64,000 bases of DNA from Dokdonella koreensis DS-123. GTDB taxonomy: Bacteria; Pseudomonadota; Gammaproteobacteria; Xanthomonadales; Rhodanobacteraceae. The stretch's first letter is position 1. Each line of letters starts with the position of its first letter. The DNA lies in assembly GCF_001632775.1 (NCBI RefSeq), contig NZ_CP015249.1:4320686-4384685 (forward strand), given 5' to 3'. A program made the translations under genes and the position numbers. Shown in pieces: positions 1-64,000 of this stretch. Below the pieces are notes generated by a model. That model made no database searches. It was not told the DNA's origin and worked only from the letters and a program-made list of their open reading frames with translations.

Positions 1-2253
1 GGTGTCGTCGATCGCGCTGCGCAGCGTGCGGTAGGACGCCTTGGCGCCGACGTTGAAGCCGCTGATCGCCTGCTCGAAGCCGAACGTCGCCGCATCCTGG
101 TAGTGCGAGCGCAGGTTGGCGGCCGCGACGGTGCGCGGGTCCTTGGGCTGGCCGAACTCGTTGTTCTCGGACCAGCGCGGGCCGAGCGGCGTCAGGCCGG
201 TCGGCGCCCCGGTCACCGGGTCGACGCCGGTGTAGACGTAGGCCTCCTGCGTGTTGACGATGCCGTCGGCCCCGCGATAGGCGACCTGGCTCGGCAGCGC
301 GAGGTGATAGCGGCCGGCGTTGGCGAACACCTTCAGCGTGGAATCGCCGCGCACGTCCCAGGTCGCGCCGAACCGTGGCGCGAGCTGGCGGTTCTTCTTG
401 GCGAAGGTATCGCCGGCGCTGTTGTAGTTGGCGAACTGCTCGTTGCGCAGGCCCAGTTCCAGCAGCACGTTGTCGGTGACCTGCCACAGGTCCTTGATGT
501 ACTGCGCCTTCTGCTCGACCTTGAGGGTGGACCGGCCGAAGTTGACGTGATGGATCACGTAGTAGCCCTGCAGGCCGTGGCCGCCGCCCGAGGCCGGCGA
601 ACCGATGCCGAAGGTCGGTGCGACCGGGGTGTTCGGGTCGTCGCTGCGCAGGTATTCCCACCAGGAACCGCCCGGATAGAACTCCTCGCCCATCAGCGAC
701 TCGGACCGGTTGTAGTCGTAGCCGGCCTTGAACGTGTGATCCCCCACGCGGTATTCCAGGTCCAGGCGCCCGTTGCGGGTCTTGTCGTTGGCGCCTGCCG
801 GCGTCAGCGTGTCGGTCGCGAACTGGCAGGTCGGATAGGTGAAGCCCTCGATACCGGCACCGGGTGCCACCGTCACGCTCGGGCAGTCGGGGTTGTACTG
901 GTACGGCTCGTTGACGTGGTCGGTCTTGGAGCGCCCGAACATGCCCGACAGCGTCAGGCTGTCGGTCAGGTAGCCGGTGTAGTTGGCGATCCACGTCGTC
1001 GTCTTGTCGTCGCGGTAGTAGCCGCCGGCCTTGACGTCGTTGTGGCTGAAGTCGGTGTAGTCCATGCCGGTGAGGTCCACGCTCTGCTTGGCGCGGTCGG
1101 AAAAGCCGGTCAGTTCCAGGCGATGGTTGCCGGTGATGTTCCAGTCGAGCTTGCCGAGCCAGCGTGGGGTCCGGTAGGTGTAGTCGCGCCAGCCGTTGGT
1201 GCGGGCGTTCTCGATCGCCGTGGCCGAGGAGGCCGCCGCGTCGCTGCCGCCGCCGTCCTGCCGCACGAACTCGCCGGCGGCATAGAAGAACAGCGTGTCC
1301 TTGATGATCGGACCGCCCAGGTAGGCCGACGCGGTCTTGCTGCTGAACAGGTTCTCGTTGCGGTACTGGTAGATGCGGCCGGCGTCGCCGGGCTGGCCCA
1401 GCGCGCGGCCGTTGTCGCCGTAGTAGATGTTGCGCGGCGCCGCCATCAGGCCTTCGGGGCGCCAGATCACCTGGCCGCCGGCTTCCCACGCGTTGCTGCC
1501 GCGCTTGGTGATGACGTTGACGACGCCGCCGGTCGCGCGGCCGTACTCGACGCCGTAGCCGCCGGTGGACAGCTGGATCTGGTCGATCGCGTTGAACGGC
1601 AGCTCGGAGTAGCCGAGGTTGGTCAGCGGATTGGTGACCGGATAGCCGTTGATGTAGTACGCGTTCTCGGACACCGCCGAGCCGCCGAAGCTCGGCAGCG
1701 CGCTGAAGCGCGGCGGGTCGCTGTAGGCGGAGTCGCCGGCGATGACGCCGGGCGCCAGCAGCGAGATCGCCGTCAGGTTCGGCGCGATCGGCATGTTCTT
1801 GAGGTCTTCGGTGGTGATCACCACCGGCGATTCGACCGTCGACACGTCGATCGCATTGCCGCGGCTGGCGGTGACGACATAGGCCTCCAGCTCGGTCGGC
1901 TGGCCGGCGAGCAGCTGCACTTCGCTGCCGGCGCCGGCGGTGACCACCACGGCCGCTTCGGCCACCACCTGGCCGTCGCGCTGCAGGTGCACCCGGTAGG
2001 TGCCGTTGGGCAGGCCGGGAACGCGGAAGCGGCCGTCGCCGGTCACCGCGATCTCGCGCTTGAGGCCGGTTTCCCGGTTCTCGATGACCACGGTTCCGGT
2101 CTGGCCATCGGGGATGCGGCCGAAGATCGAGCCGGCCGTCTCCTGGGCGAGGGCGGCGTGCCCGAGCGCCATGCCGAGGGTGAGCGCCAGCAGGGAACGG
2201 CGCAGGGCCGGTGGACGGCGGCGGATCGGTTGTTCGTTCTTTTCGTTCTTCAT
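1..2253 (-). CDS. TonB-dependent receptor, Oar-like (C-terminus beyond window)
   Basis: This is an outer-membrane beta-barrel receptor for energised uptake of a large or scarce substrate, which I cannot identify. The 751 visible residues start with a signal peptide ending near ALAQ. A carboxypeptidase-regulatory-like beta-sandwich follows (about 40-110), then a plug domain with the motifs VEYGRATGGVVNVITKRG and PSFGGSAVSENAYYINGYP. The rest is aromatic-rich barrel strands. The regulatory domain in front of the plug resembles Oar-type receptors of Xanthomonads and myxobacteria. The ATG at 2253 is preceded by GAGGCGATC, a good ribosome site. An AraC regulator ends 28 bp upstream on the same strand, so the two may be co-transcribed. 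The stop codon lies left of base 1. Confidence 0.9.
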   Translation of the reverse strand, partial: MKNEKNEQPIRRRPPALRRSLLALTLGMALGHAALAQETAGSIFGRIPDGQTGTVVIENRETGLKREIAVTGDGRFRVPGLPNGTYRVHLQRDGQVVAEAAVVVTAGAGSEVQLLAGQPTELEAYVVTASRGNAIDVSTVESPVVITTEDLKNMPIAPNLTAISLLAPGVIAGDSAYSDPPRFSALPSFGGSAVSENAYYINGYPVTNPLTNLGYSELPFNAIDQIQLSTGGYGVEYGRATGGVVNVITKRGSNAWEAGGQVIWRPEGLMAAPRNIYYGDNGRALGQPGDAGRIYQYRNENLFSSKTASAYLGGPIIKDTLFFYAAGEFVRQDGGGSDAAASSATAIENARTNGWRDYTYRTPRWLGKLDWNITGNHRLELTGFSDRAKQSVDLTGMDYTDFSHNDVKAGGYYRDDKTTTWIANYTGYLTDSLTLSGMFGRSKTDHVNEPYQYNPDCPSVTVAPGAGIEGFTYPTCQFATDTLTPAGANDKTRNGRLDLEYRVGDHTFKAGYDYNRSESLMGEEFYPGGSWWEYLRSDDPNTPVAPTFGIGSPASGGGHGLQGYYVIHHVNFGRSTLKVEQKAQYIKDLWQVTDNVLLELGLRNEQFANYNSAGDTFAKKNRQLAPRFGATWDVRGDSTLKVFANAGRYHLALPSQVAYRGADGIVNTQEAYVYTGVDPVTGAPTGLTPLGPRWSENNEFGQPKDPRTVAAANLRSHYQDAATFGFEQAISGFNVGAKASYRTLRSAIDDT

Positions 2254-2281
2254 GATCGCCTCGATGCGGCTGAAAGCCCGG

Positions 2282-3232
2282 TCACGCGGCGGGGAGCCGC
2301 GCATCGTCCGGGTAGCGGGAAACGTTAGGGACGCGCGCGGCGGTACGTGGTGCGGCCGGCGCGGAACCGGGGGGCGGACGCTGTGCGGTAGCGTCGGCGC
2401 AGGCCAGCGCGTTCCGGCGGAACGCGCCGGCGGTTGCGCCGAAGCGGTGGCGGAACTGGCGCGCGAACGCCCAGCGCGACTCGAAGCCGGCCGCGAGGCC
2501 CACATCGCCGACGCTCAGCTGGCTGGTCTCCAGCAGGTGCCGGGCGACCTCCAGGCGCTGCCGCAGCACGAAGCCCTGGACGGTCTCGCCGAAGACGCGA
2601 TGGAAGATGCGCTGGAAGTGACCGACGGTGTAGCCGACGACCGAAGCCGCGTGGCGTGTCGGATAGCCCTGCGTGCAGCGCGCGCGCAGCAGGTTGCGTG
2701 CGCGCTGCAGGCGCGCATGCACGCGCCGGCGCTGGCCGAGGCTGCGGCCCGGGCAGCGGTCGATCTGCTCGAGCACGGCCCGGTGCCAGCGGCCGAAGTC
2801 GTCGAGGATGCCCAGCGCGCGGTGCGTGGACACGCGGCCGGCCAGCAGGCAGAGCGCCCGCAGGCGGTCGAGCTGGACCGGCTCGAGCCGGTATTCGCCG
2901 GGCGGCACGAAGCGGCGGGCAGCCGGGATGCCGAGCTCGCCGAGCGCCGTGCCCCACTCGGCGGCGGTACCGGCGACCACGCCCCAGGCCGGCCGGTCGC
3001 CGCGATCGGCGAACACCACCAGCGGCCCTTCGACGACGTGCACCTGGCCGGCGGCCAGCGACCACTGCCCCTCGGCGGTGCGGATGCGCGTGATGCCTTC
3101 GAAACCGGCGACCAGGGCCAGCCCCGGACCGCCGATCCAGTCGGCGCTACCCGCCTGGTAGCGGCACTCGAAGGCGGCCGCCGCGCCGGGCGGCCGGGAC
3201 GCGCCGGATGGCGCGTGATGCGATGCGAACAT
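2282..3232 (-). CDS. AraC-family transcriptional regulator
   Basis: A 316-residue DNA-binding regulator. The C-terminal third (about 165-275) is a double helix-turn-helix of AraC type; the second unit contains LSVGDVGLAAGFESRWAFARQ and is followed by FRHRFG, the usual end of the domain. The N-terminal part looks like a cupin-like sensor, but I cannot name a ligand. The start at 3232 has GAGGAGG about six bases upstream, the strongest ribosome site in this region. It lies directly ahead of the TonB-dependent receptor gene, with a 28-bp gap on the same strand. Control of that receptor is therefore the simplest inference. Confidence 0.87.
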   Translation of the reverse strand: MFASHHAPSGASRPPGAAAAFECRYQAGSADWIGGPGLALVAGFEGITRIRTAEGQWSLAAGQVHVVEGPLVVFADRGDRPAWGVVAGTAAEWGTALGELGIPAARRFVPPGEYRLEPVQLDRLRALCLLAGRVSTHRALGILDDFGRWHRAVLEQIDRCPGRSLGQRRRVHARLQRARNLLRARCTQGYPTRHAASVVGYTVGHFQRIFHRVFGETVQGFVLRQRLEVARHLLETSQLSVGDVGLAAGFESRWAFARQFRHRFGATAGAFRRNALACADATAQRPPPGSAPAAPRTAARVPNVSRYPDDARLPAA

Positions 3233-3362
3233 GGAAACCTCCTCGTCGGACGGGGGTTTCCTGTTTAGTCATCGCAGCGGCGCAGGTCCTGATGTGCTGC
3301 GGAAATCGCCGGGAAATCGATGTGAAATCGCCGTGGCGGCCGTCCGGCGCCGCCACCGGCGC

Positions 3363-5570
3363 TCACGGGCGGACGGCACCGGCCGGCCGCAGCTCGAAAC
3401 CGGCGATGTCGCCGCCGTCGCGATCGAGCAGCCACACCAGCAGCTTCTCCCCGGTCGCGTCGCTGCTGACCGCGGTGATGCCCAGGCCCTGGTCCACCTG
3501 CCCGACCCGCCGCCGCTGGCCGCTGGCGATGTCGATCGCCTCGACGCGCCGCGTCGGGAATTCCGGAACGACCTCGAAGGCGGTCGCGCCGGCCAGCGCC
3601 CACGGCATCTCGTAGCGGAAGTACGGGCCGTCGCCGAGCCGCTCGGCGGGCTGGTCCTTGCCGCGCCAGCGGAACAGGCCGCCACGGGCGAGGTAGTTGA
3701 AGAGCAGGCCCGTCTGCGCATCGCCGGCGCGGGCGAACGCCACGCCCGGCTCGAGCAGGTCGGCACCGGGTCCCGGCGTCAGCGCATAGAGGCCGTGTTC
3801 GCCGTCGGCCAGTGCGATCGCATAGAGCTGGCCGTCGGGTGCCGGGCTCAGGTAGTGGACGTCGAGCCCGTCGGGCGAGCGCACGGTCAGGCGGCGTGTA
3901 TCCAGTTCCGCTTCCCAGGCCTGCCCCGGTCCGTCGCCGCGCAGCACGAACAGCACCGCGGCGCCGTCGGCGCGCCATTCCGGCAGGCGCGGCACGCCTT
4001 GCGGCAGCGCCGTCAACGCGTAGGCATCGCCGTGCTCGAGATCGTGGATCCAGATTTCGTCGCGACCGGTACGCCGCGAGACGAAGGCGATCCGGCGGCC
4101 GTCCGGCGACAGCGCCCCTTCGCGGTCGCTGGTGGTCGACGGTGCCGGCAGCGAGGCCGTGCCCGCCGCGTCGAGCAGGGCCAGCTGGAAGCGCTGCTCC
4201 GGCACCCGGTAGGCGCCGACATCCGCTTCGCGCGCCAGGGTCGGCTCGACTGCCGGCGAGATGCCCAGTGCCGTGATCTGCCCGGACCGCACGTCGACGG
4301 CGTAGAGCGCCGCGTCGCCGGCATGATCGGATGAGAACACCAGCGCGCTGCCGTCGCGCGTCCAGTCGAACCCGACCATGCGCGATCCGAGCCGGGTCAG
4401 GCGCCGCAGGCTGTCCGGTTGGTCCACGTCCATGACGTACAGGTCGCTGTACGGCAGGTAGCCGCGGCGGAACGCCAGGCGGCGCCCGTCGGGCGAGAAC
4501 CGCGGCGTGAGGTCGATGTCGCCCGGCCGGTGCGGATAGGGGAACGACTCGACCGCCCCGCCGCCCACCGGCTGGCGCATCAGGCGCGTGCCGGCTTCGT
4601 CGCGCGCCAGGAATCCCGACCCCATGCCGACCAGCCAGTGCCGGTCGGGCGACCAGTCGAACCGCACGACCTCCGCGCGATTGCAGCGCCCGAGCAGCCG
4701 CGACGGCCCGCCGAGCGCCGGCATCGCCAGGATCCTGCAGTCGTCCTCGCTCTTGCGCGTGACGGCGATCTCGCCCGGCACCGGCGACCAGATCGCGTGC
4801 TGGTCGCTGCTGCCGGCCGGCGTGGGAATCGTCAACGCGCGCGATCCGGTCAGGCTCTGCAGGCGCACGCGCCCGGCCCGGGCCTCGGCGTCGACCCGGT
4901 GGTAGAGCACCTGGCTGCCGTCAGGCGAGATCGCCGGCCCGATCTCCAGCGCCGGATCGGTCGTCACCAGCCAGGGCGGCCCGACGATCCAGGCCGGCGC
5001 CGGGCGGCGCGGCGCGAGCGCGTGCGTGCTGAGCACCCAGGCGCCGAGGCCGAGAACCAGCACGCCGCCCAGTGCCGCCCAGCGCCCGGCCGCCCGGTGG
5101 CGCGACCGGGCCGGCCGGCGGTCCGACGGCGGCACGTCGTGGGAAGGCTCGGGCGCCGCCGGACCAGGCTCGGCGTCCCGCGGCGGGTCGTCCTCGAAGC
5201 AGGCCTCGGCGATCAGGCGGTAGCCGAGCTTGGGAATCGTATCGATGTACTCGGCGGTGCCGCGGCTGTCGCCGAACGCGCGGCGCAGCTCCTTGATCGC
5301 CTGCGTGACCACCTCGGGCGTCGGCAGCGTGCCGCGCCATACCGTGTCGAGCAGGTGGTCGCGGCTGACGGTGGTGCCCTGGTTCCTCGCCAGCTCCACC
5401 AGCACCTGGACCGACTTGAGGGTCAGCCGGACCGGCGGCTCCTCCGTGCCGAGCAGGCGCAGCGCGCCCAGGTCGACGCGATGGTCGCCCACGCGCAGGA
5501 CGCCGGCCATCGGCTGCTGCGGACCGTACCGTTCCTGAAGCGAGGGAATCGACAAGACGTTCACGGTCAT
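3363..5570 (-). CDS. CadC-like membrane regulator: winged helix, TM helix, TolB-type propeller
   Basis: A one-component membrane regulator of about 735 residues. Residues 23-122 form an OmpR/PhoB-type winged helix (RLTLKSVQVLVELARN, VVTQAIKELRRAFGD, YIDTIPKLGYRLI). A Pro/Arg-rich linker follows and then a single membrane helix (about 164-182). The periplasmic part (200-735) is a TolB/WD40-like propeller with repeated blade motifs such as ISPDGSQVLYH, FSPDGRRLAFR and LSPDGRRIAFV. As in CadC, the DNA-binding domain would be cytoplasmic and the sensor periplasmic. The ATG at 5570 is preferred over an in-frame TTG three bases earlier. It has no receiver domain. The target and signal are unknown. 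It lies alone between AraC and the AEC transporter. Confidence 0.85.
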   Translation of the reverse strand: MTVNVLSIPSLQERYGPQQPMAGVLRVGDHRVDLGALRLLGTEEPPVRLTLKSVQVLVELARNQGTTVSRDHLLDTVWRGTLPTPEVVTQAIKELRRAFGDSRGTAEYIDTIPKLGYRLIAEACFEDDPPRDAEPGPAAPEPSHDVPPSDRRPARSRHRAAGRWAALGGVLVLGLGAWVLSTHALAPRRPAPAWIVGPPWLVTTDPALEIGPAISPDGSQVLYHRVDAEARAGRVRLQSLTGSRALTIPTPAGSSDQHAIWSPVPGEIAVTRKSEDDCRILAMPALGGPSRLLGRCNRAEVVRFDWSPDRHWLVGMGSGFLARDEAGTRLMRQPVGGGAVESFPYPHRPGDIDLTPRFSPDGRRLAFRRGYLPYSDLYVMDVDQPDSLRRLTRLGSRMVGFDWTRDGSALVFSSDHAGDAALYAVDVRSGQITALGISPAVEPTLAREADVGAYRVPEQRFQLALLDAAGTASLPAPSTTSDREGALSPDGRRIAFVSRRTGRDEIWIHDLEHGDAYALTALPQGVPRLPEWRADGAAVLFVLRGDGPGQAWEAELDTRRLTVRSPDGLDVHYLSPAPDGQLYAIALADGEHGLYALTPGPGADLLEPGVAFARAGDAQTGLLFNYLARGGLFRWRGKDQPAERLGDGPYFRYEMPWALAGATAFEVVPEFPTRRVEAIDIASGQRRRVGQVDQGLGITAVSSDATGEKLLVWLLDRDGGDIAGFELRPAGAVRP

Positions 5571-5704
5571 CAAGACGACAAACGGCGCCGGATCCGATCA
5601 TTGACGCCGCAGGCCGGTGCGCTGGCAACCGCCGAAAGTCGGGGGGCCGGCTCGCGCGGTCGGACGGACGCGTGTCGCGCGCGGCGCCCCAAGCGGTCGC
5701 GCCG

Positions 5705-6610
5705 CTACAGCACGAGATGCCAGAGCGGCAGCGTCAGCATCGACAGCACGGTGGTGTAGCCGACCATCGCGGCCGCCAGTTCCGGCGCCAGGCCGGCCAT
5801 CGACAGCAGCGCCCCGGTCGTCATCATCGTCGGCATCGCGGTCTGGAACACGGCCACCGCGCGCAGGTCCCCGCCGAGCCCGAAGGCCGCGCACAGCGCC
5901 AGCGCGAGCGCCGGCAGCAGCACCAGCTTGGCGGCGATGCCGATGCCCAGCGGCACCAGGTAGCGCCGGGGCAGCTTGAGCCTGAGCTGCATGCCCAGCG
6001 CCAGCACGACGATCGGCAGCAGCGCGCCGGACAGCAGCTGCAGCGGGCCGGCCACGGCGGCCGGCGGGTCGGCCGGCATCAGCGTCAGGCCGAACAGCAG
6101 CGCCAGGAACGGCGGAAAGCCGAGCACGCGGCGGACGATCGCCGCCAGGCTCGGCCGGGCGCCACCGCCATACAGCGCGAGCACGAACAGGCCGAAGCTG
6201 GCGAGGATCAGGAACGTGCCGAACTGGTCGTAGACCACCGCATAGCGCAGCGCCGGCGGCCCGGCCAGCGCCGGGATCAGGGCGTAGCCGATGAACGCGG
6301 TATTGCCCATCGGCACCTCCATCAGGAGGCAGGCCGTGCTCGGCCGGTCCCAGCGCAGCACCCGCGCCAGCACCAGCACCAGCGCGACACCGGCGACGAG
6401 CGCCAGCCACGGGATCGCGATCAGGCCGACCAGCTCGCGCTCGAACGACAGGCGCGGCACGTTGAGCAGGATCGCGGCGGGCATGCAGACGTAGATCGCC
6501 ACGATGTTGAGCGTTTCCGGCGCCGAATCGGGCACCAGGCGCCATACCCGCAGCAGGCTGCCGATCGCCAGCAGCACCAGGATGAATGCGAAGACCGAGA
6601 CGATCGCCAT
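5705..6610 (-). CDS. AEC-family (auxin efflux carrier-like) permease
   Basis: An inner-membrane transporter of about 301 residues with roughly ten hydrophobic segments. It has the pseudo-twofold layout of the AEC family. Family hallmarks are the conserved PMGNTAFIGY segment in the first half and the QTAMPTMMTTGALL segment late in the protein. Bacterial members export or take up small organic acids such as malate, but the substrate cannot be read from sequence. The ATG at 6610 is chosen over an in-frame GTG at 6622, which would sit directly on the GAAGG ribosome site. It is divergent from the SulP transporter, with a short shared intergenic region. Confidence 0.85.
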   Translation of the reverse strand: MAIVSVFAFILVLLAIGSLLRVWRLVPDSAPETLNIVAIYVCMPAAILLNVPRLSFERELVGLIAIPWLALVAGVALVLVLARVLRWDRPSTACLLMEVPMGNTAFIGYALIPALAGPPALRYAVVYDQFGTFLILASFGLFVLALYGGGARPSLAAIVRRVLGFPPFLALLFGLTLMPADPPAAVAGPLQLLSGALLPIVVLALGMQLRLKLPRRYLVPLGIGIAAKLVLLPALALALCAAFGLGGDLRAVAVFQTAMPTMMTTGALLSMAGLAPELAAAMVGYTTVLSMLTLPLWHLVL

Positions 6611-6737
6611 GCCGGAAGACACCTTCGGAAACCGCGGCGCGGCATTGTCTCATGCTGCATCGCACCAACACCACGGTGCCTTGGGAGTAGAATGGCGGCC
6701 TGCGCCGCGTTCCGGCCGGCGCCCCAGCGCGAGTCCC

Positions 6738-8453
6738 ATGTCCGCCACATCGCCCCCGACCGGGGCCTGGAATCCGTTCGTCCCGAAACTGGTGACCCTG
6801 CTGCGCCAGGGCTACGGTCCGGACGACCTGCGCCACGACCTGCTGGCGGGCCTCACCGTGGCGATCGTGGCGCTGCCGCTTTCGATGGCGCTGGCGATCG
6901 CATCGGGTGCCTCGCCCGCCAGCGGCCTGACCACGGCGATCGTCGCCGGGCTGCTGATCTCGGCGCTCGGCGGCTCGCGCGTGCAGATCGGCGGCCCGAC
7001 CGCGGCCTTCATCCCGGTCATCTTCAACATCATCGACCAGCACGGCTACGACGGCCTGGTGCTGGCGACCCTGATGGCCGGCGCGATCCTGATCGTCGCC
7101 GGCGTGATGCGGCTGGGCACGCTGGTCAAGTACATGCCGCAGCCGGTGATCACCGGCTTCACCGCCGGCATCGCCGTCAGCATCTTCACCAGCCAGATCA
7201 AGGATGCGCTGGGGCTGGACATCGAACGCCTGCCGGCCGACTTCTTCGAGCGCTGGCAGGTGTACTTCCAGCACCTGGGCAGCATCAATCCCGCGGCGGC
7301 CGTGCTCGCGTTCGGCACGCTCGTGCTGCTGGTGGCGCTGCGCCGCTACCGGCCGCGCTGGCCGGCGTTCCTGATCGCGGTGGTCGCCGCCTCGGTGGTG
7401 GTGCTGGCCAGCGGGCTGCCGGTCGACACGATCGCCTCGCGCTTCGGCGGCATCCCGACCGAGCTGCCGGTGCCGCACTGGCCGCAGTTCGACCTGGCGA
7501 TGGTGCGCGCCCTGCTGCCGAGCGCGTTCACGATCGCCTTCCTCGCCGGTGTCGAATCCCTGCTCTCGGCCGTGGTCGCCGACGGCATGACCGGCGGACG
7601 CCACCGCTCCAACGGCGAGCTGGTCGCGCAGGGCATCGCCAATACGGCCTCCGCCCTGGTCGGCGGCCTGCCGGCGACCGGCGCGATCGTGCGCACGGCG
7701 ACCAACGTCCGCGCCGGCGCGCGCACACCGGTGGCGGGTGTCGCCCATGCGCTGTTCATCCTGGCCTTCGTGCTGCTGGCCGCGCCGCTGGCTGACTACG
7801 TGCCGCTGCCGGCGATGGCCGGCCTGCTGCTGATGGTGGCGTGGAACATGAGCGAGACCGAACGCATCCGCCAGCTGATGCGCGCCCCGGTCGGCGATCG
7901 CGTGGTCCTGCTCACGACCTTCGCGCTGACCGTGATGTTCGACCTGACGCTGGCGGTCGAGGTCGGCGTGGTGCTGGCCGCGTTCCTGTTCATGCACCGC
8001 ATGAGCGACGTCGTCGCGCTGGAATCGGACGTGGGCCTGATCGACGAGGACCGCGAGGACGCCGAGGAACCCACCGCCGAATCGGACCAGCGGGCCGGGC
8101 TGCCGGACGGCGTGGAGGTCTACCGGGTCTCCGGCCCGCTGTTCTTCGCGGTCGCCAACCGGATCGACGACGTGCTGCGCGCGATCGGCACGCCGCGCGT
8201 GTTCATCCTGCGCCTGCGCCGCGTGCCGCTGATCGATGCGTCCGCCGTGACCGCGCTGGAGAACCTGATCGAGCGCTGCCGCCGCGACGGGATCTGCCTG
8301 GTCTTCTCGGGCCTGCAGCCGCAGCCGCGCGACGTCCTCCGGCGCATGGGCATCGTCCCCGACGGCGCTGACCTGCACTTCGTCGACGATTTCCCCGCCG
8401 CGCTCGCGCTGGCGCGCAAGGTCGTCGAGGCACCTGCCGCCGCGGCCCGGTGA
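6738..8453 (+). CDS. SulP-family anion transporter with C-terminal STAS domain
   Basis: An inner-membrane anion transporter of 571 residues. The membrane domain (about 30-410) has the SulP signatures LPLSMALAIASG, QIGGPTAAFIPVI and ITGFTAGIAV. A cytoplasmic STAS domain follows (about 450-560), ending in the ligand-loop region PLIDASAVTALENL. Family members carry sulfate, bicarbonate or dicarboxylates; the substrate is not determined here. The reading frame is open further upstream, but the ATG at 6738 gives the normal short cytoplasmic N-terminus (MSATSPPTGAWNPF). A TAGAAT -10-like box lies at about 6686-6691. No carbonic anhydrase gene is adjacent. Confidence 0.9.
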   Translation: MSATSPPTGAWNPFVPKLVTLLRQGYGPDDLRHDLLAGLTVAIVALPLSMALAIASGASPASGLTTAIVAGLLISALGGSRVQIGGPTAAFIPVIFNIIDQHGYDGLVLATLMAGAILIVAGVMRLGTLVKYMPQPVITGFTAGIAVSIFTSQIKDALGLDIERLPADFFERWQVYFQHLGSINPAAAVLAFGTLVLLVALRRYRPRWPAFLIAVVAASVVVLASGLPVDTIASRFGGIPTELPVPHWPQFDLAMVRALLPSAFTIAFLAGVESLLSAVVADGMTGGRHRSNGELVAQGIANTASALVGGLPATGAIVRTATNVRAGARTPVAGVAHALFILAFVLLAAPLADYVPLPAMAGLLLMVAWNMSETERIRQLMRAPVGDRVVLLTTFALTVMFDLTLAVEVGVVLAAFLFMHRMSDVVALESDVGLIDEDREDAEEPTAESDQRAGLPDGVEVYRVSGPLFFAVANRIDDVLRAIGTPRVFILRLRRVPLIDASAVTALENLIERCRRDGICLVFSGLQPQPRDVLRRMGIVPDGADLHFVDDFPAALALARKVVEAPAAAAR

Positions 8454-8478
8454 CCGCGCGCCACCGGACCGCGAAGGC

Positions 8479-9015
8479 CTAGGCCGGCTCGGGACCGGTG
8501 CGCGGCACGCGGCGCAGGGCTGCCGCCGAGATCACGCTCAGGACCAGGCCAATTACGAAGACCGTCGCCGCCATGATCCCCGCCTGCAGCGTCTTGTCGA
8601 AGAACATCGGCCGCATGCGCTCCAGTTCGGCGAGCCGCGCGGCGATCGACGCGGCATCGGCCCCGCTCTGGTGGATCTGGTCCTGGTAGAACGCATAGAT
8701 CTCCTCCGGCAGCGCATCGCCGCTGTAGGCGTAGAACGCCCACGTGGCGAGACCGAACAGCAGCGCCGCCACCAGCGAGACGCCGGCGCCGATGCCCAGC
8801 CCCTCGGAGAAGCCGAGCGAGCCGTTCAGCGCGCGCCGGCTGCGCATCGCGAACCAGACGGCGCTCAGCGCCAGCACCATCGCCGAGTAGCCGACGATCT
8901 CGCCGAGCCGCAGGTACTCCGGGCTCGGCCGCCCGAACAGCAGGAAGGGAAGGAACATCACCGCGGCGATGAACAGGCCGGCGGCGGCGCCGTGACGGAC
9001 GATCGAGGCAAGCAT
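8479..9015 (-). CDS. DUF4199-family membrane protein
   Basis: A 178-residue inner-membrane protein with four hydrophobic helices and a hydrophilic loop (about 95-135) between helices 3 and 4. This is the layout of DUF4199 proteins, whose function is unknown. The start at 9015 is preferred over the longer open frame because AGAGGAG lies seven bases upstream and the protein then begins directly with its first helix (MLASIVRHGAAAGLF). It lies downstream of a membrane-anchored LuxR-type regulator on the same strand. DUF4199 genes often sit next to a small helix-turn-helix gene, so a functional pair is plausible. It converges with the SulP gene. Confidence 0.78.
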   Translation of the reverse strand: MLASIVRHGAAAGLFIAAVMFLPFLLFGRPSPEYLRLGEIVGYSAMVLALSAVWFAMRSRRALNGSLGFSEGLGIGAGVSLVAALLFGLATWAFYAYSGDALPEEIYAFYQDQIHQSGADAASIAARLAELERMRPMFFDKTLQAGIMAATVFVIGLVLSVISAAALRRVPRTGPEPA

Positions 9016-9138
9016 GGTCGGGCTCCTCTGGACGGATGGGACAGCCCGGTCACGATAGTCGGCCCGCGCTGCCGGCAACCATCGCCCGAACGGGTGAACG
9101 TTCGCCCGCAGGCTCACCCTTGGGAACGATTTGCGGTG

Positions 9139-9585
9139 CTACGGCAGCAGGCCGCAGCGCCGCGCGGCCGCCACCGCCTGGGTTCGCCGCCGCACGCCGA
9201 GCTTGGCGTAGAGGTTGGCCACGTGCGTCTTGACGGTGTTGATCGAGACGAACAGGCGCCCGGCGATTTCCTCGTTCGACAGCCCGGCCGCCAGGTGACC
9301 GAGGATCTCGCGTTCGCGCGCGCTCAGGTCCGGGCCGGCCGGCGGCGCCGGGCTGGCGGACACCGGCGGCTGTGACGGCACAGCGGCGGGCTCCGCGGCG
9401 CGTCTTTCGGGCGCGCGCAGCAGCCAGCCGAGCGCGAAGAAGCCGGCCGCGACGACCGCCGCCGCCAGCTCGCGCGTGCCGGCCAGGCGCAACGGCGCCA
9501 GCTTCAGCAGTTGCAGGCAGACCAGCAGCAAGGCCGCCAGCAGGCCATAGCCGAGCACCAGGCGCCAGACGGACCGGTCGATCAT
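9139..9585 (-). CDS. Membrane-anchored LuxR-type HTH regulator
   Basis: A 148-residue protein. Two hydrophobic helices near the N-terminus (about 6-26 and 36-54) are followed by a Pro/Ala linker and a complete LuxR/NarL-type helix-turn-helix (about 85-148). That domain contains [22 protein letters not shown] and [19 protein letters not shown]. There is no receiver or autoinducer domain, so the signal would have to come through the membrane part or a partner. The ATG at 9585 is chosen because the upstream open frame adds only low-complexity Ala/Pro/Arg sequence. The ribosome site is weak. It precedes the DUF4199 gene by 123 bp on the same strand. Confidence 0.8.
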
Positions 9586-9842
9586 GGGCGATCGGCGAGG
9601 GTCCGGCCGGGCGACGGCGACGGCGGGAAACGACGCAGCGGCGGGGCACAGGCGGGCATGTCGATGCTCCGGAACGGATGGCTGGGCGGGGTGCGGCGCC
9701 GCGGCCGGCGCGACGGCGCGCCTAGTCTGCCACGACAGGCCGGCCGGCCCCGCCACCGCGGCGCTTTGCATGCGGGTGAGGCTCGCCGATAATCCGCGGC
9801 CCGCCGCATGTCCGCGCCTCGCGCGCGCCAAGGTCGCCCATC

Positions 9843-10292
9843 GTGTCCGAAATCCTCGCCCGCCTTCCGGAATTCATCAGCCATCACCCGCTGCTCGCCT
9901 TCGGCTTCATCGGCGTGCTGGTGGCGCTGATCGCCACCGAGATCAGCCGCCTGACGCGCGGCTACCGGGCGCTGACGCCGGCCGGCGTGACCCAGTTGAT
10001 CAATCGCGAAAACGCCCTGGTGATCGACGTATCGAGCCTGCAGGACTACGAGAAGGGCCACGTGCCCGGCGCCCGCCACATCGCGCCGAGCCAGCTCGAT
10101 CCCGACGGCAAGGACCTGGCCAAGGCCCGCGAACTGCCGATCGTCCTCACCTGCCGCAACGGCCAGGCCTCGGGCCAGGCGGCGCGCAAGCTCGCCAAGG
10201 CCGGTTTCGGCAAGGTGTTCTGGCTCGATGGCGGCCTCGCCGCCTGGGCCGAGGCGCAGATGCCGGTCGTCAAGGGCCGCGCCACCGGCTGA
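9843..10292 (+). CDS. Membrane-anchored rhodanese (YibN-like)
   Basis: A 149-residue single-domain rhodanese anchored by one membrane helix (about 16-34). The domain (about 45-145) contains the entry motif [19 protein letters not shown] and an active-site loop TCRNGQASG with Cys104 as the persulfide-forming residue. It ends with [12 protein letters not shown]. The GTG start at 9843 gives the usual short periplasmic N-terminus. The order rhodanese-secB-gpsA-trmL matches the yibN-grxC-secB-gpsA block of Enterobacteria except that grxC is absent. A GATAAT -10-like box lies at about 9788. Confidence 0.88.
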
Positions 10293-10483
10293 TGCCGGCA
10301 CGGGACGGACGCGCCGGACGGCGCCGTTCGGGCACGGCCGCGCCTCCCGGGTCGCCAGGCATTGCCGGTGGCCGGCGGGCGCGGACCCGGGACTCGCGCC
10401 GCCGCATGGGGTGCGCACGGTCCGGCAGCATGGGATAATCCCCAGTCTTTTCCCTTTCCTCCGCAACACTTCCGGAGCTACAC

Positions 10484-10987
10484 ATGGCAGAGAACACCGA
10501 CGGCGCAGTCAACGGCGCAGCGCAGCCGCAGGGCGGCGCCCAGCTCAACCTGCAGCGCGTCTACATCAAGGATGCCTCGTTCGAGGCGCCCAACGCCCCG
10601 CACATCTTCCAGCAGCAGGGGCAGCCGAACATCGAGCTGAATCTCAGCCAGCGCGTCAACCAGCTCGGCGACGACGTGTTCGAAGTCGTGCTCGGCGCGA
10701 CGGTGACCTGCAAGGTCGAGGACAAGACCGCCTATCTGGCCGAAGTGCAGCAGGCTGGCATCTTCGGCCTGTCCGGGTTCGACGAAGGCGCCCGCGAGGC
10801 GATCCTGTCCACCTACTGCCCGAACACGCTGTTCCCGTATGCACGCCAGGTCGTTTCCGACCTCGTGCAGAACGGCGGCTTCCCGCCGTTCCTGCTGCAG
10901 CCGATCAATTTCGACGCGCTGTACGCCGAGCAGCTGCGTCGTCGCGCCGAGGGCGCGAACCAGCCCAACCAGGGCCTCAACGCCTGA
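10484..10987 (+). CDS. secB: Protein-export chaperone SecB
   Basis: A cytoplasmic tetrameric chaperone that keeps preproteins unfolded and hands them to SecA. The 167 residues align along their whole length with SecB (E. coli, 155). Recognisable segments are [20 protein letters not shown]-type beta strands in [14 protein letters not shown], and the C-terminal [18 protein letters not shown] short Gln/Asn-rich tail follows. The start has CCGGAG upstream. A GATAAT box lies at 10434-10439. gpsA follows after seven bases, so the two are very probably co-transcribed. Confidence 0.96.
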
Positions 10988-10994
10988 TCGCGCG

Positions 10995-11999
10995 ATGACG
11001 GATACCACGCCGGTCGCGGTCATCGGCGCCGGCTCGTGGGGCACGGCGCTGGCCGTGCTGCTGGCACGCAACGGCGTGCCGACCACGCTCTGGGGCCGGA
11101 CGGCCGCGTCGGTCGTCGAGATGGCGGCAGCGCGCAGCAATGCGCGCTACCTGCCGGACCTGCCGTTTCCCGACGCATTGCAGCTGTCGGCCGCGCTGGA
11201 GACCACGGTGCGCGACGCCGGCACCGTGCTGATCGTCGTGCCGAGCCACGCCTTCGCCGATACGCTCGACCGGATCGCGCCCTGGATCGCACCGAGCGCC
11301 GGCATCGTCTGGGCGACCAAGGGGTTCGATCCGGACTCCGGGCGCTTCCTGCACGAGCTGGTGGCCGAGCGCTTCCCGGCCCATCCGGCGGCGGTCGTGA
11401 CCGGACCGTCGTTCGCCCGTGAAGTCGCCCGCGGCCTGCCGACCGCCGTCACCGTCCATGCCGACGATCCGGCCTACGCGCAGGCCATCGCGCAGCTGCT
11501 GCATTCGCCGCTGCTGCGCGCCTACACCGGTGCCGACGTGCTCGGCGCGGAACTCGGCGGGGCGATGAAGAACGTGCTGGCGGTGGCGACCGGCGTCGCC
11601 GACGGCATGCAGCTGGGCCTCAACGCGCGTGCCGGGCTCATCACCCGTGGCATGAGCGAGATGCTGCGCCTGGGCGCCGCGCTCGGTGCCCGCGCCGAGA
11701 CGCTGATGGGGCTGTCCGGCCTCGGCGACCTCGTCCTCACCTGCACCGGCGACCTCTCGCGCAACCGGCGGCTGGGCCTCGCGCTCGGTCGCGGCGTGCC
11801 GATCGCCGAAGCGGTCAAGGAGATCGGCCAGGTGGTCGAATCGATCGTCACCGTCGACACCGTGATGCGGCTGGCCCGCGAGCATGCGATCGAGCTGCCG
11901 ATCAGCGAGGGCGTCCAGCGCGTGCTGCACGGCGAGATCACGCCCGAAGAAGGCATGCGCATGCTGCTGGCCCGCGAGCAGAAGCCCGAATTCCCCTAG
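10995..11999 (+). CDS. gpsA: Glycerol-3-phosphate dehydrogenase [NAD(P)+]
   Basis: Cytoplasmic reduction of dihydroxyacetone phosphate to sn-glycerol-3-phosphate, the backbone for phospholipid synthesis. The 334 residues have the N-terminal dinucleotide-binding motif [19 protein letters not shown] (about 8-26). Family motifs ATKGFD and [16 protein letters not shown] follow, with the catalytic-lysine region [18 protein letters not shown] and the signature [20 protein letters not shown]. The ATG at 10995 is seven bases after the secB stop. The frame is open further upstream but runs inside secB, so that extension is rejected. Confidence 0.96.
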
Positions 12000-12008
12000 C
12001 CGTGTCCC

Positions 12009-12031
12009 GCGGCGCGCCGCGAACGCGCCGC
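12009..12031. terminator. Hairpin between convergent gpsA and trmL
   Basis: Perfect 8-bp arms, GCGGCGCG (12009-12016) and CGCGCCGC (12024-12031), around a 7-base loop. It lies just after the gpsA stop and 12 bases past the trmL stop on the other strand, so it could serve both. There is no U-tract, so intrinsic termination is uncertain. Confidence 0.4.
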
Positions 12032-12042
12032 CGCAGGCCTTC

Positions 12043-12507
12043 TCAATCCGCGCCTTCGTATCCGGCCTGGCGCCAGGCCTCGTAGACCACCACGGCCACG
12101 GCGTTGGACAGGTTCAGGCTGCGGTTTCCGGGCCGCATCGGCAGGCGCATTCGCCGCTCCGGCGGTACGCCGTCGAGGACGGCCTGCGGCAGGCCGCGCG
12201 TCTCCGGGCCGAACAGCACGGCGTCGCCGGCGCCGAAGGTGGTCTGGTCGTAGCGCGCGCTGCCACGCGTGGAAAGCGCGAACACGCGTGGCGGTGCGAC
12301 CGCCGCAAGAAAGGCGTCCAGGTCGTCGTGGACGGCGAGCCGCGCGTACTCGTGATAGTCCAGCCCGGCGCGGCGCAGCCTGGCATCGTCCAGCGTGAAG
12401 CCCAGCGGCCGGATCAGATGCAGCTCGGCGCCGCTGTTGGCGCAAAGGCGAATGACGTTGCCGGTATTGGGTGGAATTTCGGGCTGGTAGAGGACGACGC
12501 GCAGCAC
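12043..12507 (-). CDS. trmL: tRNA (cytidine(34)-2'-O)-methyltransferase TrmL
   Basis: A SPOUT-class enzyme that methylates the wobble ribose of certain leucine tRNAs using S-adenosylmethionine. The 154 residues match the usual family length. The motifs are [20 protein letters not shown] at the N-terminus, [10 protein letters not shown] for the cofactor-knot region and the C-terminal [19 protein letters not shown]. The start is GTG at 12507. A CATAAT -10 box ends seven bases before it, so the message is probably leaderless. It is convergent with gpsA. Confidence 0.94.
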
Positions 12508-12513
12508 CGGCGC

Positions 12514-12519
12514 ATTATG
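12514..12519 (-). promoter_or_regulatory. -10 box placing trmL transcription start on its GTG
   Basis: CATAAT on the minus strand, followed by GCGCCG and then GTG. Counting seven bases from the last T puts +1 at 12507, the first base of the start codon. I see no clear -35. No ribosome-binding sequence can then exist in the message. Confidence 0.5.
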
Positions 12520-12620
12520 CGCGAGACGGCCGCGGCCGCGGACAGCGCGCTATCCGGATGAAAGGCTCGTTGCGCGGCCCGGCGCCGGACCCGGGAATGC
12601 CGCGACGGCCGAACTGCGAT

Positions 12621-12660
12621 CGACGGCGATACCGGTCGACGGCGATACCGGTCGACGGCG
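12621..12660. repeat. 16-bp tandem repeat, 2.5 copies
   Basis: CGACGGCGATACCGGT is repeated exactly at 12621-12636 and 12637-12652, then broken off after 8 bases at 12660. Diverged remnants continue to about 12690. It lies in the 347-bp gene-free stretch 12508-12854, between trmL and the small sigma-54-dependent gene. I saw nothing else in that stretch apart from the trmL promoter. No function is evident. Confidence 0.7.
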
Positions 12661-12854
12661 CGATGGCGACCGTGACGGTCGAACGGCGGTTGCGGAACGT
12701 CCGCACGTGTCCTAACGCAGCGCCCGGCCGGCGCCTTGCACGGGCCGATGCCGTGCATACCCGGCGGCGGGCATGCGCGAAACAGCGCGTGCCGCGGCGA
12801 GCGAAAGGACCGAGGAGGCTCACGGACGAGAGGGCCGATCCGATCGGTGCCGGA

Positions 12855-13010
12855 TCAGCCCGCGCGTACCGCACCGGCATCGGCCGACGACGCCTGGACC
12901 ACATGGGCGGCCGGGGCTTCCACCGCGCGGACGAAGCTGCCGAAGCCGGTGACGACGGTCGCCATGGCGATCAAGAACAGACCCCGCAGAACGAACAGTT
13001 CGGTTTTCAT
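12855..13010 (-). CDS. Small secreted or membrane protein, 51 aa, behind a sigma-54 promoter
   Basis: A 51-residue protein I do not recognise. Residues 1-9 are polar/basic (MKTELFVLR), 10-26 form one hydrophobic helix (GLFLIAMATVVTGFGSF), and a short Ala/Val-rich tail follows. VRAVEA may be a signal-peptidase site, which would leave about 20 residues secreted; otherwise it is a single-span membrane protein. The call rests on a clean AGGAGA ribosome site seven bases before the ATG and a near-consensus sigma-54 promoter about 50 bp upstream. The gene sits alone between trmL and an M16 protease gene. Confidence 0.68.
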   Translation of the reverse strand: MKTELFVLRGLFLIAMATVVTGFGSFVRAVEAPAAHVVQASSADAGAVRAG

Positions 13011-13059
13011 GGTTTTTCTCCTGTCTACGAATGGGGCGGCTGCCCCGCAGACCAGATAA

Positions 13060-13076
13060 AGCAATAGGCGTGCCAA
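13060..13076 (-). promoter_or_regulatory. Sigma-54 (RpoN) -24/-12 promoter for the 51-aa gene
   Basis: The minus strand reads TTGGCACGCCTATTGCT, matching the RpoN consensus TTGGCACG-N4-TTGCT. The invariant GG (13074-13073) and GC (13062-13061) are exactly 10 bases apart. Transcription would start near 13050, giving a leader of about 40 bases that includes the AGGAGA site. Confidence 0.75.
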
Positions 13077-13080
13077 CAAT

Positions 13081-13111
13081 AAATTACATGTAAAACAACA
13101 GTTTGTAATTT
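13081..13111. promoter_or_regulatory. AT-rich inverted repeat upstream of the sigma-54 promoter
   Basis: AAATTAC (13081-13087) and GTAATTT (13105-13111) are inverted copies 17 bases apart. The perfect 10-bp palindrome TTACATGTAA lies at 13084-13093. The stretch 13076-13112 is strikingly AT-rich in a GC-rich chromosome. It sits about 30-60 bases upstream of the predicted start, where IHF or an enhancer-binding activator could bind. The rest of the gap to 13328 holds only the next gene's leader. Confidence 0.45.
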
Positions 13112-13328
13112 CATTCGGCGGTGATCTGTCCGATCCGACGTCCATCGGCGAGAACGCGGACAGTGCCGCGCGGCCGCACCCGGTCCCGCCCCGGTGAACT
13201 TGGCCGGTCGCCCGCAGTCGATCCGGTACCATTGGCCGATCCCCCTGGCCCGCCGTTCTTCTACCGTCCGCTGGTTCGCCGGCGCCGCGGTCATCGGCGA
13301 TCGGCCTTTCGTCCGACGAGGAGCTTTC

Positions 13329-16169
13329 ATGCGCAGATCGTTTCGCCCCGCCATCGCCGCCGGCTTTCTGGTGGCCAGCCTTGCCGCTTCCGCCCAACCG
13401 GTGGCCGACGTGATCGACATTCCCTATACCCGCTTCACGTTGCCCAACGGGTTGACCGTCGTCGTCAACGAGGACCACAAGGCGCCCGTGGTCGCGGTCA
13501 GCGTCTGGTACCACGTCGGTTCGGCCGACGAGCCCACCGGCAAGACCGGCTTTGCGCACCTGTTCGAGCACCTGATGTTCTCCGGCTCGGAGCACCGCAA
13601 GGGCACCTACTTCGAGCCGTTCGAGCGCGTCGGCGCCACCGACATGAACGGCACGACCTGGTTCGACCGGACCAACTACTTCCAGACCGTGCCGACCACC
13701 GCGCTGGACATGGCGCTGTGGATGGAGTCGGACCGCATGGGCCATCTGCTCGGCGCGATCGGCCAGGAAGAACTCGACACCCAGCGCGGCGTCGTGCAGA
13801 ACGAGAAGCGCCAGGGCGAGAACCGCCCGTATGGCCGCGTCTACGAGAACATCCTGCTGAACGCGTTCCCGGCCAACCACCCGTACCAGCATTCGACGAT
13901 CGGCTCGATGGAAGACCTCGAAGCCGCCTCGCTCGACGACGTCAAGCAGTGGTTCCGTGACTACTACGGCGCCACCAACACCACGCTGGTGCTGGCCGGC
14001 GACATCACGCCCGACGTGGCGCGCGAAAAGGCGCTGAAGTTCTTCGGCGACATTCCCGCCGGCCCGCCGGTGCCGCGCCAGCAGGCCTGGGCGGCGCCGC
14101 GCACCACCTCCACGCGCGGTACGCAGCAGGACCACGTCGCGCAGACGCGCATCTACCGCACCTGGAACATGCCCACGCTCAGCGATGCCGACGCGCCGCT
14201 GCTGGAACTGGCCGGCTCGGTGCTCGGCGGCGGCAAGACCTCGCGGCTCTACCAGCGCCTGGTCTACCAGGACAAGCTGGTCGACGACGTGTCCGCCGGC
14301 GCGCAGGCCTTCAACCTCGCCGGCTTGTTCATGCTGACCGCCGACGTCAAGAACGGGGTCGAGCCGGCCAAGGTCGAGGCGGTCATCGCCGAGGAATGGG
14401 CCAAGTTCCTCGCCGAGGGACCGACCGCGGACGAGCTGGAACGCGCCAAGACCGGCATCACCTCCGGCTTCGTCCGCGGCCTGGAGAAAGTCGGCGGCTT
14501 CGGCGGCAAGGCGACGATCCTGGCCGAAGGCCAGGTCTATCGCGGCGACCCGGCCGCCTACAAGACCGACCTGGCACGCATCGAGGCGGCGACCCTGGCC
14601 AGCGTCAAGGCCGCGGCCAACCGCTGGCTGGCCAAGGGCGACTACACGCTGACCGTGGTGCCGGCCAAGCCCGACGCCGACCTCGCCGCCGAGGACAAGG
14701 CCGTCAAGGGCCTGCCGGCAGCCGAGGGCAAGCCGGCGCCGGTGGCACCGGCGAAGGCCGAGTACCGCACCGTCGCCAGCGACCTCGACCGCACGCAGGG
14801 CCTTCCGAAGGTGACCGCCTTCCCGGACCTGAGCTTCCCGAAGGTCCAGCGCGGCAAGCTCAAGAACGGCATCGAGGTGGTGCTGGCCGAGCGACACACG
14901 ATCCCGGTCACGCAGATCCAGCTGCAGTTCGACGCCGGCTATGCGGCCGACCAGGGGCGCAAGCTCGGCACCGCCAGCTTCACCGCGGCCATGCTCGACG
15001 AAGGCACCCAGACGCTCGACTCGATCGAAGTGGCCAAGCGCAAGGAACGCCTGGGCGCGCGCATCGGCGGCGGCGCCGGCCTGGACAGTTCCTCGATCGG
15101 CCTGAACGCGCTCAACGGCCAGCTCAAGCCCTCGCTGGAGTTGTTCGCCGACGTCGTGCGCAATCCGGCATTCCGCGAGGCGGACGTCGATCGCATCCGC
15201 GCCCAATGGCTGGCCGGCATCGCGCAGGAGAAGACCCAGCCCAACAGCCTGGCGATGCGCAGCCTGCCGCCGCTGCTGTACGGCGCCGGCCACGCCTACG
15301 GCATCCCGTTCACCGGCAGCGGCACCGAAGAAGCGATCCGTTCGCTGACGCCGGCGGACCTGGCCGCCTTCCATCGTGATTTCTACCGGCCGGACAACGC
15401 CCGCATCATCGTCGCCGGCGATACCTCGCTCGAGGCGATCATTCCCGAGCTCGACCGGGTCTTCGGCGACTGGCAGGCGCCGAGCGGCGCGATACCGAAG
15501 AAGAACATCGCGACGGTGAAGGCGCAGGCCAAGCCGCGCGTGTTCCTGATCGACCGCAAGGACTCGCCGCAGTCGCTGATCATGGCCGGCCTGCTCGCGC
15601 CCTCGACCCGCGCACCCGAGTACCTGGAAGTCCAGACCGCCAACGGCGCGTTCGGCGGGACGTTCACCTCGCGCCTCAACATGAACCTGCGCGAGGACAA
15701 GCGCTGGGCCTATGGCGCGTCGAGCATGATCCAGGACGCCATCGGGCAACGCCCGTTGATGATGTACGCCTCGGTCCAGACCGACAAGACGGCCGAATCG
15801 GCCGCCGAGGTGCTCAAGGAAGTGCGTCAGATCGCCGGTGACAAGCCGCTCACCCAGGCCGAGATCGACAAGATCAAGGAGCAGCGCGTCCGCGCCCTGC
15901 CCGGAGCCTACGAGGCGACCAGCGCCGTGCTGACCGCCCTGGTCGGCAACCAGCTCTACGGTCGCCCGGACGACTACGTGGCCACGCTCAAGCAGAAGCT
16001 CGAAGGGCTGGACGACGCGAAGGTGCAGGCGACCGCCAAGGCGCTGTACCGCGCCGACGCGCTGACCTGGGTCATCGTCGGCGACCTGTCGAAGATCGAG
16101 CAGCCTGTCCGCGACCTGAAGCTCGGCGAGGTGAAGGTCATCGACGCCGACGGCAAGGTGCTACGCTGA
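13329..16169 (+). CDS. M16-family zinc metallopeptidase (two-domain, periplasmic)
   Basis: A secreted pitrilysin-family peptidase of 946 residues with a signal peptide (cleavage near ASA/QP, about 22). The first M16 domain has the inverted zinc motif HLFEH (77-81) and the downstream glutamate in VVQNEKRQGENRPYG. A second M16 unit (about 510-940) has the fold signatures but LDEGT where the zinc motif would be, so it is the inactive half typical of the family. Substrates are usually peptides or signal-peptide fragments. GAGGAG precedes the ATG. The longer open frame upstream is rejected because it would bury the signal peptide. Confidence 0.93.
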   Translation: MRRSFRPAIAAGFLVASLAASAQPVADVIDIPYTRFTLPNGLTVVVNEDHKAPVVAVSVWYHVGSADEPTGKTGFAHLFEHLMFSGSEHRKGTYFEPFERVGATDMNGTTWFDRTNYFQTVPTTALDMALWMESDRMGHLLGAIGQEELDTQRGVVQNEKRQGENRPYGRVYENILLNAFPANHPYQHSTIGSMEDLEAASLDDVKQWFRDYYGATNTTLVLAGDITPDVAREKALKFFGDIPAGPPVPRQQAWAAPRTTSTRGTQQDHVAQTRIYRTWNMPTLSDADAPLLELAGSVLGGGKTSRLYQRLVYQDKLVDDVSAGAQAFNLAGLFMLTADVKNGVEPAKVEAVIAEEWAKFLAEGPTADELERAKTGITSGFVRGLEKVGGFGGKATILAEGQVYRGDPAAYKTDLARIEAATLASVKAAANRWLAKGDYTLTVVPAKPDADLAAEDKAVKGLPAAEGKPAPVAPAKAEYRTVASDLDRTQGLPKVTAFPDLSFPKVQRGKLKNGIEVVLAERHTIPVTQIQLQFDAGYAADQGRKLGTASFTAAMLDEGTQTLDSIEVAKRKERLGARIGGGAGLDSSSIGLNALNGQLKPSLELFADVVRNPAFREADVDRIRAQWLAGIAQEKTQPNSLAMRSLPPLLYGAGHAYGIPFTGSGTEEAIRSLTPADLAAFHRDFYRPDNARIIVAGDTSLEAIIPELDRVFGDWQAPSGAIPKKNIATVKAQAKPRVFLIDRKDSPQSLIMAGLLAPSTRAPEYLEVQTANGAFGGTFTSRLNMNLREDKRWAYGASSMIQDAIGQRPLMMYASVQTDKTAESAAEVLKEVRQIAGDKPLTQAEIDKIKEQRVRALPGAYEATSAVLTALVGNQLYGRPDDYVATLKQKLEGLDDAKVQATAKALYRADALTWVIVGDLSKIEQPVRDLKLGEVKVIDADGKVLR

Positions 16170-16176
16170 TCCGGAA

Positions 16177-16213
16177 GCCCACCGCCGCGCTCGCACGAGT
16201 CGCGGCGGCGGGC
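16177..16213. terminator. Long GC hairpin between M16 gene and lipoprotein gene
   Basis: CCGCCGCG (16182-16189) pairs with CGCGGCGG (16201-16208). Inside, CTCG pairs with CGAG around a CA loop; outside, GCCC pairs with GGGC across one mismatch. The structure lies 7 bases past the M16 stop. No U-run follows, so it may stabilise the 3' end rather than terminate. Confidence 0.45.
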
Positions 16214-16233
16214 AAACCGTGCGGGAGAACCTG

Positions 16234-16626
16234 ATGAAGATGGGTGTTTCGGCGCTGCTGTGCGGCGCCGTGCTGGCCGGCTGCAGCTGGGGCATCAAGC
16301 TCGATGCCGGCGGCCGCAACGTGCGCGTGGCCTGGGACGGCAACGTCAGCGGCTGCACCGAGCGCGGCAAGGTCACCGTCTCGGTGCTCGACCGCGTCGG
16401 CCCCGTCGATCGCAGCAACCTCAAGGTCCGCGACGAGCTGGAAGTCATGGCGCGCAACGAGGCCGCCGGCCTCCAGGCCGATACGATCCGCCCGCTCGGC
16501 GATCCGCGCGACGGCGCGCAGAGCTGGGCCGCCTACCGGTGCGGGCCCGCCGTCGCCCGGCCGGCGACGGACCGGCCTGCCGAACGCCCACCGCAGGGCG
16601 CGACCGAGACCTACCCGATCAAGTGA
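16234..16626 (+). CDS. DUF4156-family lipoprotein
   Basis: A 130-residue predicted lipoprotein. The signal peptide ends in the lipobox LAGC, so the mature protein would start at that Cys near residue 17. The body has the DUF4156 pattern: GCTERGKVTVSVLDRVG, then KVRDELEVMARNEAA and a closing ADTIRPLGDP. The C-terminal 30 residues are Pro/Arg-rich and unlike the core. The ATG at 16234 with GGGAG upstream is better placed than the GTG at 16219. The family function is unknown. A second lipoprotein gene follows after about 100 bp. Confidence 0.82.
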   Translation: MKMGVSALLCGAVLAGCSWGIKLDAGGRNVRVAWDGNVSGCTERGKVTVSVLDRVGPVDRSNLKVRDELEVMARNEAAGLQADTIRPLGDPRDGAQSWAAYRCGPAVARPATDRPAERPPQGATETYPIK

Positions 16627-16729
16627 CGTCGCCTCGCGCCAGCCGCGCGTTTCACGTCGCCGCGGCACGCCGCGGGGCGGACGCCCGGGCTCGCCGGCCG
16701 TCGCTGGCAATCCCGCATCGAGAGCCGCC

Positions 16730-17380
16730 ATGTCCGCAGCCCGTCGTGCCGTTGCGCTGATCGCGCTCTTCGCGCTGCTCGCCGCCTGTCAGAGCGCCTA
16801 CTACGGCACCCTGGAGAAGTTCGGCATCGCCAAGCGCGACGTGCTGGTGGATCGCATCGCGGCGGCCCGCGCCTCGCAGGGCGAGGCCGAACAGGCCTAT
16901 GTCGACGCGCTCGAGCAGTTCCGCTCGGTAGTCGCGTTCGACGGCGGCAACCTCGAAGCCACCTACCAGAAGCTCAAGGGTGAGCTGGATGTCGCGCAGG
17001 CCCGCGCGGCGACGATGAGCGAACGCATCGGTGCAGTGGAGTCGGTCGCCGATGCGCTGTTCCGCGAATGGACGAAGGAACTGACGCAGTACCAGGATGC
17101 CGGCCTGCGCGCGCGATCCAAGGGCCAGCTGGATCGCACGCGCGCCCGCTACGAAACCGTGCGCCAGGCGATGCGTCGCGCCGAAGCCAGCTTCAAGCCG
17201 GCCCTGGCCGCGCTCAACGACCAGGTGCTGTACCTCAAGCACAACCTCAACGCCGTCGCGATCGGCGCGATCAAGGACGAGCTGCCGCGCATCCAGGCCG
17301 ATGCCGACCGCCTGCGCGGCGACATCCGCAAGGCCACCCAGGAAGCCGACCGCTTCCTGCGCGAGTTCAAGACTCCGTAG
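16730..17380 (+). CDS. DUF2959-family lipoprotein
   Basis: A 216-residue predicted lipoprotein with lipobox LLAAC near residue 20 and then QSAYYGTLEKFGIAKRDVLVDRI, the conserved DUF2959 opening. The rest is almost entirely helical and rich in Ala, Arg, Glu and Gln with heptad character, so extended coiled coils are likely. FDGGNLEATYQKLKGELD and NDQVLYLKHNLNAVAIGAIK are further family blocks. The function is unknown. The ATG at 16730 is chosen because the frame upstream is the shadow of the preceding gene. Confidence 0.84.
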   Translation: MSAARRAVALIALFALLAACQSAYYGTLEKFGIAKRDVLVDRIAAARASQGEAEQAYVDALEQFRSVVAFDGGNLEATYQKLKGELDVAQARAATMSERIGAVESVADALFREWTKELTQYQDAGLRARSKGQLDRTRARYETVRQAMRRAEASFKPALAALNDQVLYLKHNLNAVAIGAIKDELPRIQADADRLRGDIRKATQEADRFLREFKTP

Positions 17381-17480
17381 CACCCGGCCGATCCCGCCCG
17401 GCGCCGTGGCAGACGGACAGGACGCTCGCTATCCTGACCGGCGACCGGGGCGCAGCGCCCCCTGCCGGACGATCTGAACG

Positions 17481-18431
17481 ATGAGAATGCTCGTGCTCGG
17501 CGCCGGCGGTACCGGCGGCTACTTCGGCGGCCGCCTGGCGCAAGCCGGCGCGGACGTGAGTTTCCTGGTCCGGCCGGCGCGTGCACGCGCACTGGCCGTG
17601 GAAGGACTGCGCATCCGCAGCCCGGTCGGCAACGCCGACCTGGCGGTGCGCTGCGTGACGGCCGAGGACCTGCCGGCCGATGTCGCGGCGCGCCGCTACG
17701 ACCTGGTACTGCTCAGCTGCAAGGCCTACGACCTGGACGCCTCGATCGAGGCGATCGCGCCCGCGGTGGAAGCCGGTGCGGACGTCCTGCCCCTGCTCAA
17801 CGGCCTGCTGCACTACGACGCTCTGGATGCGCGCTTCGGCAGTGCGCGGATGCTCGGCGGCCTGTGCTTCATCAGCGCCGCCAAGGGCGGCGATGGCGAG
17901 ATCCTGCACCTGGGGCCGGTGGCGTCGATCACGTTCGGCGAGCGCAGCGGCCCGCACGACAGCCCGCGCTGCCTCGCGATCGCCGAGGCTTTCGCGCCGG
18001 CGTCCTTCGATGCGGTGCACGCCCAGGACATCCACCACGAACTGTGGGTCAAGTACTCGTTCCTCACGACGCTCGCGGCCGCGACCTGCCTGATGCGCGC
18101 GAGCATCGGCGTGATCGTCGCGACCGACGGCGGCGAGGCGTTCGTGCGGGCGCTGTACGCCGAATGCGTCGAGGTGGCCCGGGCCGCCGGACAGGCGATC
18201 TCCGAAACGGTCCAGGCCACCGCGCTGGGCGCGCTGACCCAAACCGGCTCGCCGCTGACGGCATCGATGCTGCGCGACCTCGAATCGCACCAGCGCATCG
18301 AGGCTGCGCACATCGTCGGCGACCTCGTGCACCGCGCGGCCGCGCTCGGCGTCGCCGCGCCGCTGCTGGGCATCGCCTGGACCCACCTGCAGGCGCACCT
18401 GCTGCGGCAGGGACCGGCGAAGACCGCGTGA
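17481..18431 (+). CDS. 2-dehydropantoate 2-reductase family (ketopantoate reductase)
   Basis: A 316-residue NADPH-dependent reductase of the ApbA/PanE family; the canonical member makes pantoate for coenzyme A. The N-terminal Rossmann motif GAGGTGGYFGGRLA (about 7-20) is followed by LSCKAYDLDASI and PLLNGLLHYDAL. The second domain carries the catalytic-lysine segment HELWVKYSFLTTLAAATCL and SHQRIEAAHIVGDLV, which holds the conserved glutamate. Several paralogues with other substrates occur in this family, so ketopantoate is likely but not certain. A TATCCT box lies about 50 bp upstream. Confidence 0.85.
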   Translation: MRMLVLGAGGTGGYFGGRLAQAGADVSFLVRPARARALAVEGLRIRSPVGNADLAVRCVTAEDLPADVAARRYDLVLLSCKAYDLDASIEAIAPAVEAGADVLPLLNGLLHYDALDARFGSARMLGGLCFISAAKGGDGEILHLGPVASITFGERSGPHDSPRCLAIAEAFAPASFDAVHAQDIHHELWVKYSFLTTLAAATCLMRASIGVIVATDGGEAFVRALYAECVEVARAAGQAISETVQATALGALTQTGSPLTASMLRDLESHQRIEAAHIVGDLVHRAAALGVAAPLLGIAWTHLQAHLLRQGPAKTA

Positions 18432-18515
18432 CGGCGCCGGCCGGTACCGGCTGCCCGTCTCGCCGCGGCGCCGGTCAGCGGACCTGACGCCGCGGCTTCC
18501 GAAAAGCCGATCGCG

Positions 18516-20561
18516 TTACGGCGGACAGTCCGGGGTGCCGAGCGGCCGTGTCAGGCGCGTGAGGTCCAGCGTCGCCGGCACGGGCAGCTGACCGGGCCGC
18601 GGCCGTAGCTCGGCGCGGCCGCGATCGCCACAGGACACCTCCAGCACCGGCACCTCGCCCCAGGGCGCCAGCACCAGCTGGCTGGCATCGAACCCGGCAC
18701 CGAACCGGGTGCCGGCACGGTTGAACAGCGTCAGCTGCGACGCGCCCGGCTCGATCGTGCCCTCGGCCCAGGTCTGCACGCCGTCGGCGCCGGCGTCGAA
18801 CCAGCCGATCCAGCTGCGTCCGTGGCCCAGCTGCTGGATCAGGAAGCCGCTGCCGGTGAACGCCGGGTCGAACCAGGCCCCGCTGGTCTGCGGCGGCGCC
18901 GCGGGCGCCGCATCGCAGTTCAGGCCCTCCAGCGCGCTCAACCGCGTCAGCGCGACCTCGCCGCTGCCCCAGCCTTCCGGGCCTTCCCAGCGCATGCGGC
19001 CGCGGTCGCAGCCGTCGAAGCTGATCAGGATGCGGCCCCAGGGCTCGTGCACGAACTGCTGGCCGCCATCGCCGCCGGCCTGGCGTACCGGCCGCGTGAC
19101 CTGGTCGAACACGATGCCGCCGTCGACCACGGTGCCGACGCCGTTCAACCACGCCTGGTCGCCCGCCACGCCTTGTCCCGGGTACGTGTAGAAGTACACG
19201 TGCGCACGCGGCGCATCGAGGATCTCCAGATAGATACCCTCGCCGGCACGCGACGGATCGAACCACAAGCCGCTGTAGCGTGCGTCGATCGCCGTGGCCG
19301 CCGGCCGCGGCGGGATCACCGCGTCCAGGGCCGGCACCGAGGCCTGCGGATCGAAGCGGCAATCGCCGTCGGCACCCGCCGTGGCCAGGGCCTGGCACCG
19401 CTGCTGCAGGTCGGCGACCTGCGGGCGATCGCCGCCGGCCATCCAGGCGCGCAGCGCCTCCCAGCCGGCCAGTCCTTCCGCCGTGGAAAAGCCGCAATGA
19501 CTCGGTGCCTGCTCGGCCACGATCGCGCTGACGAGCTGGCCGGCCGGCAGGTGCCGCCGCAGCACGTCCTGATTGGCCGGCACCACGAGCTGGTCGTCGC
19601 TGGTGTGCAGCGAGAGCACCTTGGCGCTGCCCACCGCACCGCGGAAATCCGATGCCCAGCGCAGCGACAGCGCGGCCAGCGGATCGGCGTCGACGCGCGC
19701 GATGCCGGTCTCGATCGCCGGGTCGGCATAGGCGACGCCGCGGGTGGCCAGCGGATTGCGCCCGGCCATCTTGTCGGGCGCGCGCACCACGTCGCTCAGC
19801 GCATAGATCGCGTAGGCCATGTTGGTGATGAAGAACGTCTCGTCATCGGTCCCGGCCACCGCCATCAGCTGCGCCAGCCGCCGCTTCATGCCGCTGCTGC
19901 GCAAGGGCTCGGGCAGGTTGACGCCGGTGCACTGGTTGAGCGGGATCAGTGCCCGCAGCACCTCGACCTGGTTCTCCAGGTCCTCGATGTCGGCAGGGAT
20001 GTCGCCGAGGTCGAGCGCCCACGGCAGCGGCTGGGGCCCTCGCGGCAGGCGGCCGGATCCGTCGCAGACCACGTCGTAGGCCAGGCGCATGTCGATCGCG
20101 TGATCCCAGAGACGCGAGCCGGCCGCCGCCGGACACAGCGCATAGGCGCCGCGAACCGGCGGCAGTCCCGGCGTCTCGGCCAGCTTGAGCGCCAGCAGGC
20201 CGCCGAGCGAACCACCGAACGGCACGATCTCGCCGGGCGCGCCGTACTCCTCGGTGAAGAGCGCGAGCAGCTCGCGGTTGTCCTCGATCGCCGTGAACAC
20301 CGCCCAGCCGCGCTGGGCATAGGCCGAGGCGGCGACCGCATAGCCCTGCGAGAGCATGACGTCGCGCAGCGGCCCCAGCGACGGCGGGCCGTCGGCCTCC
20401 GAGAAATTGAACCCGTGCTGGTAGAGCACCAGCGGTCCGCCGGCCTGCCAGCCCGCGGGTACCGCGATGCGATACCAGACGCCCGACGCGGTGGTACCGC
20501 TGATCTCCTGCGCGTGCGCGCTCAAGCCCAGCAGCAGCAACAGCATTGCCACGAAGCGCAT
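18516..20561 (-). CDS. Secreted alpha/beta hydrolase with two C-terminal WFDP-type repeat domains
   Basis: A 681-residue exported protein with a signal peptide ending SAHAQ. Residues 25-385 are an alpha/beta hydrolase with nucleophile motif GGSLGG (Ser118), likely acid in HTSDDQLV (322/323) and His355 in SHCGF; the substrate is unknown. Residues 429-545 and 560-675 are two copies of a domain starting GLWFDPSRAGEGIYLEI and GAWFDPAFTGSGFLIQQ. Both contain Trp-rich strands and paired cysteines. Such W-[FY]-[DN]-P-x3-G-x-G units occur on many secreted proteins of this lineage but are uncharacterised. It is divergent from the reductase gene at 20671. Confidence 0.82.
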   Translation of the reverse strand: MRFVAMLLLLLGLSAHAQEISGTTASGVWYRIAVPAGWQAGGPLVLYQHGFNFSEADGPPSLGPLRDVMLSQGYAVAASAYAQRGWAVFTAIEDNRELLALFTEEYGAPGEIVPFGGSLGGLLALKLAETPGLPPVRGAYALCPAAAGSRLWDHAIDMRLAYDVVCDGSGRLPRGPQPLPWALDLGDIPADIEDLENQVEVLRALIPLNQCTGVNLPEPLRSSGMKRRLAQLMAVAGTDDETFFITNMAYAIYALSDVVRAPDKMAGRNPLATRGVAYADPAIETGIARVDADPLAALSLRWASDFRGAVGSAKVLSLHTSDDQLVVPANQDVLRRHLPAGQLVSAIVAEQAPSHCGFSTAEGLAGWEALRAWMAGGDRPQVADLQQRCQALATAGADGDCRFDPQASVPALDAVIPPRPAATAIDARYSGLWFDPSRAGEGIYLEILDAPRAHVYFYTYPGQGVAGDQAWLNGVGTVVDGGIVFDQVTRPVRQAGGDGGQQFVHEPWGRILISFDGCDRGRMRWEGPEGWGSGEVALTRLSALEGLNCDAAPAAPPQTSGAWFDPAFTGSGFLIQQLGHGRSWIGWFDAGADGVQTWAEGTIEPGASQLTLFNRAGTRFGAGFDASQLVLAPWGEVPVLEVSCGDRGRAELRPRPGQLPVPATLDLTRLTRPLGTPDCPP

Positions 20562-20670
20562 CGGCCGATCCCCAAGGAAGAATGTGATGAACTTAGTCCG
20601 CAGGAGCTGAGCGAATCGTTAAAGTGTGCCGTCCGCAGGCCGTCGCCTGCGTCCCCGGGGACACACGACC

Positions 20671-21645
20671 ATGCAGATCCTGCTTACCGGTGCCGGCGGT
20701 CTGCTCGGACGTGCGATCGCGCGCCAGCTGGTCGACCGCGGCCACCTGGTACGCGCGCTGGTACGCACGCCGCAGCCGCCGCTGGACGCGCTCGGCGTCG
20801 AGCAATGGGAAGGCACGACCGAATCGCTGGACACCGTCATCGCCATCGCCAACGGCTGCGATGCGATCGTCCACGTCGCCGGCAACGCCGATCCGCTGGC
20901 GGCCATCGAGGCCTGCTACGAGGCCAACGTCGCCGCCACCGACGTCGTGCTGGCCGCCGCCGAGCTGGCCGGCGTGCGCCGCCTGGTGTTCACCTCGTGC
21001 GCCAGCGTGGTGGTCGGCGTGCACGACATCAACGGCGGTGGCGAAACACTGCCGTATCCGCCGCGCTGGCCGGCCGCCTACCCGCACGCCAAGGCGCTGG
21101 CCGAACAGCGCGTGCTGGCCGCCAACGGCGAGGCGCTGGCGACGGTCGCGCTGCGGCCCGGCCTGCTGTGGGCGCCCGAGGAAGCACGCGTGACGCCGCG
21201 CCTGATCGACCTGGCGCGCCGCGGCCGCCTGCGCCTGACGGCCAGTCCCGCCAACCGCATCGACTGCTGCCACGTCGAGAATGCGGCACTGGCCCATGCG
21301 CTCGCGGTCGAGCGCCTGGAACCGGATGCGGCGATCGCCGGCCGCAGCTATTTCGTCAGCGACGGCGAGCCGATCAGCATCGAGGCCCTGCTCGCGGCGC
21401 TGCTGCGCGCGCACGGACTGGCGCTTCCGACGCGCCGGCTCTCGCCGCAGCTGGCGCACTGGCTGGCGGCCAGTGCCGGCCTGCGCCGGCGCCTGCCCGG
21501 CGGCCGGCAGCCGCTGCTGGAACCGTTCCTGCTCAACCTCGTCAACCGCAACGCCTGGTTCAACATCGCCGCCGCACGCCGCGACCTGGGCTACGCGCCG
21601 CAGGCGTCCACGCGTGACGCCCTGGCGCGCCTGGCGCGCCGCTGA
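20671..21645 (+). CDS. NAD(P)-dependent reductase, OleD/3-beta-HSD-like
   Basis: An extended short-chain dehydrogenase of 324 residues. The nucleotide motif TGAGGLLGRAIARQL (about 6-20) and the catalytic pair in AYPHAKALAE (Tyr-x3-Lys) are clear. The later segments LPYPPRWPAAYPHAK, RIDCCHVENAALAH and WFNIAAARRDLGY follow the pattern of OleD, which reduces 2-alkyl-3-keto acids in long-chain olefin synthesis, and of sterol dehydrogenases. No oleA, oleB or oleC is adjacent, so the substrate stays open. The ATG at 20671 begins directly at the Rossmann strand. Confidence 0.85.
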   Translation: MQILLTGAGGLLGRAIARQLVDRGHLVRALVRTPQPPLDALGVEQWEGTTESLDTVIAIANGCDAIVHVAGNADPLAAIEACYEANVAATDVVLAAAELAGVRRLVFTSCASVVVGVHDINGGGETLPYPPRWPAAYPHAKALAEQRVLAANGEALATVALRPGLLWAPEEARVTPRLIDLARRGRLRLTASPANRIDCCHVENAALAHALAVERLEPDAAIAGRSYFVSDGEPISIEALLAALLRAHGLALPTRRLSPQLAHWLAASAGLRRRLPGGRQPLLEPFLLNLVNRNAWFNIAAARRDLGYAPQASTRDALARLARR

Positions 21646-21716
21646 CCGCCAGCCCCGCCGGCCCCGGCCCGGGAACGCCGCGGCTCACGCACGCGCGATC
21701 CTCCCGCGTCCGCCGG

Positions 21717-23903
21717 TCAGCGATCGCAGCCGCGCAGCGGCACCGCGAGTTCCGACTGGAGCGAGGGCGGCGCCGGAACCGTGGCTGCGCGCCGGCGTGC
21801 CGTGGCGAGAGCGGCGGCGGCCTCGTCGCAGCGCTCCTGCGCGGCCAGCGCTTGCGCGAGCTTGAGCGAGCGCTGGCCGACGTCGGCTTCCTGCGCGTGA
21901 CGTCCTTCGCGGTTGCGTTCGAGCATGCGGCGGTAGGCGGCCTCGGCGCCGGGCGCGTCGCCCTGCGCCAGCAGCGCGTCGCCGAGCAGTTGCAGCGTAT
22001 CGACGCTGGCCAGGTCGTTCTCGGCCGACAGCGCCTCGCCGATCGCCAGCGCCTGGCGCAGCGGCGGCTCGGCGGCCTTCGGATCACCGCGGCGCAGGAG
22101 CAGGCCGGCCTGCTGGTTGAGCTGGACCGCGTAGTTGCCGGACCGCTCGCCGAACAGCTCGCGCGTCGCGACCAGCACCTGGCCCATCAATGCCTCGGCC
22201 TCGCTGCTGCGGCCCTGCGCCTCGAGCGCCGAGGCCAGCATCGACTGCGCGTATACCGTGTACGGGTGTCGCTCACCCTGGAACTCGCGGGCCCGACGCA
22301 GTGCCTCCTCGAGCAGGTCCAGCGCTTCGTCGCCGCGGTCGGTGCCGATCAGTTCCTGGCCGAGGCTCAGCAGGTTGGCGGTGGTGCCCGGGTCGCCTTC
22401 CGGCAGGTGGCGTCGTCCGTGCGCCAGTGCTTCGTGCAGCCGCGCGACCATGCGGTCCTTGCGGCCCGCCGCGCTGTCCAGCATCGCTTGCGCATGCAGG
22501 ATGCGGTTGTGCAGGCCGGCCTCTTCGGGCGTGGCGTCGCCGATCACCGCCTGCGCGCGCTCCAGCAGCGCAGCGGCCCGGTCGCGGTCGGTCTGCCGCA
22601 GCGCCATCGCCTGCAGCCAGTAGCGCTGCGCGCGGACCGAGGACGGAAGCTCCGGGTCGTGCTCGGCCAGCGCGACGGCGCGGTCCAGCAGCGGTTGCGC
22701 GGCATGGTTGTCGTTGAGCTTGAGATAGACGGTCGCCAGGGTCGTCAGCAGTTCGCCCATCACGGCCGGCTCGTCGGCCAGTTCGGTCTCGATGCGCCGG
22801 GCCCCCTCGGCCAGCAAGGTGTCGACATCCGGCCGGACGCCGCGATTGCGCGCCGGATCGGCCTGCTCGAACACGCTGGCCAGGAAACCGCTGACCCGGC
22901 GGGCCGTGCGCGCCTCGCGCTCGGCGCGGTCGCGCGCCAGGTCCAGGTTCCAGAGGAAATAGCCGATCGTCGCGACCAGCACCAGGCCGGCCGCGAACAG
23001 GCCGATCGTGCCGAGCCGGTGGCGCCGTACCAGCAGGCCGAACCGATGCAGCGATCCGCCGCGGCGGGCGGCGACCGGACGGTGCTCGACCAGGGCGCGC
23101 AGGTCGGCGGCGAAGCCTTCGACATTGGCATAGCGCGCCTCGGCCTGGGCGGCGGTCGCGCGGCGGCACACCGCCTCGACATCGGCGCGGCGCGAGCGCG
23201 CCGGGGTTCGCTCCAGCAGCGCGGCGAGCAGGCGGCCGAGCTGGTAGATGTCCTGGGCCACGCCGGCGGGGTCGCCGCGATGCTGCTCGGGGCTCGCATA
23301 GCCGGGTGTCGCGGCGCGCCGGGCCGGATCGTCGCTGGCGTCGTCCAGGGCCGCCGCGATTCCGAAGTCCAGCAGCTTGGGCACGCCGTCGGCGTCCACC
23401 AGGATGTTGGACGGCTTGATGTCGCGATGGACCACCAGCCGCGCATGCGCGTAGGCGACGGCGGCGCACACGGCCAGCATCAGGCCGATGCGCGCCCGCA
23501 GGTCGCACTGGTGGCGATCGCACCAGCGATCGATGCGCTCGCCCTCGACGTGGTCCATCGCGAACCACAGCAATCCGGTTTCGCTGCGGCCGCCGTCGAG
23601 GAGCCGCGCGATGTTCGGATGCTGCAGCCGCGCCAGCAGCCGCCGCTCGCGCGCGAGCAGCGCCTCGGCGACGTCGGCGTCGGCCTCCGGCGCGATCAGC
23701 TTCAACGCCACCTGCTGCTCGAATGCGCCGTCGGCGCGTTCGGCCAGATGCACCACGCCCAGGCCGCCCTGGCCGATCTCGCGCACGACGCGAAACGGGC
23801 CGATGCGCGTGCCCGGTTCCAGCGGCGCCAGCCCGGCGCCGAGCAGGGACGAGACCAGCCGGCTGCGCAAGGCGCCGCCGGGTTCGAAGGTCAACGTCGT
23901 CAC
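21717..23903 (-). CDS. Transmembrane Ser/Thr protein kinase with TPR region (ECF partner)
   Basis: A 728-residue membrane kinase. The kinase domain (about 34-275) has the glycine loop GQGGLG (44-49), Lys68 in VALKLI, HRDIKPSN with the catalytic Asp at 161 and DFG at 179-181. One membrane helix follows (about 298-318). The outer region is some 400 residues of tetratricopeptide-like helical repeats. It starts at GTG 23903, sharing GTGA with the end of the sigma-factor gene, with GGAGG five bases upstream. Fused layout and overlap indicate that kinase and sigma factor are made together; the kinase probably phosphorylates the sigma factor. Confidence 0.9.
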   Translation of the reverse strand: MTTLTFEPGGALRSRLVSSLLGAGLAPLEPGTRIGPFRVVREIGQGGLGVVHLAERADGAFEQQVALKLIAPEADADVAEALLARERRLLARLQHPNIARLLDGGRSETGLLWFAMDHVEGERIDRWCDRHQCDLRARIGLMLAVCAAVAYAHARLVVHRDIKPSNILVDADGVPKLLDFGIAAALDDASDDPARRAATPGYASPEQHRGDPAGVAQDIYQLGRLLAALLERTPARSRRADVEAVCRRATAAQAEARYANVEGFAADLRALVEHRPVAARRGGSLHRFGLLVRRHRLGTIGLFAAGLVLVATIGYFLWNLDLARDRAEREARTARRVSGFLASVFEQADPARNRGVRPDVDTLLAEGARRIETELADEPAVMGELLTTLATVYLKLNDNHAAQPLLDRAVALAEHDPELPSSVRAQRYWLQAMALRQTDRDRAAALLERAQAVIGDATPEEAGLHNRILHAQAMLDSAAGRKDRMVARLHEALAHGRRHLPEGDPGTTANLLSLGQELIGTDRGDEALDLLEEALRRAREFQGERHPYTVYAQSMLASALEAQGRSSEAEALMGQVLVATRELFGERSGNYAVQLNQQAGLLLRRGDPKAAEPPLRQALAIGEALSAENDLASVDTLQLLGDALLAQGDAPGAEAAYRRMLERNREGRHAQEADVGQRSLKLAQALAAQERCDEAAAALATARRRAATVPAPPSLQSELAVPLRGCDR

Positions 23904-24493
23904 GGCGCCTCCAGGATGTGGGCCAGGCGCTCGCGCGCCTGCGCCCACAGCCATTGCACGGTGCGCAACGGAATCGCGGCGGCTTCGGCGGTCTCGGTCT
24001 CGGTCATGCCGGCGAAAAAACGGCACTCGACGACGCGCACCATGTTCCCGTTCTCGACGGCGAGGCGCGTCAGCGCCTGGTCGAGGGCGACGAAACGGTT
24101 CGCTTCCTCGCCGATCTCCTGGTCGATCTGGTCCAGCTCGACGCGGCGCTGGTCGCCGCCGCGCTTGGCGGTGGCGCGTTCGCGGGCGTAGGCGCAGATC
24201 ACCTGGCGCATGATCCTGGCCGTCAAGGCGAAGAAATGCTGCCGGTTCTCCGGCACCGCATCGCCCGCATCGACGATGCGCAGGTACCACTCGTTGACCA
24301 GACCGGTGGTGTTGAGGGTCGGCATCGTCGCGCCCTGCGCCAGCTGATGCCGCGCCAGCCGCTTGATGTCGGCATAGGTCCGCCGCAACAGCCGCGCCCA
24401 GGCATCGCGCTCGCCGTCGCGGGCCTGGTCGAGCAGTCGGGTGATGTCTTCGGGAACGTCCACCAGCGGCGCGGGTCCGGCAACCGGCGCCAT
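23900..24493 (-). CDS. ECF sigma factor of the kinase-linked (ECF43-like) group
   Basis: A 197-residue RNA polymerase sigma factor with regions 2 and 4 only. Region 2 holds NTTGLVNEWYLRI followed by FFALTARIMRQVICAYAR; region 4 is ECRFFAGMTETETAEAAAI plus RTVQWLWAQARERLAHIL. The usual acidic DAED motif of region 2.2 is replaced by NTTG, with Thr62 and Thr63 in place of acidic residues. In the ECF43 group such threonines are phosphorylated by the neighbouring kinase to switch the factor on. No anti-sigma gene is present. The ATG at 24493 is preferred over a GTG at 24595. Confidence 0.88.
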   Translation of the reverse strand: MAPVAGPAPLVDVPEDITRLLDQARDGERDAWARLLRRTYADIKRLARHQLAQGATMPTLNTTGLVNEWYLRIVDAGDAVPENRQHFFALTARIMRQVICAYARERATAKRGGDQRRVELDQIDQEIGEEANRFVALDQALTRLAVENGNMVRVVECRFFAGMTETETAEAAAIPLRTVQWLWAQARERLAHILEAP

Positions 24494-24622
24494 CTTGGGC
24501 CGCGCGGGCCGGCCGCGTCCAGCCGCGGGCCGCGGCGCGGCCAGGTCGCGCTCGACGGCCGCGCACGGCACGGCCGCGACCAGGCCGCTAGACACGGCGG
24601 GTCGCGCGTGGCGTGCCGGCGC

Positions 24623-24653
24623 GCCGGCGGCCGGACGATGCGCGGCCGCCGGC
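24623..24653. terminator. GC hairpin after the secreted-protein gene
   Basis: GCCGGCGGCCG (24623-24633) pairs with CGGCCGCCGGC (24643-24653) across a 9-base loop. On the minus strand it lies 17 bases past the stop at 24671, in front of the sigma-factor gene, so it may separate the two units. It has no U-tract. Confidence 0.4.
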
Positions 24654-24670
24654 GGCGCACGGGGCCGCGT

Positions 24671-26092
24671 TCATGTGCCCGGATCGGCCGGATCTTCGAA
24701 GTTCACGGTCATGATCAGATGGATGTCCGGATAGTTGACGCCGCCGCCAAAGTCGCCGGTCGCCAGGTCCGTCGGTTCGGGATTCCCGCAGCCCGATGCC
24801 GCCAGGAAGCTCGGGGCGGTCTGGCCGGCCGAGTTGGCGCCGAGCAGGAATTCCAGGCCGTCCTCGGCCGTCACCTCGACCACCAGGTCGACCGCGACCG
24901 GCGTGCCGGCCGACGTCTCGATCAGGCCGGCGACCGGAAGGTTCTTGAGCGCTCCGCTGTCGCTGATCGAGACCTGGGTACGCGCCGAACCGATCGGCGT
25001 GAGGTTGGCGTAGGTCAGCGGCGCACCGTCCGGAATCGTGTACAGCGTCGTCTTGATGTGCTGGTTCTTGCGCGCCAGCTCGATGCCCACCTCGACGCTG
25101 GCGACCTCGATCGTGTCGGTGGCCACGCCGGACAGCACCGGCACGCCGGCCAGGTCGAACCGCCGCAGGTACGACGTCGGCTGCAGCGCGCAGCCGATGT
25201 TGAGCGGATGGGTGATCGTGCGCGGGTCCACGCTCTGCGTCAGCATCGGCGCGGTCGGTTCGAAGCCCGCGCCGAACAGCCGGTTGTGGCGGAACGGGCA
25301 GCGCGCCGCGCCCTGCAGCTCGACCGCGTCGATGTTGACCTGGGTGCCGTTGCTGCCCCAGTTCGGCCAGGTGGCGAAGTCGGGCCACCAGTAGTTCGGG
25401 ACGTGGTAGTGGAAGGCGATGCGGCCGGTCCCCGACATCGGCAGGTCGTCGATCTGGTAGCGGCTCCAGTAGAACGGGTACGCCGGCCAGCCGTCGCTCT
25501 GTTCGGGCCAGGCGAGGTTCTCGTTGATCGCCAGGACGGCGGTCGTGAAGTCGCCGACCGCGGCCTCGTCGGCGCCGACGTCCAGGCACGGCATTGCCGT
25601 GCACACCCGCACGAAGAGGCGGTCCGGCGCCGGTGTCGGGTTCAGGAAATTGCCGGACTGCGCGGGCAGGCTGCGCGTCCAGAAGCTCAGGCGGTTGCCG
25701 GCACCGAAGTCGATCGGCGGCGTCACCGCCCAGACCGATGCGGTGCCGTGGTTGTCGGCGACGTACTCGGCGGTGATGCTCGACCCGGGCACGCCGGTGA
25801 CCGCGCCGGAATGGATGCTGCCCTGGTCCCAACGGCGTGCCGTGGGTGCCGGCCAGTCGGTCGGCAGCGCGCTGGTATTGAAGCGCAGCCAGCCGTCCTC
25901 GCCGTACAGCCGGTCGACGTGGTCGAAATCCTCGGCGCAGACGGGCGCTTCCCCGGCCGCCGGCGCCGCGCCGGGTGCCGCGCGCTGGTAGCTCGAAACG
26001 GTGGGCTGGGCAACTGCGGCGGACGGCCAGGCCGCGGTGGAAAGGACGACGCCGGCAACGGCCGGCAACCAGCGGACGGAAACGATGTTCAT
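24671..26092 (-). CDS. Secreted protein with choice-of-anchor-J / cleaved-adhesin-like domain
   Basis: A 473-residue exported protein with a signal peptide ending AAVAQ. Residues about 52-270 look like a cleaved-adhesin/choice-of-anchor-J beta-sandwich: [17 protein letters not shown], a YVADNH segment, [18 protein letters not shown] and a closing INIDAVEL-like strand ([10 protein letters not shown]). The second half (about 290-470) is another beta-rich region rich in Thr, Val and Ser, perhaps a P/Homo B-like or Ig-like sandwich. It has no visible C-terminal sorting signal. The function is unknown; surface binding is a guess. It lies upstream of the ECF/kinase pair on the same strand but is separated by a hairpin. 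Confidence 0.72.
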
Positions 26093-26298
26093 GCGCTCTC
26101 CCCGAGCAAGACGGTTAGGAAATGGACGGCGGCCCGGCGGCTACCGCCGGATCGTTGACGTTCCCGGTCTGCGAAGCCGCGATTCCGGTACGGATCGGCC
26201 CCTTGAAAGACAGATAGAAGAACCGGCGGCAAATCCCGCAAGGGCTTTCGCTCCGCCGGAAGGTCCGGCCGCGGCGGCGTGGCGCGCCGCGGTCACGG

Positions 26299-26304
26299 TA
26301 GAAT
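26299..26304 (+). promoter_or_regulatory. -10 box giving a leaderless ubiJ message
   Basis: TAGAAT, then CGGCCG, then ATG. Seven bases on from the final T is 26311, the A of the ubiJ start codon. The 17 bases TAGAATCGGCCGATGCC recur exactly at the yajQ start (30182-30198). Confidence 0.5.
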
Positions 26305-26310
26305 CGGCCG

Positions 26311-26967
26311 ATGCCCACCCCCGCCGCCGGCGTCGCCCGCACTCCCAGCCGCACCCTGTCCATTCTCGGCCGCCTGCTCGAGGAGGCGCTGGCACGCGCG
26401 CTGGCGCTCGACCCGGAAACCGGGCGGCGCGTGGCCGCGCTGGACGGGCGCAGCGTGGTGCTGCGGTTCGACGGTACCGGCCTGGCGCTGCGCGCCACGG
26501 TGGACGAGGGCCGGCTGCGGATCGGACCGGCGTCGGACGACGGCGACCTGCGCCTGGCCGCGACGCCCGGCGCCCTGCTGGCGATGGCGGCCACCCGCGG
26601 TGGCGATGCCCCGCTGGCGCCGGGTCGCATCGAGATCGCCGGCGATGCCGAACTGGCACGGCGGCTCGAGCGGATCGTCCACGGTTTCACGCCCGACATC
26701 GACGAGGCCTTCGCCCGCGCGTTCGGCGACGTCGCCGGCTTCCAGGTCGCGCGGCTGGCCCGGGGCGGCGCCGGCTGGGTGCGCGCCGCGGCCGGTGCGC
26801 TGGCGCGCGACACCGCCGACTACCTGGTCGAGGAAAGCCGCGACCTGGTCGCCAAGGCGGAGGTCGAGACCTTCCTCGACGAGGTCGACGCGCTGCGCGA
26901 GCGCAGCGATCGCCTGCACGCCCGCGTACAGCGGCTGGCGGGCCGGGTCCCGGGCGCCGGCACGTGA
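26311..26967 (+). CDS. ubiJ: Ubiquinone biosynthesis accessory factor UbiJ
   Basis: A 218-residue SCP2-type lipid-binding protein of the soluble Ubi complex that carries hydrophobic ubiquinone intermediates. The N-terminal part (about 20-130) has the SCP2 fold: [37 protein letters not shown] and the late strand [19 protein letters not shown]. The C-terminal third is helical and ends in a coiled coil ([23 protein letters not shown]), as in UbiJ. ubiB follows with a 4-base overlap. ubiE, often next to this pair, is not in the window. Translation is probably leaderless. Confidence 0.9.
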
Positions 26968-28631
26968 CACCGGTGCGCCTGGTACCGCGCCTCGGCCGCA
27001 TCCTGATCGTGGCATCGCGGCACGGCCTGTTCGACCTCGTCGACGACGCGCGCGGCGGCCGTTCGCTGCGCTGGCTGCGCCGTCTGCTGCCCGGACCGTC
27101 GGCAGCGGTCGCGAGCCAGCCGCGCGGCGCCCGCCTGGCACTGGCGCTGACCCAACTCGGGCCGATCTTCGTCAAGTTCGGGCAGATCCTCTCGACCCGT
27201 CGCGACCTGCTGCCGGCGGACATCGCCGACGAGCTGACCGCGTTGCAGGATCGCGTCGCGCCGTTTCCCGGTGCCGTCGCCCGCGCCGCCGTCGAGCGCG
27301 AGCTGCGCAAGCCGGTCGCGACCTTGTTCGCCGCGTTCGACGAGACGCCGCTGGCCTCCGCGTCGATCGCCCAGGTGCACGCGGCCACGCTGCCGGACGG
27401 CCGCGCGGTCGTGGTCAAGGTGCTGCGGCCGGACATCGCGCCGCGCATCGCGCGGGACGTCGCGCTGCTGCGCGCGCTGGCCGACGTCGCCGCGCGCCAT
27501 CATCCCAATGCCGACAAGATCCGGCCGCACGAGGTCGTCGACGAGATCGAGACCACCCTCGTCAACGAGCTGGACCTGCAACGCGAGGGGGCCAACGCCA
27601 GCCTGCTGCGCCGCAATTTCGCCGGTTCCGACGACCTGAAGGTGCCCGAGGTCCACTGGTCGCACAGCACCGCCGGCGTGCTGACGCTCGAGCGCGTCAG
27701 CGGGATCCCGGTGGACGACCTGGCAGCCCTCGACGCCGCCGGCATCGACCGCCGGCGGCTGGCGGCCAAGGGTGTGGAGTTGTTCTACACCCAGGTCTTC
27801 CGCGACAACTTCTTCCACGCCGACGCCCATGCCGGCAACATCTGGGTGGACACCACCCGCCGTGAGGACCCGCGCTTCATCGCGCTCGACTTCGGCATCA
27901 TGGGCACGCTGCCGGAGGCCGACCAGTACTGGCTGGCCGAGAACTTCATCGCGCTGTTCAACCAGGACTACCGGCGCATCGCCGAGCTGCACGTGCGTGC
28001 CGGCTGGATGCCGGCGAGCGTCCGCCTGGACGAGCTCGAGTCGGCCGTGCGCGCCGTCTGCGAACCGTACTTCACGCGGCCGCTCAGCGAGATCTCCCTG
28101 GCCGAGGTCACGGTCAAGCTGTTCCAGACCGCGCGCCGCTACCAGTTGGTGCTGCAGCCCCAGCTGATCCTGCTGCAGAAGACGCTGCTCAACATCGAGG
28201 GCGTCGGACGCCTGCTCGACCCGTCGATCGACATCTGGGCCACCGCCAAGCCGGTGCTGGAGCGGATCTGGCGGCGGCGCCACGGCCCGCGCGCGCTGCT
28301 GGCGCGGCTGCGGCGGCGCGTACCTGAATGGCTGGCCGCGGCACCGGACATGCCGACCCTGACGCACCGCCTGCTGGAGCAGGCGACCGAGGGCCGGCTG
28401 GAACTTCGCCTCGCATCCGACGATCTGAAGCGCCTGGCCGGCACTGCCCGCAGCGACCGGCGCAGCGCTGGCTGGCGCATGCTGGGCGCCGCCCTGGTGG
28501 TCGCCGCCGCGCTGCTGTGGACGTCCGCACCCGATACCGCACGGGCGGGCGATGTTCCCTGGCCTGCATGGTTGGCCTTGCTGGGCGCGACCGGCGCCTT
28601 CTTCGCGGCCCTGCGTTCTACCGATACCTGA
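26964..28631 (+). CDS. ubiB: Ubiquinone biosynthesis kinase-like protein UbiB
   Basis: A membrane-associated atypical kinase/ATPase (ABC1/ADCK family) needed for ubiquinone synthesis. The 555 residues contain the KxGQ-type motif [16 protein letters not shown], the Ala-rich nucleotide loop region [22 protein letters not shown], and the catalytic segments [13 protein letters not shown] and ALDFGIMG. Two hydrophobic helices close the protein (about 495-550). The GTG start at 26964 shares GTGA with the ubiJ stop, so translation is coupled. The frame is open far upstream but that part is the shadow of ubiJ. Confidence 0.95.
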
Positions 28632-28642
28632 TGGAGATCCCG

Positions 28643-29383
28643 ATGACCTACCCGCGCCTTGCTCTTTCGACCGCGCTCGGCCTTTGCCTGGCGGCCCTCG
28701 CCGGCTGCAGCGGCAAGGCCGACGGCCTGACCGACGCCGAGCTGTCCAAGCTGCTGCATACCGAAGGACAGCCCGACTACCGCGTCGACGCCGACGCCGT
28801 GAACTGCCTGCGCGCGTGGTCCGGCGACGGCCAGCTGCAGAGCGGCCTGCCCGAGGCCTATCTGGGCGACCACAAGGACGAGTGCCGCCGCACCGTGCAG
28901 GGCTGGCTGAACGACGCGACGCGCAACCCGCAGCAGCTGTTGTTCACCGACCTGGCCAAGTCCAAGCCGACGGAGCGGGCCATGAAGCTGCTGGCCGCCC
29001 TGCCGGCGCTGCCCGCTGCCGAACAGCCGGCCGTCGCGCCACCGCCGCCGCCCGTGGCCGCACCGGCGGCGCCGGTCAACACGTTCGAACCGGTCGGCGA
29101 GACCACCGAGCAGCGCTTCAACAGCTCGGCGGAGGAACTCGATCACCTCTGCCAGCAGGCGCGCCAGATCATCGAACGCAGCCAGCTCAACAACGCCGAC
29201 CTGACACGCCGGGTCAACGAGTGCGTGACCGGTGCCGGCGAGATCCGGGCGCAGATGAGCGCCGAGACCGCCAACAACAGCGGCTTCGGCAAGTCCGCGC
29301 TGGCCAAGTCCTCGCAGATGGCCGTGCGCAGCGCCCAGGTGCTGCTCAACGAGGTGCAGCGGGCCGCAGACGCCAAGCGGTGA
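28643..29383 (+). CDS. Lipoprotein of unknown function
   Basis: A 246-residue predicted lipoprotein with lipobox LAALAGC near residue 21. Residues 30-115 form a compact domain with two cysteines (NCLRAW and DECRRT). A Pro/Ala-rich linker (VAPPPPPVAAPAAP) follows, then a helical C-terminal region (about 160-246) with two more cysteines (LDHLCQQAR and VNECVTGAG). The ATG at 28643 has GGAG six bases upstream; an ATG at 28631 that overlaps the ubiB stop would consume that site. It is co-directional with ubiB and overlaps truC. I do not recognise the family. Confidence 0.72.
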   Translation: MTYPRLALSTALGLCLAALAGCSGKADGLTDAELSKLLHTEGQPDYRVDADAVNCLRAWSGDGQLQSGLPEAYLGDHKDECRRTVQGWLNDATRNPQQLLFTDLAKSKPTERAMKLLAALPALPAAEQPAVAPPPPPVAAPAAPVNTFEPVGETTEQRFNSSAEELDHLCQQARQIIERSQLNNADLTRRVNECVTGAGEIRAQMSAETANNSGFGKSALAKSSQMAVRSAQVLLNEVQRAADAKR

Positions 29384-30138
29384 GCGCCGGCGGCGGCGTC
29401 GAAGCACCGCTGCCGGTCCTGTACAGCGACGATCACCTGCTGGCCGTCGACAAGCCGGCCGCGCTGGCGGTCCATCGCAGCCGGCTGGTCGGCAGCGACA
29501 GCGACTACCTGATCGATCGCCTGCGCGCGCAGGCGGGCGGTCCGGTGCAGCTGGTCCATCGGCTCGACCGCGCGACCAGCGGCATCGTGCTGGTCGCGCG
29601 CAATGCCGAGATCGCCGCGGACCTGGGGCGCCAGCTGATGGCGCGCTCCGTGGAAAAGCGGTATCTGGCCGTCTGCCGCGGCTGGCCGGAAACGACCGGC
29701 CAGGTCGACTATCCGCTGCCCGGTGTTCGCGAATCGGGCCCGCGCAAGCCGGCGCTGACGCGCTGGCAGCGCCTGGCCACCGTCGAGGTGCCGATCGCGA
29801 TCAGCCGCTATCCGTGCCAGCGCTACGCGCTGGTGGAGATCGTCCCGGAAACCGGCCGCTACCGGCAGATCCGCCGCCACTTCTCGCACATCCATCACCC
29901 GCTGATCGGCGACACCAGCCACGGCCGCGGCGAACACAACCGGCTGTTCCGCGAACACTTCCAGTCGCACCGCCTCCTGCTGCACGCCTGGCGGCTGCGG
30001 CTGCGCCACCCGGTGGGCGGACACCCGCTCGAGCTGCACGCCCCGCTCGATGCCGGCTGGCTGCGCCTGCTGGACCGTTTCGGCTGGCCGTCGCCGGACA
30101 CGTCCGGGCAGGCCGACGCCGGTGCCGACCCGCGATAG
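29380..30138 (+). CDS. truC: tRNA pseudouridine(65) synthase TruC
   Basis: Isomerises uridine 65 in some tRNAs to pseudouridine. The 252 residues follow TruC: LYSDDHLLAVDKPAALAVHRS at the N-terminus and HRLDRATSGIVLVARN with the catalytic Asp. Further blocks are VEKRYLAVCRGWP, LATVEVPIAISRYPCQRYAL, the substrate-binding TGRYRQIRRHFSHIHHPLIG and a closing LRLLDRFGW. It lacks an S4 domain, as TruC does. The GTG start at 29380 shares GTGA with the lipoprotein stop. Confidence 0.9.
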   Translation: MSAGGGVEAPLPVLYSDDHLLAVDKPAALAVHRSRLVGSDSDYLIDRLRAQAGGPVQLVHRLDRATSGIVLVARNAEIAADLGRQLMARSVEKRYLAVCRGWPETTGQVDYPLPGVRESGPRKPALTRWQRLATVEVPIAISRYPCQRYALVEIVPETGRYRQIRRHFSHIHHPLIGDTSHGRGEHNRLFREHFQSHRLLLHAWRLRLRHPVGGHPLELHAPLDAGWLRLLDRFGWPSPDTSGQADAGADPR

Positions 30139-30181
30139 ACCGCGGCCGCCCGGCCGGACCAGGACGCTCGACGCCACCTGC

Positions 30182-30187
30182 TAGAAT
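30182..30187 (+). promoter_or_regulatory. -10 box giving a leaderless yajQ message
   Basis: TAGAAT followed by CGGCCG and ATG. The predicted +1 is 30194, the start codon itself, the same arrangement and same bases as for ubiJ. Confidence 0.5.
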
Positions 30188-30193
30188 CGGCCG

Positions 30194-30676
30194 ATGCCTT
30201 CCTTCGACATCGTTTCCGAGATCAACGAGCACGAGCTGACCAATGCCGTCGACCAGGCCAATCGCGAGATCGGCCAGCGCTTCGACTTCAAGGGCAGCGA
30301 TGCCAGCTTCGAGCTCGATGCGAGCGTGGTCACGCTTTCGGCGCCGGTCGAGTTCCAGCTCAAGCAGATGCTCGACATCCTCAAGGTCCGCCTGGCCGGC
30401 CGCGGCATCGACATCCGCTGCGCCGAGATCGCCGACCCGGAATCCAACCTCAGCCGTGCGCGCCAGCGCGTGACGCTCAAGCAGGGCATCGACCAGCCGC
30501 TGGCCAAGGACATCGTCAAGCGGCTGAAGGAGTCCGGCCTCAAGGTGCAGGCGCAGATCAACGGCGAGAAGCTGCGCGTCAACGGCAAGAAGCGCGACGA
30601 CCTGCAGGCGGCGATCGCCTTCCTGCGCGCGGCCGACATCGCGATGCCGCTGCAGTTCGACAACTTCCGCGACTAG
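30194..30676 (+). CDS. yajQ: YajQ-family nucleotide-binding protein
   Basis: A 160-residue two-domain RNP-like protein matching YajQ over its whole length: MPSFDIVSEINEHELTNAVD, RFDFKGSDASFELD, VTLKQGIDQPLAKDIVKRLK and a closing LQAAIAFLRAADIAMPLQF. In Xanthomonas campestris a YajQ protein binds cyclic di-GMP and works with a LysR-type regulator in virulence control; other members bind nucleic acid or nucleotides. No LysR gene is adjacent. The message is probably leaderless. arfB follows after 23 bp. Confidence 0.95.
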   Translation: MPSFDIVSEINEHELTNAVDQANREIGQRFDFKGSDASFELDASVVTLSAPVEFQLKQMLDILKVRLAGRGIDIRCAEIADPESNLSRARQRVTLKQGIDQPLAKDIVKRLKESGLKVQAQINGEKLRVNGKKRDDLQAAIAFLRAADIAMPLQFDNFRD

Positions 30677-30699
30677 AGCGAACCGGCACCGGGGAGCCC

Positions 30700-31125
30700 A
30701 TGCTCGATATCGACGGACGCATCCGGATCGGTGATGACGAACTGGTCGAGAGCTTCGTCCGCGCGGGCGGGCCCGGCGGCCAGAACGTCAACAAGGTCGC
30801 CAGCGCGGTGGAGCTGCGCTTCGACGTCGCCCGCTCGCCGTCGCTGCCCGATCCGGTCCGCGAGCGCCTGCTGGCGCGCCGCGACCGCCGGATGACGGCC
30901 GACGGCGTGCTGGTGATCCAGGCCAGCCGCTTCCGCGACCAGTCCAAGAACCGCGAGGATGCGCGTGCGCGCCTGGCCGAGCTGGTGCGCGCCGCGCTGC
31001 ACGTCCCCAAGCCGCGCATCGCCACCCGGCCCAGCCGTGCCGCCAAGGAGCGCCGCATCGAGGCCAAGAAATCGCGCGGCACGATCAAGCAGGGGCGCGG
31101 ACGCCGCGACTGGGGCGGGGAGTGA
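30700..31125 (+). CDS. arfB: Alternative ribosome-rescue factor ArfB
   Basis: A 141-residue peptidyl-tRNA hydrolase that frees ribosomes stalled without a stop codon. The release-factor-like domain has the catalytic motif AGGPGGQNVNKVASAVELRF, with GGQ at 26-28. The C-terminal tail is the usual basic, unstructured segment rich in Arg and Lys (KKSRGTIKQGRGRRDWGG) that enters the empty mRNA channel. CACCGGGGAGCCC supplies a ribosome site. The stop overlaps the GTG start of the acyltransferase gene. Confidence 0.94.
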   Translation: MLDIDGRIRIGDDELVESFVRAGGPGGQNVNKVASAVELRFDVARSPSLPDPVRERLLARRDRRMTADGVLVIQASRFRDQSKNREDARARLAELVRAALHVPKPRIATRPSRAAKERRIEAKKSRGTIKQGRGRRDWGGE

Positions 31126-31715
31126 CCGCACCTGCCTGGCCGGCGATGCCGCCGTCGGCGCCGCAGCATGCACCCGGGCCCGGCCGGCGCCTGGCGCGCT
31201 GGCTGCTCGAACGCGCCGGCTGGCGCGTGACCGGCACGCTGCCCGACCTTCCGAAGCTGGTCCTGATCGGCGCGCCGCATTCGTCCTGGTGGGACGGCAT
31301 CTGGGGCCTACTGGCGAAGGTCGCGCTGGGCGCCGACATCGGCTTCATGGTCAAGCGCGAGCTGTTCTTCTTCCCGCTCGGCACCGTGCTGCGCCGTCTC
31401 GGCGGCATTCCGATCGAGCGCAGCGCGACCCACGGCATCGTCGATGAAACCGCCGCACGCTTCCGGCGCAGCGAGCGGTTCTGGCTCGGCATCACGCCGG
31501 AGGGCACGCGCAAGCGCGTGACGCGCTGGAAGACCGGCTTCTGGCACATCGCGCGCAAGGCCGGCGTGCCGATCCTGCCGATCTACTTCCACTATCCGGA
31601 CAAGACGATCGGCATCGGCGCCCCGTTCGTGCCGAGCGACGACCTCGATGCCGACCTGACGCGCCTGCGCGCGTTCTACGCGCCCTGGCGGGGCCGTCAT
31701 CGCGGCACCGAGTGA
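31122..31715 (+). CDS. PlsC-family acyltransferase
   Basis: A 197-residue protein of the lysophosphatidate/1-acylglycerol-3-phosphate acyltransferase superfamily. The catalytic motif is HSSWWD (H-x4-D form), followed by VKRELFFFPLGTVLRRLGGIPIER and the substrate block ITPEGTRKR, where EGTR is diagnostic. Proteins with HSSWWD belong to a short subgroup distinct from classical PlsC, so the acceptor lipid is uncertain. It lacks an obvious membrane helix. The GTG start shares GTGA with the arfB stop, implying coupled translation. Confidence 0.85.
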   Translation: MTAPAWPAMPPSAPQHAPGPGRRLARWLLERAGWRVTGTLPDLPKLVLIGAPHSSWWDGIWGLLAKVALGADIGFMVKRELFFFPLGTVLRRLGGIPIERSATHGIVDETAARFRRSERFWLGITPEGTRKRVTRWKTGFWHIARKAGVPILPIYFHYPDKTIGIGAPFVPSDDLDADLTRLRAFYAPWRGRHRGTE

Positions 31716-31783
31716 CCCGCCTGCGCGGACCGGATCATCGCATTCGCGTGCGGGCCTGATGCACAGCAGCATCGAATCTGCTT

Positions 31784-31816
31784 GACCGACATAAACCAAC
31801 GGGTTTAGTTTCGGTC
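31784..31816 (+). promoter_or_regulatory. Upstream hairpin of the cytochrome-operon leader
   Basis: TAAACC (31792-31797) pairs with GGTTTA (31802-31807) over an AACG tetraloop. GACCGA (31784-31789) pairs with TCGGTC (31811-31816) to close a longer stem with small internal loops. Its 3' arm is reused by the next hairpin, so only one can form at a time. Alternatively TAAACCAACGGGTTTA is a protein operator. Confidence 0.4.
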
Positions 31817-31850
31817 GGGCCACGGCGGGGCACTGTGCCGTGGCCCGACC
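31813..31850 (+). promoter_or_regulatory. 14-bp perfect hairpin in the cytochrome-operon leader
   Basis: GGTCGGGCCACGGC (31813-31826) and GCCGTGGCCCGACC (31837-31850) are perfect inverted copies around 10 bases. AAATTGGGG follows, with no U-tract. It overlaps the preceding hairpin by four bases (31813-31816). It stands 200 bp before the decaheme cytochrome gene, in the 334-bp gene-free stretch 31716-32049. I found no convincing gene in that stretch. Confidence 0.5.
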
Positions 31851-32049
31851 AAATTGGGGTGCCATCGTGGGCCAGCTGTCGCCAGCCCTGCCGCGATCCG
31901 CAGCACATCCCTGTGCGCGGCATCGGCGGTCCTCCCAGCGTGTCGCCGCCGCGACCCGCCCGCCCGGCCTTGCCGGTGCCCGCCTCCCGATCGTCTCGCC
32001 CGCGTCCGCCGCGCAGCGACGCCTTCCCGTCTCCTGGAGTTGACCGGCC

Positions 32050-33114
32050 ATGCTGCAGCCCGGACCGATCCTGTTGCGCATTCTCCTGGCCACCGCCGCC
32101 GTGGCCGGCGCGGGCTTGGCGCTGCTGGCGCCGCTGCCGCTGCCGGCGCAGCAGTCGCGCGACCAGCTGGCCGACATGCTGCCGGCGACCAACCTCTCCG
32201 GCGAGGGAAAGCCGATCGGCGACGCCCCGCCGGGATTCGCCTACGCCGCGGTGGCGCACAATCCCGCCGCGCCGGATGCCAAGGCGGTCGGCGAGCAAGT
32301 CTGCACCGCCTGCCATGCGCTCGAGAACGATCATTTCAGCCACACGCTGCACGCGCTCGGCCTGCGCGCCGCCGCGGCCGCCACGCCCGGCGCGCCCGTC
32401 TGCGAGGCCTGCCACGGCCCGGGTTCCGCGCATGCGGCGCAGCCCCCCGAGAAGGGACTGATCATCGGCTTCACCCACGGCGCCGGCACGCCGATCGAGG
32501 TGCAGACGCAGACTTGCCTGGCCTGCCACCAGGGCGGCGCCCGCGACCACTGGCTCGGCTCGGTGCACCAGCGCAACGGGCTGTCCTGCAGCGACTGCCA
32601 CAATCCGATGGGACGGGTCTCGCCGGAAGGCTCGATGGCGCGCACGTCGATCAACGAAACCTGTGCGCAATGCCACCGCGACATCCGCGCCCAGTTCGAC
32701 CGGCGCTCGCACATGCCGCTGCCCGAAGGGCAGATGACCTGCGCCGACTGCCACAACCCGCACGGCTCGCTGACCAATCCGCTGCTGAAGACCAACAGCG
32801 TCAACGAGACCTGCTACCAGTGCCACGCCGAGAAGCGCGGCCCGTTCCTGTTCGAGCACGCCCCGGTCCGCGGCAGCTGCCTCAACTGCCACACGCCGCA
32901 CGGATCGAACCAGCTGAGCCTGCTGGTGGCGCCGGTGCCGTTCCTGTGCCAGCAGTGCCATTCGCACCTGCGCCATCCCAACGACCTGCAGACGCCGCAG
33001 TCGCTCGCCGGCGGACCGCATCCGGACGAGCGGATCATGGGACGCGGCTGCATCACCTGCCACGCGCAGATCCACGGATCGAACAACCCCTCCGGTCCAC
33101 GGCTGCACAAGTAG
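32050..33114 (+). CDS. Decaheme c-type cytochrome, DmsE/MtrA family
   Basis: A periplasmic electron-transfer protein of 354 residues with exactly ten CxxCH haem sites: CTACH (85-89), CEACH, CLACH, CSDCH, CAQCH, CADCH, CYQCH, CLNCH, CQQCH and CITCH (334-338). A hydrophobic signal segment (about 8-32) precedes them. Ten haems at this length, with repeats such as NETCxQCH and CxDCHNPxG, are the MtrA/DmsE/PioA pattern: a haem wire inside an outer-membrane barrel. The barrel gene follows after 10 bp. The direction of electron flow, outward (metal or DMSO reduction) or inward (Fe(II) oxidation), cannot be read from this protein. Confidence 0.95.
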   Translation: MLQPGPILLRILLATAAVAGAGLALLAPLPLPAQQSRDQLADMLPATNLSGEGKPIGDAPPGFAYAAVAHNPAAPDAKAVGEQVCTACHALENDHFSHTLHALGLRAAAAATPGAPVCEACHGPGSAHAAQPPEKGLIIGFTHGAGTPIEVQTQTCLACHQGGARDHWLGSVHQRNGLSCSDCHNPMGRVSPEGSMARTSINETCAQCHRDIRAQFDRRSHMPLPEGQMTCADCHNPHGSLTNPLLKTNSVNETCYQCHAEKRGPFLFEHAPVRGSCLNCHTPHGSNQLSLLVAPVPFLCQQCHSHLRHPNDLQTPQSLAGGPHPDERIMGRGCITCHAQIHGSNNPSGPRLHK

Positions 33115-33124
33115 GAGGCCTGCC

Positions 33125-35692
33125 ATGCGCATCCCGTCGCGGAACCCGACCTGCTGCCTCGCCCTGGCGGTGGCCGCCGCCCTGTCCGCGCCCGCCGCGG
33201 CCGACAGCGGCGTCGGGGTGGACCTGTGGATCGCCAACAAGTTCGACCCCAGCGCCGGCGCCGCCGCCGATCCGAAGGATCCGCGCGGCACCACATGGCT
33301 GCGCCCCGGCGAGAAGCGCACGCCGACCGGCACGCTGTACGCCTGTCCGGCCGAGCCGCCGGTGCTCGACGGCAGCGGTGCCTGGCAGCAGTACGACTCC
33401 TCGATCCAGTTCGGCTACTTCACCATCGGCGGCGACGACAAGAGCGCGCTGTGGCGCCGCTACGCCGGCTGGGACGACGGCTTCGTCCTCGGCCTGCTGG
33501 AACTGCACTTCGTGCGACCGTCCGACGGCAGCTACATCGACGTGCGCGCCAGCCACATCAGCGAGCACGACCAGTACATCAAGGGCACGGTCGGCCGCGC
33601 CGGCAGCTACAAGATCGAGGCGTACGCCCGCTCGACGCAGAACGTGGTCAGCGGCAACGCACGCTCGATCTGGGACGGCGTGGGCAGCAACAACCTGACC
33701 CTCGCCGGCGGCCTGGTTCCCGGCGCCAGCACCCCGGCCCAGGTCGCGGCCGTGTCCGCCGCCGCGCCCGAGCGCGTGCTGCAGGTCAACCGCGACAAGC
33801 AGGGCCTCGGGATCAACTACTTCTTCGATCCGCGCTGGACCGGCTACTTCAACGTCACCGACGAGCAGCGCGAGGGCACGCGGCCGTTCGGCGGACCGTT
33901 CTTCTTCAACTTCGCGTTCGCCGACAACGGCGGCATCTTCGAGACGATCCGGCCGATCGACGACAGCACCGTCAACACCAATGCCGGCATCCGCTTCGTC
34001 GGCAACCGCTGGCGCATGGACATCGGCTACTCGGGGTCGTTCTACCGCGACCGCTACCGCAGCTTCACCTACGAGCAGCCCTATGCGCTGTGGAACGTGG
34101 TGACCGGCCCGGGCGTACGCAGTTCGCAGCTGACCCAGGGCCAGTTCTCGACCGAGCCCGACAACGACTACCACAGCCTGCGCGCCACCCTGAGCCGCAG
34201 CCTGCCGATGAACGGCCAGTTCTCGGTCACCGCCTCGGGCGCGAGCATGCGCCAGGACGACGATCTGCTGGCGCCGATCAATTGCACGGGCACCTTCGGC
34301 ATCGACCTCGTCGGCAACGGCCAGGTCGGCCCGACCAACCCGTTCCTGTACGCGTGCGCCGACTGGAACACGCCGGCGTCGCTGTCGCGCCGGTCGGCCG
34401 ACATGCGCATCGACACCACCCTGGTCGACGCGCGCGTCGTGCTGCAGCCGACCGCCGACCTGACCTGGCGCGGCGGCCTGCGCTTCTATCGCGAGGACTA
34501 CCGCAACACCTACCTCGCCTACAACCCGCTGACCGGCGAATACGGCTACGTCGCCGAGAACGGCTCGCAGGGAACCGTCGTGCCGGGCGAGGTCGGCATC
34601 TGGAACCCGGTCACCGGGGCGTCGATCCTGACGCGCGTGATGAGCCTGCCGCTCGATACGCAGACGACCGAGGCCAACATCGGGGCGGACTGGCGGCTGT
34701 CGGCACGCGACAGCCTGGGCGCCACCTTCAGCTTCACGCGCAACGAGCCTTCGCACCGCGAACGCAGCCAGGTCGACGACAGCACGGTCAAGCTCAACTG
34801 GACCAACCGCGCACTCGGCTGGCTGACGCTGCGCGCCAACTACGTCTACCTGCGCCGGTCCGGTGACCGCTACGACTACGATCCCTATGCGTTCACGTTC
34901 TCCGAGCACCTGCCCGGCTTCGTGGAACCGGAAGGCGGCCTGCCGGCGCACACGGTCGATGCGCTGCGCAAGTACGACATGGCCAGCCGCGACCAGAACA
35001 AGATCGACCTGATGGCCACCGTGATGCCGCGCGAGGACATGAGCTTCACCGCCTCGCTGCGCGGCGACTGGAACGACTACGACGCGAAGCTGGGCCGGCA
35101 GAAGCTCGACACGCTCGGCGCGACGCTGCAATGGGAATGGCAGCCCTCACCGCGCACCAACGCCAGCCTGTTCTACGCCTACGACCGGTCCAAGCTCGGC
35201 ATCGCCAACGTCAACGAGGACGGCGCGGCGGCACAGACCGATCCGGTGCTCGGCGGCGCCACCTATCCCGAAGCCGGCCGCTGGTGGGTCGACGACAAAC
35301 AGCGCAACCACAGCATGGGCGCGGTCTTCGTGCACGACTTCCGCCGGTTCAAGGTGGACGCCGCCTGGAACTGGCTGTGGTCGCGCGGGCTGACCCACTA
35401 CCGCTTCGCGTCGGAACTGGCGCTGGCCTGGCCGGACGTGGCCGCCTACACCGGCAACGCCTTCCCGACGATGAAGTACAAGCTCAACTCGCTGACGCTG
35501 GGCGTGACGATGCCGATCAACGAGCAGGTGTCGCTGCGCCTGTTCGACTACTACGAGCGGGGCCGCGTCAGCGACTGGCACTACCTCGGCTTCGACGAGG
35601 CCCGGGTCATCGACCATCGCGTCTACAGCGACGGCGGCCCGGAGGACTACGACGCGAACCTGGTCGGCCTGCTGCTGACGATCAGACTGTGA
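33125..35692 (+). CDS. MtrB/PioB-family decaheme-associated outer-membrane porin
   Basis: An 855-residue exported beta-barrel with signal peptide ending PAAAD. After a 110-residue N-terminal segment, the protein is made of alternating aromatic/polar strands typical of a large barrel, ending in VGLLLTIRL. The family blocks are LRFYREDYRNTYLAYN, SREQNKIDL-like sequence (SRDQNKIDLMATVMP) and YDRSKLGIANVNEDG. MtrB/PioB barrels sheath the decaheme cytochrome and carry electrons through the outer membrane. The gene sits between the decaheme (10 bp) and diheme (7 bp) cytochrome genes, so one operon is certain in practice. The ATG at 33125 has GGAGG upstream. Confidence 0.93.
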   Translation: MRIPSRNPTCCLALAVAAALSAPAAADSGVGVDLWIANKFDPSAGAAADPKDPRGTTWLRPGEKRTPTGTLYACPAEPPVLDGSGAWQQYDSSIQFGYFTIGGDDKSALWRRYAGWDDGFVLGLLELHFVRPSDGSYIDVRASHISEHDQYIKGTVGRAGSYKIEAYARSTQNVVSGNARSIWDGVGSNNLTLAGGLVPGASTPAQVAAVSAAAPERVLQVNRDKQGLGINYFFDPRWTGYFNVTDEQREGTRPFGGPFFFNFAFADNGGIFETIRPIDDSTVNTNAGIRFVGNRWRMDIGYSGSFYRDRYRSFTYEQPYALWNVVTGPGVRSSQLTQGQFSTEPDNDYHSLRATLSRSLPMNGQFSVTASGASMRQDDDLLAPINCTGTFGIDLVGNGQVGPTNPFLYACADWNTPASLSRRSADMRIDTTLVDARVVLQPTADLTWRGGLRFYREDYRNTYLAYNPLTGEYGYVAENGSQGTVVPGEVGIWNPVTGASILTRVMSLPLDTQTTEANIGADWRLSARDSLGATFSFTRNEPSHRERSQVDDSTVKLNWTNRALGWLTLRANYVYLRRSGDRYDYDPYAFTFSEHLPGFVEPEGGLPAHTVDALRKYDMASRDQNKIDLMATVMPREDMSFTASLRGDWNDYDAKLGRQKLDTLGATLQWEWQPSPRTNASLFYAYDRSKLGIANVNEDGAAAQTDPVLGGATYPEAGRWWVDDKQRNHSMGAVFVHDFRRFKVDAAWNWLWSRGLTHYRFASELALAWPDVAAYTGNAFPTMKYKLNSLTLGVTMPINEQVSLRLFDYYERGRVSDWHYLGFDEARVIDHRVYSDGGPEDYDANLVGLLLTIRL

Positions 35693-35699
35693 GGGCGCG

Positions 35700-36413
35700 A
35701 TGAAGACGCTGGGACTGTTCGCATTCCAAGGCCTCGCGCTGGCCCTGCTCGGCAGCGCTCCGGCGGCCCGTGCGGCCGACTACGTCGACCTGCGCCGGAT
35801 CGAGCCGGTGCAGGGCGATGCCGCCGCGGGCGCCGAGAAGGCCGCCACCTTGTGCTTCACCTGCCACGGCGCGAACGGCGTCTCGCCGGTACCGCTGTTC
35901 CCGAACCTGGCCGGGCAGCATGCCGACTATCTCTACCAGGAACTGCTGCGCTACAAGAGCGGAACCCTGCCCGAGTCGCCGATGACGGCGCTGGTGCAGC
36001 CGCTCGAGGATGCCGACCTGCGCAACCTCGCCGTGCACTACGCCGGCCTGGCGCTGGACGTACCGCCACCCGCGGCGGCAGCCGAGCCGGCGATCCTCGA
36101 CCGCGGCGGCACGCTGTACCGGGACGGCGACCCGGCGCGCGGCGTACCCCCGTGCCAGGGTTGCCACGGCGCCGATGCCAAGGGCCATGTACTGGCCGCG
36201 TCCGAGGCCTCCCGCGATACGCAGTACCGGACCTATCCGCTGCTCTACGGCCAGCAGGCGCAGTACGTGGCGACCCGGCTGCGCGACTATCGCAGCGGCA
36301 AGCTGGTGCACACCAGCAACGATTTCATCATGCGCGACGTCGCCAGCCGGCTGGACGACGCCTCGATCGACGCGATCGCCGCCTGGCTGGCGGCGCTGCC
36401 GGCCCCGCGCTGA
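35700..36413 (+). CDS. Diheme cytochrome c4-type electron carrier
   Basis: A periplasmic 237-residue cytochrome with signal peptide ending ARAAD and two CxxCH sites, CFTCH (52-56) and CQGCH (152-156), each in a class I domain. FPNLAGQHADYLYQELLRYKSG and YPLLYGQQAQYVATRLRDYRSG are the matching c4-type motifs of the two halves, showing internal duplication. Methionine-containing late segments (ESPMTALVQ; NDFIMRDVA) may give the axial ligands. It is the last gene of the conduit operon and probably links the decaheme protein to the inner-membrane chain. Confidence 0.92.
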   Translation: MKTLGLFAFQGLALALLGSAPAARAADYVDLRRIEPVQGDAAAGAEKAATLCFTCHGANGVSPVPLFPNLAGQHADYLYQELLRYKSGTLPESPMTALVQPLEDADLRNLAVHYAGLALDVPPPAAAAEPAILDRGGTLYRDGDPARGVPPCQGCHGADAKGHVLAASEASRDTQYRTYPLLYGQQAQYVATRLRDYRSGKLVHTSNDFIMRDVASRLDDASIDAIAAWLAALPAPR

Positions 36414-36421
36414 CCGACCGC

Positions 36422-36439
36422 CCGGCCACGCTCGGCCGG
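36422..36439. terminator. Hairpin between the cytochrome operon and the ABC permease gene
   Basis: CCGGCC (36422-36427) pairs with GGCCGG (36434-36439) around 6 bases, in the 36-bp gap between two convergent genes. It is short and lacks a U-tract. Confidence 0.3.
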
Positions 36440-36449
36440 TGGATCACGC

Positions 36450-37232
36450 TCAGGAGCGCAGGCCGGTCCCGGTGCGCAACAGCCACAGGCCGAGTGCGGT
36501 CAGCCCCACCGTGAAACCGATCATCAGCGCGTAGGCGATGCCGAGCGGCACGTCGCTCTCGCCGAGCAGGCCGTAGCGGAACGCGTTGACCATGTAGAAG
36601 ATCGGGTTGGCGTACGTGAGCGTCTGCGCCCATTCCGGCAGCAGCTTGACCGAGTAGAACACGCCGCCGAGGTAGGTCAGCGGGGTCAGGATGAAGGTCG
36701 GAACGATCGCGATGTCGTCGAACTTCTTGGCGTAGACCGCATTGACGAAGCCGGCCAGCGAGAAGATCGTCGCGCCGAGCACGACGGTCGAGAGCGTGAC
36801 CAGCGGGTGCGGCATGCGCACGTGCGTGAACAGCATCGCGATGCCCAGCACGATCACGCCGACCATCAGGCCGCGCACCACCGCGCCGACCACGTAGCCG
36901 GACAGGATCACGATGTTGGGCATCGGGCTGACCAGCAGCTCCTCGACGTGGCGGCCGAACTTGGCGCCGAAGAAGCTCGAGGAGATGTTGCCGTAGCTGT
37001 TCTGGATGATCGACATCATGACCAGGCCCGGCACGATGAAGTCCATGTAGTCGTGGCCGCCCATGTCGCCGATGCGGCTGCCGATCAGGCTGCCGAAGAT
37101 CAGGAAGTACAGCGTCATCGTGATCGCCGGCGGTACCAGGGTCTGCCCCCAGATGCGCAGGATGCGCATGACCTCGCGGCGCACGATCGTCAGGAAGGCG
37201 ACCAGGTTGGGATGCGTCGAGGGCGTGCTCAT
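36450..37232 (-). CDS. ABC-2 type exporter permease (YadH-like)
   Basis: A 260-residue inner-membrane permease with six hydrophobic helices and the ABC-2 signature around GGVFYSVKLLPEWAQTLTYANPIFYMVNAFRYG. PALITMTLYFLIFG-type and MDFIVPGLVMMSIIQNSYGN segments match the YadH group. The substrate is unknown; the group is often linked to lipid or cell-envelope export. The ATG at 37232 shares ATGA with the stop of the ATPase gene. The longer open frame is the shadow of that ATPase. Confidence 0.9.
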   Translation of the reverse strand: MSTPSTHPNLVAFLTIVRREVMRILRIWGQTLVPPAITMTLYFLIFGSLIGSRIGDMGGHDYMDFIVPGLVMMSIIQNSYGNISSSFFGAKFGRHVEELLVSPMPNIVILSGYVVGAVVRGLMVGVIVLGIAMLFTHVRMPHPLVTLSTVVLGATIFSLAGFVNAVYAKKFDDIAIVPTFILTPLTYLGGVFYSVKLLPEWAQTLTYANPIFYMVNAFRYGLLGESDVPLGIAYALMIGFTVGLTALGLWLLRTGTGLRS

Positions 37233-38164
37233 GCGGCGGCCTCGCGGTTTCCGGTGAGGCGCACGAACAGTTCCTCCAGGCGGTTGGACTTGGTGCGCAT
37301 CGAGCGCACGCGGATGCCGGCGGCATCGAGCGTCGCGAACACGCGGTTGAGGTCCATCGCCCTGGGCATTTCCAGGTCCAGCGTGTGGCCGTCCTCGGCC
37401 ACCAGCATGACGCCTTCGATCTCCGGCAGCCGGTCCGGCAGCGGGCCGTCGATGTCCAGGACGAAGCCTTCCACGTCGAGCTTGGCCAGCAATGCCTTCA
37501 TCGGCCCCTGCTCGATGATGCGGCCACCGTCGATGATCGCCAGGTTGCGGCACAGGCTCTCGGCTTCCTCGAGGTAGTGCGTCGTCAGGATCACGGTGGT
37601 GCCGGCCGCGTTGACCTCGCGCAGCGTGCGCCACATGCCGCGGCGGATCTCGATGTCGACGCCGGCGGTCGGCTCGTCGAGGATCAGGAGCCGCGGCCGC
37701 GTCATCATCGCGCGCGCGATCATCAGCCGCCGCTTCATGCCGCCGGAGAGGTTGCGCGACATCGTCTGCGCCTTGTCCCACAGCTGGGCGCGCTTGAGTT
37801 CCTGCTCGGCGCAGACGATCGCTTCGGCCCGCGGGATGCCGTAGAAGCCGGCGTAGTTGACGAGAATGTCGAACGGCTTCTCGAACAGGTTGAAGTTCAT
37901 CTCCTGTGGCACGAGGCCGATCATGCGCATCGCCGCGGCGCGCTGGGCGTGCAGGTCGACGCCGAAGACCCGCACCTCGCCGCTGGAGGCATTGACCAGC
38001 GAGCTGACGATGCCGATCAACGTGGATTTGCCGGCCCCGTTGGGGCCGAGGAGCGCGAAGAAATCGCCGGGCTGGACGCTCAGGGTCACGCCCTTGAGCG
38101 CCTCGACGCCGGTCGCATAGATCTTGCGCAGCTCGTGGAGTTCGAGCGCGGGCACGGTATTCAT
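37229..38164 (-). CDS. ABC exporter ATP-binding protein (YadG-like)
   Basis: A 311-residue ATPase energising the adjacent ABC-2 permease. Walker A is GPNGAGKST (about 39-47), the Q-loop lies in IGLVPQEMNFNLF, the signature is LSGGMKRRLMIARAM, Walker B is LLILDEPTAGVD and the switch His is in TTHYLEEAE. The last 90 residues form the extra domain of this subfamily, ending near RLEELFVRLTG. It is divergent from the flavoprotein gene. It overlaps the permease gene by 4 bases. Confidence 0.93.
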   Translation of the reverse strand: MNTVPALELHELRKIYATGVEALKGVTLSVQPGDFFALLGPNGAGKSTLIGIVSSLVNASSGEVRVFGVDLHAQRAAAMRMIGLVPQEMNFNLFEKPFDILVNYAGFYGIPRAEAIVCAEQELKRAQLWDKAQTMSRNLSGGMKRRLMIARAMMTRPRLLILDEPTAGVDIEIRRGMWRTLREVNAAGTTVILTTHYLEEAESLCRNLAIIDGGRIIEQGPMKALLAKLDVEGFVLDIDGPLPDRLPEIEGVMLVAEDGHTLDLEMPRAMDLNRVFATLDAAGIRVRSMRTKSNRLEELFVRLTGNREAAA

Positions 38165-38250
38165 CGGAGTGGGGGATGGGGCAACGCGGGGAGGGCCGAC
38201 ATGGCCCTGCTAGTATAGCGGGCCGCGACCACCGGTTGGTTCCCTTCCCC

Positions 38251-38997
38251 GTGATCAGGCTGTTTCCCTTGCGCCTCACCGCCGGCCGGATGCTGGCTCC
38301 CAGCGTGCGGCACCTCACCTTCGAGCGCACCGACGGCGAGCCGGTGGCCTTCGTGCCGGGCCAGTTCATCCAGTTCCATTTCCAGTACGCCGACGGCACC
38401 CCGACCAAGCGCAGCTACTCGATCGCCACCCGCAGCGACGACCCGTCCGCTGGCGGACGGGTCGAGATCGCCGTTTCGTACGTGAGCGGCGGCGCCGCCA
38501 CCGAACGGCTGGCGCACCTGGCGGTCGGCGAAACGATCGATGCGAGCGGTCCGTACGGGCGCTTCTGCCTGCAGGACGGCGACCACAACGGGCGCTATCT
38601 GCTGGTGGCGACCGGCACCGGCGTCACGCCGTACCGGGCGATGCTGCCGTCGCTGGCACAGGCGATCGGCGAGCGGGGCTGCGAGGTGGCGCTGGTCTAC
38701 GGCGCCCGCAACGAGGCCGAACTGCTCTACGGCGAGGAGTTCGAGGCCTTCGCCAGGGACGTGCCCGGCTTCAGCTTCCATCCGTGCTTCAGCCGCGTGC
38801 CGCGCACGCCGCCGCGTCCGGGCGACCGCAACGGCCGCGTGCAGGTCGCGCTGGCCGACCTGGCACCTGACCCGGCACGTGACATCGCCTACCTGTGCGG
38901 CAATCCGGACATGGTCGACGAGAGCTTCGCGCTGCTGCAGCACGCCGGCCTGGCGGTACGGCAGATCCGGCGCGAGAAGTACGTGTCCTCGCGCTGA
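38251..38997 (+). CDS. Ferredoxin/flavodoxin-NADP+ reductase-type flavoprotein
   Basis: A 248-residue FAD-dependent oxidoreductase. The FAD domain (1-105) contains FVPGQFIQFHFQ and the flavin motif RSYSIAT. The NAD(P) domain (110-248) has YLLVATGTGVTPYRAMLPSL, VALVYGARNEAELLYGEEF and YLCGNPDMVDESFALL. The length and the missing 2Fe-2S domain fit a bacterial Fpr-type or single-subunit reductase. The GTG at 38251 is chosen because upstream codons give a Gly/Arg-rich stretch unlike the family; the true start could differ. A TAGTATAG -10-like stretch lies at 38211-38218. Confidence 0.82.
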   Translation: MIRLFPLRLTAGRMLAPSVRHLTFERTDGEPVAFVPGQFIQFHFQYADGTPTKRSYSIATRSDDPSAGGRVEIAVSYVSGGAATERLAHLAVGETIDASGPYGRFCLQDGDHNGRYLLVATGTGVTPYRAMLPSLAQAIGERGCEVALVYGARNEAELLYGEEFEAFARDVPGFSFHPCFSRVPRTPPRPGDRNGRVQVALADLAPDPARDIAYLCGNPDMVDESFALLQHAGLAVRQIRREKYVSSR

Positions 38998-39019
38998 AGG
39001 CGCGCCGGCCACGCGGCGT

Positions 39020-40018
39020 TCAGTAGGTCACGGTCACGACGATGGTGTCGGTGTACAGGCCCGCGGCGCGCGGCGCCTGGGCCGGAACCCGGCCGTACAC
39101 GGTCAGGTTCTGCGTGGTGCCGGTGCCGGTCCCGGCCAGCGTGTCGATGCCCAGGCTGCTGCCCCAGCGCTGGCTGCGGGCGATGTCGCGATAGAGCTCG
39201 TAGGTGATCAGGCCACCGGCGCCGCTCATGCGCCGGGCGGTTCCCGACGCGTTCTGGCCGTTGCCCAGGCTCACCTGCCACGGCGCGCGATAGGTGCAGC
39301 GCAGGCTGATCGCCGAGGCGGCATCGTGGGCGACGCCGAGCAGCCCGTCCACCGGGCCGAAATCGTGATCGGCAGCGCTGACCGTGCAGGCCGGCGCCAC
39401 GTTGGCGTTCGCCGTGAACGCGAACGTGCCGTTGTTGGCGGTGCCGCAGTCCGCCGGGTACGTGCCCAGGCTCAGCAATACCTCGTTGTAGCGGAACGAC
39501 AGCCGGGTGTGGATGCCGCTGAACGCGTTCGCGTAGCTGCCGATGCCGAGCCCGGTCTGTCCGGCCGGCACGCGCCCGTAGACGGTGGCCGAGCCGGTCC
39601 GGGTGGTGCCGACGCCGAGGATCGTGAAGCTCAGGTCGCGCTGCAGCGGCGGCGTCCCCGGCGTATCGATCGATCCCCAGGTCTGGCTGTGGCCGGCGTC
39701 GCGGTAGAGCTGGAAGGCCATGACGTCGCCGCTGGTGTTGGTCATCTGCCGCGGCGCGATGCCGGTGCCCTGCGCGCCGGTGCCGATGCTCAGGCACAAC
39801 CGCGCATAGACGCCGTAGAGGTTGCCGAGCAGTCCGCTGCTGTAGGTGCACTGGTAGTTGATCGTGGCGGTGGCGTCGACCAGGCCGCCGAGCGGGTCCA
39901 CGGCGCCGAAGCTGATGTCGGTCATCGTGGCGCTGCAGGTCGTCACCGCCTGTGCGCCGCCGCCGAGCACGGCCGCCAGCAGCGCCGCCGCTGTGCGCAC
40001 CGCGTGGCTCATCGGCAT
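39020..40018 (-). CDS. Csu-type pilus tip adhesin with two SCPU domains
   Basis: A 332-residue exported protein with signal peptide ending AQAVT and two spore-coat-U (SCPU) pilin domains (about 26-180 and 195-332). Each has the SCPU pattern: a starting Cys, DxxFG (TDISFGAVDPLG; HDFGPVDGLLG), an inner Cys, and an ending YxxRVPAxQ...Y segment. The last strand is TDTIVVTVTY. In the Csu system the two-domain subunit CsuE caps the fibre and binds surfaces. It is the last gene of the pilus operon; its start (40018 or 40012) overlaps the usher stop. Confidence 0.88.
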   Translation of the reverse strand: MPMSHAVRTAAALLAAVLGGGAQAVTTCSATMTDISFGAVDPLGGLVDATATINYQCTYSSGLLGNLYGVYARLCLSIGTGAQGTGIAPRQMTNTSGDVMAFQLYRDAGHSQTWGSIDTPGTPPLQRDLSFTILGVGTTRTGSATVYGRVPAGQTGLGIGSYANAFSGIHTRLSFRYNEVLLSLGTYPADCGTANNGTFAFTANANVAPACTVSAADHDFGPVDGLLGVAHDAASAISLRCTYRAPWQVSLGNGQNASGTARRMSGAGGLITYELYRDIARSQRWGSSLGIDTLAGTGTGTTQNLTVYGRVPAQAPRAAGLYTDTIVVTVTY

Positions 40019-42327
40019 GTCAGCGGTCCCGGCGTGGTGGCCGCCGGCCGCGCCGGCCGCGCGAATCGCACACGGCAGGGGCCTGCGGGCCGTTCGATCT
40101 CCAGCACGTTGTCGTCCTCCAGGTTCTCGATGTAGGCCAGGCCGTCGTAGCCGACCACGGCGGGCGGATGTCCCTGCCGGCGGATGCGGCTTCCTGCCGG
40201 CAGCGGCTTGCCGGCCGTGTCGACCAGGGTCAGCGTGATACCGTCCCGCGCGGCGATGTCGAAACGCACATGGGTGCCGGTGCCGCGCATCGGCACCACG
40301 CTGTGCTCGACGACGTCGGCCCGCAGGTCCGCCGCCAGGTTCAGCGGCGAGATCGCGATGCGGTTGCGCTGATAGGCGTTGAGCGGGGTCACCAGCAGTA
40401 CGCCATCGGTATCGGTGCGGCCGATCGGGCGGTTCTCGAGCAGCACCGGCACGTCGCCGACGCCGGCGGTGGACACGACCGCGAAGGCATCGTCCACGCG
40501 CCGCGTCGCGAACAGGTGCCCGGCGGCCCAGACCAGGGCGCCGTTCATTCCGGAATAAGCCATCCGCTCGTCACCGGACGCCTGCGCACCGGCCAGCAGC
40601 TGCGCCCAGGGTCCACGCCATCCGAGTTCGGCCAGGCCACCGGCATCGCCGTCGCCACCGCGCGCCTGGGCGCGCCAGCCGGTGCCGCCGTCGCCGGGTA
40701 TCGGGCGCGCCACCTCGACCGTCAGCGTGTCGGTCCCGCGCTCGCGCTGCAGCGAGGCACCGAGCTGCACCGGGCCGGCCAGGCTCATCGTGAAGCCGAG
40801 GAAGACGCCACGGTCGCGGGCATCCTCCAGGTTGCGGTTGAGGTTGACATGCAGCGCCGCCCGCCTCGCGATCGAACGCGACCACGACGCGCTGACGTAG
40901 CGCGACGCCGGCTCGTCCGGGTAGCGCAGGTGGGCGAAGACCAGCCCGAGGTTGCCGATGCGGCCGGCGTCGAGGCCGAGCAACGCCCGTGCACTGGCCC
41001 GCGGCGGCGGCCGGCCGAAATCGCTGGCGATGTCGCGGTAGGCGCCCTGCGTACGACTGCCCTGCACGCCCACCTGGAGCCGGCGCTGCCGCAGCAGGTA
41101 GCCGATGCTGGTCAGCGATCCGCTCGCCCCGGCATGGCGGCTGCGCGCATGCGCGGCCGAGAGCACGCCGGCCATGCCGAGCAGGAGATGGGCACCGCCG
41201 CCGGCCAGCGCCGTGTCGCCGCCCGCCTCGGCATGCGTCTCGACGGTGAGGCGATCGGTCAGGCCGTGGCGCCACAGGCCGCTGGCGACCGGATCGCCGG
41301 CATAGTCGAACGAGGCCTGGCCGCGGTTGCGCCGCACGAAGCCGAGTTCCGCCGAATAGTCACTGAGGCCGCGCTGCAACAGCAGCGGCGTGGCATAGAA
41401 CGGAAAGTCGAACGTGGTCACGCGTCCGAGCGCATCGGTCAGCACGATCTGCGCGAGTCCGGCGCCCGATACCGGCGGCGCCGTGTTCAGCTGGAACGGT
41501 CCGGCCGTCAGCTGGCCGCTGTACTGGCGCATGCCGTCGATGTACAGCTCGATCGCCGAGGGCGCGGCCGCTTCGCCGTAGAACGCCGGCAACGGCATCG
41601 TCAGGCGATACGGCTGGAGGCTGAAGTCGCGTGCCAGCTGGATGCCGCCGACGTAGGTCGGCCGAGCCCATTCCGGCCCGCGCGTCAGCAGGTCGCCGAC
41701 GGTGAGCGTCAGCATCCGCTCCGGGAACGCCTTCGACCAGAACGTGTCCAGCCGCACCGAACCGCGGCGCCCGTGGCCGTCCGCGACGCCGGCCTGCACG
41801 ATGCCCGAATGGCTCAGCACGCCGGCGGCGCCGAACGCCCGCAGCTCGCCATAGCCGTTGACGGCCCGGGCGCCCTCGGATGCGTACGAGGCATACAGGT
41901 CGTAGTTCAGCAGCAGGCCCGGCGATGCCGTGGCCGCCGGCACGTCATCGACCGGCGCGCCGAGCACGGCCGGCGCGATGTCCAGCAGCGACACCGGTGC
42001 ATCGATCGTCACGCGCTGGCGCGCCGCATCGTAGTCGATCCGCACGCCGGGCATGCCGGCCAGGTCGATCCAGGTATCCCCCGCCGTCGGACCGGCGCGG
42101 AACCGCAGGCCCCGCAACGTGTCGGCGCCGGCCCACAGGCGCCCGTCCCGCAACTCGAACACCGCCAGGCCCGGCTGCGCCGTGCCGTTGAGGATCACGT
42201 CCAGGTACAACGTGGCGGCGCCGGACACGGCCGGGTCCGCCGCCGCGCTGGTGCCGACCGGCAGCCAGGCGAAGGCCAGGCTAGCGATCGTCGCCAGCGT
42301 GCGTGATCGTACGTTCCAGCCACTCAC
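40009..42327 (-). CDS. Archaic (Csu-type) outer-membrane usher
   Basis: The pore that secretes and assembles pilus subunits: 772 residues, near the CsuD length. A signal peptide ends TSAAADP. It has an N-terminal domain (LYLDVILNGTAQPGLAVFEL), a barrel with YGELRAFGAAGVLSHSG and GGIQLARDFSLQPYRLTMPL, a plug containing SAIELYIDGMRQYSGQLTAGPF, and C-terminal domains ending PLPAGSRIRRQGHPPAVVGYDG. The GTG start at 42327 lies 47 bases inside the chaperone gene. No ATG is available nearby and the signal peptide begins here, so the overlap is probably real. Confidence 0.9.
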   Translation of the reverse strand: MSGWNVRSRTLATIASLAFAWLPVGTSAAADPAVSGAATLYLDVILNGTAQPGLAVFELRDGRLWAGADTLRGLRFRAGPTAGDTWIDLAGMPGVRIDYDAARQRVTIDAPVSLLDIAPAVLGAPVDDVPAATASPGLLLNYDLYASYASEGARAVNGYGELRAFGAAGVLSHSGIVQAGVADGHGRRGSVRLDTFWSKAFPERMLTLTVGDLLTRGPEWARPTYVGGIQLARDFSLQPYRLTMPLPAFYGEAAAPSAIELYIDGMRQYSGQLTAGPFQLNTAPPVSGAGLAQIVLTDALGRVTTFDFPFYATPLLLQRGLSDYSAELGFVRRNRGQASFDYAGDPVASGLWRHGLTDRLTVETHAEAGGDTALAGGGAHLLLGMAGVLSAAHARSRHAGASGSLTSIGYLLRQRRLQVGVQGSRTQGAYRDIASDFGRPPPRASARALLGLDAGRIGNLGLVFAHLRYPDEPASRYVSASWSRSIARRAALHVNLNRNLEDARDRGVFLGFTMSLAGPVQLGASLQRERGTDTLTVEVARPIPGDGGTGWRAQARGGDGDAGGLAELGWRGPWAQLLAGAQASGDERMAYSGMNGALVWAAGHLFATRRVDDAFAVVSTAGVGDVPVLLENRPIGRTDTDGVLLVTPLNAYQRNRIAISPLNLAADLRADVVEHSVVPMRGTGTHVRFDIAARDGITLTLVDTAGKPLPAGSRIRRQGHPPAVVGYDGLAYIENLEDDNVLEIERPAGPCRVRFARPARPAATTPGPLTCR

Positions 42328-43027
42328 CGTTGACCCTCGCACGCACGCGCACCGTCGCCGGCACCGGACCGTCGACCGGCAACCGCCAGCGCATCCGCGA
42401 TCCGGCCAGCACGTAGCCGAGCAGGCCGCGGCTGAGCACGATCTTCGCGCCCGACGCATCCTCCAGTTCGACCTCGCTCAGTTGCGCGCGCGCCGACCCG
42501 GTATTGACCACGTCCAACGCCGGCGGCGCCGCCACCCATCGCCAGGCCAGTTGCGGTTGCGCCGGTCCGCCGGCTTCCGGCGCGATGAAGACCGGAATCG
42601 AATAGCGCAACAGGAACTGCACGCCCGGTCCCGCGGCGGCTTCGCCCGGCGCGTCGCCGCCGCCGGGCAGCTCGTCGACGATCACCCGGAAGCTCTGCTC
42701 GCCCGCCGCGCGCGCCAGGCCGGGGGCACGGACGATGCGCACCAGCTGGCGCCCGCCCGCCGGCACGTCGAGCATCGGCGGGCTGGCGAGGAGATCACCC
42801 GACGCGACCAGCCGGTCGTCCTGATCGACCTGGGTCCAGCGGAACACGCGCACCTGTGCCTGCAGCGCGCGCGGTCCGGTATTGGAGAGCCATAGCAGCG
42901 TGCTGGCGTCCTCACGGCCGATCTCGAGCATGATCGGCGTGACCTGCAGGCCGGCGGCCGGCACGGCCGGCACGCCGGCCAGCGCAGCGGCGGCCAGAAC
43001 GAAGCGCGCGAGCAGTCTGCGGTGCAT
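42281..43027 (-). CDS. Csu-type periplasmic pilus chaperone
   Basis: A 248-residue PapD-like periplasmic chaperone that donates strands to pilin subunits. A signal peptide ends near PAAGLQ. Domain 1 has the family opening LQVTPIMLEIG and the edge-strand pattern QVRVFRWTQVDQDDRLVASGDLLASPP; GGRQLVRIVRAP holds the conserved Arg. FLLRYSIPVFI begins domain 2. The spelling resembles CsuC of Acinetobacter. The gene lies between pilin (12-bp gap) and usher. Confidence 0.9.
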   Translation of the reverse strand: MHRRLLARFVLAAAALAGVPAVPAAGLQVTPIMLEIGREDASTLLWLSNTGPRALQAQVRVFRWTQVDQDDRLVASGDLLASPPMLDVPAGGRQLVRIVRAPGLARAAGEQSFRVIVDELPGGGDAPGEAAAGPGVQFLLRYSIPVFIAPEAGGPAQPQLAWRWVAAPPALDVVNTGSARAQLSEVELEDASGAKIVLSRGLLGYVLAGSRMRWRLPVDGPVPATVRVRARVNGEWLERTITHAGDDR

Positions 43028-43039
43028 CCCTGCGATCGC

Positions 43040-43549
43040 TCAGTAGGTCACCGTGACCGCGATCGTGTCGGTGTAGGCGCCGGCATTGGCATTGGCGCTC
43101 GGCACCAGGCCGTAGACGCTGGCGGCCTGCGCACTGCCGGTGCCGGTGGCGGCGAACGTGTCGGTGCCGATGGTCTCGCCCCAGGGCGTGGTGTGGCCGA
43201 CGTCCTGGTAGAGCTGGTAGGGGACGAAATGCGAGGCACCGTCGCTCATCCGCCGTGTCGCGACGTCGCCCGGCGTCGCGGCGTGCAGGCCGGCACCGAG
43301 GCCGACCGTATACGGCGAGCCCGGCGTGCAGGTGACGGTGATCGTCGAAAGACCGGTGATCGCCGTAGCCAGCGAAGCGTGCGCGCCGAAGTCCAGATCG
43401 GTCGGTGCCGTGGTGGTCACGTCACAGGCCTTCTGCACCGTCATGCGTACCTGGAACGAACTGGTCACGGTATCCGCACCGGCAATTCCTGAATAACCCA
43501 GCGCCAATGCGAGGCCCGCCATGATCGAGGTTCTACTGAATATGTTCAT
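43040..43549 (-). CDS. Csu-type major pilin (single SCPU domain)
   Basis: A 169-residue exported pilin with signal peptide ending GIAGAD. The SCPU domain has FQVRMTVQKACDVTT, LDFGAHASLATAITGLSTITVTC and a final ASVYGLVPSANANAGAYTDTIAVTVTY-type donor-accepting end. The two cysteines fit the usual intrachain disulfide. It is the CsuA/B-like shaft subunit and the first gene of a four-gene operon (pilin, chaperone, usher, tip). Classical csu operons have two more minor subunits, absent here. AAGGGAC precedes the ATG, and a sigma-54 site lies 46-62 bases upstream. Confidence 0.9.
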   Translation of the reverse strand: MNIFSRTSIMAGLALALGYSGIAGADTVTSSFQVRMTVQKACDVTTTAPTDLDFGAHASLATAITGLSTITVTCTPGSPYTVGLGAGLHAATPGDVATRRMSDGASHFVPYQLYQDVGHTTPWGETIGTDTFAATGTGSAQAASVYGLVPSANANAGAYTDTIAVTVTY

Positions 43550-43594
43550 ATTGTCCCTTTATGAATGAGTGGAAGAATTTCCGATTATTGGATA

Positions 43595-43611
43595 CGCATA
43601 ACGCGTGCCAA
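43595..43611 (-). promoter_or_regulatory. Sigma-54 (RpoN) -24/-12 promoter for the pilus operon
   Basis: The minus strand reads TTGGCACGCGTTATGCG. The -24 half TTGGCACG is perfect and the -12 half TATGC deviates by one base from TTTGC/TTGC forms. The GG (43609-43608) and GC (43597-43596) are exactly 10 bases apart. The predicted start near 43585 leaves a leader of about 35 bases with the AAGGGAC site. Confidence 0.65.
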
Positions 43612-43730
43612 TGGACTCTGCGATCCAATCGACATTTTCTTGACGTATCCCATTCATCCACTGCCGGCGCGCATCGTAAAAATGGCGAGTTGCGACACGC
43701 GCTGTCATGCGTTCAGCCGCCCCTGTCATC

Positions 43731-43748
43731 TGTAAAGCTCGCTTGACA
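43731..43748 (+). promoter_or_regulatory. Xre operator box 1 (overlaps -35)
   Basis: TGTAAAG-CTCG-CTTGACA, an 18-base palindrome with one mismatch. Its right half contains TTGACA (43743-43748), a perfect -35. A TAGGCT -10-like box lies 18 bases downstream (43767-43772). Bound protein here would block RNA polymerase. Confidence 0.6.
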
Positions 43749-43774
43749 GTCGGCCCGGCGCCACCGTAGGCTGT

Positions 43775-43792
43775 TGTCAAGCTAACTTGACA
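43775..43792 (+). promoter_or_regulatory. Xre operator box 2 (overlaps transcription start)
   Basis: TGTCAAG-CTAA-CTTGACA, a perfect 7-bp inverted repeat around 4 bases, differing from box 1 by one base in the arms. The centres of the two boxes are 44 bases apart, about four helical turns. The box covers the expected +1 and ends 11 bases before the first gene of the operon. Confidence 0.65.
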
Positions 43793-43803
43793 GGCCTGCC
43801 TCG

Positions 43804-44199
43804 ATGCGCGGACTGAACCGGCGTTACGGGCGCGAGATGATGATCGCGTCGACCTTCTACGTGGCGACGATGCTGACGGCCTGGCCGATGGCCCTGCGCA
43901 GCGACGTCTTCCTGTGGCGGTCCCTGCTGGCGCTGGCGCCGGTCCTGCCGGCGGCGCTGATGGTGCGTGCGATCTACCGCCACGTCCGCGACAGCGACGA
44001 ACTGCAGCGCCGCCTGCACCTGGAGGCCCTGGCGGTCTCGGCCAGCGTGGTCAGCATCGCCAGCATGACCCTGGGCTTCCTGGCCGCCGCCAAGGTCATA
44101 CCCCTGGGCGGGGACGTGCTGCTCTGGGTGTTTCCGGTGCTGGCCCTGGTCTTCGGGGCGGCGCGCTGCATCGTCCAGTGGCGCTACCAGCACGCATGA
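43804..44199 (+). CDS. Small four-helix membrane protein, Xre-operon member 1
   Basis: A 131-residue inner-membrane protein with four hydrophobic helices (about 12-30, 38-58, 75-95 and 100-122) in two pairs. The loop between pairs carries RDSDELQRRLHLEALAVS, a motif shared with the protein encoded at 44419-44835 (KRDELRQRIELEAMTIG), so the two are paralogues. The function is unknown. The gene starts an operon with an Xre regulator, whose ATG overlaps this stop in ATGA. Twin palindromes sit directly upstream. The ribosome site is weak (AGGCCTGCC). Confidence 0.75.
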   Translation: MRGLNRRYGREMMIASTFYVATMLTAWPMALRSDVFLWRSLLALAPVLPAALMVRAIYRHVRDSDELQRRLHLEALAVSASVVSIASMTLGFLAAAKVIPLGGDVLLWVFPVLALVFGAARCIVQWRYQHA

Positions 44200-44399
44200 A
44201 CAACCGCGTCCGCGAGCTGCGCACGGCCCGGGACTGGTCGCAAGGCGAGCTGGCCGAGCAGCTGAACGTGTCGCGCCAGACCGTCAACGCGATCGAGACC
44301 GGCAAGTACGATCCGAGCCTGCCACTCGCCTTCGCGATCGCCCGCCTGTTCGACCTGACGATCGAGAGGATCTTCGACCCGGATGCCAAAGCGTCGTGA
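44196..44399 (+). CDS. Minimal Xre-family HTH regulator (YozG-like)
   Basis: A 67-residue DNA-binding protein that is little more than a five-helix HTH: RVRELRTARDWSQGELAEQL, then VSRQTVNAIETGKYDPSLPL and AIARLFDLTIERIFDPD. The GKYDPSL spelling is typical of a widespread small Xre group that is coded beside short membrane proteins. Dimers would fit the 18-base palindromes upstream of the operon, so autorepression is likely (inference). The start shares ATGA with the upstream stop. Confidence 0.9.
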   Translation: MNNRVRELRTARDWSQGELAEQLNVSRQTVNAIETGKYDPSLPLAFAIARLFDLTIERIFDPDAKAS

Positions 44400-44418
44400 C
44401 GACCGCGGAGTACAGCCG

Positions 44419-44835
44419 ATGAACAAGCAATGGTCACGCTACCTGCGCGACGTGGGGCCGCCGGTACTGACCTATGTCGCCGTCGTGGTCGCCTCGAGCC
44501 TGCTGGCGCGGCGGATGGAACCGGGCGTGCTGCGCGTGCTGGTCGCGGCCTTGCCGCTGCCGACGATCATCTGGCTGGCCTACGCGGAGGTGGCCCGGCT
44601 GCGCAAACGCGACGAGCTGCGCCAGCGCATCGAGCTGGAGGCGATGACGATCGGCTTCGGCCTGTCCTTCGGCGTGATCGTGATGCTGGTGTTCCTCGAC
44701 CTGCACGGCGCCGTCCACATCCCGCTGAGCGTGGCGGCGTTCGTCATGGCCGGATGCCTGCTGGCGGCCCAGATCTGGGTCCGCGCACGGTATCGCTACG
44801 GCTGGCTGCAATCGGACCGTGACGAAAAGCCCTGA
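44419..44835 (+). CDS. Small four-helix membrane protein, Xre-operon member 3
   Basis: A 138-residue inner-membrane protein with four hydrophobic helices and the interhelical motif KRDELRQRIELEAMTIGFGLSF-type sequence, matching the protein at 43804-44199 in layout and motif. The two genes flank the Xre regulator. The ATG at 44419, with GCGGAG upstream, is preferred to an in-frame ATG at 44383 that overlaps the regulator gene. Function unknown; membrane-stress sensing or transport assistance would be guesses. Confidence 0.72.
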   Translation: MNKQWSRYLRDVGPPVLTYVAVVVASSLLARRMEPGVLRVLVAALPLPTIIWLAYAEVARLRKRDELRQRIELEAMTIGFGLSFGVIVMLVFLDLHGAVHIPLSVAAFVMAGCLLAAQIWVRARYRYGWLQSDRDEKP

Positions 44836-46453
44836 ACGAAACCTTCAATCCACAGGATGGGCGTCGCAATGCACGCCGGTCCACGCAACCGACTCGTAGC
44901 AAGTGAGGGTGTCATGAAGAAAAACCTGCGCATCGCCGTCGCGGTGCTGGTCGCCATCGGCGTGGTCGCCTATGGCCGGTTCCGCGACAAGCCCGACGCC
45001 GCGGCCCGGCCCCCGGCCAGCAGCGGCCGCTTCGCCGTTCCTTCGGGCACCGCCGACTTCACGCTCGGCTCGCTCGCGTTCACCGCCTGCGAGCTGCCGC
45101 AGAAGCGCTCGGCCGCCACCACGGCGGCGTTCTGCGCGCCGTTCGAAGTGCCCGAGAACTGGGATGCGCCGGACGGCCGCAAGATCCGGCTGAACCTGGC
45201 GCTGCTCAAGAGCACGCAGGCGGCCGACGACGACTTCATCGTGTTCCTCGCCGGCGGCCCCGGCCAGGCCGCGATCGAAGCCTGGCCGCTGACGGCCGCC
45301 GCGTTCGAGCCGGCGCGCAAGCGCCGCCACGTGCTGCTGCTGGACCAGCGCGGCACCGGCGGATCGAATGCGTTGACCTGCCCGGCCGAGGACGATGCGG
45401 ACGCAGCCGCCTTCAGCTTCGACCTGGACCGGGTCCGCGCCGCCACCCAGCGCTGCCTGACCGCGGTCAGCGCGCATGCCGATCCGCGCTACTACACGAC
45501 CACGGTGGCCGTACGCGACCTGGAAGCGCTGCGCCAGGCGCTGGGCGGGCCGACCTTCAACCTGGTCGGCGGCTCCTACGGCACGCGCGTCGCGCAGCAG
45601 TACCTCAAGCGCCACCCCGACGGCGTGCGCAGCATCGTGCTCGACAGTCCGGTGCCCAACGAGCTGGTGCTCGGCGCGGAGTTCGCGCGCAATCTCGAGG
45701 ACGCGCTCAAGGCGCAGTTCGCGCTGTGCACGGCCGACGCCGCCTGCGCGAAAGCCTACGGCGACCCCTACGCGAACCTGCAGCAGCTGCGCGACGCGTT
45801 GCAGGCCGAGCCGCGCACGGTGCGCTACCCCGACCCGGTCACGTTCGAGACCGTCGAACGGCCGCTCACCGCGATCAGCCTGGCCGGCCTGGTGCGGATG
45901 TTCGCCTACGCGCCCGAATCGGCGGCGCTGATTCCGCGCTCGATACGCGCCGCGCTGGACGGCGACTACACACCGTTGATGGGCCAGCTCAAGGTCCTCA
46001 GCGACAGCATGGCCGAGCTCGCCGGCAGCGGCATGTCGACCTCGGTGATCTGCGCCGAGGACGCCGACCGCCTGGTGCCCGATCCGGCCGATGCCGGCCG
46101 CCTGCTCGGCACGGCGATGAGCGACGTCATCAAGGCCCAGTGCGCGGTCTGGCCGAAAGGCGAGCGGCCGGCCGACTTCAACGAGCCGGCGACCGGCGAC
46201 ACGCCGGTCCTGGTGCTCGCCGGCGAGCTGGACCCGGTCACGCCACCGCGCTACGGCGAGCAGATCGTGCGCACCCTCACCCGCGCGCGCCTGCTCGTCG
46301 CCAAGGGCCAGGGCCATTCGGTCATGGGCCGCGGCTGCCTGCCGAAGCTGGTCAGCCAGTTCATGGACCGCCTCGACCCGGCCGGCCTCGACGCCACCTG
46401 CGCCGACGCGATGGGCCCCTGCCCCACTTCATCGACTTCAACGGAGCTGCCCC

Positions 46454-47184
<731 letters not shown>

Positions 47185-47188
<4 letters not shown>

Positions 47189-48360
47189 AATCCATCCTGA
47201 CCGTCTTCCTGAAGGAAGTGCGCGAGAACCTTCGCGATCGCCGCACCGTCCTCAACACGCTGCTCACCGGCCCGCTGATGGCACCGCTGATGTTCGTGCT
47301 GATCATCAACGCCGTCATCTCGCGCGAGCTGGACAAGGCCGAGAAGCCGCTGCCGGTACCGGTGGTCGGTGCCGAATACGCGCCGAACCTGATCGAGGCG
47401 CTCAAGCAGCAGGGTGCCGAGATCAAGGACGCGCCCGCCGACCCGGAGCGCGCGGTGCGCGAGCAGGATGCCGACCTCGTGCTGCGCATCCCGCCGAGCT
47501 ACGCCGAGGCCTGGCGCAAGGGCGAGCCGGCCCAGGTGGAGCTGATCTTCGACCAGTCCCAGCGCGACGCCGGAGGCTCGGTGTCGCGGCTGCGCGGCAT
47601 GCTCGAAGGCTACGGCCAGCGCACCGCGACGATGCGGGTGATCGCGCGCGGCCTGTCGCCGACCGTCACGCGGCCGATCGTCGTCGCCAGCCGCGACCAG
47701 TCCACGGCGCAGGCGCGCGGCGGCATGATGTTCGCGATGCTGCCGTACTTCTTCATCCTCGGTGCCTTCATCGGCGGCATGGCGCTGGCGATCGACACCA
47801 CCGCCGGCGAGCGCGAGCGGCAGTCGCTGGAGCCGCTGTTCGCCAATCCGGTGCCGCGGTCGCAGATCCTGCTCGGCAAGCTCTCGGCGACCACCAGCTT
47901 CGCCTTCACGACCCTGGTGCTGAGCATCATCGCGTTCTCGATCGCCGCACTGTTCCTGCCGACCGGCAAGCTCGGCATGGCGCTGCAGATCGGCCCGCGG
48001 TTCGCGCTGCTGACGCTGATCGTGATGCTGCCGCTGGTGTTCCTGCTGGCGTCGCTGCAGACGCTCGCCGCGGCGTTCGCCAAGAGCTACCGCGAGGCGC
48101 AGACCTACCTGTCGCTGCTGATGTTCGTGCCGATCGTGCCGACGCTGATGATGTCGCTGTTCCCGTTCAAGACGCAGACCTGGATGTACGGCGTGCCGCT
48201 GGTCGGGCAGCAGGTGACGATCACCCGCCTGATGCGCGGCGATCCGGTGACGACGACCGAGATCGCGCTGTGCTTCGCGGCTACCACGGCGCTGGCCGTG
48301 CTGGTGTACCTGGTCACCGCCCGCGTCTACCGCAGCGAGCGCCTGGCGATCTCGGCCTGA
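47185..48360 (+). CDS. ABC exporter permease (NatB-like)
   Basis: A 391-residue ABC-2 permease. One helix near the N-terminus (about 22-42) is followed by a large extracytoplasmic domain (45-185) containing VPVVGAEYAPNLIEALKQQG and LIFDQSQRDAGGSVSRL. Five more helices (from MMFAMLPYFFILGAFIGGM) end the protein. This split layout with the conserved DTTAGERERQSLEPLFANPV block is that of NatB-type permeases. Start at 47185 overlaps the ATPase stop. Direct physical pairing with the ATPase is certain from context. Confidence 0.93.
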
Positions 48361-48368
48361 CCGGCCTC

Positions 48369-48400
48369 CGCGGCGGCGCAGCCGGATCTGCGCCGCCGCG
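48369..48400 (+). terminator. GC hairpin after the NatAB-like operon
   Basis: CGCGGCGGCGCAG (48369-48381) pairs perfectly with CTGCGCCGCCGCG (48388-48400), 13 bp around a 6-base loop, starting 8 bases past the stop. No U-tract follows. Confidence 0.5.
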
Positions 48401-48487
48401 ACCGGGCCGCTAGGACGCTGCCGGCCGGGCTGCCATCCCCGCAGGGGTCGGCTACACTGGCCCGCCCTGCGTCCCGGCTCCCGCCCG

Positions 48488-49258
48488 ATGTCCCTGCCCG
48501 CCTCTTCCGCGCTCGAAGCACAAGCGCTCGCCAAGACCTGGTTCTACCCGTTCCGGCTGCCGTCGGGCCGGATCACGCCGACCTATGGCCAGGGCGAGCT
48601 CGACGCGGTCCACCACACCCGTTCGCAGATGCTCGACGCACTGCTGGCGCGCGAGTTCCCGGCCGCGCGCGGCGGCCTCAGCGCCGTGGACCTGGCCTGC
48701 CACCAGGGCTGGTTCTCGGCCCAGCTGGCCCAGGCCGGCTTCGGCACCGTGATCGGCGTCGATGCGCGCCCCGAGCACGTGGCCGACGCCAGCCTGATCC
48801 GCGATGCGCTCGGGCTGGCGCAGGTCCAGGTTCAGCGCAGCGACGTGCATGCGCTGACGGCTGACGCCCTGGGCGTCCACGACCTGGTCCTGTGCTTCGG
48901 CCTGATCTATCACCTGGAGAACCCGGTCGGCGCCCTGCGCGTGGCGCGCGCGCTGACGCGCCGCGTCTGCGTGATCGAAACCCAGGTGGTGCCCGGCCTG
49001 ACCGGCTGGGTCGACTACGGCAGCTATCGCTTCGTCCGCCCGCTCAAGGGCAGCTTCGGCATCATCGACGAGACCGGCGAGACGCACGGCCCGGAAGCCT
49101 CGACCACTGGCATCTGCCTGGTGCCGAGCGTGGAGGCGCTGTGCTGGATCCTGGAACGGATCGGCTTCGCGCGCGTGGAAGTGCTGCCGGTGCCCGCCGA
49201 CGGCTACGAGCAGCTCGTCCACCGCAAGCGCGTGATGGTCGCCGCCTGGGTCGACTGA
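48488..49258 (+). CDS. Class I SAM-dependent methyltransferase (DUF1698/CmoB-like)
   Basis: A 256-residue protein. The cofactor-binding motif is AVDLACHQGWFSAQLAQAGF (about 66-85), with VIGVDARPEHV after strand 2 and DLVLCFGLIYHLENP as the post-motif loop. The tail WVDYGSYRFVRPLKGSFGIIDE and VPSVEALCWILERIGFARVEVL resemble sugar or aromatic methyltransferases near CmoB. The first glycines of the usual GxGxG are replaced by ACHQG, as in DUF1698 proteins. The substrate is unknown. A TACACT -10-like box lies about 35 bp upstream. It converges with another methyltransferase gene. Confidence 0.82.
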   Translation: MSLPASSALEAQALAKTWFYPFRLPSGRITPTYGQGELDAVHHTRSQMLDALLAREFPAARGGLSAVDLACHQGWFSAQLAQAGFGTVIGVDARPEHVADASLIRDALGLAQVQVQRSDVHALTADALGVHDLVLCFGLIYHLENPVGALRVARALTRRVCVIETQVVPGLTGWVDYGSYRFVRPLKGSFGIIDETGETHGPEASTTGICLVPSVEALCWILERIGFARVEVLPVPADGYEQLVHRKRVMVAAWVD

Positions 49259-49277
49259 AGCGGTCCGGGCGCCGTGC

Positions 49278-49991
49278 TCAGGCCGGGCGGCGGCCGCAGA
49301 CCACGTATTGCGCCCCGATCGGCAGCCAGCCGAGCAGGCGATCCACACGGCGCGCCCAGCCGGCGTCGACCGGCACGAAGAACAGGTACTGCCGGACGAC
49401 CGGCTCGAAGCCCTGCCCGCGCATCAGCTCCAGCACGCGCCGCGCGCGCAGCAGGACCGCATCGTGGTCGAACGGGCAGCGGCACACGACCAGGCGCGTC
49501 ATCGGGTTGAGCGGGTTGTGCTCGTAGACGGCGAACAGGCCACCCGGCCGCGTCACGCGCCAGGCTTCGGCGACGAAGTCCGGCCACTGCGGCGGCGGTA
49601 CGTGGTGCATGACGCAGGCGGTCGAGCAGAAGTCGAACGTCGCGTCCTCGTACGGCAGCCGCCGGCCCTCGTAGACGCGGTAGTCGATGCCGGGGTTGAG
49701 CGCGCGCGCGGTATCGATCGCGTCGGCCGCGATGTCGGCGCCGGCCAGGCTGCCCACGCGCCCGCGCAGGAACGGATGCAGCGTGCCGATGCCGCAGCCG
49801 ATGTCGAGGCATTCGGCGCCGGCGGCACCCGACGGATGCCAGCGATCGAGCAGATCGACGATGCTGTCGGCCTTGCCGCGCGTGAAGACGTCGACGTCCA
49901 GGCCCGTGAACGCCAACGACTTGTCGATGTCGCTCTTGTACTCGTCCGGATAGGCGTCGGTGGCCCAGCGGTTGTCGGGTTGTTCGCTCAT
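49278..49991 (-). CDS. Class I SAM-dependent methyltransferase (Methyltransf_11-like)
   Basis: A 237-residue protein with the motif CLDIGCGIGTLHPFLRG (about 60-76), acidic GADIAADAIDTAR, then DFCSTACVMHHVPPPQW and VTRPGGLFAVYEHNPLNP. No membrane helix is evident. The start at 49991 overlaps the end of the large membrane protein gene (ATGA). The two are therefore translated together and may act on the same lipid-linked or cell-surface product, an inference from overlap only. Not similar enough to the neighbouring methyltransferase to be a recent copy. Confidence 0.85.
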   Translation of the reverse strand: MSEQPDNRWATDAYPDEYKSDIDKSLAFTGLDVDVFTRGKADSIVDLLDRWHPSGAAGAECLDIGCGIGTLHPFLRGRVGSLAGADIAADAIDTARALNPGIDYRVYEGRRLPYEDATFDFCSTACVMHHVPPPQWPDFVAEAWRVTRPGGLFAVYEHNPLNPMTRLVVCRCPFDHDAVLLRARRVLELMRGQGFEPVVRQYLFFVPVDAGWARRVDRLLGWLPIGAQYVVCGRRPA

Positions 49992-52108
49992 CGGATTTCC
50001 AGGGGCAGGCTAAGCGTCGCGCCGCCCTTGTCGGCGAACCAGGCCACGTTCTCCTGGACCAGGTCGACGGTGATCCGGTACGCACCGGGCGGCGCGGACG
50101 GCAGCATGACGCCCACCGTACGCTCCTCGCCCGGCGCCAGCGGGCAATTGAGCGTCGCATGCAGCCAATCGTGGTTCACCGGGGCACCGCCCGCATCGTT
50201 CAGGTGCACGCCGATCGTGACGGGATGGCTGCCTGCCGCGCCGATCCAGCGCACGGTATCGTTGCGCAGGCGCACGCGCAGGCCGGGGCTGGCACCGGCG
50301 CCCGAACCGGGCGTCGGCGCGACGAACGCCGCGGCGATGATCCGCACCTTGGGGAAATCCGCTTCGGCCAGCGGCTCGTCGAGCAGCGGCCGCATGTCCA
50401 GGCAGGTGAAGTCGGCCGCGATGTTGTGATCGTAGACGTGGATGCGATAGCCGGCATCGAGAAGAACCCGCGCGGGCGGCCCGAGCCGGGCCTCGATGTA
50501 GGTGAGCTGCGCCGGCTGGGTCTCCGGGCCGGCCAGGGCGAGAAACGTGGAACCGACGTATGCGGAAGGCTCGAACCATTCCCGATTGACCATGACCGGA
50601 AACGGATGCAGCAAGGTCGGCGCCAGCATGATCGGATTGACCCGCACCGCCGTGTCGGACAGCACCGTGGTTGCGCCGGCATTCCACCAGGTCGCATAGC
50701 CGCGCGTCAGGCCTTCGCGCTCGAGCACTTCGGCGAGGTTGATCGGGTTCGAGTTGCGGGTCGTCCAGAACGTCGCGCCGAACGGCAGCATCCGATGCAC
50801 GGCGCCGGCCGTCACCAGCAGGCACCCCACCGCCACCAGCGCAAGCGTCAGCCGCGAGGGCTGCCGCAGCCACCGCTCGATCCGGTAGGCGGCGAGCATC
50901 AGCAAGATCACGTACGGGACCGTGAAATAGCGCAGGCTCTGCATGTCCAGCGCGAGCGGGCTGAACAACAGGAACAGCGCCAGCAACGGTAGGAAAGCGG
51001 TCAGGAACGCGACGAACAGTGCGCGGCGCACCGGATCGCGATCCACGCGCCAGTCGCGCAGCTCGAGTACGGCCACGGCGCTCAGCGCCACGGCGATCGA
51101 GGTCCGGATCGTCCGCAAGAACGGCTCCCACGGCTTGCTGGCGTCACCGACCCGGGAACCGCCGATGTAGTCGAACCAGCCGTTGACGAAGATGCGGACG
51201 TGCTCGCGCACGCCGGCTCCGTCGGCCAGCTGCAGCGCGGAAACGAAATGCTGGGTCGCGGTGACGCCCGCATGCATCAGCCATCGGTAGGCCACCGCGG
51301 ACACCAGGAACGCGATCGTTATCGTCAGTGACGCGGGCGAAACCGGCAAAAGCGCGCCGAGCCACGCGCGCAGGTCGCGGCGGCTTTCGGGAACGGCCTG
51401 CCAGGCCAGCATCCGGTCGAACGCATAGAGCGGCAGCACCATCATCACCAGCACGCGGTTCGGATTGGCGAAGCTGATCGCGGCCACCACCACGCCCAGC
51501 AGCACCAGCCGCCAGTCCAGGAACTGCCGCCGGAAGGTCGTCCCGGCAGTGCCCGCACGATGCCGGTGGTGCAGCAGCAGCAAGCCGGCCCCGGCGAGGA
51601 AGCCGGCCGGCCACCAGAAGTACGTGGTCTGGCCGTAGACCATGACCGTGAACTCCCGGGTGAAGCCCGAGGCGAATAGCGTGAGCGTCACCAGCACCGC
51701 CGGCCAGGCGATCCGCTGCACCCGCAGGAACCAGGCGGCGAGCGCGAGCAGCGTCACGCTCAGCGTCACGCTGGCCACGGCATGCAGGCCGAACCCGTTC
51801 GGCCACCAGGCCAGCAGCGGCGCGATCAGCAGCGCACCGGAAGGCATCATCAGGTCGCCGTTGTTGACGACCCAGCCGTGCGGCAGCAGGCGCCCCTGCT
51901 CGTACATCGCTTCGGCGAGCAGGTTCAGTACCGCGTCGTCGCTGCTGAAGTCGGGCCGGAAGAAATGCGCGACGTAGAGCAGCAGCACCGTGGTCGTCAG
52001 GACGAAACACCCGAAGACCACGGCACGAAATGCCCATGACGCGAGAGCGAACGGCTCACGCTCCCAGCGCGCATCCCGGCGGAATGGTGATGGGGTGCGT
52101 TGGCTCAC
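49988..52108 (-). CDS. Large polytopic GT-C-like membrane protein
   Basis: A 706-residue membrane protein. After a short cytoplasmic N-terminus comes a helix (about 25-48) and a loop with FRPDFSSDDAVLNLLAEAMYEQG; acidic residues at the first outer loop are typical of GT-C glycosyltransferases using lipid-phosphate sugars. About ten further helices run to residue 460. The last 240 residues are soluble and outward, with a beta-sandwich of the kind found in C-terminal carbohydrate-binding or accessory domains. The family could not be named. It overlaps the methyltransferase gene by 4 bases. The substrate is unknown. Confidence 0.72.
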   Translation of the reverse strand: MSQRTPSPFRRDARWEREPFALASWAFRAVVFGCFVLTTTVLLLYVAHFFRPDFSSDDAVLNLLAEAMYEQGRLLPHGWVVNNGDLMMPSGALLIAPLLAWWPNGFGLHAVASVTLSVTLLALAAWFLRVQRIAWPAVLVTLTLFASGFTREFTVMVYGQTTYFWWPAGFLAGAGLLLLHHRHRAGTAGTTFRRQFLDWRLVLLGVVVAAISFANPNRVLVMMVLPLYAFDRMLAWQAVPESRRDLRAWLGALLPVSPASLTITIAFLVSAVAYRWLMHAGVTATQHFVSALQLADGAGVREHVRIFVNGWFDYIGGSRVGDASKPWEPFLRTIRTSIAVALSAVAVLELRDWRVDRDPVRRALFVAFLTAFLPLLALFLLFSPLALDMQSLRYFTVPYVILLMLAAYRIERWLRQPSRLTLALVAVGCLLVTAGAVHRMLPFGATFWTTRNSNPINLAEVLEREGLTRGYATWWNAGATTVLSDTAVRVNPIMLAPTLLHPFPVMVNREWFEPSAYVGSTFLALAGPETQPAQLTYIEARLGPPARVLLDAGYRIHVYDHNIAADFTCLDMRPLLDEPLAEADFPKVRIIAAAFVAPTPGSGAGASPGLRVRLRNDTVRWIGAAGSHPVTIGVHLNDAGGAPVNHDWLHATLNCPLAPGEERTVGVMLPSAPPGAYRITVDLVQENVAWFADKGGATLSLPLEIR

Positions 52109-52219
52109 GATCGCTCCGTCCGGCGTACGCCCGTCGTTCCCCGGCCGGAAGCTCGACCGGCTCGCATGCCCTCACCTGCGCCCATCAGCCCCATGCCTCC
52201 ATCGCCGTGCCCCGTGTGT

Positions 52220-53380
52220 TCAGCCCAGCGCGGCCGCAAGCTCGTCACGCAGGTCGGCCAGATCCTCCACGCCGACCGACAGGCGCACCAGGCCGTCGCT
52301 GATGCCGAGCTTCTTGCGCTGCGCGGGCGGAATCGACGCGTGGGTCATGATCGCCGGGTGGTCGACCAGGCTCTCGACGCCGCCGAGCGATTCGGCCAGC
52401 GCGAACAGGTGGCAGCGCTCCAGCATCCGCCGCGCCTTGCGCAGGCCGCCCTTGACCTCGATCGTGACGATGCCGCCGTAGCCGTCCATCTGGCGCCGTG
52501 CCAGCCGGTGCTGCGGATGCGACGCCAGGCCCGGATAGATCACGCGCTCGATCGCCGGGTGCTTTTCCAGCCACTGGGCGAGCGCCAGCGCGTTCTCGCA
52601 GTGCGCGCGCATGCGCAGGTGCAGCGTCTTCAGGCCACGCAGGGCGAGGAATGCGTCGAACGGGCCGGCCACGGCCCCGACCGAGTTGTGCAGGAACGCC
52701 ATCTGCTCGGCGAGCGCCGGATCGTCGCCGGCGACGACGATGCCGCCGACGATGTCCGAGTGGCCGTTGAGGTACTTGGTGGCCGAATGCAGCACCAGGT
52801 GGGCACCCCGTTCGAGCGGCCGCTGCAGGATCGGCGACGAAAACGTGTTGTCCACGACCAGGATCAGGCCGTGCTTGCGCGCGAACGCCGCAACCCGGTC
52901 CAGATCGACCAGCTTGAGCATCGGATTGGTCGGCGTCTCCACCCAGATCATCCGCGTGTTGGGCTTGAGCGCCGCGGCCAGCACCTTCGGGTCTGCGAGA
53001 TCGACGAAGCTGAAGTCGAGCCCGGCCGACCGGCGTCGCACGCGCTCGAACAGGCGGTAGCTGCCGCCGTACAGATCGTCCATCGCGATGACGTGGCTGC
53101 CGCTGTCGAGCAGGTCCAGCACCGTGGCCGCGGCCGCCAGCCCCGACGCGAACGCATAGCCCTGGCGGCCACCCTCCAGGTCCGCCACGCAGCGCTCGTA
53201 CGCCATGCGGGTGGGGTTCTGCGTGCGCGAGTACTCGTAGCCCTTGTGCACGCCCGGGCTGTCCTGGACGTAGGTCGAGGTGGCGTAGATCGGCACCATG
53301 ATCGCGCCGGTCGACGGATCGGGGCTTTGGCCTGCGTGGATCGCGCGGGTGCCGATGGCGGAACGGCGTTTGTTCTTCAT
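52220..53380 (-). CDS. Trans-sulfuration PLP enzyme (cystathionine gamma-synthase/lyase family)
   Basis: A cytoplasmic pyridoxal-phosphate enzyme of 386 residues. The cofactor Lys202 is in HSATKYLNGHSD; YEYSRTQNPT and ASGLAAAATVLDLL bind phosphate and ring, and VDNTF holds the ring-stacking Asp. SVGVEDLADLRDEL near the end is typical of the Cys/Met metabolism family. Sequence alone does not separate gamma-synthase (methionine synthesis) from gamma-lyase (cysteine synthesis); close Xanthomonad homologues carry either name. It is a single gene with 110 to 120 bp gaps on both sides. Confidence 0.9.
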   Translation of the reverse strand: MKNKRRSAIGTRAIHAGQSPDPSTGAIMVPIYATSTYVQDSPGVHKGYEYSRTQNPTRMAYERCVADLEGGRQGYAFASGLAAAATVLDLLDSGSHVIAMDDLYGGSYRLFERVRRRSAGLDFSFVDLADPKVLAAALKPNTRMIWVETPTNPMLKLVDLDRVAAFARKHGLILVVDNTFSSPILQRPLERGAHLVLHSATKYLNGHSDIVGGIVVAGDDPALAEQMAFLHNSVGAVAGPFDAFLALRGLKTLHLRMRAHCENALALAQWLEKHPAIERVIYPGLASHPQHRLARRQMDGYGGIVTIEVKGGLRKARRMLERCHLFALAESLGGVESLVDHPAIMTHASIPPAQRKKLGISDGLVRLSVGVEDLADLRDELAAALG

Positions 53381-53501
53381 CGAGAATCGAACCCATGAGC
53401 CGCAGAGGCGGCGGCAAAGGCGAAGTATCGCATCACCCGGGGAAGCGCTGCATCGGCGGCCCGTCCAGGCCGCGCGGTCGCGCCACCGCCACCGTTCCGC
53501 T

Positions 53502-54395
53502 TCAGCCGTACAGGATCACGCCCAGCGTCGCCAGCCAGCCGGCGACCGCCAGCAGCAGCCAGCGATCGCGCAGGACCAGCCGGCTGGGATTGCCGCCGGC
53601 ACCGCGCCGCAGCGCCAGCCACAGGTAGCGCAGCAGGCCGAGCGCCACCCACGGCGTCGACCACACCAGCGGATGCGCACCGTGGCGCGCCAGGACATCG
53701 GCCGACACGGTGTAGAGCACGTAGGCGCCGAGCGTCGCCAGCGCGACGGTGACCAGCGCCCGGTTGAGCGTTTCGAGCCGGTAGCCGCTGGCCGCGCGCG
53801 CCGCCGGATCGACCGATTGCGCCAGATCACCCTGGCGCTTGCCGAGTGCCAGCAGCAGGGCGACCAGGAACCCGACCACCACGATCCACGGCGTCAACGG
53901 GATGTCCGGTCCGACGCCGCCACCGACGATGCGCAGCAGGAATCCGGCCGCGAGCACGATGGCGTCGAGGTAGGCGACGCGCTTGAGCGCCAGGGTGTAG
54001 GCGACCTGCAGGCCGAGATAGAGCGCGATCACCACCACCAGCGGCCAGCCGTCGAAGGCCGCCACCGCCAGCGCCGCCGCTGCCGTCGAGATGGCGAAGA
54101 TCCGCGCCTGGGGTGCGCCCAGCGCGCCGCGCGCCAGCGGCCGCAGCCGCTTCTCGGGATGACGGCGGTCGCGTTCGACGTCGACCAGATCGTTGCCGGC
54201 GTACACCGCCGAGGAGGCCAGGCAGAATGCCAGCACGGCGATCGCCGCGCCGCGCAGGGCGACCGGGTCGAACGCCGCATGGGCGAAGATCAGCGGCAGC
54301 AGTACGAAGCCGTTCTTGATCCACTGCTCCGGCCGTGCCAGCTCCAGCAGCGCCCGCAAGGGTCGGTCGCGGGCGCACACGGGCACGGAGGTCAC
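53502..54395 (-). CDS. UbiA-family prenyl-phosphate transferase (decaprenyl-phosphate phosphoribosyltransferase-like)
   Basis: A 297-residue integral membrane protein with about eight helices. The first Asp-rich motif is NDLVDVERDRRHPEKRLRP and the opening RPEQWIKNGFVLLPLIFA is the signature of enzymes that attach phosphoribose to polyprenyl phosphate, as in mycobacterial arabinan synthesis. The second Asp region is YLDAIVLAAGFLLRIVGG. Ubiquinone-type UbiA proteins lack this opening, so that role is unlikely. The start is ambiguous: GTG codons at 54395, 54386 and 54380. It follows the C25 peptidase gene after 8 bp. Confidence 0.8.
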   Translation of the reverse strand: MTSVPVCARDRPLRALLELARPEQWIKNGFVLLPLIFAHAAFDPVALRGAAIAVLAFCLASSAVYAGNDLVDVERDRRHPEKRLRPLARGALGAPQARIFAISTAAAALAVAAFDGWPLVVVIALYLGLQVAYTLALKRVAYLDAIVLAAGFLLRIVGGGVGPDIPLTPWIVVVGFLVALLLALGKRQGDLAQSVDPAARAASGYRLETLNRALVTVALATLGAYVLYTVSADVLARHGAHPLVWSTPWVALGLLRYLWLALRRGAGGNPSRLVLRDRWLLLAVAGWLATLGVILYG

Positions 54396-54403
54396 CGCAG
54401 GCG

Positions 54404-57121
54404 CTAGTGGGCGGGAGCTGCCGCCGCCTTGGCCGGTGCGGCCGTGGCGGGCGTCGCCGGAACCGCGGACTTGGCGGCAGCGGCCGGCTCGGCCGGTTCG
54501 ACCGGCGGCGCGTGCAGCACGAACGTGCCCAGGGCGTCCTTGCCGGTGACCAGGTCGTAGGCATAGGCGCGCAGCTTGGCCGGCTCGCCGTCGGGCAGCC
54601 GCGGGATCGGCAGCCGGAAGCGCGGCTGGTCGGTGCGATAGGTGCGGGTCGTCTGCTTCTTGCCGGTCGCGTCGACCCAGTCGACGACGACCTCGCCGTT
54701 GAAGCGCTGCATCGGCAGCGCCACCAGCAGGTCGCGGCTCCAGCGATCGCCGTCGCGCGCGATGTGCAACGGATCGCGCGGCAGCTCCATGACCAGCGCC
54801 GGATCGCCCAGCAGGTTGTACATCTCGACCAGGATCCGGTTGTTGATCGCGTTCTTGGCCTTGACGATGCCTTCGCCGATGGTCTGTCCCGGCTCCAGAA
54901 TCTCGGTCATCAGCGCCTTGCTGAAGGCCGGCGACGGACTGTTGCGCCACGAAGCGGCGAACACCGCGACCGCGCCGCGGTCGGCCTCGCGCAGGAAGCG
55001 CTCGCCGATCGAGTCCTCGCTGGGGTTGTCGAACGGCGCCGAGTAGCAGGTCATCGACAGGATCACCGGCAGGCGCCCGCCGTTGCTGAGGTTGGACACG
55101 TCGTCGAGCGTGAACAGGTCGTGGTTCTTGCGCACGTCCGGCGCACCGGTGCGCCAGATGTAGCGGCCGCCGTGGCCGATGAAATGCACCAGCAGCTGGC
55201 CTTCGTTGAGTCCGTCGCGGATCGCCGACTGGTGCGCGACGTTGTGCTCCTCTTCCTTGTGCGCGTAGATGCGCGAGGTCGCGAAGCCCTGCTCGTCGAG
55301 AGAATTGGCCAGGTCGTCGGACAGGGTGTGGAAGTACTCGCTGTCGTCGGTGATCATCATCGCCTCGCGGCGCCAGCGGCCGACCGGCGGATTGGTCATG
55401 TAGTTGATCGTCTTGTTGACGATCGCGGTCACTTCCTCGGGCTTGACGACCGGGAAGCGCCCGACCGCCAGCACCGGCTTCCATTCCTGCTCGCCCCGGG
55501 GCAGCTTCTCGCGCCCGACGGTGACGAAGCCGTTGTCGCTGGCCGACTGGCCTTCCGGGGACGGGAACTGCCAGGTCGGAATCAGGTTGCTGTCTGCGAG
55601 CTTCTCGGTCCGGTTCGGATTGGACGTGCTGGCGATGCCGCCGAACTGGTTCGGGTACAGCAGCTCCATGTTCGTCCACTTCGCGTAGCGGCCGTCGTCG
55701 TAGGTGTCGTGACGGATGTCGAAGCTGGCCTTGCCCACCAGCAGCAGGAAGCGCGGCCGCGGCTCGGGCCATTCGTTCCACGCGGTATCGACCAGGTTGC
55801 GGATCGCCTGCGGATGGCTGATGCCGCCGTTGAACTGGTCGTAGGCCTCCTGCGGATCGATCATCGCGACCTTGAGTCCGCGCTGGCGATGGAACTCGGC
55901 CAGCGGGCGCACGGCGTCCATCAGCGAGGCATGGCTGACGATCAGGTAGTCATAGCCGTGTGCCGGAGCACGCCAGTCGGTGCCGTCCGCCGCCGCGCGC
56001 ACCCGCACGGGAGCCGCGAGCTGGCCGTCCAGCGCCGGATACTGGTCCACGTCCACCGGTGCCGGGGCGAACCGGTAGCGGCCGTCGGCCAGTACCTCGC
56101 CGGGCCGGCGCACGCCGTCGTCGCCGAACAGCACCGGCGCACCGGCGCCCTGGAAGCGCAGCTCCTGGTCGGCGGCCGGCTGGTCGCGCACGGCCAGCGC
56201 GAAGACCCCGGCGTCGAGGTCGCCGGCGATCGGATAGCGCACCTCGGCCCAGTTGAACATCACGACGTCGACGACGTCGTTCTGCGGCTGCCACGGCACC
56301 GGGCGCTTGGGGATGCGCATCTCCAGCGTGTTGCCACGCTCCTCGAGCAGGCCCAGCGGAACCTTGACGTCCTTGCGTACCTCGTCGCGCTTGTCCCACT
56401 CCAATGCGGTCAGCAGCCGGCCGTTGACGCGCAGTTCCACGTGGTGGTCGGCCGGCTTGCTGCCCTTCAGGTTGTTGGGCGCGAACAGCGTGGACAGGCC
56501 ACGGAAGTTCAGGGTCAGCGCGACATCGGGACCGCGCGCGGCCAGGTCCGGAAGGTCGAAGCTGGTGGTGAACGGTTGCGGGTCCACGTGCGTCAGCTTG
56601 GCCCACTGCCACACGTCCGGCTCCTGCCCCGGCTGCTGCTGGGACATGTCGAGCCGGATCATCAGGTTGTCCTGCTCCAGGTGCAGCGTGCGCTGCAGGC
56701 CGGCGAGGCCGGCCTTGCCGCCGGCCGGCGCCGCGTCGGCGATGCGCTTGTGCGGTCCGGGCGCCGCGCCGAGCAGGTAGACGTTGTTGATGCTGTAGGC
56801 GTCGTTCCAGCTTTCCGGTCCGTGCAGCTGGTGGCCGACCCATTCGATGCGGCTGCCGGGACCGAAGCGTCCGTCGGCGGCACCGACGACGCGGATCGGC
56901 ACTTCGCCGTCGCGATGCTGCAGGACCAGGTCATCGGCCGCGCAGTCCGCCAGCCCCGGCTGCGCCGCGACCAGGGCGGCATGGTCGAGGGCATAGACCC
57001 CCGATTGCATGACTTCGATGTGCGCGCGCCCGGAACAGGCCCAGGCCGCGGCCGGCAGGGCGAACATCAGAAGACCGGCCAGGGACGGGCCGAGGTATCG
57101 AAGGCTGGACGACTTGCGCAT
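54404..57121 (-). CDS. Secreted C25 (gingipain-family) cysteine peptidase
   Basis: A 905-residue exported protein with signal peptide (about 1-27, ending AAWAC). The peptidase C25 domain (about 420-790) starts at YDYLIVSHASLMDAVRPLAEF and has the clan CD dyad: His650 in FIGHGG and Cys692 in MTCYS. The N-terminal 400 residues are beta-rich. After the caspase-like fold comes an Ig-like region and an Ala/Pro-rich tail of about 40 residues. There is no type IX secretion sorting domain. The ATG at 57121 is chosen as the start of the signal peptide; the frame is open to 57286. It lies directly upstream of the UbiA-like gene. Confidence 0.88.
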   Translation of the reverse strand: MRKSSSLRYLGPSLAGLLMFALPAAAWACSGRAHIEVMQSGVYALDHAALVAAQPGLADCAADDLVLQHRDGEVPIRVVGAADGRFGPGSRIEWVGHQLHGPESWNDAYSINNVYLLGAAPGPHKRIADAAPAGGKAGLAGLQRTLHLEQDNLMIRLDMSQQQPGQEPDVWQWAKLTHVDPQPFTTSFDLPDLAARGPDVALTLNFRGLSTLFAPNNLKGSKPADHHVELRVNGRLLTALEWDKRDEVRKDVKVPLGLLEERGNTLEMRIPKRPVPWQPQNDVVDVVMFNWAEVRYPIAGDLDAGVFALAVRDQPAADQELRFQGAGAPVLFGDDGVRRPGEVLADGRYRFAPAPVDVDQYPALDGQLAAPVRVRAAADGTDWRAPAHGYDYLIVSHASLMDAVRPLAEFHRQRGLKVAMIDPQEAYDQFNGGISHPQAIRNLVDTAWNEWPEPRPRFLLLVGKASFDIRHDTYDDGRYAKWTNMELLYPNQFGGIASTSNPNRTEKLADSNLIPTWQFPSPEGQSASDNGFVTVGREKLPRGEQEWKPVLAVGRFPVVKPEEVTAIVNKTINYMTNPPVGRWRREAMMITDDSEYFHTLSDDLANSLDEQGFATSRIYAHKEEEHNVAHQSAIRDGLNEGQLLVHFIGHGGRYIWRTGAPDVRKNHDLFTLDDVSNLSNGGRLPVILSMTCYSAPFDNPSEDSIGERFLREADRGAVAVFAASWRNSPSPAFSKALMTEILEPGQTIGEGIVKAKNAINNRILVEMYNLLGDPALVMELPRDPLHIARDGDRWSRDLLVALPMQRFNGEVVVDWVDATGKKQTTRTYRTDQPRFRLPIPRLPDGEPAKLRAYAYDLVTGKDALGTFVLHAPPVEPAEPAAAAKSAVPATPATAAPAKAAAAPAH

Positions 57122-57433
57122 GGAGACAACCGCTGCTGGGCCGCGTCGCGGCCGGGGTGAGGTATTCCGGGAAAATCCGAGTCCGTCCCGGAGATGGTCT
57201 TCCGCGACGGTGTCACGCCGGGTATGCGATCGCGCGCGGCAGCCGACCGATGTCGACGGCACGCGACCGGTGCGATCGACCCGCAAGGCTACCGGCCGGC
57301 GCCCGATGCGGCAACCGCCGCGGCCAGATGCCCCAGGACGATCGCAACCCGGGTCTTCTCGACAACGTCCCGCCGGCAGGGTTCCTCGCCGGCCGGTACA
57401 AGGGCGCGGCCGGCGACCGTCGCGACGGCCTCG
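57122..57433. other. 312-bp gap without a gene
   Basis: Between the C25 peptidase start and the end of the glutaredoxin-fusion gene. Open frames here are extensions or shadows of the neighbours, with Arg/Pro-rich translations. I see no convincing promoter or ribosome site. Confidence 0.5.
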
Positions 57434-58348
57434 TCAGTAGCGCGGGATCGACGGGTCGATCGCGCGGGACCAGGCGTCGATGCCGCCGGTGACGTTGTAC
57501 AGGTCCCGAAAGCCGTGCTCGCGGAAGTGCTCGGCGGCCTGCCGGCTGGAATTGCCGTGGTGGCACAGGAAGGCGATCGGCGTGTCCTTGTCCAGGGCCG
57601 CCAGGCGGGCATGGGAGTCGGCGTCGAGCACCTCGGCGCCGGCGAACGGCGCCACGGCCCGGTCCGCGGCCGGCCGCACGTCGATCACCGTGATGTCCCC
57701 AGCCGCCAGCCGCTGCTGCAGGGCGTGCACGTCCAGGTCGCGCACGCCCTTGGGTGCCATCGGAAGCTGGATCGACAGGCCGCTGCCATGCGCGGTCTCG
57801 ACCCAGTCGATGCGCGCGCCGTGCGCGCGCCGTGCGCTGGCGGCGTCGAAACGCACTTCCAGGCCGTTGGCATCGACGACGATGTCGCCGGCACCGGCTT
57901 CCCGGAACTGGAACTGCGGCTGGAAGCGCCCGTCGATGGCCAGGAACAGCCTGGCTTCGCCGGCGTCGGTCATCGCTTCCCGGATGGCCTCGACGGCACG
58001 GTCGGAGATCGCCAGGTCCGGCGGCGTCCGGTCCGGCTCCGGGCGGCCGAACAGCCGATGCAGCTCGCCGCTGTCGTAGAGGCCCTGGATGATGTCCGAT
58101 CCGCCGACCAGCTCGCCATTGACGTACAGCTGCGGGATCGTGGGCCAGTTGCCGTAGTCCTTGATGCCTTGCCGAATCGCCTCGTCGGCCAGCACGTCCA
58201 CGCCCAGGTAGTCCTCCAGCACGTCGTCGAGCCGCTCGACCGCGGCCGCCGAGAAGCCGCAGCGCGGCGCCTCGCGCGTGCCTTTCATGAACAGGACGAC
58301 GGGATGGGCGGCCAGCAAGGCCTCGATACGGCTACGGACGGCGGACAT
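57434..58348 (-). CDS. Three-domain redox protein: monothiol glutaredoxin, IscA-like, rhodanese
   Basis: A 304-residue cytoplasmic fusion. Residues 1-100 are a Grx4-type monothiol glutaredoxin with CGFS (30-33), WPTIPQLYVNGELVGGSDI. Residues about 110-200 resemble an A-type iron-sulfur carrier fold (LAISDRAVEAIREAM, then VVDANGLEVRFDAASA), but lack the three cluster-binding cysteines, so it is probably structural. Residues 210-304 are a rhodanese with HHGNSS after Cys262. Grx4 proteins move 2Fe-2S clusters with BolA partners; the rhodanese could supply sulfur. The gene stands alone. Confidence 0.88.
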   Translation of the reverse strand: MSAVRSRIEALLAAHPVVLFMKGTREAPRCGFSAAAVERLDDVLEDYLGVDVLADEAIRQGIKDYGNWPTIPQLYVNGELVGGSDIIQGLYDSGELHRLFGRPEPDRTPPDLAISDRAVEAIREAMTDAGEARLFLAIDGRFQPQFQFREAGAGDIVVDANGLEVRFDAASARRAHGARIDWVETAHGSGLSIQLPMAPKGVRDLDVHALQQRLAAGDITVIDVRPAADRAVAPFAGAEVLDADSHARLAALDKDTPIAFLCHHGNSSRQAAEHFREHGFRDLYNVTGGIDAWSRAIDPSIPRY

Positions 58349-58410
58349 CGGCAGATCCTCAGGGAGCGAAACGCCGGCGGATGATACGGCAGCGTGCCGT
58401 GCCCGTCGGC

Positions 58411-58440
58411 TTGGATTGAGAGGTAAGCTTGGCTCATAAT
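58411..58440 (+). promoter_or_regulatory. Promoter for the OmpA-like gene
   Basis: TTGGAT (58411-58416) and CATAAT (58435-58440) are 18 bases apart; the -10 matches 5 of 6 consensus bases. Start near 58447 would leave a leader of about 250 bases. Confidence 0.5.
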
Positions 58441-58447
58441 CGTTTCA

Positions 58448-58700
58448 AGGGGTTAGCGTTCGTCGAGCAGAAGCGCAGCGCGCGTCTGCCCGGCGGCGCG
58501 CGCATCCGGCGCGGGAACCGGATGCACGCCCACCGCCGGCCATCGGGAATGGCCGGCGGGCACACCGGGCTTTGCCTGGTGCGGCGTGGCGCCTGCGGGA
58601 GGCGCGATGTGCGTCGATTCCTGTGGCTTCCGGTCCCTGCCGGATGCCGGGGGCAGTCCGTTTCCGGAACACGTACCGCAATCATTTCGAGAGGGAACCC
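58448..58700 (+). promoter_or_regulatory. Structured ~250-nt leader of the OmpA-like gene
   Basis: Two perfect hairpins lie here. GCATCCGG (58502-58509) pairs with CCGGATGC (58518-58525) over 8 bases. CCGCCGGCCAT (58533-58543) pairs with ATGGCCGGCGG (58549-58559) over 5. A shorter one, GCGCC/GGCGC, lies at about 58589-58605. The sequence does not match a riboswitch I know. A TTG-started open frame at 58429-58704 has an Arg/Gly-rich translation and is not credited as a gene. Confidence 0.4.
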
Positions 58701-60746
58701 ATGAACCTGCGTCCACCGTCCTTGCTGTCCAGCCTCGCACTGTGCGGCTTGCTGGCCGCCTCCGCGGCCGCCCAACCTCCCGCCGATCCGGCGCCACCCC
58801 GCGGCGATGCCTCGGTACCGGTCACCTACGTCGGCACCAACGCGCGCGTGTCGCTCGGCATCGACGACGACGGCGACGTCCTCGGCGAGATCCTCGGGGT
58901 CTTCGGCAAGAAGGACGACCGCGCCTGGATCGGCCAGCTGTGGCTCGGCGACGGCGGGGCCGGCGGCGTGCAGATCGACTACCACTGGCTGTACGGCAAG
59001 ACCACCGACGACGGCGTCGTCGACGGCAAGGGCGTGCTCAAGGTGTTCGCGGCCGGCGACCAGAACCGCTGGAAGGATCGCAAGGTCAGCCTGGGCCTGG
59101 GCCTGGAGAAGGAGAACTTCTTCATCGACGGCTACCTCAGCCATGCCGTCACCGACGAGCGCCTCGTCAACACGACCACCGGCGTCGTCGAGACGGTCAT
59201 CCGCGGCAGCGACGCCAACGGCGACTATTCGCAGGTCGAGACGGTCGAGACCATCACGCGCTTCTTCGATCGTCCCTACGACAACGGTATCGGTGCGCGG
59301 TTCGGCCGCTACTTCGAGCAGCCGCTGCTGCGCCTGCGCGGCGGCCTGGACTACGAGCGCGGCAAGCACGACTCGGACCAGCAGACCTTCTCGATCGGCC
59401 TGGACAAGTACTTCCGCAACAGCGGCTTCAGCCTCTCGCTGGACGGCGAGTACCTGCGCAAGGACGGCAAGTTCGAGACCGACCGCGACGATACCCGCGG
59501 CTGGCTGATGCTGCGCTACGCGTTCGGCGGCGAGAGCTTCCGCCCGGTCGAGCCGTTCCGCGAAGTCGAGGTCCAGCGCCAGGTCGCCGACGCCGCCCCC
59601 GCACCGGAGCCGCAGCTGATCCGCAACGAGGTGCGCCTGGACGGTGACGCGTTCTTCGACTTCGACGCCTCCACCTTGCGCCCGGACGCGATCGCCGCGC
59701 TCGATGCGCTGCTGGCCAAGCTCGATTCGGACCAGCGCGTCAGCCGCATCGCGGTGGTGGGCCACACCGACTCGATCGGCAACGAGACCTACAACCAGCG
59801 GCTGTCCGAGCGCCGTGCCGACAGCGCGAAGGACTACCTGGCCTCGCGCGGGATCCCGGCCGACCAGATCGACGCGCGCGGCGAAGGCGAACTCAACCCG
59901 AGCTTCCCGAACGACACGCCGGCCAACCGGCAGAAGAACCGTCGCGTCGACGTCGAGTTCCTGACCATCGAGGAGACCGCCGCACCGGTCCCTGCGCCGG
60001 AGCCCCGGACCGTCGTCGAATGGGTGCGCGAGCCGGTGAAGGCCTCGCCGGCCTGGATCGACCGCGCCCTGCGCAACCCCGCGCAGCACAAGCGGACGGT
60101 GGACGTCTATCGCTACGAGGAGTCCAGCTCCACCACGACGCTGGGCCCGAAGGTCTACGACCCGCGGCCACCGCTGGCCCAGGACGACAGCGCCCAGGTC
60201 GCGCAGAACTCGAGCAACAACCTGATCGACGTGCTCGCCAACGACAGCAGCCCGGACGGCCACGCGCTGACGATCACCGCGGTCTCGACGCCGGCGCACG
60301 GCAGTGCGACCGTCGCCGGCACGGCGGTCAGCTACACGCCGGCCACCGGCTACACCGGAAGCGACAGCTTCACCTACACGGTCAGCGACGGCCACGGCGG
60401 CGTGGATACCGCGACCGTCAGCATCACCGTCACGTCCGGCGGCGGCGACGGCGCACCGATCACCACCACGTTCCGCGTCGGCGCGCTCAAGCGCGGCGAG
60501 GTCACGATCGACGTGCTGCGGCACGTCGTCTCGCCGGGCGGCTATGCGATGACGATCACCGACGTCCAGCACACCGGGCCGGGCCACGGCCAGGTATCGA
60601 TCCTGCCCGACAGCCGCGTCCACTACCGGGCCCTTCCCGGCTACGTGGGCCTGGACTGGTTCGACTACACCGTGACCGATTCGCGCGGGATCTCCTCGAC
60701 CGGTCGCGTCGAGGTCATGGTCACCCAGCTGCCCTGGGAACCCTGA
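58701..60746 (+). CDS. OmpA-family protein with N-terminal barrel and C-terminal Ig-like repeats
   Basis: A 681-residue outer-membrane protein with signal peptide ending SAAAQ. Residues 35-290 look like beta-barrel strands (GLDYERGKHDSDQQTF; GWLMLRYAFGG). Residues 305-425 are an OmpA peptidoglycan-binding domain: FFDFDASTLRPDAIAALDAL, VVGHTDSIGNETYNQRLSE, and NRQKNRRVDVEF with the Asp/Arg ligand positions. Two Ig/cadherin-like repeats follow (about 490-595, 600-681), the first containing VLANDSSPDGHALTITAVS. Ig units after the OmpA domain are unusual, as they would lie in the periplasm. GAGAGGG is the ribosome site. Confidence 0.85.
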   Translation: MNLRPPSLLSSLALCGLLAASAAAQPPADPAPPRGDASVPVTYVGTNARVSLGIDDDGDVLGEILGVFGKKDDRAWIGQLWLGDGGAGGVQIDYHWLYGKTTDDGVVDGKGVLKVFAAGDQNRWKDRKVSLGLGLEKENFFIDGYLSHAVTDERLVNTTTGVVETVIRGSDANGDYSQVETVETITRFFDRPYDNGIGARFGRYFEQPLLRLRGGLDYERGKHDSDQQTFSIGLDKYFRNSGFSLSLDGEYLRKDGKFETDRDDTRGWLMLRYAFGGESFRPVEPFREVEVQRQVADAAPAPEPQLIRNEVRLDGDAFFDFDASTLRPDAIAALDALLAKLDSDQRVSRIAVVGHTDSIGNETYNQRLSERRADSAKDYLASRGIPADQIDARGEGELNPSFPNDTPANRQKNRRVDVEFLTIEETAAPVPAPEPRTVVEWVREPVKASPAWIDRALRNPAQHKRTVDVYRYEESSSTTTLGPKVYDPRPPLAQDDSAQVAQNSSNNLIDVLANDSSPDGHALTITAVSTPAHGSATVAGTAVSYTPATGYTGSDSFTYTVSDGHGGVDTATVSITVTSGGGDGAPITTTFRVGALKRGEVTIDVLRHVVSPGGYAMTITDVQHTGPGHGQVSILPDSRVHYRALPGYVGLDWFDYTVTDSRGISSTGRVEVMVTQLPWEP

Positions 60747-60754
60747 TGGATCCG

Positions 60755-60790
60755 GCCGGCGGACAGGCCCGACAGGGCGTGTCCGCCGGC
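60755..60790. terminator. Long hairpin between convergent OmpA-like and SGNH genes
   Basis: GCCGGCGGACA (60755-60765) pairs with TGTCCGCCGGC (60780-60790); inside, GCCC pairs with GGGC over a GACA loop with one mismatch between stems. It follows the OmpA-like stop by 8 bases. No U-tract. Confidence 0.5.
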
Positions 60791-60845
60791 ACCGTCGATG
60801 CAGGCCGCCGCCGGCGCCACGCGCCGGCTCCGCGGCCGGTCCGGC

Positions 60846-61475
60846 TCAGCCGGCCAGCACCTTCCACGCGACCGGCTCGATCGTGTCGAGCCAGCGCAGG
60901 TACTGCGCGGCGGACGGATGCAGGCCGTCGTCGACCAGCAGGTCCGGCGCCGCACCGGCGCGGCGCGACGCGGTCGTGACGTCGGCATGGGGAACACCGG
61001 CCTGGGCCGCGATCTCCTCGACGGTCCGGTTGAACGTGTCGATCGCGGCGGCGATGCGCGCCGGATCGTGGTTCTTCTCGCGCGCGAACGGCGTCACGCC
61101 CCAGTCCGGGATCGAAACGACGAAGACGCGATCGGCGCGCCCGCCGGCCAGCGCCACCGCGCGCGCGAGCAGGGCGGCGAACTCGTCCCGGAAGTTGAAG
61201 ATGCTGCGGCCGCGGTACTGGTTGTTGACGCCGATCAGCAGGCTGACCAGGTCGTACGGGGGCTGCAAGGCGGCTGCGTCGATGCCCGCTGCCAGCTCGT
61301 CGGTGGTCCAGCCGGTGGTGGCGACGATCCGCGGCGCGTCCAGGGCGATGCCGCGGGCACGCAGGCGCGCCGCCAGCACGACCGGCCAGCGCCCGTCCGC
61401 CGCGACGCCCTCGCCGATCGTGTAGGAATCCCCCAGTGCCAGGTAGCGCATGCCGGCCGGCCGTTCAGGCGACAT
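60846..61475 (-). CDS. SGNH/GDSL-family hydrolase
   Basis: A 209-residue esterase/lipase-type enzyme. Block I is LALGDSYTIGEG with the nucleophile Ser; block III is LLIGVNNQYRG with the oxyanion Asn; block V is DGLHPS with the catalytic Asp and His. No signal peptide is seen, so a cytoplasmic enzyme is likely, substrate unknown. Starts at 61487, 61475 and 61451 are all possible; 61475 overlaps the aminotransferase stop by 11 bases and suggests coupling, while 61451 starts at MRYLALGDS. No option has a clear ribosome site. Confidence 0.85.
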   Translation of the reverse strand: MSPERPAGMRYLALGDSYTIGEGVAADGRWPVVLAARLRARGIALDAPRIVATTGWTTDELAAGIDAAALQPPYDLVSLLIGVNNQYRGRSIFNFRDEFAALLARAVALAGGRADRVFVVSIPDWGVTPFAREKNHDPARIAAAIDTFNRTVEEIAAQAGVPHADVTTASRRAGAAPDLLVDDGLHPSAAQYLRWLDTIEPVAWKVLAG

Positions 61476-62709
61476 GGCGCCGCGCATGGCCGCGCTCGGC
61501 GATCGCCTGCAGCGTGCGCTCGATGCGCCCGAAGACCTCGTCGATCACCGCCGGCTCCGGCAGCAGCGTCACGCGGAAATGCGTGCGATAGGGCACGTTG
61601 AAGCTCGATCCGGGTACCAGCAGCACGTTTTCGCGTTCGAGCAGCTCCAGCGCGAAGGCTTCGTCGTCGAAGCCCGGCAGCCGGTCCGGATCGACGCCCG
61701 GGAACGCATACAGCGCCGCGCGCGGCGCCACCATCTGCAGGAATTCGCTCGCGGCCACGCGGCGGCACAGGGCGGCGCGCGCCTCGTGCAGCCGGCCGCC
61801 CGGCGCGGTCAGGCCGGCAATCGCGCTCGGCCCTTCCAGCGCCGGCTGGATCGCCCATTGCGCCGGCACATTGGCGCACAGGCGCATCGACGCCAGCAGA
61901 TCCAGCGCCATCAGCAGCTCGCGCACGCGCGCGTCGGCCCCGCTGACGGTCATCCAGCCGACCCGGTAGCCGCAGGCCAGGTGCACCTTGGACAAGCCGC
62001 CGTAGCTGATGCAGGGCACGTCGCCGGCCAGCGGCGCCAGCGGCACGAAGCGGGCGTCGTCGTAGAGGACGCTGTCGTAGATCTCGTCGGACAGCAGGAT
62101 CAGGCCGTGGCGTGCGGCCAGCGCGACGATCGCCTCCAGGATCGGGCGCGGATAGACCGCGCCGGTCGGGTTGTTCGGGTTGATGAGCACGATCGCGCGC
62201 GTGCGCGGCGTGATCAGCGCGGCCATCCGCTCCGGATCGGGCAGGTGGTCCGCGGCGGCCGGGCACGGGTAGTGGACCGGCGTGCCGCCGTTGAGGAAGG
62301 TCGCGGCCGTCCAGAGCGGATAGTCCGGCGCCGGCACCAGCACCTCGTCACCCGGGTTGACGATCGCGCGGATGCTGAGATCGATCAGCTCGCTGACGCC
62401 GTTGCCGAGGAAGACCCGCTCGGCGTCCACCCGCGCGGACCCTTGCGCGCGCTGGACCACGGCGATCGCCTCGCGCGCGGCCAGCAGGCCCTGCTGGTGG
62501 CCGTAGGCTTCGCTGGCCGGCAGCGCGTCGGCGATCGCCTGGCGCAGGTGGGCCGGCACGCGGAAGCCGAACAATCCCGGATTGCCGATGTTGAGCCGGG
62601 TGATCGTCTCCCCGGCGGCCTCCAGTTCACGGGCCCGCCGGCTGAGCGGGCCGCGGATGTCGTAGCGGACTTCGTTGAGGCGGGAACTGGTGGCGATCGG
62701 ACGATCCAT
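61465..62709 (-). CDS. Class I/II aminotransferase (AlaA-like)
   Basis: A cytoplasmic PLP aminotransferase of 414 residues. PLP-binding Lys241 lies in SYGGLSKVHLACGYRVGW, the phosphate-binding RVGW follows, NPNNPTG and DEIYD are the aromatic-ring and Asp contacts. The opening RYDIRGPLSRRARELE and NIGNPGLFGF match AlaA (YfbQ), which makes alanine from pyruvate with glutamate. Other specificities cannot be excluded. The ATG at 62709 is chosen because upstream sequence in frame is not conserved-looking. It overlaps the SGNH gene and is divergent from rsgA. Confidence 0.88.
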   Translation of the reverse strand: MDRPIATSSRLNEVRYDIRGPLSRRARELEAAGETITRLNIGNPGLFGFRVPAHLRQAIADALPASEAYGHQQGLLAAREAIAVVQRAQGSARVDAERVFLGNGVSELIDLSIRAIVNPGDEVLVPAPDYPLWTAATFLNGGTPVHYPCPAAADHLPDPERMAALITPRTRAIVLINPNNPTGAVYPRPILEAIVALAARHGLILLSDEIYDSVLYDDARFVPLAPLAGDVPCISYGGLSKVHLACGYRVGWMTVSGADARVRELLMALDLLASMRLCANVPAQWAIQPALEGPSAIAGLTAPGGRLHEARAALCRRVAASEFLQMVAPRAALYAFPGVDPDRLPGFDDEAFALELLERENVLLVPGSSFNVPYRTHFRVTLLPEPAVIDEVFGRIERTLQAIAERGHARRHVA

Positions 62710-62921
62710 GAGCCGCACGTAAGGGGATTCGGCGCGCCCGCAGGGCGCAGGAAAGGGCCATGCTAGCCGATACGCGGCGCTGCACAAGAGTCGTCCAGGC
62801 GCTGCCCCGATGCCGCCCCGCCGCTGCCCGCGACGCGCCCCGGATCGCCCGACGCGTGCCGGGAAGCTCCTTGCCGGGGCCGGGGCGCCGACGCGACTCG
62901 CCCGCCGTCCTCGACACGCTC

Positions 62922-62927
62922 TAGAAT
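62922..62927 (+). promoter_or_regulatory. -10 box placing rsgA transcription start next to its ATG
   Basis: TAGAAT with the predicted +1 at 62934, one base before the ATG at 62935. There is no evident -35 or ribosome site. Confidence 0.4.
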
Positions 62928-62934
62928 GCCGCCG

Positions 62935-64000
62935 ATGCAGCTCTCCGCCGACCTGGAAGACCGCCTGGCCCGTATCGGCTGGCGCACGCTGGCCCTGCCG
63001 GACGATGCGCCCGCCGACGCGTTCCCGGCCCGGGTCAGCGCCCAGCACCGTGCCGGCTACCAGCTGGACGACGGCGCCGCCACCTTCAACGCCCAACCGG
63101 CGCCACGCTTCCTCAAGGCCGGCGCCGATCCGCTGGAGCGGCCCGCGGTCGGCGATTTCGTGCTGGTCGTTCCCGGCACGCCGCCGCAGATCGAGCGCGT
63201 GTTGCCGCGGCGCACCGTGCTCAGCCGCGCGGCGGCCGGTGAGCGCCACCAGCGCCAGATCATCGCCACCAATGTCGACCACGTCTTCGTCGTGACGGGC
63301 CTGGACGGGGATTTCAATCCGGCGCGCATCGAGCGCTACCTGCTGCTGGTCGCCGAGAGCGGGGCGTTGCCGGTGGTCGTGCTGACCAAGGCCGACCAGG
63401 CGCACGACGCGGCGGCCGCCATTGCCGAACTGCGCCGGCGCGTGCCGCCACCGGTCGAGATCCTGGCCGTCAACGCCAAGTCGCCCGACAGCGTCGCGCC
63501 GCTGCTGGCCTGGCTGCGACCGGGCGACAGCGCGGTCCTGGTCGGCTCCTCGGGCGCCGGCAAGTCGACCCTGACCAACAGCCTGCTCGGCCAGTCACGC
63601 CAGGCCACCGGCGCGGTGCGCGAGAACGACAGCCGCGGCCGCCACACCACCACGCATCGTGCGCTGCTGCGCCTGCCGTCCGGCGGCTGCCTGATCGACA
63701 CGCCGGGCATGCGCGAGATCAAGCTCACCGGCGAGGAGAGCCTGGACGGCAGCCAGTTCGCCGACATCGAGGAACTGGCCCAGCGCTGCCGGTTCGGCGA
63801 CTGCGCCCACGCCAGCGAGCCCGGTTGCGCGGTCCGCGCGGCCCTGGCCGAGGGCCGGCTCGACCCGGCGCGCTGGCAGAACTACCTCAAGCTGCGCGAC
63901 GAACTGGCCGCCGCCGCCGACAGCCTCGAAGCGCAGCTGCGGCGCAAGAGCGAGGCGCGCGTGCTGACCAAGGCGCTCGGCCGGCGGCTCAACGAGAAGT
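62935..64000 (+). CDS. rsgA: Ribosome small-subunit GTPase RsgA (C-terminus beyond window)
   Basis: A GTPase that checks late assembly of the 30S subunit. The visible 355 residues have an OB-fold (about 30-100), then a circularly permuted G domain in which TKAD (G4, 151-154) precedes GSSGAGKS (G1, 204-211) and DTPGMRE (G3). Switch RENDSRGRHTTTHR follows G1. The zinc-binding region is CRFGDCAHASEPGC (Cys-x4-Cys-x-His-x5-Cys form). Only the helical tail is cut at base 64000. The message is probably leaderless or has a one-base leader. Confidence 0.95.
   Translation, partial: MQLSADLEDRLARIGWRTLALPDDAPADAFPARVSAQHRAGYQLDDGAATFNAQPAPRFLKAGADPLERPAVGDFVLVVPGTPPQIERVLPRRTVLSRAAAGERHQRQIIATNVDHVFVVTGLDGDFNPARIERYLLLVAESGALPVVVLTKADQAHDAAAAIAELRRRVPPPVEILAVNAKSPDSVAPLLAWLRPGDSAVLVGSSGAGKSTLTNSLLGQSRQATGAVRENDSRGRHTTTHRALLRLPSGGCLIDTPGMREIKLTGEESLDGSQFADIEELAQRCRFGDCAHASEPGCAVRAALAEGRLDPARWQNYLKLRDELAAAADSLEAQLRRKSEARVLTKALGRRLNEK

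Follow-up and report, generated by a model that had tools for sequence, protein, structure and literature searches.

The locus

The window analysed here, a 64,000-nucleotide stretch of the genome of Dokdonella koreensis DS-123, carries on its forward strand a tandem trio of genes for a decahaem cytochrome, an MtrB/PioB-type barrel and a dihaem cytochrome c4, separated by gaps of 10 and 7 bp. The initial annotation of this DNA had listed exactly ten CxxCH sites, an 855-residue barrel, a diheme c4 and the same gaps, all of which are reproduced here; its Xanthomonad-type host is a member of the Lysobacterales. The features of the locus are as follows:

32050..33114, + strand: mtrA-type decahaem c-type cytochrome, 354 aa, exactly 10 CxxCH
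33125..35692, + strand: mtrB/pioB-type outer-membrane barrel, 855 aa, no CxxCH
34268..34381, + strand: barrel loop insert, residues about 382-419, with Cys387 and Cys411, from profile alignment
35700..36413, + strand: dihaem cytochrome c4, 237 aa, 2 CxxCH, His-Met ligation by alignment
35787..35795, + strand: D-L-R motif, c4 residues 30-32, ahead of the first c4 domain, from c4 alignment

The decahaem protein starts with a signal-like stretch devoid of a lipobox, and its first CxxCH is located at residue 85. A scan of the trio locus for promoters and terminators yielded matches at chance level. Downstream of the trio, an ABC exporter pair (36450-38164, -) and a fimbrial chaperone-usher-like cluster (39020-43549, -) are encoded on the opposite strand. 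ABC-exporter-like genes also lie downstream in four other loci (same genus and three other genera), and genes similar to the fimbrial cluster are found beyond the trio in loci L040 and L033 (L numbers denote the individual loci inspected). The end of a sigma-factor-like gene, recognised by eye from its translation, is situated at 24001-24493 (-), ~7.5 kb upstream of the trio.

Assignment of the three proteins

The decahaem protein matches chain A of PDB entry 6r2q at 8.9e-57, identifying it as MtrA-type, and in the alignment with 6r2q_A the 10 proximal His columns are all shared, as are 7 additional ones. It also scores 253.1 bits against the NCBIfam model TIGR03508 ('DmsE family'; cut-off 192.2). 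The barrel matches Pfam MtrB_PioB (PF11854) at 1.3e-95 as well as PDB 6r2q_B. An MtrA-related decahaem protein adjoining an MtrB/PioB barrel, the hallmark of MtrAB/PioAB/MtoAB-type gene pairs, is thus present. The third protein aligns with PDB 6q2u (4.4e-30) and 1etp (2.6e-28), and in its two haem domains, His-Met ligands and sequence relationship it is a cytochrome c4. A PdsA-type dihaem identity was rejected (41.7 bits against a PdsA cut-off of 330), and the protein is distant in sequence from the dihaem proteins that accompany the conduit at three MtrCAB-type loci.

Conservation and distribution of the trio

Owing to antisense ORFs in high-GC DNA, gene neighbourhoods were re-derived with a codon-usage caller. 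In a survey of the three-gene order, which the initial annotation had proposed, the succession mtrA-mtrB-c4 was found in 37 of 40 wide loci of the host's family; the remaining three (L065-L067) represent another type, two of which (L065, L066) carry a monohaem and a NapC-like tetrahaem gene and no c4. Among the named loci, the best 80 of 233 MtrA relatives, the order occurs in 77, and the three with an incomplete trio (L116, L130, L150) are contig ends. The 40-locus and 80-locus counts (L031-L070 and L085-L164) are not independent, because they stem partly from the same genomes. Exactly 10 CxxCH are present in every named decahaem frame (80/80, again the best 80 of 233 relatives), and counts of 10 and 2 recur in the trios among the 40 wide family loci. 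The conserved order together with the haem counts excludes a chance arrangement. The trio is not a stripped-down one-off: it forms the centre of a lineage-specific version of a known conduit that is found across the order.

Presence in the family is patchy: an MtrB_PioB match at E <= 1e-3 was obtained in 90 of 233 genomes, 87 of them above the cut-off, and among the 30 family loci listed, c4 follows the barrel in 22 and is missing from this position in 8. Of 398 genomes sampled from the order, 77 gave a barrel match at E <= 1e-10. Fourteen barrel loci outside the family were inspected; three strong matches (L237-L239) harbour the trio, and at the 11 weaker ones (L226-L236) no c4 match was seen. 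Named trio hosts include Dokdonella, Tahibacter, Rudaea, Rhodanobacter, Dyella, Frateuria and Fulvimonas as well as Pseudoxanthomonas, Stenotrophomonas, Luteimonas and Lysobacter, and some trio-bearing MAGs have other labels, e.g. Burkholderiales and Rhodospirillales. The MtrA of the same-genus locus L040 is 88% identical to that of the host. A search of a plasmid collection returned, for MtrB and MtrA alike, a single distant record from Photobacterium.

Among the papers listed by literature searches, mostly outside subscription journals, we recognised none on a decahaem-barrel-c4 operon in Lysobacterales, and nothing useful was found on Dokdonella in connection with iron or cathodes. Published work mentions MtoAB-like and Cyc2-like proteins in Rhodanobacter (PMC11366258) and reports Cyc2 in a Dyella-like MAG (PMC7767972).

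One genus (the host, L040, L054, L055 and L066) contains at least three versions of the trio plus the Mto/CymA type: a bare trio, one with ECF, subtilase and cupredoxin-like genes, and one with TetR-like and azurin genes. In L060 (6349-15174) and L061 (4683-14027) the trio is doubled in tandem (A-B-c4-A-B-c4), followed in L060 by HiPIP and CcmF-like genes.

Phylogenetic placement of MtrA and MtrB

Unrooted trees were calculated for both conduit proteins. The MtrA tree comprises 71 rows, with L217, L220 and L240 left out for their long branches; a 64-row tree including these three recovered the same trio lineage. For MtrB, a quick tree of 69 rows with SH-aLRT support only was built, leaving out L216 (wrong ORF), L217, L220, L240 and L268. 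Reference rows were labelled by their neighbours: MtrC/OmcA-like decahaem genes for MtrCAB, a 4Fe-4S ferredoxin-like gene for DmsEFAB, a NapC-like gene for Mto and a HiPIP-like gene for Pio. L225 is labelled DmsEFAB, and no ferredoxin-like gene was seen beside it; the HiPIP of the Pio-type locus L266 was confirmed with Pfam (25.9 bits versus 22).

The 27 trio rows of the 71-row MtrA tree are set apart from the remaining rows by a branch with a support of 100/99. Together with five c4-less rows of the same order, six Pio-type rows and four Pio-order rows, they make up a Pio side that is split with 100/99 from the MtrCAB, DmsEFAB, Mto/CymA and nine-haem types. The MtrB tree displays the same split (SH-aLRT 100). 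The tree placement asked for in the initial annotation thus puts both proteins in one lineage on the Pio side and not with DmsE. Labels are imperfect as clades in the MtrA tree, MtrCAB, DmsEFAB and PioABC requiring 2 changes each and Mto/CymA 3, and L210, labelled MtrCAB, falls among DmsEFAB rows.

Grouping the trio lineage with the MtrCAB/DmsE clade was rejected at an AU p of 1.3e-4 and grouping it with the Mto clade at 2.8e-4, both for sets that are whole clades chosen after the tree was seen. AU tests by label groups gave p values of 7e-68 (DmsEFAB) and 8e-7 (Mto/CymA), which also force label groups apart because not all labels are clades. Since trees and AU test place the lineage elsewhere, the NCBIfam name 'DmsE family' is, as judged from sequence comparison, misleading for the decahaem protein.

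In the MtrA tree as well as in the MtrB tree, L055 falls among Lysobacteraceae-type rows and L054 clusters with L031/L050, which suggests that whole trio cassettes have been exchanged horizontally.

The sister clade of the same order (L226-L230) encodes a decahaem protein and a barrel, with no c4 listed nearby; some conduits on this side of the tree thus do without it. Around L227-L230, no other CxxCH gene was present among the genes listed, and L226 has a 1137-aa protein with two CxxCH upstream. A separate conduit type, in which a decahaem protein and a barrel are joined by a nine-CxxCH cytochrome of ~660-720 aa, forms its own MtrA and MtrB clades (L215, L216, L218, L219, L221-L224, L242, L244) and mostly has a monohaem cytochrome upstream; the part of L242 that was read did not show the nine-haem gene.

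Signatures of the lineage

Profile alignment, carried out with Pio-type barrels as well, visualized several loop inserts in the trio barrel relative to Shewanella-like barrels. The insert bearing Cys387 and Cys411 marks the lineage: the Cys pair is present in 27/27 trio barrels and in 0/46 other barrels, does not occur in any of six Pio-type barrels and is found at 79/79 named loci whose barrel is readable there, that of L130 being cut off. This loop may shape the exposed outer end of the conduit.

The Met ligands of the c4 are Met95 and Met211, and both are kept in all 41 aligned rows (40 module c4s and PDB 1etp). Because both are retained, the trio c4 should be a high-potential carrier. A (D/E)xR motif precedes the glycine motif of the first c4 domain by 4-10 residues in 76 of 77 named c4s; the 77th (L088) has DLR ahead of a diverged glycine motif. 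The motif is missing from the housekeeping c4 of the host genome (L278), the one housekeeping protein with which the module c4s were compared. This c4 is 38% identical to that of the trio, and its gene adjoins a dsbA-like gene.

Carriers and regulators near the trio

A further high-potential carrier is encoded within 1.5 kb on the same strand at 30 of the 80 named loci (best 80 of 233). By tblastn thresholds, azurin was counted near the trio at 14 of the 80, HiPIP at 11 and another cupredoxin at 11; the HiPIP gene of L155, situated upstream, is a tblastn match only. Profile searches identified azurin as the curated equivalog in 3/3 cases tested and confirmed HiPIP with Pfam in 5/5 trio loci tested, and 4/5 cupredoxin genes tested were above the Pfam cut-off, L054 being just under it. 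Of the four confirmed cupredoxin genes, that of L031 is 3.6 kb upstream.

Regulators are present within 3 kb at 59/80 named loci, namely LysR (24), ECF sigma factor with subtilase (19) and TetR-like (16). The ECF sigma factor and S8 subtilase genes are located up- or downstream of the trio, e.g. in L044, L051 and L057, and a zinc-finger anti-sigma factor was also present in the ECF/subtilase loci looked at. In the host, the slice 24001-45000 of the window contains none of these carriers or regulators above the thresholds. Noisy clustering of neighbouring ORFs revealed no substrate-specific enzyme conserved with the trio.

The initial annotation had assigned to c4 the place of the inner carrier. 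It is supported as the fixed third component, but c4 is not always alone, since relatives add HiPIP, azurin or another cupredoxin.

Host genome and comparison with known systems

The host genome, a single contig of 4,446,619 bases, contains one MtrB_PioB match only. No MtrC/OmcA match (TIGR03507) was found genome-wide at E <= 0.1, and the paired-CxxCH model PF09699 retrieved MtrA as its only match at E <= 0.01; both results speak against membership in the MtrCAB group. HiPIP gave no match at E <= 0.01, and NapC is present beside napA only. The five molybdopterin frames correspond to NapA, formate dehydrogenase alpha, NuoG, formate dehydrogenase-N alpha and one PhsA-like enzyme, none scoring as DmsA above the cut-off. 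The reading as an MtrAB/PioAB-type conduit without an extracellular cytochrome therefore stands, as does the statement that no MtrC/OmcA, HiPIP or DMSO reductase gene adjoins the trio, which holds locally and in the genome-wide searches; the MtrC and CymA searches suggested at the outset returned just the NapC beside napA. Oxidases of both the aa3 (CtaD) and the cbb3 (CcoN) type are encoded. The formate dehydrogenase-N alpha gene (L083 2614-5358, -) contains an in-frame TGA, a probable selenocysteine codon. The 951-aa molybdopterin enzyme at L084 3741-6593 (+) has its best match, below the cut-off, in the thiosulfate reductase PhsA.

The closest known system is PioABC of Rhodopseudomonas and Rhodomicrobium. 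Like the trio, it combines a decahaem protein and a barrel without an extracellular cytochrome; Pio-type loci, so labelled by a HiPIP-like neighbour, share the side of the trio in both trees, MtrA and MtrB, and in some relatives a HiPIP gene adjoins the trio too. In contrast to PioABC, the trio has c4 instead of, or besides, PioC, the host lacks an adjoining HiPIP gene, and the trio barrels carry the Cys-pair loop that the six Pio-type barrels lack. The host, unlike the bearers of PioABC, is presumably not a phototroph. With its first haem at residue 85, the trio protein also does not have the long N-terminal extension of PioA, ~200 aa according to PMC6831781.

A decahaem protein and a barrel also make up MtoAB(CD) of Sideroxydans and relatives, for which a role in Fe(II) oxidation has been proposed, but this system belongs to a different clade (AU p 2.8e-4). 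The Mto-type loci of the same family (L065, L066) possess a monohaem and a tetrahaem NapC/CymA-like gene in place of c4. Membership of the trio in MtoABCD was rejected, given that clade result, the confinement of NapC to napA and the lack of a CymA/MtoC-type tetrahaem gene in the cluster. MtoD is described in PMC13390432 as a high-potential protein (+155 mV) proposed to feed an oxidase.

The rus chain of Acidithiobacillus ferrooxidans, in which electrons pass an outer-membrane conduit, c4 and a copper protein to an oxidase, is a functional analogy (PMC10654088). There, however, Cyc2 is a fused porin-cytochrome and not an MtrAB pair, and oxidase genes lie within the rus operon, whereas none are found beside the trio.

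MtrCAB loci with a dihaem shuttle (L213, L220) resemble the trio in combining conduit genes with a dihaem periplasmic cytochrome, but they contain MtrC-like genes, and the dihaem protein is not a close relative of c4. We take the dihaem proteins of these two loci to be of PdsA type. DmsEFAB of Shewanella has the NCBIfam subfamily label in common with the trio; membership is contradicted by the AU test and by the reductase genes, of which none were found.

Proposed electron path

MtrAB-type pairs carry electrons across the outer membrane. On the basis of the above results, we consider it somewhat probable that the trio takes up extracellular electrons into c4 and passes them on to an oxidase without a quinone step of the CymA/NapC type. 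From homology to 6r2q, the decahaem MtrA-type protein would reside inside the MtrB/PioB-type barrel, creating a haem wire that spans the outer membrane. The outer haems would be reduced directly, without an MtrC-type cap, by a donor outside the cell, of which Fe(II) or a reduced mineral surface is the most likely; the inner end of the wire would hand electrons to the dihaem His-Met cytochrome c4, and c4 would pass them to the cbb3 or aa3 cytochrome c oxidase, bypassing any CymA/NapC-type protein. In relatives, azurin, another cupredoxin or HiPIP may act as a second high-potential carrier. We infer complex formation, substrate and direction of flow, inward flow appearing the likelier direction. 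Published precedents are the need for pioABC in phototrophic Fe(II) oxidation (PMC6831781) and the At. ferrooxidans chain of Cyc2, rusticyanin, the c4 Cyc1 and aa3 (PMC10654088).

A more far-reaching version, which we put forward tentatively and rate as somewhat less than an even chance, is that common aerobic organotrophs of the Lysobacterales, Dokdonella, Dyella and Stenotrophomonas among them, exchange horizontally a dedicated uptake cassette made of a Pio-side MtrAB, the Cys-pair loop and a specialised c4, connected quinone-free to oxidases and existing in azurin, cupredoxin and HiPIP versions. Such a cassette would parallel the Acidithiobacillus rus chain at neutral pH, and ordinary soil bacteria would draw additional energy from the oxidation of minerals or Fe(II).

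If electron uptake is correct, it would not be a trait of specialist iron oxidisers but a widespread accessory one of ordinary bacteria from soil, weathering rock and wastewater, and it would take a route around the quinone pool. As a guide to function, the database label 'DmsE family' serves the whole lineage poorly; the lineage can be found by simple markers: the barrel Cys pair, the c4 D/E-x-R motif and azurin/HiPIP neighbours. The complete host genome makes the model directly testable.

Weighing the alternatives

Most trio hosts are known as organotrophs, a point against uptake. So are the ability of MtrAB-type wires to run both ways and the fact that sequence alone does not give the direction (PMC8805035, PMC10734462), as well as an isolated Rhodanobacter of culture KS for which a failure to oxidise Fe(II) on its own is cited (PMC11366258). 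The c4-less sister clade and the patchy presence in the family (90 of 233 genomes) also count against it. One alternative is outward flow from bc1 via c4 and MtrAB to a high-potential extracellular acceptor, e.g. Mn(IV) oxide at scarce O2; the conduit is reversible in principle (PMC8805035), and the MtrCAB loci L213 and L220 of other bacteria also pair a conduit with a dihaem carrier. Yet the dihaem partners of MtrCAB-type loci are far from c4, the host genome has no match to the MtrC/OmcA model, and both MtrA and MtrB are on the Pio side of their trees. Moreover, the established potentials of c4, azurin and HiPIP are too positive for the reduction of Fe(III) oxides. We regard outward flow as unlikely. 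Also improbable, and a little more so, is uptake from extracellular organic reductants such as humics or phenolics, or a balancing of redox state at the cell surface, in place of Fe(II) respiration. The hosts, mostly organotrophs of soil, plants and wastewater, would fit such a role, as would regulators that vary by lineage (LysR 24, ECF 19, TetR-like 16 of 80), but the noisy neighbourhood clustering brought up no conserved substrate-specific enzyme, and the Pio precedent is Fe(II).

Hardly credible is a role of the DmsEFAB type, in which DMSO or a comparable acceptor is respired outside the cell. It draws on the TIGR03508 score above the cut-off, against which stand the rejected MtrCAB/DmsE-clade grouping (AU p 1.3e-4) and the five molybdopterin frames of the host, with no DmsA above the cut-off and the L084 enzyme left without a name. 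DmsE clustering accompanied by dmsAB elsewhere, named in the initial annotation as what would overturn its reading, was not seen, and from these sequence comparisons the DmsEFAB reading appears largely refuted. Nearly as doubtful is a decaying or unused remnant: the patchy presence in the family speaks for it, but exactly 10 CxxCH in all 80 named decahaem frames (best 80 of 233), the two invariant Met ligands of c4 and the tight spacing of the three genes argue against it.
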